Below are positions 1-32,211 of a DNA stretch of 32,211 nucleotides, one piece after another (position 1 is the first letter of the stretch; the number at the start of each line of letters is the position of its first letter). A program made the position numbers and the translations under genes. The notes below the pieces were generated by a model. It worked only from the letters and a program-made list of their open reading frames with translations. It was not told the DNA's origin and did no database searches. The stretch lies in NCBI GenBank assembly GCA_003388555.1, contig QQVD01000032.1:1-32211 (forward strand), read 5' to 3'. This stretch comes from Acidobacteriota bacterium. Its GTDB lineage: Bacteria > Acidobacteriota > Thermoanaerobaculia > Multivoradales > Multivoraceae.

Positions 1-1641
<1,641 letters not shown>

Positions 1642-1661
1642 GCGCCCCGAGTCCGGGGCGC
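1642..1661 (+). terminator. GC hairpin directly after uup-like gene
   Basis: GCGCCCCG and CGGGGCGC form a perfect 8-bp stem with loop AGTC, starting at the base after the stop codon. No U-rich tract follows, so termination may be weak or Rho-assisted. Its position between the ATPase and the regulated efflux operon suits a transcription boundary. Confidence 0.5.
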
Positions 1662-1694
1662 GGAGCAGGTGGGTGGCGTGGGAGCCCCGTCGGT

Positions 1695-1714
1695 CGCCGC
1701 CGCGATCGGCGGCG
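1695..1714 (+). terminator. Second GC hairpin upstream of efflux operon
   Basis: CGCCGCCG and CGGCGGCG form a perfect 8-bp stem with loop CGAT. It lies between the first hairpin and the operator palindrome. It lacks a U tract. It could be a second terminator or simply a GC-rich palindrome. Confidence 0.35.
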
Positions 1715-1756
1715 CCGTGGGTTGCGTCCCGTCGCCGGGTGCGCCAGGATCCCTGT

Positions 1757-1796
1757 CGAACGATTGTTTGAAACATCCGTTCCAAACATGCGTTCG
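1757..1796. promoter_or_regulatory. Palindromic operator candidate for the TetR/CecR-type regulator
   Basis: The core arms TGTTTGAAAC (1765-1774) and GTTCCAAACA (1779-1788) match as an inverted repeat at 9 of 10 positions. Outside them, CGAACG (1757-1762) and CGTTCG (1791-1796) form a second pair around the same centre (1776.5). By hand count 16 of 20 symmetric positions pair. The site is AT-richer than its surroundings and lies 33 bases before the regulator's start codon. This is the arrangement expected of an autoregulating TetR-family repressor; binding is inferred, not shown. Confidence 0.65.
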
Positions 1797-1828
1797 AAGG
1801 TCGGTGGTGGACGCAGAGGAATTCGACG

Positions 1829-2518
1829 ATGGGAACACCCGCAGATTCGGAGAAGGCACGCAGCCGCCTGGAGGAGGCGGCGCGCGAGGTGTTCGCCGAA
1901 CACGGCTACCAGGGCGCCACGGTGCGCGAGATCTGCCGTCGCGCCGGACAGAACCCGAGCTCGATCAACTACCACTTCGGCACCAAGGAGGACCTCTACC
2001 GCAAGATCCTGCGCCAGGTCGGGCCACCTGAGGACGCGCCGCCGGTCGCCCTGATCGAGGAGGCGAGCCCGCGCCAGCGTCTGCGCGCCTTCATCGCCTA
2101 CTTCCTCGCCGAGACCCTCGGTGGGGAAGAGCAGCCCTGGAAGGCCCGGGTGATGGCGCACGAGTTCGCCGCCCCGACTCCGCTGCTCGACGAGCTGGTG
2201 CAGGGCGCGATCCGTCCTCACTTCGAGATGCTTCACGCCACGGTCGCCGAGCTGCTCGGAGTAGCGGGAGATCGGACGGCGCCGATCGATCAGCTGGTCA
2301 CCGACCACGCCTTCGGCGTGGTGTCGCAGGTGGTGTTCTACCGTCATTCGAGGCCGGTGGTGGAGCGGGTCGCGCGGCGCCGCTACGGCGCCACCGACAT
2401 GGAGCGCCTGGCGGACCACATCGCGCGGGCGGTCCTCGCCGCGATCGCCGCCGACCGCCGCCGCGTAGCTGCGTGCACGAGGCAACGTCGCGCCGAGGCC
2501 GAGGAGGTTGCTGGATGA
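1829..2518 (+). CDS. TetR/AcrR-family regulator, CecR-like
   Basis: DNA-binding repressor expected to control the downstream pump. Residues about 10-55 form a TetR helix-turn-helix, with GATVREICRRAG followed by the INYHFGTKEDLY recognition-helix region. The C-terminal part (RAFIAYFLAETLGGEEQPWKA, split in my reading into two helices) resembles the ligand domain of CecR/YbiH, which in E. coli controls an efflux operon. Length is 229 aa, normal for the family. The ATG at 1829 follows AGAGGA by 8 bases. The stop overlaps the next gene's ATG, making this the first gene of a four-gene efflux operon. A large palindrome just upstream (1757-1796) suggests autoregulation. The inducer is unknown. Confidence 0.88.
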   Translation: MGTPADSEKARSRLEEAAREVFAEHGYQGATVREICRRAGQNPSSINYHFGTKEDLYRKILRQVGPPEDAPPVALIEEASPRQRLRAFIAYFLAETLGGEEQPWKARVMAHEFAAPTPLLDELVQGAIRPHFEMLHATVAELLGVAGDRTAPIDQLVTDHAFGVVSQVVFYRHSRPVVERVARRRYGATDMERLADHIARAVLAAIAADRRRVAACTRQRRAEAEEVAG

Positions 2519-4104
2519 CACCTTTTCGAGGCGCTTTCCCCCTCGCCGACCGCCGGCGCTCGGCGCACCGCCGGATCGTCTGGGCGTCGGTGGGCTTCGC
2601 GGGGCTTGCCGGCTGCGCCCACCAGAGCGTGTTGCCGAGCGCGGCCGAGCTCGAGCCGCCGCCGGCCTACGCCTGGCAGTCGGAGCTGACGGCCGAGACC
2701 GGCTTGGCTGCGGACGAGCTCTGTGCGGTGCTCGGCGGCGAAGAGCAGCGGGCGGCGCAGGAGCGCCTGCTCGCCGGCAGCTGGGATCTCGCCGCCGGTC
2801 TGGCGCGCTTCGTCGCCGCCGACGCGCGGGCGCGCGAAGTCGGCGCCACTCTGCGACCGCAGGTCAACGCCCAGCTGCAGGTGACGCGCGCCGCGGGCGG
2901 GGCCTTCGGTGCCGCCGCCGGCATCGGTGGCGCCGGATTCGGCAACAGCGCGGTGACCACATACCAGCCGGCGGTCGCCGCGAGCTGGGAGGTGGACGTC
3001 TGGGGCCGACTCCGCTCCCGGCGTGCCGCGGCACTCGCCGACAGCGCCGCGGCGCTCGAGGATCTGCGAGGACTCGGCGTGTCGCTCTCGGCCAGCCTCG
3101 CCGAGCTGTCGTTCGGCATCGCCGCCGAGCGGGCGCTGCTCGAGGTACTCGAGCGGCAGCGGCAGTCCTCGCAGCGTTTCCTCGAGCTCGTCGAGCTGCG
3201 CTTCGGCCAGGGCTTCGGCGCGGCGCAGGACATCGGACGCCAGAAGGAACAGCTGCTCGGCCTCGACGGCCAGATCGACCTCGCCCGGGGCCGGCTGCGG
3301 GGTCTGCTGACGCAGCGGGCGGCGCTTCTCGGTGAGCTGGATCCGCTCGCGGAGTCGGACGCGGGGGCGTCGGCGGGGATCGGCGAGGCACTGTCCCAGG
3401 CCGTCGAGGCGCCGCTGCCCGAGATCGGGGTACCGGCCGAGCTCGTCGACCAGAGGCCCGACGTGCGCTCGGCGCGACGCCGGCTCGAGGCCGCCGATCG
3501 CAGGCTCGCCGCGGCAGTGCGCGAGTGGCTGCCGGGCCTGACCATCACCGGCACCCTGTTCGACTTCCAGCGCTCCCTGTCGGATCTGTTCGAGGACCTG
3601 TTCTGGCAGGTCGTCGGCAGCGCCTCGCAGTCGGTCTACCAGGGCGGCGCACGCGCCGCCCGCATCGAGCAGGCGCAGGCTACGGCCGACGAGGCGTTGG
3701 CCGCCTACGCCGCTGCCCTGGTCGGCGCGGTGCGCGAGGTCGAGGGCGCGGTCATCGCGCTGGTCTCCCAGCGCCAGCTGCTCGACAACCTGGAGCGTCG
3801 CGCCGAGGAGTCCGGGCGCGTTCTCGAGCTGACCCGCGCCTCCTACCGCGAAGGCGCCACCGACTACCTCAACGTGATCACCGCGCTGCAGGCGACGCAG
3901 TCGCTGGAGCAGCAGACGGTGGAGGCGCAGCGCCAGCAGCTCGCCGGGCGGGTGCGGCTGTGCCGCGCTCTCGGCCTGCCGAGCGGCGCGCCGCGCGAGA
4001 TGTTCGATTTCCTCCGGCCCGCGAGGACCTCCGCCGAGCCGGCCGAGCGCGCCGAGTCCGAGACCGCTTCCCTCTCCGCGGCGAGAGGTCAGGAGAAGAG
4101 ATGA
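2515..4104 (+). CDS. Outer-membrane efflux lipoprotein (TolC/NodT family)
   Basis: Outer-membrane channel of a tripartite RND pump. The start chosen is ATG 2515: it overlaps the regulator's TGA (ATGA) and follows GAGGAGG, whereas the frame's upstream GTG at 2473 lies deep inside the regulator. A basic N-terminus and hydrophobic segment end in lipobox LAGC, with lipidated Cys about residue 34, as in NodT-type factors. The body (529 aa) shows the duplicated outer-membrane efflux-protein repeats: long Ala/Glu/Arg-rich helices, the 'VDQRPDVRSARRRLEAAD' segment near the middle, and a 'YREGATDYLNVITA' segment in the second repeat. It is somewhat longer than the usual 450-490 aa because of N- and C-terminal tails. 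It is translationally coupled to both neighbours. Confidence 0.92.
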   Translation: MTPFRGAFPLADRRRSAHRRIVWASVGFAGLAGCAHQSVLPSAAELEPPPAYAWQSELTAETGLAADELCAVLGGEEQRAAQERLLAGSWDLAAGLARFVAADARAREVGATLRPQVNAQLQVTRAAGGAFGAAAGIGGAGFGNSAVTTYQPAVAASWEVDVWGRLRSRRAAALADSAAALEDLRGLGVSLSASLAELSFGIAAERALLEVLERQRQSSQRFLELVELRFGQGFGAAQDIGRQKEQLLGLDGQIDLARGRLRGLLTQRAALLGELDPLAESDAGASAGIGEALSQAVEAPLPEIGVPAELVDQRPDVRSARRRLEAADRRLAAAVREWLPGLTITGTLFDFQRSLSDLFEDLFWQVVGSASQSVYQGGARAARIEQAQATADEALAAYAAALVGAVREVEGAVIALVSQRQLLDNLERRAEESGRVLELTRASYREGATDYLNVITALQATQSLEQQTVEAQRQQLAGRVRLCRALGLPSGAPREMFDFLRPARTSAEPAERAESETASLSAARGQEKR

Positions 4105-5405
4105 AGATCCGGGTCGCGATTCCGTTCCTGTCGTTTCTCCTCTTCGTCGCCATCGCGGCGCTGGTGGTGAAGACCGCGAAGCAGCCCGAGCCCGAGCAGC
4201 GCGTCGACCTCGGCGCGCTGGTCGAGGTCGTCGAGGTGCGGCGCGACGCCCACCGCATCGACGTGCAGGCGCAGGGCACGGTGCTGCCGGCGCGTCGGGT
4301 GGTGGTGCAGCCGCAGGTCGCCGGGCGGGTCGAGTGGATCGCCGAGGCCTTCCAGCCCGGCGGGCGCTTCTCCGCCGGCGCTCCTCTCTTCCGCATCGAG
4401 CAGGCCGACTACGAGCTGGCAGTGGCGACGGCGCGCTCGGCGCTCGCCGAGGCCGAGGCGCAGCTGGCGCTCGAGCAGGGGCGCGGCCGCGTCGCCGAGC
4501 GCGAGTGGGAGCTGTTCCGCGACGAGCTCGACGACGAGCAGCGCGAGGCGGCGCTGGCTCTGCGCCAACCCCAGCTGCAGTCGGCGCGGGCGGCGGTTGC
4601 GGCCGCCCAGTCCCGTCTCCGGCGTGCGGAGCTGGATCTCGAGCGCACCACGGTCAGGGCTCCCTGGAACGCTCTGGTCCTCGACGAGTCGCTCGACGTC
4701 GGACAGACGGTGGGGATCCAGAGTGTCGTGGCCACCCTGGTCGGCTCCGACGTCTTCTGGGTGCGCGCCGCGGTGCCGGTCGACCAGCTCGCGGCGGTCG
4801 ACCTCGAGGCGGGCGGCGACCGGCCCGGAACCTCGAGAGCCTGGGTGCGCGCCGACGGCGGACAGTCGGCGGCGCCGAGAACCGGCCGTGTGCTGCGACT
4901 GCTCGGCGACGTCGAGCCGGCCGGACGGCTGGCGCGCGTGCTGATCGAGGTCCCCGACCCGCTCGATGCGCCGCAGGGCGGCGGCGATCCTGCCGATCGG
5001 CTGCTGCTCGACGCGTACGTCGACGTGACCATCGAGGGCGCCGAGGAGCGCCAGCTCTTCGAGCTGTCCCGGAACTGGTTGCAGGACGGCAATTCGGTCT
5101 GGCTCTTTCGTGACGGCACGCTCGATGTGCGTCAGGTCGATGTTGCCTGGCGCGACGCCGACCGAGTATGGGTGGACGAGGGACTGGCTGACGGCGATCT
5201 GGTGGTCACCTCGCGCATCGCGACGCCGGTGCAGGGCATGAAGCTGCGCCGGCTCGCCGATCCCGGGCGGTCGCCGTCGCGCGACGGTGCGCCGGTGCGC
5301 ATCGGTGGTGACGTTTCGGGGGCGCAGCCCGCGCGGGGCGAGACCCCTTCCGCGGCGGGCGCCGCCGGCTCCGAGCCGGTCGGCGAGGAGGGAACGACGC
5401 CATGA
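4101..5405 (+). CDS. RND efflux periplasmic adaptor (membrane fusion protein)
   Basis: Periplasmic adaptor linking the RND permease to the outer-membrane factor. ATG 4101 overlaps the previous stop (ATGA) and follows AGGAGAAGAG. Residues 5-23 are a single membrane anchor without a lipobox. A barrel-sandwich (lipoyl-like) half-motif lies at about 68-100 (QVAGRVEWI ... GAPLFRIE), then a helical hairpin at about 103-180 rich in Ala/Glu/Arg, and the second lipoyl half with the conserved T-V-R-A-P segment near 184-188. Beta-barrel and membrane-proximal domains follow. The 434-aa length is usual; the last 50 or so residues are a Pro/Gly/Ala-rich tail of no evident fold. Substrate cannot be told. 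Confidence 0.92.
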   Translation: MKIRVAIPFLSFLLFVAIAALVVKTAKQPEPEQRVDLGALVEVVEVRRDAHRIDVQAQGTVLPARRVVVQPQVAGRVEWIAEAFQPGGRFSAGAPLFRIEQADYELAVATARSALAEAEAQLALEQGRGRVAEREWELFRDELDDEQREAALALRQPQLQSARAAVAAAQSRLRRAELDLERTTVRAPWNALVLDESLDVGQTVGIQSVVATLVGSDVFWVRAAVPVDQLAAVDLEAGGDRPGTSRAWVRADGGQSAAPRTGRVLRLLGDVEPAGRLARVLIEVPDPLDAPQGGGDPADRLLLDAYVDVTIEGAEERQLFELSRNWLQDGNSVWLFRDGTLDVRQVDVAWRDADRVWVDEGLADGDLVVTSRIATPVQGMKLRRLADPGRSPSRDGAPVRIGGDVSGAQPARGETPSAAGAAGSEPVGEEGTTP

Positions 5406-8400
5406 GGGACACCTCCCCGCGTCCGGGTTCGATCGAGCCGCAGCCGACCCGCCGCGGCCCTCTCGCCTGGATGGCCAGCAACGCGGTGGCCGCCAACCTG
5501 ATGATGCTCTTCTTCATCGTCGGGGGCCTGGTCTTCTCGCGTTCGGTGAAGCAGGAGGTCTTCCCCGAGGTCGATCTCGACATCGTCACCGTTCGGGTGC
5601 CCTACCCGGGCGCCTCGCCCGAGGAGGTCGAGGAGGGCGTGGTGCTCGCGATCGAGGAGGAGATCAGCGGCGTCGACGGCATCAAGCGCATCTCGTCCAC
5701 TGCCGCCGAGGGCTCGGGCGTCGTGGTCGCCGAGCTGCTGATCACCACCAACCCCGACCGCGCCCTGGCCGACATCAAGAGCGCCGTCGACCGCATCACC
5801 TCGTTCCCGCAGGACGCCGAGCGCCCGATCATCTCGCTGGCCAACCTGCGCCGGGAGGTCGTGCGCGTGGTGGTGCACGGCGACGTGCCGGTGCGCACCC
5901 TCGATCGCCTGGTCGAGGACTTCCGCGCCGAGCTGCTCGCCGACGACCGGGTCACCGTGGCGGAGAAGGCCGGGCTGCCGCCGCCGGAGATCAGCATCGA
6001 GGTTCCCTCCGAGAACCTGCGGCGCTACGGCCTGACCCTGCCGCAGATCGCCCAGGCGGTATCGGCCGCCTCGATCGACCTGCCTGCCGGCTCGGTGAAG
6101 ACCGGCGCCGGCGAGGTGCTGGTGCGCACCACCGAGCGGCGCGACTACGGCGAGGAGTTCGGCGACATCGTGGTCCTGGCGCGCCCCGACGGCTCGCGGG
6201 TGCGGGTGCGCGACATCGCGACGGTGATCGACGGCTACCAGGACACCGACGAAAGGGCCTTCTTCGACGGCGAGCCGGCTGTCGAGCTGGCGGTGTACCG
6301 GGTTGGCAGGGAATCGCCGATCGACGTCTCCGACGCGGTGCGCGAGCTGGTCGAGGAACGCTCCGAGGTGCTGCCGTACTCGGTCGGCATCGCACTGCTC
6401 AACGACGAGTCGACCAACTTCCGCGAGCGCATGTCGCTGCTGTTGCGCAACGGGCTCTTCGGCGCCGTCCTGGTGCTCTGCATCCTCGGCCTCTTCCTCG
6501 AGCCACGCATCGCCTTCTGGGTGTCGCTGGGCATCCCGATCAGCTTCCTCGGTGCCTTCCTCTTCATCCCCATGGCGGGGATCTCGATCAACCTGATCTC
6601 GCTCTTCGCCTTCGTGCTGGTGCTCGGCATCGTGGTCGACGACGCGGTGGTCGTCGGCGAGGCGATCTACCACCGCAGGCGGGCCGGCGGAACGCGGCTC
6701 GAGGCCGCGGTCGACGGCACCCGCGAGGTGCTGACCCCGGTCGTCTTCGCGGTGCTGACGACGATCATCGCCTTCGCGCCGTTGCTCTTCGTGCCCGGCG
6801 TCACCGGCAAGTTCTTCAAGAACATCCCGTTGATCGTCATCCCGATCCTGGTGATCTCACTGGTCGAGTCGCTGCTCATCCTGCCGGCCCACCTGGCACA
6901 CGTGCCGCGTCTCAAGGTGCGTAGCAACGGCGACGCCAGCTTCTTCCAGCGTCTCTCCGCCCGTCAGCGCCGCTTCTCGGATCGCTTCGAGGAGCGCGTC
7001 GAGGAGGGCATGCCGCCGCGACTCGAAGGGCTGTGCGGTCGCCGCTACCTGGTGCTGGCGGTGGCGACCGGGCTGCTGGTCGTCTCGCTGTCCTTCGTGG
7101 TCTCGGGGCGGCTGAAGTTCAACTTTTTCCCCTCGGTCGAGGGCGACCGCATCGCCGCCACGGTGCAGCTGCCGTTCGGCGCTCCCGACAGCGAGACCGA
7201 GCGGGTGACCAGGCGGGTGCTCGAGGCGGCCGAAGAGGTGCGTGCCGAGCTCAACCAGGAAGACGAGGGTAGCGCCGAGGACGTGGTCGACAGCATCCTG
7301 ATGCGGGTCGGCTCGACGTCGGTGGGTGGCTTCAGCCCGGGCGGCATCCAGACCCAGAGCGGGTCGCACATCGGCGAGGTGTCGGTCAACCTGGTCTCCG
7401 GTGAGGTGCGCGACACCAGCTCCACCGAGTTCATCCGCCGCTGGCGCGAGCGCGTCGGCGAGCTGGCCGGCGTCGAGCGCCTCGCGTTCAACTTCGCCGA
7501 CGGCCCGTCGGCCGGCGCCAAGGTCTCGGTGCAACTGTCGCACAACGACATCGCTACCCTCGAGCGTGCCGCCACCCGCGTCGCCGCCGCGCTCGCCGAA
7601 TACCCCGGGGTGTTCGACATCGACGACGGTTTCCAACGCGGCAAGCCGCAGCTCGATCTGGAGCTGAAGCCGGTCGCCAGGGCGCTGGGGATCAGCGAGC
7701 GCGACCTGGCGCTGCAGGTGCGCGGCGCATTCTTCGGCGCCGAGGCCAGCCGCCAGCAGCGTGGCCGCGACGAGGTGCGCACCTACGTGCGCCTACCCGA
7801 GGCGGAGCGCGACTCGGTTCACTTCATCGAGAGCCTGATGATCCGAACACCCGGCGGCGGCGAGATCCCACTCGAGGAGGCGGCCTACGTCGAGCGCGGG
7901 CGTTCCTTCACCGAGATCAGCCGCCTCGCCGGCCGCCGCACGGTGGCGGTCACCGCCGACGTCGACCCCCAGGTCACCACCGGCAGCGAGATCTCCAGGA
8001 TCCTCGCCGACGACGTGCTGCCGCAGGTGCAGCAGGAGATCGCCGGCCTCGGCTTCACCTTCACCGGCGAGCAGGAGGAGCAGGCCGACTCGGTCGCCGC
8101 GCTGGGCCGCGGCGTCATGGTGGCGATGATGGCGATGTACGGCCTGATGGCGGTCGCCTTCCGCAGCTACGGCCAGCCCCTCGTGGTGCTCTCCGTCGTG
8201 CCCTTCGGCCTCATCGGCGCCATCTTCGGCCATCTGGTGATGGGCTACGACCTCAGCTTCCTCAGCGTCTTCGGCCTGGTGGCCCTGACCGGAGTCGTGG
8301 TCAACGACTCCCTGGTGCTGATCACCGCGATCAACGATCAGCGTCGTGCCGGCGTACCCGTGCTCGAGGCGGTGGTGCAGGGCACCACCCGCCGCGTGCG

Positions 8401-8650
8401 CCCCGTGCTCCTCACCTCGCTGACCACCTTCTTCGGCCTCGCGCCGATGATCTTCGAGCGCTCCCTGCAGGCGCGCTTCCTCATCCCCATGGTGCTCAGC
8501 CTCGGCTACGGAGTGCTGCTGGTCACCGGCATCGCCCTGGTCCTGGTGCCGTGCACCTACATGATGCTGGAGGACTTCAAGCGCGGCGTGGCGAGGGTGC
8601 TGGGGGGAGAGGAGGAAGAAGAGGGAGCGGGGGAGCAGGCGGTGGCGTGA
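5402..8650 (+). CDS. RND multidrug efflux permease (AcrB/HAE1-like)
   Basis: Inner-membrane proton/substrate antiporter of the tripartite pump, 1082 aa, close to the family norm. TM1 is at about residues 30-47, followed by the first porter loop (FPEVDLDIVTVRVPYPGA), TM2-6 around 345-510, a second large periplasmic loop, and TM8-12 from about 900. The TM4 proton-relay Asp pair is present (VVDDAVVVGEAIY, about 411-423). The TM10 position that carries Lys in AcrB reads GVVVNDSLVL, with no Lys, a variation seen in many non-enterobacterial RND permeases. ATG 5402 overlaps the adaptor stop (ATGA). Its stop codon (8648-8650) directly abuts that of the convergent methyltransferase gene, with no spacer for a terminator. 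Substrate is unknown. Confidence 0.93.
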   Translation: MRDTSPRPGSIEPQPTRRGPLAWMASNAVAANLMMLFFIVGGLVFSRSVKQEVFPEVDLDIVTVRVPYPGASPEEVEEGVVLAIEEEISGVDGIKRISSTAAEGSGVVVAELLITTNPDRALADIKSAVDRITSFPQDAERPIISLANLRREVVRVVVHGDVPVRTLDRLVEDFRAELLADDRVTVAEKAGLPPPEISIEVPSENLRRYGLTLPQIAQAVSAASIDLPAGSVKTGAGEVLVRTTERRDYGEEFGDIVVLARPDGSRVRVRDIATVIDGYQDTDERAFFDGEPAVELAVYRVGRESPIDVSDAVRELVEERSEVLPYSVGIALLNDESTNFRERMSLLLRNGLFGAVLVLCILGLFLEPRIAFWVSLGIPISFLGAFLFIPMAGISINLISLFAFVLVLGIVVDDAVVVGEAIYHRRRAGGTRLEAAVDGTREVLTPVVFAVLTTIIAFAPLLFVPGVTGKFFKNIPLIVIPILVISLVESLLILPAHLAHVPRLKVRSNGDASFFQRLSARQRRFSDRFEERVEEGMPPRLEGLCGRRYLVLAVATGLLVVSLSFVVSGRLKFNFFPSVEGDRIAATVQLPFGAPDSETERVTRRVLEAAEEVRAELNQEDEGSAEDVVDSILMRVGSTSVGGFSPGGIQTQSGSHIGEVSVNLVSGEVRDTSSTEFIRRWRERVGELAGVERLAFNFADGPSAGAKVSVQLSHNDIATLERAATRVAAALAEYPGVFDIDDGFQRGKPQLDLELKPVARALGISERDLALQVRGAFFGAEASRQQRGRDEVRTYVRLPEAERDSVHFIESLMIRTPGGGEIPLEEAAYVERGRSFTEISRLAGRRTVAVTADVDPQVTTGSEISRILADDVLPQVQQEIAGLGFTFTGEQEEQADSVAALGRGVMVAMMAMYGLMAVAFRSYGQPLVVLSVVPFGLIGAIFGHLVMGYDLSFLSVFGLVALTGVVVNDSLVLITAINDQRRAGVPVLEAVVQGTTRRVRPVLLTSLTTFFGLAPMIFERSLQARFLIPMVLSLGYGVLLVTGIALVLVPCTYMMLEDFKRGVARVLGGEEEEEGAGEQAVA

Positions 8651-9568
8651 TCAGCGCGGTGCGCAGACCGCCAGCAGGAAGTGCGGCCTGAGGTGCCCGC
8701 TGCTCAACATGCGCTCCTCGATGGCGAAGATCATCTCGAGGATCTCGACCGACGCGGGGTCGTCGGCGACGAAGTTGCCGGCAATACCGTCGAGCAGGAA
8801 CTGCAGGATGGTGCCTCCTGCGGAGTTGACCTCGATCAGTTCAAAGCGCTCCTCCAGCACCCGCGGGATGTCGGAGCTGCGGATCGACTCCGACGGATCG
8901 ACCCTGGCGACCTCCGCCGGGTCGGGGAAGGCGACACGCTGCCGGACCTTGCCGCGATCGAACTCGGCGTGTGAGCGACGGTATCGCGCCGGAATGAGCG
9001 AGAAGGTCGCCTCGATCACGCGCCTCTCCTCCGGCGAGAGATCGAAGCGGTCGGGTCCAACGTACTCGTTCACGAACAGGCGCCCGTCGCGCTTGAGACC
9101 GCGGGAACACGACTCGAGCGCCTGTTCGAGATTCTCCAGGTGGTGGAGCGACGAGTCGAAGAAGATCGCATCGTAGGCCTCCTCCTCGAGCTCCAACGCT
9201 TCGGCGTCCGCTACGCGGTAGTGGAGCCGATCGCCGAGGCCGGCCTCGGCTGCCCGTCGCGTCGCGATCTCCACGCGCCGCGGCGCGATGTCGATGCCTT
9301 CGATTCGTACGGCCGCGTCGAGCAGCGCCAGGTGCCGTTCGAGGTCTCCATCGCCGCAGCCGACGGTCAGGATGCGCTCCACCGGCCTGGCCGGGCCGAG
9401 GTGGCGCTCGACGCAGTGGTTCACCCAGTGGGTGTTCTGGCCCCGGGTGGCCAACTGCTGGTGTCTCTGGGCGACGAGGGGGTTCGCCAGCCAGTAGGTC
9501 GGACCGTCGAACACGTCGTTGGTCTTGTGGTCCCAGTACGCTGCTACGGTCTCGTCCCGCGTAGTCAT
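8651..9568 (-). CDS. Class I SAM-dependent methyltransferase
   Basis: Cytosolic methyltransferase of 305 aa. SAM motif I is ILTVGCGDGDLE (about residues 66-77), followed by the acidic loop EGIDIAPRRVEIA, and motif IV/post-IV AYDAIFFDSSLHHLENLEQAL, with a Rossmann C-terminal half (LKRDGRLFVNEYVGP). The SSLHH segment resembles small-molecule or glycan O/N-methyltransferases of the Methyltransf_11/25 group. An N-terminal region of about 60 residues (YWDHKTNDVFDGPTYW) precedes the Rossmann core. It starts at ATG 9568 with only a weak GA-rich ribosome site. Proximity to the polysaccharide genes suggests glycan or precursor methylation, but the substrate is not visible from sequence. Confidence 0.85.
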   Translation of the reverse strand: MTTRDETVAAYWDHKTNDVFDGPTYWLANPLVAQRHQQLATRGQNTHWVNHCVERHLGPARPVERILTVGCGDGDLERHLALLDAAVRIEGIDIAPRRVEIATRRAAEAGLGDRLHYRVADAEALELEEEAYDAIFFDSSLHHLENLEQALESCSRGLKRDGRLFVNEYVGPDRFDLSPEERRVIEATFSLIPARYRRSHAEFDRGKVRQRVAFPDPAEVARVDPSESIRSSDIPRVLEERFELIEVNSAGGTILQFLLDGIAGNFVADDPASVEILEMIFAIEERMLSSGHLRPHFLLAVCAPR

Positions 9569-9942
9569 CGAGTTCGGTCTCTCTTCGAGGGAGCTGTGGT
9601 CGTCCCCGGTGGCGCGAGGCGCCGCCGTCGCCGTTCCGGTCTCGTCAGTCCTCGGCCTCGCTTGCGAGCGAGCCCCGTTCCGTCTCTCGGGCCCGCCAGG
9701 CCCCGAACCGCCTCGCCACGTCGGCTCCCTGGCGGGCGCCCGCTGGCGGCGACCGCAGGTGATCTCCGCCGCGCGGAGCGCCTCGTCGGCACCGACTCCG
9801 ACCTCTCGTCGCCTCGGGGTCCGCTCGACACTCTACAATGGCCGCACCGCCTCGGTTCGAGCACAATGGTCGCGACGGCGCGACGCCCGGGACGAGAGTT
9901 TCGGGGACGATCGGGCAGAGTGATTCCAGCCCTCCTGGAGCG
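9569..9942. other. Divergent intergenic region, methyltransferase / sigma factor
   Basis: A 374-base gene-free stretch between divergent genes. It holds a 6-bp hairpin (CTCGCT and AGCGAG, 9657-9672, loop TGCG) and, near its right end, TACAAT at 9834-9839, a good -10 hexamer. No convincing -35 is seen 16-18 bases upstream. The TACAAT overlaps an in-frame ATG at 9838, so that ATG is probably untranscribed or in the promoter; the sigma factor is therefore started at 9943. Nothing else is recognised. Confidence 0.5.
9834..9839 (+). promoter_or_regulatory. Possible -10 element for sigma/anti-sigma operon
   Basis: TACAAT matches the sigma-70 -10 consensus at five of six positions, about 100 bases before the chosen sigma-factor start. 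No good -35 was found, so this may be coincidental or belong to an alternative sigma factor's promoter. Confidence 0.3.
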
Positions 9943-10497
9943 ATGCAAGATCCGGAGATCGTAGCCCTCCTCGAGGGTCGCCAGGACGCCGTAGCAGCCG
10001 TCAGGAGGTGGATCCGGGGGGCCTTGACCCCGTTCCGCAACGCGTTGCACCGCGAGCTGGAGGATCTCGAGCAGGAGGTCCTGGAAGCCCTGCTCGAGGG
10101 CATCCGCGAAGGGAGCTACCGTGGCGACAGGGGTCTTGCGCCGTACGTTCGGTCGCTCGCCCACAACCGCTGCGTCGATCGGATCCGATATCACGCTCGC
10201 AGGACCTGGGTCGATCTCGGCGACATCGAAGCGGATCCCCGATTCGTGGCCCATGGAGCCCAGCAGCGACTCGGCGAGCTGGACATCGTCCGCAAAGTCG
10301 TGGCAGGGATGCCGGAGGAGTGCAGGCAACTCTGGGCACTGCTGCAGGAGGGCTACCGGTACGACGAGATGAGCGACCGGATGGGCATAGCCCCAGGTGC
10401 CCTTCGCGCCCGGGTCATGCGGTGCAGGCAGAAGGCTCTGGCCGAGAGGGAGAGACTTCGGCGGAACGCGTCACGAAATCCGGAGTCGGACGACTGA
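9943..10497 (+). CDS. ECF-like RNA polymerase sigma-70 family factor
   Basis: Alternative sigma factor of 184 aa directing RNA polymerase to a dedicated promoter set. Region 2 spans about residues 30-85, with LEQEVLEALLEG, then YVRSLAHNRCVDRIRYHARR (the core-binding / -10 recognition helices). Region 4 spans about 110-165, with MPEECRQLWALLQEGYRYDE and a helix-turn-helix DRMGIAPGALRARVMRCRQ. No region 1 or 3 is present. Start ATG 9943 is preferred over the in-frame ATG 9838 because CTGGAG precedes it and the extra 35 residues look non-coding (Pro/Gly/Arg, overlapping a -10-like hexamer). The following gene, 4 bases away, is a zinc-finger anti-sigma factor, the usual partner. Confidence 0.88.
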   Translation: MQDPEIVALLEGRQDAVAAVRRWIRGALTPFRNALHRELEDLEQEVLEALLEGIREGSYRGDRGLAPYVRSLAHNRCVDRIRYHARRTWVDLGDIEADPRFVAHGAQQRLGELDIVRKVVAGMPEECRQLWALLQEGYRYDEMSDRMGIAPGALRARVMRCRQKALAERERLRRNASRNPESDD

Positions 10498-10501
10498 GAG
10501 G

Positions 10502-11089
10502 ATGAAGCCGCGGAAACGGTCCCGCTCGGTGAGGGACCAGACCTCCGACGCCGCGGCAAGAACGACCCCTCGAGGTTGCGAAGCAGTGGAAGACGGAACG
10601 AGAGAGTCGCGGCCCTGGGACGGCCCACTCACCTGCAACCGGGTGCGCCAGGGTCTGCCCTGGCTGCTGAACGGCTCCCTCGGAGAGCGCGCCGAGACAC
10701 GTCTCTACGACCACATCGCCTCGTGCGCGGAGTGTGAGAAGGAGCTCGGCTCGACTTCGGAGCTCTGGCTCGACCTGTCGACGGCTCGGCAGGAGCTCCT
10801 GTCGGGGCCGGCGACCAGCGAGGGCGCATCGGATTCGCAGCGTTGGCGATCTCTCCGACTGATCGCGGCGGGTCTCGGGGCCGCCGCCCTGGCTCTGGGG
10901 ATCTACATCGGGCTCGATGGCACCAACGAGACCTCGTCGTCGCCGGAGGGGGCCACGGCCGAGCTGCTGGAGACGCCGGGAGAGGCGCGCGAGGGGCTGC
11001 TGTTCGCCAGCGACTTCGAGAGCGGCGACCTGTCGATGTGGTCGACGGAGGTCGCCTCGCCGATGAGGCCCGACGACGACTTGCGCTAG
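10502..11089 (+). CDS. Membrane anti-sigma factor with zinc finger and external FESGD motif
   Basis: Expected to hold the adjacent sigma factor inactive at the membrane. ATG 10502 lies 4 bases after the sigma stop; an earlier in-frame ATG (10397) is inside the sigma gene. In the 195-aa product an N-terminal basic stretch precedes an anti-sigma zinc finger (Cys45 and H71-x3-C75-x2-C78, in CNRVRQGLPWLLNGSL and HIASCAECEKEL), followed by one membrane helix at about 118-138. The extracytoplasmic tail is only about 55 residues and contains LLFASDFESGDLSMWS (about 166-181). The same motif ends the secreted beta-helix protein at 16642. This is unusual for an anti-sigma factor, whose sensor part is normally larger; the tail could be a truncated sensor or a localisation motif. 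Confidence 0.85.
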   Translation: MKPRKRSRSVRDQTSDAAARTTPRGCEAVEDGTRESRPWDGPLTCNRVRQGLPWLLNGSLGERAETRLYDHIASCAECEKELGSTSELWLDLSTARQELLSGPATSEGASDSQRWRSLRLIAAGLGAAALALGIYIGLDGTNETSSSPEGATAELLETPGEAREGLLFASDFESGDLSMWSTEVASPMRPDDDLR

Positions 11090-11107
11090 CGGCTGGTGAC
11101 AGGAGCC

Positions 11108-11185
11108 CTCGCGGGAGAGATCCGAGGCCTGCCCAGCGGGTGCCACCGGGCCGCGAAGGCGACGTGGCGCCATCTCTCCCGCGAG
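11108..11185. repeat. Perfect 14-bp inverted repeat, 50-base loop
   Basis: CTCGCGGGAGAGAT (11108-11121) is the exact reverse complement of ATCTCTCCCGCGAG (11172-11185). The 50-base loop is GC-rich. It begins 19 bases after the anti-sigma stop codon and ends 3 bases before the tandem array. It could be a transcription terminator stem, an mRNA-stabilising structure, or the ends of a small mobile repeat. Confidence 0.75.
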
Positions 11186-11188
11186 AAC

Positions 11189-11425
11189 AACCAGAGCCCG
11201 AGGCGTAGGCCGAGGGCGACGAAGGGGAGGGAGTGCCGCTCGCGGCAGTCCGGACTCAACCAGAGCCCGAGGCGTAGGCCGAGGGCGACGAAGGGGAGGG
11301 AGTGCCGCTCGCGGCAGTCCGGACTCAACCAGAGCCCGAGGCGTAGGCCGAGGGCGACGAAGGGGAGGGAGTGCCGCTCGCGGCAGTCCGGACTCAACCA
11401 GAGCCCGAGGCGTAGGCCGAGGGCG
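11189..11425. repeat. 69-bp tandem array, 3.4 copies, hairpin-forming unit
   Basis: Copies begin at 11189, 11258, 11327 and 11396. The first three are identical over all 69 bases as read; the fourth stops after about 30. In plus-sense RNA each unit can fold: GCCC (11196-11199) pairs with GGGC (11214-11217), enclosing a symmetric GA/GA internal loop, then GGC/GCC and loop GTAG. Further on are TGCCG/CGGCA with loop CTCG (11234-11247) and the palindrome AGTCCGGACT (11247-11256). The truncated last copy retains exactly the complete first hairpin, giving four such hairpins separated by three linkers. Function is unknown. Confidence 0.85.
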
Positions 11426-11680
11426 CAGTCGGACCAGCATCACTCCACCGAGCGGCGCCGGGGTTTCGGTCTCTCGGCTCCGCTGCATCGCCTCGACGAT
11501 CCTCTCGCCTTCGTCGACGGTGCCTCGCCGGGGACCGCAGATCCCTCGCTCAGCCCCTTCGGGTCCCTCGACTACTGGCTGCTTTGAAAATGGCCCGAGA
11601 GACGGATCGTAAAGCGCCAGAATCCACGATTGCCCGCGGCTGCCCGTCCTTACCCCAGCACCCATCTGCATCCATCTTGA

Positions 11681-11701
11681 GGGTGGCCCGAAGGGCCATC
11701 C
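11681..11701. terminator. Terminator-like hairpin upstream of sulfotransferase
   Basis: GGGTGGCCC and GGGCCATCC form a 9-bp stem (one G-U pair in plus-sense RNA) with loop GAA. No U tract follows on either strand, so intrinsic termination is doubtful; it may be a folded leader or a Rho-assisted site. Confidence 0.35.
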
Positions 11702-11849
11702 GGGACTGCTAGGATCGCGTGCCGACGGGACGCGTGTAACGGGCGCTGTCTTGACGTCTCGTTCACCGAAGCCCGCCACCGGCGAGCGGCAGCGCTCCTC
11801 CATCCGAGTCCTTCCCCTCGAGCAGGGGCGAGGAACTCTCGGAGGATGG

Positions 11850-13169
11850 ATGCGTAGAGTCGTAGTGCTCGGGATGCACCGTTCGGGCACGTCTGCCGTG
11901 GCCCGTTATCTCTGTTCGCTCGGCGGCTTCGTTGGTCGCGACGACGATCTCATGCCGGCGCGCCCGGACAACCCCCTCGGATTCTACGAGCGGGTGGACA
12001 CGGCCGCCCTCAACGACGACGTACTGGAGGCTGCGGGCGTCGACTGGTCGACGGCGGAGGGAGACCTGGCGACGCGGTTCTCGGCGGGCCAGTTCGAACG
12101 GTTCCGCATGCGCGCTCGCGCCATCGTCGAGGGGCTTGACGGTGCCGGACGGTTTCCGGTTCTGAAGGACCCGCGACTCGCTCTGACGCTGCCGGTCTGG
12201 CGAACGGCGCTCGGCGAGTGCGCGTGGATCGTCAGCGCTCGCGACGCCAGGGATGTCGCTTCGTCGCTCATCCGGCGCAACGGATTCACTCGCACCCACG
12301 CGCTCGCCCTGTGCGAGTCCTACCTGACCTCGATCACTTCCGCGGTCGCCGGCGAAGAGGTTCTGGTGGTCTCCTACGAGCGCTTGCTCGAGCACACCGA
12401 AGCCGAGTGCGGGCGGATCAGGGCCTACCTGACCTCTTTGGGCGTTGCGGTCGAAGAGCCCTCCGGAGGGGTCCTCGAGTCGGCGATTCGGCCCGAGTTG
12501 AGGAACGAAGTCTCGGCGCTGGGGGAGGAAGAGGTGCTGCCGGCCGGGCTTGCGGGTCTGGAGGCGCGGCTCAGCCAGGCGGGCCGCGAACCCGGCCCGG
12601 TCGTGTTGCCCGTCACCGAGATCGGTCGGCACAGCCGCGAGGTGTTGGAGCTGGCCAGGCAGGCAGTAGGGAACCGAGACCGTCTCCGAGAGCTCGAGAT
12701 CCATCACCGCCGCCTGGTCGAGACACTCGAGCGAAGGTACGACGAGCTCTTCCAGCGGCGGGAAGGCGAGATCGCGGCCCTCGAGAAGGAGATCTCGGTA
12801 CGCCAACGCGAGATCGCAGACCGCGACCGCGAAATCGATCGGCTGGTGGAGACGGAGCGAGCCGCCCAGGGCAGACGGGACCTGCTGCTGGCGAACGCTG
12901 CCCGAGACTTGGACGAGCAGCGCCGGGGGCGAGACCTCGCCGTCACCGAGTCCACCGAGCTGCGCGGCGAGGTCGGCCGGCTCGAGCGGCTCGTCGAGCA
13001 GTGCGACGACGCGAAAGCGAGGCTCCGGAACGAGCTCAGGTCGACCACCGCCGAGCTCGAGGCCGCTCTCGCTGTCGTCAAGGACCTCGAGGCATCGCGA
13101 CCCGTCCGCTGGAGCAGGGCCGTGCGTTCGGCGATGGGCGGTTCGGGTCGCTCGAAGCCGCAGTCCTGA
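11850..13169 (+). CDS. Sulfotransferase fused to C-terminal coiled coil
   Basis: Predicted PAPS-dependent sulfotransferase of 439 aa. Start ATG 11850 follows GGAGG closely; an upstream TTG at 11751 is unlikely. Residues 8-15 (GMHRSGTS) are the P-loop-like 5'-phosphosulfate-binding motif, and IVSARDARDVASSLIRRNGF (about 127-146) fits the 3'-phosphate-binding segment. The catalytic domain ends near 230. From about residue 268 to 415 the sequence is a long Glu/Arg/Leu heptad coiled coil, followed by a basic amphipathic tail (RPVRWSRAVRSAMG). Neighbouring genes encode a glycan ABC exporter and glycosyltransferases, so a surface polysaccharide is the likely acceptor. The fusion recalls the coiled-coil chain-length ruler WbdD, though with a different catalytic domain; that role is inference. 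Confidence 0.85.
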   Translation: MRRVVVLGMHRSGTSAVARYLCSLGGFVGRDDDLMPARPDNPLGFYERVDTAALNDDVLEAAGVDWSTAEGDLATRFSAGQFERFRMRARAIVEGLDGAGRFPVLKDPRLALTLPVWRTALGECAWIVSARDARDVASSLIRRNGFTRTHALALCESYLTSITSAVAGEEVLVVSYERLLEHTEAECGRIRAYLTSLGVAVEEPSGGVLESAIRPELRNEVSALGEEEVLPAGLAGLEARLSQAGREPGPVVLPVTEIGRHSREVLELARQAVGNRDRLRELEIHHRRLVETLERRYDELFQRREGEIAALEKEISVRQREIADRDREIDRLVETERAAQGRRDLLLANAARDLDEQRRGRDLAVTESTELRGEVGRLERLVEQCDDAKARLRNELRSTTAELEAALAVVKDLEASRPVRWSRAVRSAMGGSGRSKPQS

Positions 13170-13317
13170 CCCCAAAGGGAGCCAGTGATCGAAATCATGG
13201 GGGGCTGAGTTGGAGCGCCGGTGGTAGGCCCTTCACGCCAGGCCGTGGTGTGACGGGCGCCCAGCGAGGAGCTGTTCACCGCGAGATGCCTTGGCGTCGT
13301 CTGTCCCGGCAGACGCC

Positions 13318-13342
13318 TCGGTCGGAAGTGCTTCCGCCGAGT
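13318..13342. terminator. Hairpin between convergent genes
   Basis: CTCGG plus CGGAA pair with TTCCG plus CCGAG, with one bulged T at 13323 and loop GTGC: a 10-bp stem. It sits in the 188-base gap between the convergent sulfotransferase and ABC ATPase genes, where a bidirectional terminator is expected. A weaker stem (CGTCTG and CAGACG) lies just before it. Neither has a clear U tract. Confidence 0.45.
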
Positions 13343-13357
13343 GCTCCCGGGGGCCGA

Positions 13358-14164
13358 CTAGACCGCGGACGACGCCTCCAGGGCAGAGTCCTCGGTCTCG
13401 TGCGACTGCGATCCCGAGGCGGAGTCGATGCGATGGAGGGTGCGTCTGCCGTACTCCGCCAGCACCTCGTCGACCTTGCCCTGGGCCCTGATCTCTCCAC
13501 CCTCCAGCAGCACGCAGCGGGTGCAGAGTCGCCGAATCGTCGTCTCGTCATGGCTGACCACGAGGGTCGTGGTGCCCGAGGAGACCAGCTCGTCGACCCG
13601 CCTCTGGCACCGGAGCATGAACTCCGCATCGCCGACGGCGGTGACTTCGTCGAGGATCAGCACGCTGGGGATCGATGCTGTCGCGATCGCGAAACCAAGC
13701 CGGGCGACCATTCCCAACGAGTAGCTCTTCACCGGCTGTTCGATGGATCTGCGGATGCCACTGAAGTCGATGATGCTCTCCTCGAGAGCTTTGATCTCTC
13801 GACGGCTGAGTCCGAGTAAGAGGGCGTTGAGCTCGATGTTCTCTCGGCCCGAGAGCTCGTAGTCGAAGCCCGTCCCCAGCTCGAGAATCGGTGCGACGCG
13901 ACCGTCTACGGAGACGGTGCCGCGGGTCGGTCGGAGGATGCCGGAGACCACCTTGAGCATGGTGCTCTTGCCGGCCCCGTTGCGGCCGATGATGCCGACG
14001 CACTCGGCCCGCTCGACCTCCAGATCGACCTCTCGCAGGGCCCGGATGACCTTGCGCTTCCTGCGCCCGCGCAGCACCTGGATGAAGTACTCCTTGATGC
14101 TGGTCGCGGTGTGCTCCTTGACCGAATAGTCCAGCGAGACTCCGCGCAGTTGTACGACTGTCAT
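13358..14164 (-). CDS. Polysaccharide ABC exporter ATPase (Wzt/KpsT/TagH type)
   Basis: ATPase that powers export of a surface glycan across the inner membrane with the adjacent permease. In 268 aa: Walker A GRNGAGKST (60-68), signature YSLGM (148-152, the variant typical of polysaccharide exporters), Walker B VLILDE (168-173) and the following TAVGD, and switch histidine in VVSHD. An N-terminal extension SVKEHTATSIKEYF before the core is also typical of this subgroup. Only about 45 residues follow the nucleotide-binding domain, so the C-terminal carbohydrate-binding domain of E. coli O9a Wzt is missing; this resembles KpsT/TagH-like exporters that do not read a chain cap. It starts 13 bases after the permease stop, in one operon. 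Confidence 0.92.
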   Translation of the reverse strand: MTVVQLRGVSLDYSVKEHTATSIKEYFIQVLRGRRKRKVIRALREVDLEVERAECVGIIGRNGAGKSTMLKVVSGILRPTRGTVSVDGRVAPILELGTGFDYELSGRENIELNALLLGLSRREIKALEESIIDFSGIRRSIEQPVKSYSLGMVARLGFAIATASIPSVLILDEVTAVGDAEFMLRCQRRVDELVSSGTTTLVVSHDETTIRRLCTRCVLLEGGEIRAQGKVDEVLAEYGRRTLHRIDSASGSQSHETEDSALEASSAV

Positions 14165-14177
14165 CGAGCTCGCTCAC

Positions 14178-14933
14178 TCACACGAAGAAGGCGATGCGAC
14201 GTTCGGACTTCCGGTAGATCCAGACGCCGATGGCGAAGGACGCCATAGCGCAGAGGAGCGCCACCGAGAGATGTTGTATCGGGGGGATCTTGGACAGGTA
14301 GATCGGGTCGCGGAAGACCTCGAGGACGGATCGGATGGGGTTGTAGTGCACGATCCAATAGAAGTGGTCGGGCAGGATGTCCTTCGGATAGAAGACCGGC
14401 GTCAGGTACATCGTCAGCGTCAGGAGGACCGTGACGAATTCGATGACGTCGGTGAAGAAGACTGCGAGCGGCGACAGCGCGAGTCCTGCTCCGAGGGTGA
14501 AGAGCAGTGCGATCGCGATCGCCACGGGGAGGAAGAGGAGCGCGGGACCGATCTTGTGATCGGTGACGATGAGCAGAGCCAGAAGCGGCACCAGTGCGAG
14601 GACCAGGTTGACGACGCCCGACACCACGGCCGCGAAGGGGAACACCGCGTAGGGGACGGCGACCTTCCTGAGCAGGATCGCGTTGCCGCGGAGGCTGTTC
14701 ATCGAGTTCGTGATGCTCTGGCTGAAGAAGTTCCAGAAAAGCACGCCGGTGAGCGCGTACACGGGGTAGTTCTTGATCGAGAACCGGAAGATGGCGCTGA
14801 AGACCGTGTGCAGGACCAGCATCATCAGGAGCGGCTGCAGCATCGTCCAGATGGCGCCGAGGAAGGAGCCGCGGTAGCGGACCTTGAGCTCGCGTTTGAC
14901 CAGGACGAAGACGAGATCGTGGTGGAGTCGCAT
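14178..14933 (-). CDS. Polysaccharide ABC exporter permease (Wzm type)
   Basis: ABC-2 type inner-membrane permease of 251 aa with about six hydrophobic helices: first after RELKVRYRGSFLGAIW, last near VALLCAMASFAIGVWIY. The N-terminal cytoplasmic segment LVFVLVKRELKVRYRGS is the amphipathic signature of Wzm/KpsM/TagG permeases. A late loop NPIRSVLEVFRDPIY also matches the family. It lies between the glycosyltransferase (17 bases upstream) and the ATPase (13 bases downstream) on the minus strand. The glycan exported cannot be named. Confidence 0.93.
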   Translation of the reverse strand: MRLHHDLVFVLVKRELKVRYRGSFLGAIWTMLQPLLMMLVLHTVFSAIFRFSIKNYPVYALTGVLFWNFFSQSITNSMNSLRGNAILLRKVAVPYAVFPFAAVVSGVVNLVLALVPLLALLIVTDHKIGPALLFLPVAIAIALLFTLGAGLALSPLAVFFTDVIEFVTVLLTLTMYLTPVFYPKDILPDHFYWIVHYNPIRSVLEVFRDPIYLSKIPPIQHLSVALLCAMASFAIGVWIYRKSERRIAFFV

Positions 14934-14950
14934 CTATCTACTCTGGAACG

Positions 14951-16405
14951 CTATTCGTTGTCCCGGTGCGGAGGGAGGAGGCGCAGCTTGCGCAGCACCT
15001 TGTGGTAGAGCATCCAGGCGCGAAAGAACCTGGAGCTCTGGAGACGATCCAAGTAGTCCTCCAGGTGTTTGATGCGGGAGCCCGGATCCAGGTCGTCCTC
15101 GAACGGCGCTTCGGTCACCGGGACCGAGCGATAGAAGTCGACATCGCGGAAGGGAACTCGCTCGCCGAGGTCCGGGGCTCGGCGAGGAGCCTCGGCGAAG
15201 CGCTGCAGGGGCCTGGTCGTCGCTGCGTAGCTGTACTCTCTCTCGGCGAAGGAGAGCGCCGCCTCACTCATCTCCTCGAGACGGGCCGGGTTCCGCGAAG
15301 CCCAGGTGATGCGTTCTGCGAACGCGCTCGCGTCGCCGATCGGCGAGGTCAAGATCAGGTCCGACCGGCTCAGCTCGAGACTCACCTCGGTGCCCTGGGT
15401 CGAGAGTACGGGCAGACGATGACGGACCATCTCGTTGATCCGGTTGCGGGCTCCGAAGACGGTCTCGTAGTTGCGGCTGTCGACGTTGAGTCCGAGATCG
15501 CACTCCTGCAGCAGTGGGGAGATCTCGGCGGTCGGGATCCAGCCGAGAAAGACGAACCGATCGCGATGGGGGCTTCGATCGACCTGTTCGCGGAAGCGGA
15601 CGAAGGTGGTTTCGTCGTGTCCGGGGAGGGTGCCCCCGGTCGAGGCGAAGCAGATCTTCGGGTTCGCTTCCATCGCACTCTCGAGGCTGCGAAAGAGGAG
15701 GTCGGTGTCCGTCCAGGTGTTGTAGCCGCCGAGCCAGAGGACGATGAAGGCGTCGTCGCCCAGGCGCGCGTCGCCATCCCTGAGTCGCCGCGGTCCGCCA
15801 CTCGGTGGCTGCGTGTCGACGATCGCGTTGGGGATGTGGTGGGTGAACTCGTAGCCGAAGTTCTGCCGGCCGAGCCGGCCGCGGGTGGCCAGTTCTCCGG
15901 CGATGGCGTGGGCCTGCGCCCGCGAGACCGCCGAGAAGGCATCGGCGCGATCGAGGATGCGCCTCTCCATGCGCCAGAAGTGTGAAAGGTAGACGTCGTC
16001 GTCGTAGACCTTCGCCTTCGCCTGCGCCTCGGCCATCACCCATCCGTTCAGGTCTGCCCAGATCGGCGCCTGTGTCTCGATCACCACCGCCCGCGAGGCC
16101 GGGTACGTGTTGATACCGACGACGAGATCTGGCTCGAAGTCGTCGTGATAGCGCTGGAGCTGCTCAGGGCGATGGAAGAGGGCGCCGCGTACCGCGAGGT
16201 ACTCGAGTGCTCCCTGCCGCTCCTCGATCACCGGAGGACTTCCGGAGTCGTAGGCAGCTTCGTTGCGCACCGCGACGAGGCGGACGCGGTGTCCGGCAGC
16301 GAGAAGTGGCTGCACCAGATGCCAGGTCCGAAGCCCGGACGCATCGAGCCGGCCTCGGCTCTCGGTCGGCAACGGAGCGGCGCCGACAGCGAGGATACGA
16401 GTCAC
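14951..16405 (-). CDS. GT4-like glycosyltransferase
   Basis: Predicted cytosolic glycosyltransferase of GT-B fold, 484 aa. I start at GTG 16405 (VTRILAVGAAPLP), because the 90 residues read further upstream look non-coding and the paralogue at 19746 begins at the same point. The N-terminal Rossmann part starts ILAVGAAPLP and includes WHLVQPLLAAGHRVRLVAV; the middle has IWADLNGWVMAEAQAK and FSAVSRAQAHA; the C-terminal nucleotide-sugar half has FIVLWLGGYNTW and the E-rich loop NYETVFGARNRINEMVRHRLPVL (two short runs). It ends with a basic amphipathic tail (FFRAWMLYHKVLRKLRLL) that may touch the membrane. It is first of a minus-strand operon with the ABC permease and ATPase. Sugar and linkage are unknown. 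Confidence 0.82.
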   Translation of the reverse strand: MTRILAVGAAPLPTESRGRLDASGLRTWHLVQPLLAAGHRVRLVAVRNEAAYDSGSPPVIEERQGALEYLAVRGALFHRPEQLQRYHDDFEPDLVVGINTYPASRAVVIETQAPIWADLNGWVMAEAQAKAKVYDDDVYLSHFWRMERRILDRADAFSAVSRAQAHAIAGELATRGRLGRQNFGYEFTHHIPNAIVDTQPPSGGPRRLRDGDARLGDDAFIVLWLGGYNTWTDTDLLFRSLESAMEANPKICFASTGGTLPGHDETTFVRFREQVDRSPHRDRFVFLGWIPTAEISPLLQECDLGLNVDSRNYETVFGARNRINEMVRHRLPVLSTQGTEVSLELSRSDLILTSPIGDASAFAERITWASRNPARLEEMSEAALSFAEREYSYAATTRPLQRFAEAPRRAPDLGERVPFRDVDFYRSVPVTEAPFEDDLDPGSRIKHLEDYLDRLQSSRFFRAWMLYHKVLRKLRLLPPHRDNE

Positions 16406-16641
16406 GAAGGCGGCCTCGAGAAGGTGTCGATCAGCGAAGGAGGAGTATAGCCGACCTGCCCGTCGGCATCCGATGCCGTGAGGGAATCGTGGCTCTCGGC
16501 CGAGTGTGGCTTCCGGCCGCTCGGGGGAGCCGGCGATCAGGCCGCCGCGTGGCGTGGGCGAGACGCGTAGGTTAGGGTTGAAAGCAGTGTCGTGCAGCTG
16601 TAAGCAGCTACCCGCAGGCGATCTCGAACCAGAGGACCAAG
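16406..16641. promoter_or_regulatory. Divergent promoter region, glycan export operon / beta-helix gene
   Basis: 236 bases separate the divergent starts, so promoters for both directions should lie here. On the plus strand TTGAAA (16578-16583) could be a -35 with a poor -10 about 17 bases on. A small inverted repeat, AGCTG and CAGCT around TAAG, sits near 16597-16610. Neither is strong enough to call a specific promoter. Confidence 0.35.
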
Positions 16642-18627
16642 ATGTCGAAATCCGGGCCCGGCAACGCCGGCGCAAGCCATCGTGGACGACGTCGGCGCTG
16701 CGTCGTGGTCAGCTGGCTCGCGGGTCTCGCCTGCATGCTCCTCGCGACCGTGCTCGAGGCCGCCCCTCAGGTCTACGTGCACCATACGGATGGCACCTGC
16801 GGCGGCCTCAGCCCCTGCTACCCGAACATCGATCAGGGCGTTCAGAACGTCGACAACGGCGGTGAGGTCATCGTGCTCTCCAACGGAGCAGACGCCGTGC
16901 TGCAGAACCGGGGAAAGACCGGACTGACGATTCGCGGCGACGTGCCGACGCGGACCATCACCGGCGGTGTGAACATCACCGGCGGCACCACCACCGGTTG
17001 GGAGTTCCGAGATCTCATCTTCACTGCCGGGATGCTGGTGAAGAACATCGCGACGTCGCTGACGATCGAGAATCTGACCACGACGGGCATGCAGATCGGT
17101 TCGTTCACCCAGGACACCAACGCCGCCATCGTGGTGCGCAACGTCACGATGGGGGGCAATCCGCAGGCGCTCATCTCGATCATCTCCGATCCCGGGGTCG
17201 ACATCGGCGGCTCGATCACCATCGAGGACTGCAACGACCTTCGCGCGATCAACATCATCAGCCTGGTCGCCGTCGGCGATCCCGCCGACATCACAGCGAA
17301 CGTGACCATCGCGAGGAACGACGTCTCCCACGGTCCGCGAATCATCGTGAACTCGAACGGCCCGGTCGGGACTGGCGAGATCAGCGGCACGATCCGTTTC
17401 GAGGAGAACACGATGTCGCCCTCGAACGGCAAGTTCGGTGTCAGCCACAACGGCAACGCGTCGGGCCCGATAACCGGCCACGTCATCGTTCGCGACAACG
17501 ACGCTGCCTGGCTCGCGGTGGTCTCCACCAACTCCCTCGGCGGTTCGATCGGCCAGGTCACTGTGGAACGCAACATCCTGCATGCGGTGGAGATCTCGTC
17601 TCGCGACGCGCCGCTCTTCGGACCGATCCTGGTGGATGACAACGAGATCGTCGACCGCGGCCTGGTGGAGCCGGTGCGGATCCAGGTGGACGGCGAACCG
17701 ATCCTCGGCAACGTGACGATCACCGACACCACCGGTTCCGCAGCCTTCATCGCGGTGCAGAACTTCGACACCAACGGTTCGGGCACCTGGCAGGTGGTCG
17801 ACAACGACGCCCTGCGCCTCGCGGTCGACTCCACCGGCGGATCGATCGCCGGCCCCATCACGGTCTCCGGCAACGTCCTGCCCCCGGCCAACGCCCCGAA
17901 CTCGTCGTTGACCGTGCGGACTCTGGCCGGTGGCGATCTCGGTCCCGGTCTCATCTCGGACAACGTGCTCGACACGATCCAGTTCGGGGTCGACGGTTCG
18001 CTGGCGGCGAACTTCAGGACGACGGCCAACGTGGTACGGGAGAACGCCAGCTTCATCGCCTCCGGAGCGGTGGGCCCCGGACTGCACATGGTCGACGGGA
18101 ACGACATCGACGGGCCCACCTACTTCGACGGAATGACCACGGACGCATCCTTCAATCGCTTCGGCGGGTTCGTGACCCGAGTGGCCGGGGCCTTCGTCGA
18201 CGCGACCAACAACTGGTGGGGGTGCAACGAAGGTCCTGGCGAGCCGGGCTGCGAGAGCTCGACTCCGAGCCTGCCTTCGGACCCGTGGCTCGTCCTGCGC
18301 AATCAGATGCTCTGCACCTCGGTGTCGAGCGGGACCATCGCCTTCGATCTCCTCGAGGCGTCGAACGGTACTCAGCCGGCTGGCAACAACACACCGGGAC
18401 TCGTCGATGTCTCCACGACCATAGGCACCGTGATGCCCGCCTCGGTTGCCCTGGTCGGGGGAGCAGGGCAGAGCCAGGTCGACTGGCCGGACGCCACCAT
18501 GCCGACCGTGTCGACACAGCTCGATTCCGAGGTGGTCGAATGGTCCGGAGAGTGCCAGGAGTTGATCTTCTCGGACGGGTTCGAGTCCGGCGATACGACC
18601 CTCTGGAGCACTTCCCAGGGCCGCTGA
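16642..18627 (+). CDS. Secreted parallel beta-helix protein with C-terminal FESGD motif
   Basis: Exported protein of 661 aa. A basic N-terminus and hydrophobic core (about residues 21-39) form a signal peptide, probably cut near LEA-AP. From about 45 to 530 there are many short strands separated by Asn/Gly/Asp turns (patterns such as 'I.GNV.I.DN', 'ITVSGNVL', 'VTIARNDV'), typical of right-handed parallel beta-helices, a fold used for polysaccharide binding or cleavage. DGTCGGLSPCYPNI and NNWWGCNEGPGEPGC supply probable disulfides. No lyase or hydrolase catalytic signature was identified. The last 24 residues include IFSDGFESGDTTLWS. ATG 16642 is used; the ribosome site is weak (AGAGGACCAAG). 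It lies between glycosyltransferase genes, suggesting a link to the surface glycan. Confidence 0.82.
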   Translation: MSKSGPGNAGASHRGRRRRCVVVSWLAGLACMLLATVLEAAPQVYVHHTDGTCGGLSPCYPNIDQGVQNVDNGGEVIVLSNGADAVLQNRGKTGLTIRGDVPTRTITGGVNITGGTTTGWEFRDLIFTAGMLVKNIATSLTIENLTTTGMQIGSFTQDTNAAIVVRNVTMGGNPQALISIISDPGVDIGGSITIEDCNDLRAINIISLVAVGDPADITANVTIARNDVSHGPRIIVNSNGPVGTGEISGTIRFEENTMSPSNGKFGVSHNGNASGPITGHVIVRDNDAAWLAVVSTNSLGGSIGQVTVERNILHAVEISSRDAPLFGPILVDDNEIVDRGLVEPVRIQVDGEPILGNVTITDTTGSAAFIAVQNFDTNGSGTWQVVDNDALRLAVDSTGGSIAGPITVSGNVLPPANAPNSSLTVRTLAGGDLGPGLISDNVLDTIQFGVDGSLAANFRTTANVVRENASFIASGAVGPGLHMVDGNDIDGPTYFDGMTTDASFNRFGGFVTRVAGAFVDATNNWWGCNEGPGEPGCESSTPSLPSDPWLVLRNQMLCTSVSSGTIAFDLLEASNGTQPAGNNTPGLVDVSTTIGTVMPASVALVGGAGQSQVDWPDATMPTVSTQLDSEVVEWSGECQELIFSDGFESGDTTLWSTSQGR

Positions 18628-18720
18628 GCTCTCGGCAGTCCAGGGGCGAGACGAAGTGACCGAACCGTTCGCCAACAACGGCGGGTCCCGCCGCGCCTCG
18701 ATTCGCCGGTAGGTCCTCGC

Positions 18721-19743
18721 GTGCGTGTCTGGATCGTCATCGTCCATCACCGCGGCGAACCCGTGCTGAGGAGCTGTCTCGAGGCGCTGTCGGGTGCCCG
18801 CGGCGTCGAAGCCGAGGTCGTCATCGTGCAGAACGGTGCCGAGGAGCCCGTGTCCGAGCAGCTGAGGAGGGACCACGACTTCCATCTCGTACCGCTTCCC
18901 GAGGGGGTGGGCTTCGGCGAGGCCAACAACCGGGGCATCACCTGGGCTTGCCGCAACCTCGGCGACGCGGACGCCTACTTCTTCCTCAACAACGACACAC
19001 GGGTCGAGCCCGACGCGCTGGCGCGGCTGGTGGAGGTGCTCGAGGAGCGTCCGGAGTGCGGCATCGTCGGCCCCTTCCTGCTCATCGACGGTTTTGCCGA
19101 CCACATCAACAGTCTCGGGCTCAACGTCACCGTGACCGCCGAGGCGTGGGACGAGGGGATCGGCCAGCAGCTTTCGGAGTACGAGGGCAGCATCCGCTCG
19201 CGGGAGGTGCTGGCGATCACCGGTGCGGCACTCCTGATCCGCGCCAGCTGCTACTCCGACGTGGGAGGGTGGTCGGAGCACTACGGCTTCTACCAGGAGG
19301 ACATCGACCTCTGCCTCAAGGCGAGGAGCCGAAGCTGGAGCGTGCGGCTCGAGACCGAAGCGCGGGTCCTCCACCAGATCTCCGCCAGCTCCGACGGGAT
19401 CAGCGACTTCAAGGTCCTTCTCTCCTGGCGCAATCGGTTCGTCCTCATGGTCAGTCGCTGGCCTTTGTTGGCTCTGCTTCGCTGGGTGCCCGAGTACTGG
19501 GCGCGGGAGGTTGCGGTGTTCCTGAAGCGCAGGTCCGTCGGTGCGCACCGGGACGCCGGGCTGCAGGCGAGGTCCTGGCTGGGAAGCCTGAAGCTGCTGC
19601 CGAGGGCTCTCTGGGAGCGGCGTCGCTCGGGATGGACAACGAGCTGGTGGCGGATGATGCGGGCTCGCGGCACGGTGCCGGTCATCACGCTCCCTGCCAA
19701 GCCGACCGAAGGAAGGCGGGTGGCGACAGAGGAGGCGGTCTAG
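18721..19743 (+). CDS. GT2 family glycosyltransferase (rhamnosyltransferase-like)
   Basis: Predicted inverting GT-A glycosyltransferase of 340 aa. It begins with VWIVIVHHRGEPVLRSCLEAL, the GT2 nucleotide-binding start, continues with VVIVQNGAEE and GFGEANNRGI, and has the metal-binding loop FFLNNDTRVEPDAL (about residues 88-101), where the DxD is NDT as in many rhamnosyltransferase-like enzymes. The acceptor-side motif YGFYQEDIDLCLKAR (about 197-211) supplies the ED catalytic-base segment. The C-terminal part is basic with one hydrophobic patch (LLALLRWVPEYW). Start is GTG 18721 after a moderate TAGGTC site. The next glycosyltransferase starts 2 bases after its stop, so the two are co-translated. 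Confidence 0.9.
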   Translation: MRVWIVIVHHRGEPVLRSCLEALSGARGVEAEVVIVQNGAEEPVSEQLRRDHDFHLVPLPEGVGFGEANNRGITWACRNLGDADAYFFLNNDTRVEPDALARLVEVLEERPECGIVGPFLLIDGFADHINSLGLNVTVTAEAWDEGIGQQLSEYEGSIRSREVLAITGAALLIRASCYSDVGGWSEHYGFYQEDIDLCLKARSRSWSVRLETEARVLHQISASSDGISDFKVLLSWRNRFVLMVSRWPLLALLRWVPEYWAREVAVFLKRRSVGAHRDAGLQARSWLGSLKLLPRALWERRRSGWTTSWWRMMRARGTVPVITLPAKPTEGRRVATEEAV

Positions 19744-19745
19744 CA

Positions 19746-21068
19746 GTGCGCGCGCGCGTCCTCGTGGTCGGCGTCGGACCACTTCCCTTCGAGGCCACTC
19801 GTTCGAATCCCGCCGTCGGGATCCGGTCGTGGCAGCTCGCCGACGCTGCGAGCCGCTCCGGAGCGCAGGTCGATCTGGTCTTGATGCCGGCGCCCGGCGC
19901 CTACGGCGAGCACACTCCCAGGGCCGTCGAAGAGAGGTCCGGGGTACGGATCCGACGCCTGCCCCTTGGGAGCTTCGACGACTGGCGGGCGGTCGCCGCG
20001 GCCGCCGGTGGCCAGGCCCACGACGCGGTGATCGGCGCCACGATCCACGGCGCCTTCGCCGCGGCCCGCGCCGTGGTGCGGGGAGGCGCAACGCCCTTCT
20101 GGGCCGATCAGTTCGGCCACGCCATGGCCGAGGCTCAGGTGAAGGCCCACAGCGACGAAGAGGACCGGGTGCTGCGCTACTTCCGGCGTCGGGTGCGTCG
20201 GGTCTCGGCGATCGCCGACCGCTTCTCGGTCGTCTCCAGGTCGCAGCTCTTCGCCTGTGTCGGAGAGCTCGGTCTGCTCGGTCGCCTGAACAGGCACACC
20301 TTCGGAGAGCGCCTGGTGGAAGTCGTACCCTGTCCGGTGGTCGACACAGAGTCGCTGCGGCCGAGCGAGTCCGATCCGGACCAGCAGGCCGAATTCGTCG
20401 TGCTGTGGAGCGGCAGCTTCAACGCGTGGTCCGACGTCGAGACTCTCTTCACCGGTGTCGACGGTGCGATGCGGCGCGACCCTCGCATCCGCTTCCGCTG
20501 CACCGGGGGCGAGGTGCCCGGCCAGTCGACCGGCGCCTACCGCCGCTTCGCCAGTCTCGTCGCCGCAAGCGACCAGAGAGAGCGCTTCGAGATGCTCGGC
20601 TGGGTCGATCCCGCAAAGCTGCAGTCGGTGCTCACTGGTTCGGACCTCGGTCTGGTCGTCGAGCACCAGAGCTACGAGGGAGAGCTCGGCAGCAAGAACC
20701 GTCTGCTCGAATGGGCGACGTGTGGGCTGCCGATCCTCTGTAATCCGATCGGGGACTTTCCTGCCGAGCTGACACGGCGGGGTGGCGCGCTGTCGTTCAC
20801 GGCCGGGTCGGGCGAAGAGCTCGCCGACCGTCTCGTGTGGGCGGCGGGGAACCGTGACGCACTGCAGCAGCAGGCGTGCAGGGCTCGGGAGCTCGTTCTG
20901 CAGTCCTATCGGATGGAGGACACGACGTCGGCTGTGGTCGCGTGGTGTAGTTCCCCGTGCCGCGCCGGTGACGCGGCTCTCGTCCGGCGCCGGAGCCTTC
21001 TCGCCTCGCTGGCAGACTGGGCGGAGGCGCTGCGCCGAGGCTTGGCTGCCACTAGCCGGCCTTCCTGA
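19746..21068 (+). CDS. GT4-like glycosyltransferase, paralogue of the gene at 14951
   Basis: 440-aa GT-B type glycosyltransferase. Start GTG 19746 is 2 bases after the GT2 stop, giving VRARVLVVGVGPLPFEA. It shares with the minus-strand enzyme at 14951-16405 the PLP(F/T)E start, the segment WADQFGHAMAEAQVKA, the segment FSVVSRSQ, the 'GRLNRHTFG' region and the C-terminal half VVLWSGSFNAWSD ... ELGSKNRLLEWATCGLPILCN, so the two are paralogues. It lacks that enzyme's basic C-terminal tail. Its 3' end overlaps the convergent methyltransferase gene by 17 bases. Donor and acceptor are unknown. Confidence 0.82.
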   Translation: MRARVLVVGVGPLPFEATRSNPAVGIRSWQLADAASRSGAQVDLVLMPAPGAYGEHTPRAVEERSGVRIRRLPLGSFDDWRAVAAAAGGQAHDAVIGATIHGAFAAARAVVRGGATPFWADQFGHAMAEAQVKAHSDEEDRVLRYFRRRVRRVSAIADRFSVVSRSQLFACVGELGLLGRLNRHTFGERLVEVVPCPVVDTESLRPSESDPDQQAEFVVLWSGSFNAWSDVETLFTGVDGAMRRDPRIRFRCTGGEVPGQSTGAYRRFASLVAASDQRERFEMLGWVDPAKLQSVLTGSDLGLVVEHQSYEGELGSKNRLLEWATCGLPILCNPIGDFPAELTRRGGALSFTAGSGEELADRLVWAAGNRDALQQQACRARELVLQSYRMEDTTSAVVAWCSSPCRAGDAALVRRRSLLASLADWAEALRRGLAATSRPS

Positions 21069-22137
21069 GCACCACCAGATCCTGGTTGGCGGCCACACCG
21101 TCGACGAACTCGACGACCTCGAAGTAGCGCCCCCACTCCCGGCGCACGTAGTCGCGGGAATGGATCACGTCGATGTAGTAGGTGTCGTTCTCGATCACCT
21201 CGTCGAGCGCGACGTTGCGTCCGGTGATCACAAAGCCGTCGCGTTCCACCTGCCGAACGAGGGCCCCCGGAGGCCGGTAGAGTCCCATCTGGGACAGGCC
21301 CTGGATCGACATCAGGAGCAGCGCCCCGGGAGCGGCGACGCGGTGCAGCTCGTCCAGCCAGGCGAACTGATGCGCCTCGCTCAGGTGGGTGAACACCGAG
21401 ATGCCGACCAGGAGATCGAAATGCCCCGACGGCAGTTCGGTGGGTGGCTGCAGCGGCAGGCGCTCGAAACGCCCGTGAGCCAGGTTCTCGCGACACCAAC
21501 GGATGTTGTCGGGGTCGATGTCGGTGCCCCAGAGCTCGACATGGGGCCACCTGTGGAAGTGACGTGCGAATCGTCCCGATCCGCAGCCCCAGTCCAGGAC
21601 CCGTCGGCGGGTGGCCAGGGTCGCTTCGTAGCGCTCACCGAGGAGCGTGTCGAAGCGGTCGACCAGCGATGCACCGCCGAGCAGGTAGTTCGTCGAGTCC
21701 TCCGCTCCGATGACTCGACTGATCCGCACTCCGTCAGGGACCGGGATGCTGTCGTCGGCCGGGTTGGGGAACGACCACGAACGGAGCCGCGATTCGAGTG
21801 TCGATTCGCCTTCGGGGCAGAACTCGAGACGGGCGAGGCCATCGCGGAAGAGGCCGTCGGCGCTGCCGGTCCGGCAGCGGAAGCGCGCTCTGGCGGCTTG
21901 TGGCAGCGGCCAGAAGTGGGAGCCGAGGTCCGGGCTCGGCTGCGGGAACTCGATCTCCTCGAACGGCCTGCCTCCGACCAGGAAGGTGCCGGTGGCCGTC
22001 TCGTCCGGGGGGATCGCCCAGCCGGTGATCTCCATGCCTTCGGCCACGGTGACTCGGTCGACGAGCCACTGGATGTTCTTCGCGCAGGCTCGCAGATAGC
22101 GCTCTTCGAGCGCCCGATCGGCATCGTTGCTCGGCAC
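21052..22137 (-). CDS. SAM-dependent methyltransferase with N-terminal beta-sandwich-like domain
   Basis: 361-aa protein. The C-terminal half is a class I methyltransferase: motif I VLDWGCGSGRFARHF (about 182-196), acidic loop WGTDIDPDNIRWC, motif IV HFDLLVGISVFTHLSE and LHRVAAPGALLLMSIQG. The first 150 residues hold a separate domain (MEITGWAIPPDETATGTF and the following FLVGGRPFEEIEF), a beta-rich pattern like the 'GWA' sugar-associated modules found next to glycan methyltransferases and glycosyltransferases. Start is GTG 22137, with no strong ribosome site. It converges on the upstream glycosyltransferase with a 17-base overlap of coding ends. Methylation of a surface glycan or its precursor is a reasonable inference. 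Confidence 0.82.
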   Translation of the reverse strand: MPSNDADRALEERYLRACAKNIQWLVDRVTVAEGMEITGWAIPPDETATGTFLVGGRPFEEIEFPQPSPDLGSHFWPLPQAARARFRCRTGSADGLFRDGLARLEFCPEGESTLESRLRSWSFPNPADDSIPVPDGVRISRVIGAEDSTNYLLGGASLVDRFDTLLGERYEATLATRRRVLDWGCGSGRFARHFHRWPHVELWGTDIDPDNIRWCRENLAHGRFERLPLQPPTELPSGHFDLLVGISVFTHLSEAHQFAWLDELHRVAAPGALLLMSIQGLSQMGLYRPPGALVRQVERDGFVITGRNVALDEVIENDTYYIDVIHSRDYVRREWGRYFEVVEFVDGVAANQDLVVLRKAG

Positions 22138-22164
22138 TTCAGTGTCCTCGGGGCATCGTAAAGA

Positions 22165-22203
22165 CGAAGACGGTTCCTGAAGCGCCAGGCTCCAGGAACC
22201 GTC
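22165..22203 (-). terminator. Intrinsic terminator of the small secreted protein gene
   Basis: Read on the minus strand, GACGGTTCCTG pairs perfectly with CAGGAACCGTC (22169-22179 and 22193-22203, 11 bp). The stem continues through a G-U pair and three more pairs (AGC/GCT) to a 5-base loop. It is followed by TTCGTCTTT, a U-rich tail. This is the best intrinsic terminator in the window and ends transcription from 22997. Confidence 0.8.
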
Positions 22204-22271
22204 GGGAGGCGCTCCACCCGTTGGCCGAGACTCGGGCCGCGGGCGGAGAGCGGGTCGTTGGCGCTAGGGGC

Positions 22272-22997
22272 CTACGGGGCCATCGTGCGGAACGAAGCGA
22301 ACTCGTCGACGTAGAAGCTGCCGTTCTCGCCGGCGTTGAACGGGTTGATCGCCAGGTTGCCGAGGCGAACGAACTGGGTCGGGATCTCGAAGTTGTTGGC
22401 CGGAGCCGTCGAGTAGGCGGGATCGCCGTGCGGCGGGCAGGCTGCGCCGACCGCGACGACTGCGAGACCACCCTCACCGGCGCCGGCAGGGGTCGTCGAG
22501 TTCTCGATGTAACCACAGATCTTGCGCGGGTTGTTGTCGGGCACGCCACCGGTGGTGAAGTACTGGGCCGCGGTGCCGACGATGCCGCACTGATTCGTCA
22601 TCAGCGTCATGCGCACCCCGGGATACTCGGAGTTCGCACCACCGAAGACGGCGAAGACACGTGCCGGGAACACCGGGATGTTGGGGTTCAGCGGGCACGG
22701 GTTGCCCGGGTTGTTCGGCCGCGGGTTGTTGGCGTAGGCGCCGAACAGGCTGAAGCGGAACTGCGCGCTCGAGGTGAGGCCGAGCTGGTTCGGGTCATAG
22801 AGGAACTCGAACCGGTAGACAGTCTCGCTGTTGGGGGTGTCGTCCTGCACGTAGGCGACCGACGTGTTGTCGTGGATCACCTCGAGACCGTTGGTGGTCC
22901 CGTTGAGGGCTGCGGTGGCGTTGACGTCGAGCGAGTCTGCGCCGGCGAACGACGCCGCCAGCGCCAGCACGGCGAGGGCGAGGAGGATGCGCTTCAT
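22272..22997 (-). CDS. Small secreted protein of unknown function
   Basis: 241-aa exported protein I do not assign to a named family. Residues 1-20 (MKRILLALAVLALAASFAGA) are a clear signal peptide. The mature part is Asn/Pro/Gly-rich with short beta-strand patterns (ETVYRFEFLYDPNQLGL, AQFRFSLFGAY, FYVDEFASFRTM) suggesting a beta-sandwich like a lectin/LamG fold. Four Cys sit in loops (NPCPLNP, NQCGIVG, KICGYIE, GAACPPHG), possibly two disulfides. AGGAGA lies 7 bases before ATG 22997. It is a single-gene transcript: its own terminator follows at 22165-22203 and 176 bases separate it from the upstream operon. It may be an abundant envelope or extracellular component; that is inference. Confidence 0.75.
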   Translation of the reverse strand: MKRILLALAVLALAASFAGADSLDVNATAALNGTTNGLEVIHDNTSVAYVQDDTPNSETVYRFEFLYDPNQLGLTSSAQFRFSLFGAYANNPRPNNPGNPCPLNPNIPVFPARVFAVFGGANSEYPGVRMTLMTNQCGIVGTAAQYFTTGGVPDNNPRKICGYIENSTTPAGAGEGGLAVVAVGAACPPHGDPAYSTAPANNFEIPTQFVRLGNLAINPFNAGENGSFYVDEFASFRTMAP

Positions 22998-23173
22998 GGT
23001 TGTCTCCTGGTCGGCTGTTGGTGAACTGCGTGGGCCTTTCGCCCGTTCCTACATCCCTAGTCGATTGACCGCGATCTTCGTTACGGGGAATCTCTGGCCG
23101 GATCGTGAGATCGTAGCCGCCCTGCCACGGTTGCTCGTTCTCCGGCGGCCCTTCGCCATCCCTCTGCCGTCTC

Positions 23174-24604
23174 TCAGTTACCCGAGAGGTAGCCGAGCGC
23201 TTCCAGCTGCTTCCTGGCTTCTTCGTCGAGCTCGATCGCGGGCGGCGCGGAATCGGTCGGCGCAGCGGCACGCGCCGCACGCTGGAGGATGTCGCGGTAG
23301 ACATCGAGCTCTCCGTCTCCGTCGGAGGTCTTGGGATTTCGTTCCTCGGGGTCCGAAAGCAGGTCGTAGAACAGCTCGACGTCGTCTGCTCTGGAGATCA
23401 GCTTCTTCCGCTGCAGGACGAGGGCCGAGGCATCCGGGCCGTAGGCTGGAGACTGAGCAAGGATCGGACGACGTGGGCAGCGCACCTCGCCGCCGGCCGA
23501 TTCTCGGGCGAGGCCCGCCAGGCTACGTCCCTGCATCGAATCGGGTTGGGCGACGCCGACCAGATCGAGGACCGTCGGGGCGACATCGATCAACCCCACC
23601 TCGCAGTCGCTCTCTCCGCCATCCGGCAGATTCGGGCCGCTGAAGAGCAGAGGAACCGAGAGGAGCTCCTCGAACATGGTATGGCCGTGGCCGATCCCCC
23701 AGAGATCTCTCGGGTCCCCGCCGAGCTCACGCCCGATGGTCGCGTGGTCCCAGAACTCCTCACCATGGTCAGAGGTCACGACGACGAGGGTCGAATCGCC
23801 GTCGGGCAGGCCGGGGAGCGCGTCGAGCAGTCGGCCGACCTCCTCGTCGAGGTAGCGCAGGGCGCCGTCGTAGAGGGCGACCTTGTGCTCGCGGTAGGCG
23901 ACGAAGTCCGGATCCGACAGGTTCTCGACTCTGGAGTGCCTCCAGGCGCGATGTATGTCGGACCTCGGCCCGTGCTCCGGGTCCACCGGGAAGTACTCGA
24001 AGAACTCCGCCGGCGGTTCGATGGGCTCGTGCAGGTCCATGTACTGGAGGTAGAGGAAGAACGGCCGGTCGTCGCCCTCCGCCAGCCACTGCAGAGCCGC
24101 GTCATTCAGCTCCGTAGCGCTGCGTCGCGTCGAGGTCGCCTGGTCGAAGCCGTCGTGGAAACGACCGCGGAGGAACGGGTTCGCCGACAGGAGCATCGTT
24201 CGGTAGCCGGCAGACGAGAGCGCCTGCGCCAGAGTGGTCGCTCCAGGCTGGATGTCGCTCGGCGGTGTCTTGGCGAGGTTGCGATCGAAGTCCCCGCTCA
24301 GGCCCGCGAGATGCTGCGAAGGGAGCAGAGAAGTCAGGAGCGTGGCGGTGGCGGGGACGGTCCATGGGGAGTGGGTGTAGGCGCGCGAGAACACCACGCC
24401 GCCGTCGGCGAGTGCGTCGAGATTGGGCGTCGTCGGCCGCTCGTATCCCCAGCGGCCGACATGGTCGGCCCGCAGAGTGTCCAGGCAGAGCACGACGACG
24501 TTGAGTCTGCGCTCCGGCTCTGGAGGCGCCGGTCGGCAGCTCCCGACCAGCATGGCGAGGACGCAGCCTACGAGCAGGACCCTCGCCGCCTGCCCAGCGG
24601 TCAA
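23174..24604 (-). CDS. Sulfatase-like (alkaline phosphatase superfamily) lipoprotein without formylglycine motif
   Basis: 476-aa exported hydrolase or transferase. The signal ends in lipobox VGSC (Cys about 23). The sulfatase/phosphatase fold is shown by NVVVLCLDTLRADHVG, RPTTPNLDALADGGVVF, the metal-ligand segment VVVTSDHGEEF and GHGHTMFEELLSVPLLF. At the nucleophile site, where sulfatases have C/S-x-P-S-R, it reads T82-V-P-A-T86, so the formylglycine Cys/Ser and the Arg are both absent; Thr could be the nucleophile, as in phosphoethanolamine transferases and some phosphodiesterases. The tail RKQLEALGYLSG is typical of this subgroup. The start is TTG 24604, overlapping the upstream gene's TGA, with GGAAGAGG before it. 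It is last in the murQ operon. Confidence 0.82.
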   Translation of the reverse strand: MTAGQAARVLLVGCVLAMLVGSCRPAPPEPERRLNVVVLCLDTLRADHVGRWGYERPTTPNLDALADGGVVFSRAYTHSPWTVPATATLLTSLLPSQHLAGLSGDFDRNLAKTPPSDIQPGATTLAQALSSAGYRTMLLSANPFLRGRFHDGFDQATSTRRSATELNDAALQWLAEGDDRPFFLYLQYMDLHEPIEPPAEFFEYFPVDPEHGPRSDIHRAWRHSRVENLSDPDFVAYREHKVALYDGALRYLDEEVGRLLDALPGLPDGDSTLVVVTSDHGEEFWDHATIGRELGGDPRDLWGIGHGHTMFEELLSVPLLFSGPNLPDGGESDCEVGLIDVAPTVLDLVGVAQPDSMQGRSLAGLARESAGGEVRCPRRPILAQSPAYGPDASALVLQRKKLISRADDVELFYDLLSDPEERNPKTSDGDGELDVYRDILQRAARAAAPTDSAPPAIELDEEARKQLEALGYLSGN

Positions 24605-25661
24605 GAAACCGCCTCTTCCACCGAGATCGTGCCCGCCTCGGCGTCGATCTCCGCCTCGATCCCCATCGGCAGGGTGAACTGGTCGGCGATGTGGCCGATC
24701 ATGGCGTTCTGCCAGGCGGGGATGCCGAGGGGCGCGATGTGGTCGTACAGCACCTCCTCGAGGGTCAGCGAGCCGAAGGAGGTGCCGGAGTCGCAGTCGC
24801 TGCAGTTGCCGAAGACGAAGCCGGCGATGCGGTCGAGGATGCCGGCGAGCTTGAGCTGGGTGAGCATGCGGTCGACCCTGTAGACGGCCTCGTTGACGTC
24901 CTCGAGGAAGAGGATGGCGCCATCGAACCGCGGCAGGTAGGCGGAGCCGACGATCGCCGAGAGCACGGTGAGGTTGCCGCCGAGCAGGGGTCCGCGCGCC
25001 CGGCCGGGGCGGATGGTCAGGATGCGGTGGGAGGTCTGCACCGTCTCGCCGTCGGAGATCCGCGACGGGTTCTCGTAGCGCATCGACTCGGCACCGAACA
25101 GCAGCTGCTTCTGGAAGTCGGCGGAGACGCGGCTGCGCGGGAACGGCCCGTGGAAGACCACCAGCCCGGTCTGCGAGTGCACTCCGTTGAGCAGCGCGGT
25201 GGCGTCGCTGTAGCCGACGATCACCTTGGGGTCGCGGCGCAGGGCGTCGTAGTCGAGCAGCGGCAGCAGGCGCGCCGAGCCCCAGCCGCCGGTGGCCCAG
25301 ATCGCCCGCACCTCGGGATCGGCGAAGAAGCCGTTGAGGTCGGCGGCGCGCTGCTCGTCGGTGCCGGCGAGGTTGCCGTAGCGCGCGTAGTAGTTGTCGC
25401 CGCGGCGGGTGCGCAGCCCCAGCGACTCGACGGCGTCGGCCATGATCTCGGTGGGGATGCGCTCGAAGCGTGCGGTCGCCGGGTTGACCAGACCGACGAG
25501 GTCACCCTCGCGCAGTCGGGGCGGCTTGACGAGCGGCGGCGCCTGGCCGCCGCTCGCGACCGCGGCCGGCTGCGCCACGGTGCTGGCGGCGGAGGTGCAA
25601 CGCGCGGTCGCGGCCGCCAGCCCGCCGAGGCCGGCGAGGCGGATCAGCTCGCGGCGCGTCG

Positions 25662-25665
<4 letters not shown>
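24601..25665 (-). CDS. LD-carboxypeptidase, peptidase family S66, exported
   Basis: Serine peptidase that removes the terminal D-Ala from peptidoglycan tetrapeptides (LdcA family), 354 aa. The GTG start at 25665 overlaps the upstream stop (GTGA). The N-terminus TRRELIRLAGLGGLAAA is a twin-arginine type signal, so it acts outside the cytoplasm, unlike cytosolic E. coli LdcA. The nucleophile is Ser153 in VGYSDATALL, preceded by AIWATGGWGSARLLPLLDYD, a family hallmark; the Glu is in LEDVNEAVYRVDRMLTQL and the His in GHIADQFTLPMG, completing the Ser-Glu-His triad. A Cys (TARC, residue 23) is not in a good lipobox. It sits in an operon with murQ, lysA and a beta-lactamase-like gene, matching a role in murein salvage. 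Confidence 0.9.
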
Positions 25666-26711
<1,046 letters not shown>

Positions 26712-26731
26712 CTCTCTCCTCGTCTCGCGGC

Positions 26732-28048
26732 TCATGTCTCGTCGCCCGAGGCGGCCATCTCGGAGGGACCGAGCACCTGGGTCTCGATCAGGTCCTCGGC
26801 CTCGCGCGGCAGCGGCACCTCGTTCTCGAGCAGCTGCTCGATCGTCTGGCGTCGACGCACCAGGAAGGGGTCCTCTCCGATCACCAGCACCTCGGCAGCG
26901 AGCAGGCGGCTGTTGTAGTTCGACGCCATGCTCGCGGCGTAGGCACCGGCGTCGTGCACCCAGAGCAGGTCGCCCACCGCGGCCTCGGGCAGCATCCGCG
27001 GCTCGAGCACACCGCCCTTGCCCTGGGTGATCATGTCGGCCGACTCGCACAACGGTCCGGCGACGACGCGAGGCGCCTGATCGAGGGCGTCTTTGCCGAC
27101 GATCGAGACGTGGTGATAGGCGCCGTACATCGCCGGTCGCACCAGGTTGTCGAAACCGGCGTCGACCAGCACGTAGTCGAGGTCGGCGTTGCGCTTGGTG
27201 GCCCGCACCTCGGTCAGCAGGCCGCCGGCCTCGGCGCTCAGGTAGCGACCCGGCTCCACCTCGATGACGATTCGTCTGCCCAGGCGTTGCTGCAGCTCGT
27301 CGCGGGTCTCGAGCCAGTCGCTGGCGTAGCGGTCGAGGGCGAAGGGCTTGTCGCCGGGCCGGTAGGGCGTCGGCAGGCCGCCACCGGCGGAGATCGCCTC
27401 CAGGCTCTCTCCGACCTGCAGCGCCGCATCCAGCATGCAGGCGCGGATCTTGGAGAGGTGCTCGAAGTCCGGACCGGAGACGATGTGCATGTGCAGGCCG
27501 CTGACCTCGAGCCCGGCGCGACGGGTCCGCTCGAGCACCTCGGGAAGATCGGCGCTCCAGATGCCGTGCTTCGAGTGGCGACCGCCGGTGGAGACCTTGA
27601 GATCGTGGCCGTGCCCGAAGCCCGGGTTGAGCCGCAGCGTGACGCTGGTGCCGGGGCGGATCGCCGCCCACTGCTCGATCATGTCGGGTGAGCCGAGGTT
27701 GGCGTGCAGCTTGCGGTCGGCGAGGTAGTCGAGGGCCTCACGGGTGAAGAGATCGGCGGTGAAGTGCACGCTCGCTTCCGGGTAGCCGGCGGCGAGCGCG
27801 CGCCGCACCTCGCCGAGCGACACCGCGTCGACCTGGGCGCCGAGCATGCGCAGCCGGCGCAGCAGGGCGAGGTTGGAGTTCGCCTTCTGTGCGTAGCGCA
27901 CGACGTCGAAGTGCGCCTGCAGGCTGGCGAAGCGCTCCTGCACCACGTCCCAGTGCATGACGTACAGCGGCGTGCCGTGCTCCTCGGCCAGCCGGCGCAG
28001 CAGGGCGTCGGGCAGCGGTCGCTTCTTGTGGGTCTCTTGGGTGTTCAT
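26732..28048 (-). CDS. lysA: Diaminopimelate decarboxylase
   Basis: PLP enzyme converting meso-diaminopimelate to L-lysine, cytosolic, 438 aa. The PLP Lys is K55 in VVRYAQKANSN; the alanine-racemase-like barrel continues with LGSPDMIEQW, LRLNPGFGHGHD, GLHMHIVSGPD (phosphate-binding His region), ISAGGGLPTPY and IEVEPGRYLSAEAGG. The C-terminal beta-domain has GPLCESADM (active-site Cys from the partner subunit) and GAYAASMASNYNSR. Length and motif order match LysA. It starts at ATG 28048, 43 bases after murQ, and its stop overlaps or nearly overlaps the beta-lactamase-like gene. Co-transcription with murein-salvage genes suggests its substrate may partly come from recycled peptidoglycan. Confidence 0.9.
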   Translation of the reverse strand: MNTQETHKKRPLPDALLRRLAEEHGTPLYVMHWDVVQERFASLQAHFDVVRYAQKANSNLALLRRLRMLGAQVDAVSLGEVRRALAAGYPEASVHFTADLFTREALDYLADRKLHANLGSPDMIEQWAAIRPGTSVTLRLNPGFGHGHDLKVSTGGRHSKHGIWSADLPEVLERTRRAGLEVSGLHMHIVSGPDFEHLSKIRACMLDAALQVGESLEAISAGGGLPTPYRPGDKPFALDRYASDWLETRDELQQRLGRRIVIEVEPGRYLSAEAGGLLTEVRATKRNADLDYVLVDAGFDNLVRPAMYGAYHHVSIVGKDALDQAPRVVAGPLCESADMITQGKGGVLEPRMLPEAAVGDLLWVHDAGAYAASMASNYNSRLLAAEVLVIGEDPFLVRRRQTIEQLLENEVPLPREAEDLIETQVLGPSEMAASGDET

Positions 28049-28091
28049 CGCGCGCCGGGCACTCTACCAATGGCCCCGAGGGTGGCGTCGA

Positions 28092-29099
28092 TCACGGCGT
28101 CGATCGGGGTACCGGCGAGAGATCGATCGCCGCGCGCACGTGTCCGCGCGAACGCTCGAGCCGGTGCGCCGCCTCTTCGGCGTCGACCCCGGCGAGCCCC
28201 ATGACGATGGCGCGCTTGACGTCGCCGCCGGCATCCCTGAGCAGCCGGCGGGCGGCCTCGGCGTCGACCGAGGCGGCGGTCGCGACGATGCGCTCCGCGC
28301 GGTCGCGCAGCTTGGCGGAGCCGGGGCGCAGGTCGACCATCAGGTTGTCGTAGGTCTTGCCGAGGCGGACCATGGCGGCGGTGGTGATCGCATTGAGCGC
28401 CGCCTTGGTCGCCGAACCGGCCTTGAGCCGGGTCGAGCCGGTCAGCACCTCGGCCCCGGTGTCCAGGGCAATGACGAGATCGGCGAGCCCAGCCAGTTCG
28501 GGCTGCCGCTCGAGCGAGGCGCAGGTGAGCAGCACGGTGCGTGCTCCGCGCTCTCGCGCGGCGGCGAGCGCCGCGGCCGGGAAGGCGGTGACCGAGCTCG
28601 CCGAGATCCCGAGCACGAGGTCGCCGGCCGATGTCTCTTCGCCGAGCTGTCGGCCGGCCCGCTCGTCGTCCTCGGCGCCCTCGGCGGCTCGGAAGACCGC
28701 CTGTTCGCCGCCGGCTATCGCCGCCCGGATGCGCTCCGGGGCGGTGCCGAAGGTGGGCGGACACTCCGCCGCCTCGAGCACCGCGAGGCGGCCGCTGGTG
28801 CCAGCGCCGACGAGGATCGCGTCGCCGCCCCGCTCGAGGGTCTCGGCGAGCCAGCTCGCGGCTGTGGCGAGCGGTCGCCTCTGTTCGAGGGCGCGCTCGA
28901 GGCCGACGCGATCTTCTTCGAGCACCAGGCGGACCACCTCTTCGGCGTCGAGGCGATCGAGATCGCGGCTGCGAGGATTGCGCTGCTCGGTCGGTAGGGT
29001 CGCCCACCGCGACGATCGCGAGGCCCGCGACGCTGGCGTGTCTTCTGTGCCTTCGGTGCCTTCGGTGCCTTCGGTGCCTCTGTCTCGATCTGCGCTCAC
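28092..29099 (-). CDS. murQ: N-acetylmuramic acid 6-phosphate etherase
   Basis: Cytosolic lyase that cleaves the D-lactyl ether of MurNAc-6-phosphate to give GlcNAc-6-phosphate and D-lactate. The core begins at LPTEQRNPRSRDLDRL (about residue 35), the MurQ hallmark; the SIS sugar-phosphate site is VGAGTSGRLAVLEAAECPPTFG (two halves, about 97-118, with the conserved Glu in ECPPTFG); ISASSVTAFPAAAL and STRLKAGSATKAALN follow. The start is uncertain: GTG 29099 has a strong GAGAGGAGAG site, while ATG 29153 would add 18 residues. Either way an N-terminal extension of about 33 residues contains repeated Gly-Thr-Glu. It is first gene of the minus-strand operon to 23174 and diverges from the kinase gene. 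Confidence 0.92.
   Translation of the reverse strand: MSADRDRGTEGTEGTEGTEDTPASRASRSSRWATLPTEQRNPRSRDLDRLDAEEVVRLVLEEDRVGLERALEQRRPLATAASWLAETLERGGDAILVGAGTSGRLAVLEAAECPPTFGTAPERIRAAIAGGEQAVFRAAEGAEDDERAGRQLGEETSAGDLVLGISASSVTAFPAAALAAARERGARTVLLTCASLERQPELAGLADLVIALDTGAEVLTGSTRLKAGSATKAALNAITTAAMVRLGKTYDNLMVDLRPGSAKLRDRAERIVATAASVDAEAARRLLRDAGGDVKRAIVMGLAGVDAEEAAHRLERSRGHVRAAIDLSPVPRSTP
29046..29081. repeat. 9-bp tandem repeat at the murQ N-terminus
   Basis: Four units of about GGTGCCTTC (first and last imperfect), coding on the minus strand for repeated Gly-Thr-Glu in a disordered extension before the MurQ core. Same period as the array near 25700. Confidence 0.85.
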
Positions 29100-29219
29100 G
29101 GCTCTCCTCTCGCCTGGCGCGCCGTCGCGAGACGGCGGGCAGCGGCGCTTCATTGTAGGAGCAGCGAGCCCCTTGTAGGGTCCTCGGGTGGGACTTCGAG
29201 GATCGAGGAGGAGGGGACG

Positions 29220-30242
29220 ATGACGTCCGAGGCGCCCGGGGTGCCGCGGTTCGGAGGGACGAGGCCGGAGAAGGAGGCAGGGGCTCCGGAAGTCGAGGCT
29301 TCGTCTGCCGCGGTCGTGGTCGGTATCGACTGTGGCGGATCGAAGAGCCTCGCCCTGGTGGCTCGCGGCGACGGCGAGCTGCTCGCCAGCAGTCGCGGTG
29401 AAGGGGCCAACCCTCTCGTCGACGGTGCCGAGCACCTGACTCGGCGGCTCGAGGCACTGCTGGCACCTCTCGATCTCGGTGCGGTCGCGCCGCGCGGGCT
29501 GTGCATCGGCATCTCCGGCGCCGGCCGTGAGCGCGAGCGCCGCATGGTCGCCGACAGCTTCTCGCAGATCGGTTGGCGCGGTCCACTGCGCATCGTGCAC
29601 GACGCCGAGCTGGTGCTCGCTGCCGGCTGCGACGACGGAGTCGGCCTGGCGCTGGTGGCCGGCACGGGATCGATCGCCTTCGGCCGCGACGCCCACGGCG
29701 AAGTCGGGCGCGCCGGCGGCTACGGTCACCTGTTGAGCGATGAGGGATCCGGCTACTGGATGGTGCGGCGAGCGATCCGCGAGGCGCTGAAGGCGATCGA
29801 CGGACGAGGTCCGGCGACGTCCCTCGGTGACGCGATCGTCGGCGCGGTCGGCGGAGGGAGCCACGACGACCTGCTGCGCTGGTTCTACGAGGGTCACGGG
29901 CAGGAGCGATCGCGGGTCGCGGCGCTGCTGCCGGTGGTGGCGGAAGCAGCCGCCTCCGGCGACCAGGTCGCCGCCTCCATCGTCGACGCCGCCGCTGGCT
30001 CGCTGGCCGAGCTCGTCGCGGCGGCCCGGCGAAGGCTGAGGCTCGACGACGAGGCCTGCCTGATCCTCGGCGGCGGCGCCTTCCGCGGCTGTCCGGCGCT
30101 GGCGCCGTCGTTGCGTGAGCGTCTCGCCGGGGATCCCGGCACCGCAGGACTGCGGGTGCGGGAGCTGCGCCGCGAGCCGGCGTGGGGAGCGGTCCGGCTG
30201 GCACAGCTGGCCGCACGCGAGGCCGCGACGAAGTCCGCCTGA
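29220..30242 (+). CDS. BadF/BadG-type amino-sugar kinase (MurK/NagK-like)
   Basis: Predicted cytosolic kinase of the ASKHA fold that phosphorylates N-acetylglucosamine and/or N-acetylmuramic acid, 340 aa. Phosphate-1 motif VVGIDCGGSKSLAL (about 33-46, with Asp37); LCIGISGAGRERE; VHDAELVLAAG; phosphate-2 LVAGTGSIAFGRD; GGYGHLLSDEGSGYWM, the diagnostic segment of BadF-type GlcNAc kinases; adenosine motif LILGGGAFRG. ATG 29220 follows GAGGAGGAGGGG, a strong site. It diverges from murQ with 120 bases between starts. In Clostridium acetobutylicum a kinase of this family, MurK, phosphorylates MurNAc and GlcNAc and is encoded by murQ's neighbour, so the same pairing is inferred here. Confidence 0.87.
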   Translation: MTSEAPGVPRFGGTRPEKEAGAPEVEASSAAVVVGIDCGGSKSLALVARGDGELLASSRGEGANPLVDGAEHLTRRLEALLAPLDLGAVAPRGLCIGISGAGRERERRMVADSFSQIGWRGPLRIVHDAELVLAAGCDDGVGLALVAGTGSIAFGRDAHGEVGRAGGYGHLLSDEGSGYWMVRRAIREALKAIDGRGPATSLGDAIVGAVGGGSHDDLLRWFYEGHGQERSRVAALLPVVAEAAASGDQVAASIVDAAAGSLAELVAAARRRLRLDDEACLILGGGAFRGCPALAPSLRERLAGDPGTAGLRVRELRREPAWGAVRLAQLAAREAATKSA

Positions 30243-30345
30243 ATCCACGAGCGCGCTGGGCCGTGGCCCCCGGCCAAGCGGTCGTGGCGCCTCGGCGGCG
30301 GCAGGCAACACGCCAGAGCTGCGCCGGAGCTGCGCCGCCGGAGCG

Positions 30346-32031
30346 TCAGCGCACCCGCTGACCGTCGATCCAGATCGAGTGCAGCGAGCGTTCCTCGATC
30401 GGCGTCTCCTCGTGCTCGGCAGGCGCGAGGACCAGGAACGACGCCGTGGCGTCGGGGCGCAGCGGCGGCTTGCCGTCGGCGAGTGGTGTCCAGGCGAACT
30501 CCGGCTCCGGGGCGCCGAGCGCGGCCAGCAGTGCGCCGAATCGCGGCGCAGTGGTCTCGCCGCCCTCATCGCCCAGGCCCACGCCGGAAGGATCGCGCAG
30601 GAGAGGGAAGCGCCTTGCCACCGAAGAGCTTCGCTCGTGCACGACGATCTCGGGCCTGCCGTCACCTCCACGTGCCGCGGCGAGCTCGAGCGCCTCGTCG
30701 AGCCGCCTCGCGGAGACCAGCCAGTGCACCGTGCCGACGCCGTGCCGCGCCAGTCGCTCGAGGCCGCCCGACGCTCTGCCGGGGCTCGCCAGGTCTCCGA
30801 ACAGGTCTCGATGGCGCCGCCAGCCGCGCACCGTGACCTGCAGCGCCGGCACCACACGGTGGCCAGGCAGCTCGAGCTCGATGGAGCCCTCGAGAGCCCG
30901 CGCGTCGCCGACCTCGCGGATCCGCGAGCGGGCGGGCCGTCGGTCCTCGCGCAGCCACTCCTCGAGGTCGACCTCGGGGGCGCGGTCGGCGCGTTCGACG
31001 TCGAAGGCGAGGTCGGCGACGTAGGCGGGGCTGCCGGCCGACTGCTGCAGCTCGGCGCCCTGCACCAGCACGTCGACCCACGGGCCGCTGCGGTTGAAGG
31101 GCAGGGTGGCGTAGAGGCTCTCGGCGTGGTCGGCGGCGTCGTTGCGCGCGAGCTCGGCCAGGGAGTGCAGCAGGGCGACGAAGTTGAGCCGCACCAGGTG
31201 CTCGACCGGCTCGCCTTCGGGCAGTCCCCCCGATTCGAGCAGCGCGACGGGAGTGCCCCAGGCAGTGACGTTGTCGCCGAAGGCGCGCTCGTTGAAGCTG
31301 TCGTTGTAGCGCGCCACGCCGCCAGGGTAGCGGCGGTGGAGCGCCGCCACGATCGCGGCGCAGACGCGCATCGCACGCCGACGGCCTGGGGTCACGGTCT
31401 TCGCCTCGTCGCCGGCGACCGCGAGCACCGCGGCGGTCGCCAGCACGCCGGTCTCGCCCACCTCCTTGCGACGCCCCTGGTCGTGCAGGTTGAAGCCGAG
31501 CTCGTGGTCCCCGCGGTCGCGGATCTGCTTGAGCAGACGCCCCTCCGGGGTCGCCAGGTGCAGCGCGTCGCGGTTGATGTCGATCGCCTGGGCGTTGCGG
31601 CGGGTGTAGCGCTCGGCGCCGTCCGGATTGAGCATCGGCACGATGTCGAGAGTCAGGCGCGAAAGGATCGGCTCCGCCCATCGCGAGTCGGGCTCGGAGA
31701 GCAGGAAGTGCACCAGGTCGAGCAGGGCGGGCGTCGCCGACGGCTCGTCGCCGTGCATCTGCGACCAGAGGAGCACCGGCATCGGCCCGCTGCCGATGCG
31801 CAGTCGATGGATCGAGCGGCCTTCGAACGACCGCCCCTCGAGCACCACCTCGAGATCCGGGTACAGGCGCTGCAGGCGCTCGAGATCGGCCGTCAGCTGC
31901 TGGTGGCGGTAGTCGCGCGGCGCCCACTCCGAGACGAAGCGGCGGTCGCTCCAGAGGTCCCAGAGCTCCTCGGAGGACGAGGACCCGGTTCGGCCCGAGT
32001 CGGATTGCATGGTGGACGATGAGCTGGGCAC
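30346..32031 (-). CDS. M14 family zinc carboxypeptidase (5' end uncertain, may run off window)
   Basis: Metallocarboxypeptidase of 561 aa counted from GTG 32031. Zinc ligands: His and Glu in SQMHGDEPSA, and the third His in FNLHDQGRRKEVGETG. The substrate-binding segment is MLNPDGAERYTRRNAQ followed by IDINRD; the catalytic Glu is in TPVALLESGG. The remaining 200 residues form a C-terminal region I do not recognise. The start is unclear: neither GTG 32031 nor ATG 32010 has a ribosome site, and the frame stays open without a stop to base 32211, with a hydrophobic stretch (LSPLALTTLLAL) that could be an export signal. It converges on the kinase gene. M14 enzymes include murein-peptide amidases (MpaA) that release diaminopimelate; that role is suggested by context only. 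Confidence 0.85.
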   Translation of the reverse strand: MPSSSSTMQSDSGRTGSSSSEELWDLWSDRRFVSEWAPRDYRHQQLTADLERLQRLYPDLEVVLEGRSFEGRSIHRLRIGSGPMPVLLWSQMHGDEPSATPALLDLVHFLLSEPDSRWAEPILSRLTLDIVPMLNPDGAERYTRRNAQAIDINRDALHLATPEGRLLKQIRDRGDHELGFNLHDQGRRKEVGETGVLATAAVLAVAGDEAKTVTPGRRRAMRVCAAIVAALHRRYPGGVARYNDSFNERAFGDNVTAWGTPVALLESGGLPEGEPVEHLVRLNFVALLHSLAELARNDAADHAESLYATLPFNRSGPWVDVLVQGAELQQSAGSPAYVADLAFDVERADRAPEVDLEEWLREDRRPARSRIREVGDARALEGSIELELPGHRVVPALQVTVRGWRRHRDLFGDLASPGRASGGLERLARHGVGTVHWLVSARRLDEALELAAARGGDGRPEIVVHERSSSVARRFPLLRDPSGVGLGDEGGETTAPRFGALLAALGAPEPEFAWTPLADGKPPLRPDATASFLVLAPAEHEETPIEERSLHSIWIDGQRVR

Positions 32032-32211
32032 GGTGGTCGAGGTCGCGGCCGAGCCCGGCGACCAAGCCGACCCGGCGGCCGGGTCGACCAGGGCGAGCAG
32101 GGTGGTCAGGGCGAGGGGTGAGAGCTTGGCGAGGGTGGTGAGCGCCTCGAGGGCCAGCGGCTGCGAGGCCGTCGCCTCGGCTCGGCGCAGGAGTTTGTTG
32201 ATTCGTCTCGG

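Follow-up and report, generated by a model that had tools for sequence, protein, structure and literature searches.

Why should an anti-sigma factor carry near its C-terminus the same short motif as a secreted protein? The question is raised by a 32,211-nucleotide stretch of Acidobacteriota DNA (contig QQVD01000032.1), here called the window, in which a putative zinc-finger anti-sigma factor and a secreted protein both have an FESGD motif close to the end (Table 1). The initial annotation took the motif for a sorting or processing tag of secreted proteins, whose handling the anti-sigma factor could sense by competing for the same handling protein, or alternatively for strand 1 of a LamG-like domain that had since been lost. 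Both motifs are where it placed them, although the anti-sigma tag covers 10997–11044 rather than 11003–11044. Our own reading, to which we give a probability of roughly 47%, is that the tag acts as a donor strand by which secreted proteins are clipped onto a lectin-like acceptor, whose availability the anti-sigma factor reads.

Table 1. Features of the window that bear on the argument
Feature	Position	Strand	Basis or remark
ECF-type sigma factor	9838..10497	+	219 aa from ATG at 9838; Sigma70_r2 2.2e-5, TIGR02937 1.2e-12
Putative zinc-finger anti-sigma factor, tagged extracytoplasmic tail	10502..11089	+	195 aa; zinc motif, hydrophobic helix, tag
Zinc-finger part of anti-sigma factor	10634..10735	+	zf-HC2
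Single hydrophobic helix of anti-sigma factor	10853..10915	+	By eye, approximate
Anti-sigma tag LLFASDFESGDLSMWS, proposed donor strand	10997..11044	+	14 residues from tag to protein end
Client: secreted protein with C-terminal tag	16642..18627	+	Signal-peptide-like start (crude predictor), tag
C-terminal tag of client, LIFSDGFESGDTTLWS	18562..18609	+	
Methyltransferase, downstream of acceptor gene, same strand	21052..22137	-	PF13649 1.1e-12
Stand-alone secreted jelly roll without first strand, proposed tag acceptor	22272..22997	-	241 aa; sequence, alignments, predicted fold
Sulfatase-family protein, upstream of acceptor gene, same strand	23174..24604	-	PF00884 2.6e-42

The genome to which the window belongs (6.8 Mb in 74 contigs) contains 100 matches to the DNA pattern for TTYGARWSNGGNGA, compared with five for the same pattern written backwards; a stricter tag pattern matches 104 times against zero backwards, and the anti-sigma tag peptide used as a query also gives 104 matches (E ≤ 10). 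The tag motif is real and above chance. At the loci fetched, 92 ORFs contain the protein motif, and its recurrence at the ends of secreted proteins, which the initial annotation had put forward, is borne out: 86 of the 92 end within eight residues of the motif, and in 74 exactly four residues separate W[ST] from the stop. The remaining ORFs comprise four with an internal motif, one with 13 residues behind it, and the anti-sigma factor with 14. Two tag ORFs at contig ends, L039 and L077, may be a single gene. In L047 of this genome and in L252 the tag lies near the N-terminus, apparently right behind the signal peptide.

The consensus is [LIV]F-x-DGFESGD-x-[ST]-x-WS-x-x-x-P, in which F5, F9, E10, G12 and W17 are present in 86 of 86 tags and D7 in 85. 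Tag and end together amount to about 19 residues, not to a folded C-terminal beta-sandwich domain of the T9SS kind. A crude predictor finds a signal-peptide-like start in 68 of 87 tagged ORFs. Among 60 tagged ORFs (those of 100–620 aa, minus the anti-sigma factor and two internal cases), FG-GAP, beta-helix, reprolysin, M14, sulfatase and S8 families are represented, and the columns invariant across all 60 are those of the tag. The client in the window, whose C-terminal sequence is LIFSDGFESGDTTLWSTSQGR, matches no Pfam or NCBIfam family at E ≤ 1, and its earlier naming as a beta-helix protein is not confirmed.

Of 396 genomes searched across the phylum, those rich in the strict pattern belong to the order of the window, with the sole exception of G389, from another family of the class (81 matches); the reversed pattern gives 0 to 3 matches per strand. 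Counts in 72 genomes of the order range from 0 to 152, and each of the 21 genomes of one genus of the window's own family (g4) has 0 to 3. The exact consensus is found in at least 107 stretches of public genomes, and the matches listed are mostly from metagenome-assembled genomes labelled Thermoanaerobaculia, Holophagae or Acidobacteriota, with a few other labels. Among open-licence papers in PMC, no title concerned the tag motif, and no paper paired donor-strand complementation with an anti-sigma factor.

What kind of element is the tag? It is very probably beta-strand 1, together with a conserved turn, of a concanavalin (ConA)-like jelly roll. A segment of the form [FL][ES]...W immediately precedes the jelly roll in all ten copies examined inside large proteins, and a small secreted protein of G434 (L387) consists of a signal peptide, IFADGFESGDTSAWS and the jelly roll. 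By contrast, 23 stand-alone secreted relatives begin, past the signal peptide, just behind the place equivalent to the tag; 15 of these sequences were aligned with ten complete ones. In an AlphaFold2 model of a complete domain (pLDDT 92.3), residues 2–7, inside the tag-equivalent segment, form a strand; the model aligns with 2zzj at Z 19.2 (rmsd 2.6, 193 residues aligned, 12% identity). The model of the window's acceptor has a pLDDT of only 74.8 and is likewise of predicted ConA-like fold (Z 13.7, rmsd 3.2, 183 residues aligned).

The aligned ranges, from which alone the strand pairing was judged, differ at the start. They are 1..230 for the complete model versus 22..229 for the window model with 2zzj, 21..262 versus 55..261 with 6kcw, and 19..253 versus 60..253 with 4le3_A. 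With these entries and with 6kcv_A, 6kzk_A and 9k7o_A, the alignment of the window model begins about 21–41 residues later than that of the complete one, while both reach the end; in four PL7 or heparin-lyase entries (7nm6, 7ncz, 7p25 and 3ina) the first strand of the complete model is unaligned too. The best structural matches of both models are ConA-like jelly rolls and lyases, and the Ig-like pilin fold is not among the matches listed. NCBIfam gave three single weak matches for 26 jelly-roll members, the best at 0.0056. By predicted fold the jelly roll belongs to the ConA-like superfamily, a membership that suggests sugar binding by the acceptor. It is well supported that the acceptor fold is without one strand and that the donor segment is equivalent to the missing one. 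The proposal of a first strand from a lost LamG-like domain thus holds for the strand, which is that of a ConA- or LamG-like jelly roll; the remainder of the domain, it seems, was not lost but is the product of a separate gene.

How the two halves came to be separate is indicated by family f88, in eight tag-poor genomes of which we classified 30 of 57 pattern matches, 24 with the core motif and six without it. Sixteen of the 24 core sites run into a jelly roll within one ORF, six are C-terminal tags, one runs off its contig and one is apparently unrelated. In the window's own genome, a jelly roll is found in one of the 92 tag ORFs and 86 of the tags are C-terminal, so that fused and C-terminal forms stand at 16/6 in f88 versus 1/86 here (p = 2e-13). 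Family f88 also contains gene pairs in which a tag-ending gene is followed, after 2, 3, 4, 4 or 37 nt (starts assigned by eye), by a gene for a jelly roll with a signal peptide and without the strand; L422 is a sixth, probable pair. Four of the six pairs, whose jelly rolls carry an insert, look orthologous, and the number of independent events is accordingly smaller. The natural reading is that the domain was split between strands 1 and 2 and that its halves still meet, and this split architecture is well supported. In one protein (L418, in G408:C35) the N-terminal part is a strandless jelly roll and the C-terminus bears a tag; donor and acceptor share one chain, and head-to-tail chains are conceivable.

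The tags could instead be leftovers of lost jelly-roll domains, with the stand-alone jelly roll sufficient in itself, as the homology of the tag to strand 1 and the strandless copies in some tag-poor genomes would allow. However, selection is needed to keep six residues near-invariant in 86 tags whose proteins are otherwise dissimilar, and the pairing of tag genes with acceptor genes also speaks against mere remnants. We consider this explanation very unlikely.

The acceptor gene of the window is the only match in its genome (E ≤ 1e-4) to the strandless protein, for which the small secreted protein next to tagged anti-sigma factors served as the query in 72 genomes of the order. Among genomes with 30 tags or more, 23 of 25 have the plain strandless gene; among those with fewer, 3 of 46 do (p = 2.6e-13, kinship ignored), or 3 of 25 when genus g4 is left out (p = 1.1e-8). 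Counting forms with an insert as well, the second figure becomes 8 of 46; with SLH-like forms added it becomes 13 of 46 (p = 2e-7), or 13 of 25 without g4 (p = 3.6e-3), the unclassified G414 being omitted from these counts. Insert forms occur in G408, G434, G438 and probably G418, at 5–14 pattern matches, and in G439 at one; forms with an SLH-like part occur in G405, G420, G410, G425 and G422, at 2–17. The correspondence has exceptions on both sides: tag-rich G328 (65 tags) and G427 (47) gave no strandless match, and G258 (2 tags), G214 and G162 have the gene with hardly any tags. G214 and G162 are the two tag-poor genomes with the gene among 22 others of the class, and the distant, tag-rich G389 has the plain form. 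In L367, L368, L379, L382 and L458, all from tag-poor genomes, the strandless domain is joined to an SLH-like part (f89, f5/g222) or a dockerin-like part (G162), both named by eye.

The initial annotation had also asked whether a processing enzyme accompanies the motif, and one family does so in part. Exosortase PF09721, the family that our protease counts cover, has matches in 22 of the 26 genomes that reach 30 tags and in 11 of the 46 below that number (p = 3.4e-3 with g4 left out). A short match to it is present in 33 of the 72 order genomes and absent from all 21 g4 genomes, and four genomes with 33–92 tags (G404, G413, G437 and G433) have no match. On the wide count the co-occurrence of the acceptor is no tighter than that of the exosortase; co-occurrence alone therefore cannot decide between them, and the weight of the argument falls on the fused and paired forms. 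The wider strandless count also slightly lowers the odds of complementation of the acceptor by the tag in trans, which we regard as probable.

These counts, together with the position of the tag at the extreme C-terminus, would fit a sorting signal at which a sortase-like protease (an exosortase or another) cuts, with the anti-sigma factor as its regulated substrate. Yet no hydrophobic helix or basic cluster stands behind the tag, which usually has four residues to the stop; the four tag-rich genomes without an exosortase match are mirrored by the 11 that have one with few tags; and at 16 of the 24 core sites in f88 the supposed tag continues into a folded domain. A processing tag is therefore distinctly improbable, and we rejected it as the main reading, keeping it as a disfavoured second choice.

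The preferred reading, a donor strand with a separate acceptor, brings us back to the anti-sigma factor. Its gene starts 4 bp behind the sigma gene, and it has the zinc motif H-x3-C-x2-C (as HIASCAEC) as well as an adjoining ECF sigma gene, the features by which zinc-finger ECF anti-sigma factors are recognised; we call it one, with the binding and inhibition of sigma putative on sequence grounds. The zf-HC2 match (residues 45–78, E = 0.0025) scores 18.3 bits, below the Pfam cut-off of 22.2. Its tag keeps five of the six near-invariant residues, D7 being replaced by Ser, and a model built from 86 other tags finds it among 2,008 ORFs at E = 1.6e-6, compared with 0.24 for the best match to a reversed ORF. 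ORFs at the 13 loci fetched from the 19 other zf-HC2 matches of the genome have no tag. Relatives of the sigma factor occur in 45 of 59 order genomes (E ≤ 1e-6), and the whole anti-sigma factor has no homologue in the 23 other genomes of the family (E ≤ 1e-3). The window also contains a perfect 69-bp tandem repeat (11188–11425, 3.4 copies, 100% matches), beginning about 100 bp past the anti-sigma stop, and 9-bp tandem repeats at 25692–25745 (6.0 copies) and 29038–29079 (4.7 copies), the former encoding GDT repeats at the 3' end of a serine-hydrolase-like ORF (named by eye).

Whether other zinc-finger anti-sigma factors bear the motif had been a further question of the initial annotation, and they do. 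At 45 of 50 listed places that were fetched, the tag is carried by six of 43 distinct anti-sigma-like ORFs, four found by the tag model and two (in G038 and G002) by pattern only. The five outside the window's genome are in G377, G344 (family f4), G407, G038 (f2) and G002 (own family, by profile), so that the six span three families. The G377 tag scores E = 9.6e-4 and that of G038 E = 1.5, and that of G002 has no model match; G344 and G002 have two tag copies each, and a seventh, degenerate tag, SVSFEGGLHNTDL, is found in G001. Across the five rows of an alignment that leaves out G002, no tail column is invariant except those for F, E and W of the tag. Behind the W follow 9 to 23 residues, unlike in most secreted clients, and some secreted tagged proteins elsewhere have such tails too. 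No full jelly-roll or LamG-like domain lies behind the tag in any of the six, and a lost LamG domain was therefore rejected for the anti-sigma factor; the motif is thus neither regularly followed by such a domain nor absent from the homologues.

Untagged relatives often show a different beta-rich part at the C-terminus, and some have other ends. The beta-rich part, LPAGxLxxGExxLELxG...YxLxVxP, is common (L143, L146, L178 and others) and may be a sensor domain of its own. Three anti-sigma-like ORFs of f88 (L195, L198 and L200) end by eye in ..RAG..v.LgeGFsv.s.a.f.iei, which resembles the insert in the jelly rolls of that family (L414–L432) and is a second hint of an anti-sigma factor displaying a piece of a secreted assembly. 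In a tree of 30 sigma factors, the tagged label needs four changes, at least three of them by well-supported branches. Independent origins of the tagged form were nevertheless rejected as a conclusion, since a single clade stands in the AU test (p = 0.062, with G002 and seven other rows left out).

The genes of the tagged anti-sigma factors and of the acceptor are also linked. In all seven genomes with a tagged or degenerate-tag anti-sigma factor, the strandless gene is on the same contig, at distances of 85, 195, 219, 1,146, 6,258, 11,186 and 12,194 nt. It lies directly downstream of the anti-sigma gene in G344 and G407, adjoins it directly in G001 and is one ORF further on in G002; in the window it is 11.2 kb away on the opposite strand. 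By comparison, none of 12 genomes with only untagged anti-sigma factors (G258, G429, G424, G433, G336, G395, G411, G250, G413, G406, G412 and G416) has a plain strandless gene within 20 kb, a contrast weakened by fragmented contigs, as in 11 of the 12 the gene is on another contig; in G250 it is 181 kb off. No sigma factor of this family was found in 17 other strandless-gene loci fetched (3.7 to 11 kb; G001, G377 and G038 apart). Upstream regions of the sigma and acceptor genes share no gapped promoter-like motif clearly above shuffled sequences (6 vs 3.5, 2 vs 2.1 and 2 vs 1.8).

An anti-sigma factor might have gained its tag by recombination and have no use for it. The tagged anti-sigma factor is a single case in its own genome, and apart from the tag its tail is not conserved; a single origin of the tagged form is compatible with the tree; and two of the six tags rest on the pattern. 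But six anti-sigma factors in three families have kept the tag while the rest of the tail diverged, and acceptor linkage is 7/7 versus 0/12. A tag without a role here seems highly improbable to us.

The same linkage bears on another explanation, in which the anti-sigma tail and the acceptor rebuild one lectin-like ectodomain, a non-covalent sensor of the RsgI type, and a sugar ligand or a pull exerted on envelope polysaccharide serves as the signal instead of the amount of free acceptor. The ConA-like fold is one of carbohydrate-active proteins, the acceptor has sulfatase and methyltransferase neighbours and a glycosyltransferase gene nearby, and it adjoins the anti-sigma gene directly in G344, G407 and G001. 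According to PMC12203970, RsgI anti-sigma factors do bear carbohydrate-sensing ectodomains. Taken alone, however, this explanation does not account for about 86 ORFs that share the strand against one acceptor gene in the window's genome, and we hold it to be unlikely.

For the preferred reading, with clients and anti-sigma factor drawing on one acceptor, we infer binding in trans, attachment to polysaccharide, competition and the direction of the signal as follows. Clients would be exported by Sec, and their C-terminal strand would complete the acceptor jelly roll in trans by donor-strand complementation, about 86 ORFs, mostly secreted, donating strand 1 and one small secreted protein supplying the rest of the domain. 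The completed lectin-like acceptor, encoded among genes of polysaccharide type, may then hold the clients at extracellular polysaccharide. The anti-sigma tail would display the same strand outside the membrane, where free acceptor could clip onto it in competition with the clients, and occupancy of the tail would set whether sigma is held or released, as a feedback on the acceptor and its locus. Clients that drain the acceptor would leave the tail bare, and release of sigma, presumably by proteolysis, would yield more acceptor; the opposite sign is equally possible.

In outline this agrees with the earlier idea of sensing by competition for a handling protein, a candidate for which is encoded in the same window, the trans binding and the sensing being the conjectural parts. 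We rate a sensing role of the anti-sigma tag as evenly balanced. The fullest form of the proposal, a proteome-wide split-lectin display in which some 86 proteins share one acceptor and the sigma/anti-sigma pair gauges free acceptor so that supply follows client load, is tentative, the odds being somewhat against it. If true, the system would be a new route of sorting or display, relying on an uncleaved strand and on a separate, shared protein that makes up the rest of its domain; it would also be a sensor in which one piece of the monitored structure is built into the anti-sigma factor. It would further give a testable function and a candidate receptor to a tag that many genomes of the Thermoanaerobaculia type have on dozens of proteins not otherwise related, and strand and acceptor could serve as a natural peptide-tag pair.

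Parts of this arrangement have counterparts in known systems. In pili of the chaperone-usher and Mfa/FimA (type V) kinds, a fold short of one strand is completed by the strand of another protein, as is proposed here; the fold here, however, is ConA-like, and many secreted proteins, unrelated to one another, carry the donor as a C-terminal tag. In the RseA/DegS envelope stress response, the PDZ domain of the protease reads the C-termini of outer membrane proteins, and RseA has no such C-terminus. There too the C-termini of exported proteins are the currency of an anti-sigma pathway, but in the window the anti-sigma factor itself bears the tag. The complete domain shares its overall predicted fold with ConA-like polysaccharide lyases and lectins (PL7, PL14 and the glucuronan lyase 2zzj), at 12% identity and with a stand-alone form that is without strand 1. 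PEP-CTERM and MYXO-CTERM are likewise lineage-specific C-terminal signatures on dozens of secreted proteins, and the former is linked to exopolysaccharide (PMC11980579); they are tripartite, with a motif, a helix and a basic cluster, whereas the present tag lacks the latter two and has its homologue in one strand of a folded domain. RsgI of Clostridium thermocellum, as described in PMC12203970, is a membrane anti-sigma factor that senses carbohydrate outside the cytoplasm, for example through a carbohydrate-binding module, and its signal starts when the first beta-strand of the periplasmic domain separates. The likeness lies in a membrane anti-sigma factor with an extracytoplasmic part, and the parallel in strand separation is suggestive only; RsgI carries a whole, covalent sensor domain, whereas the anti-sigma factor of the window carries one strand, with the remainder of the domain a separate protein.
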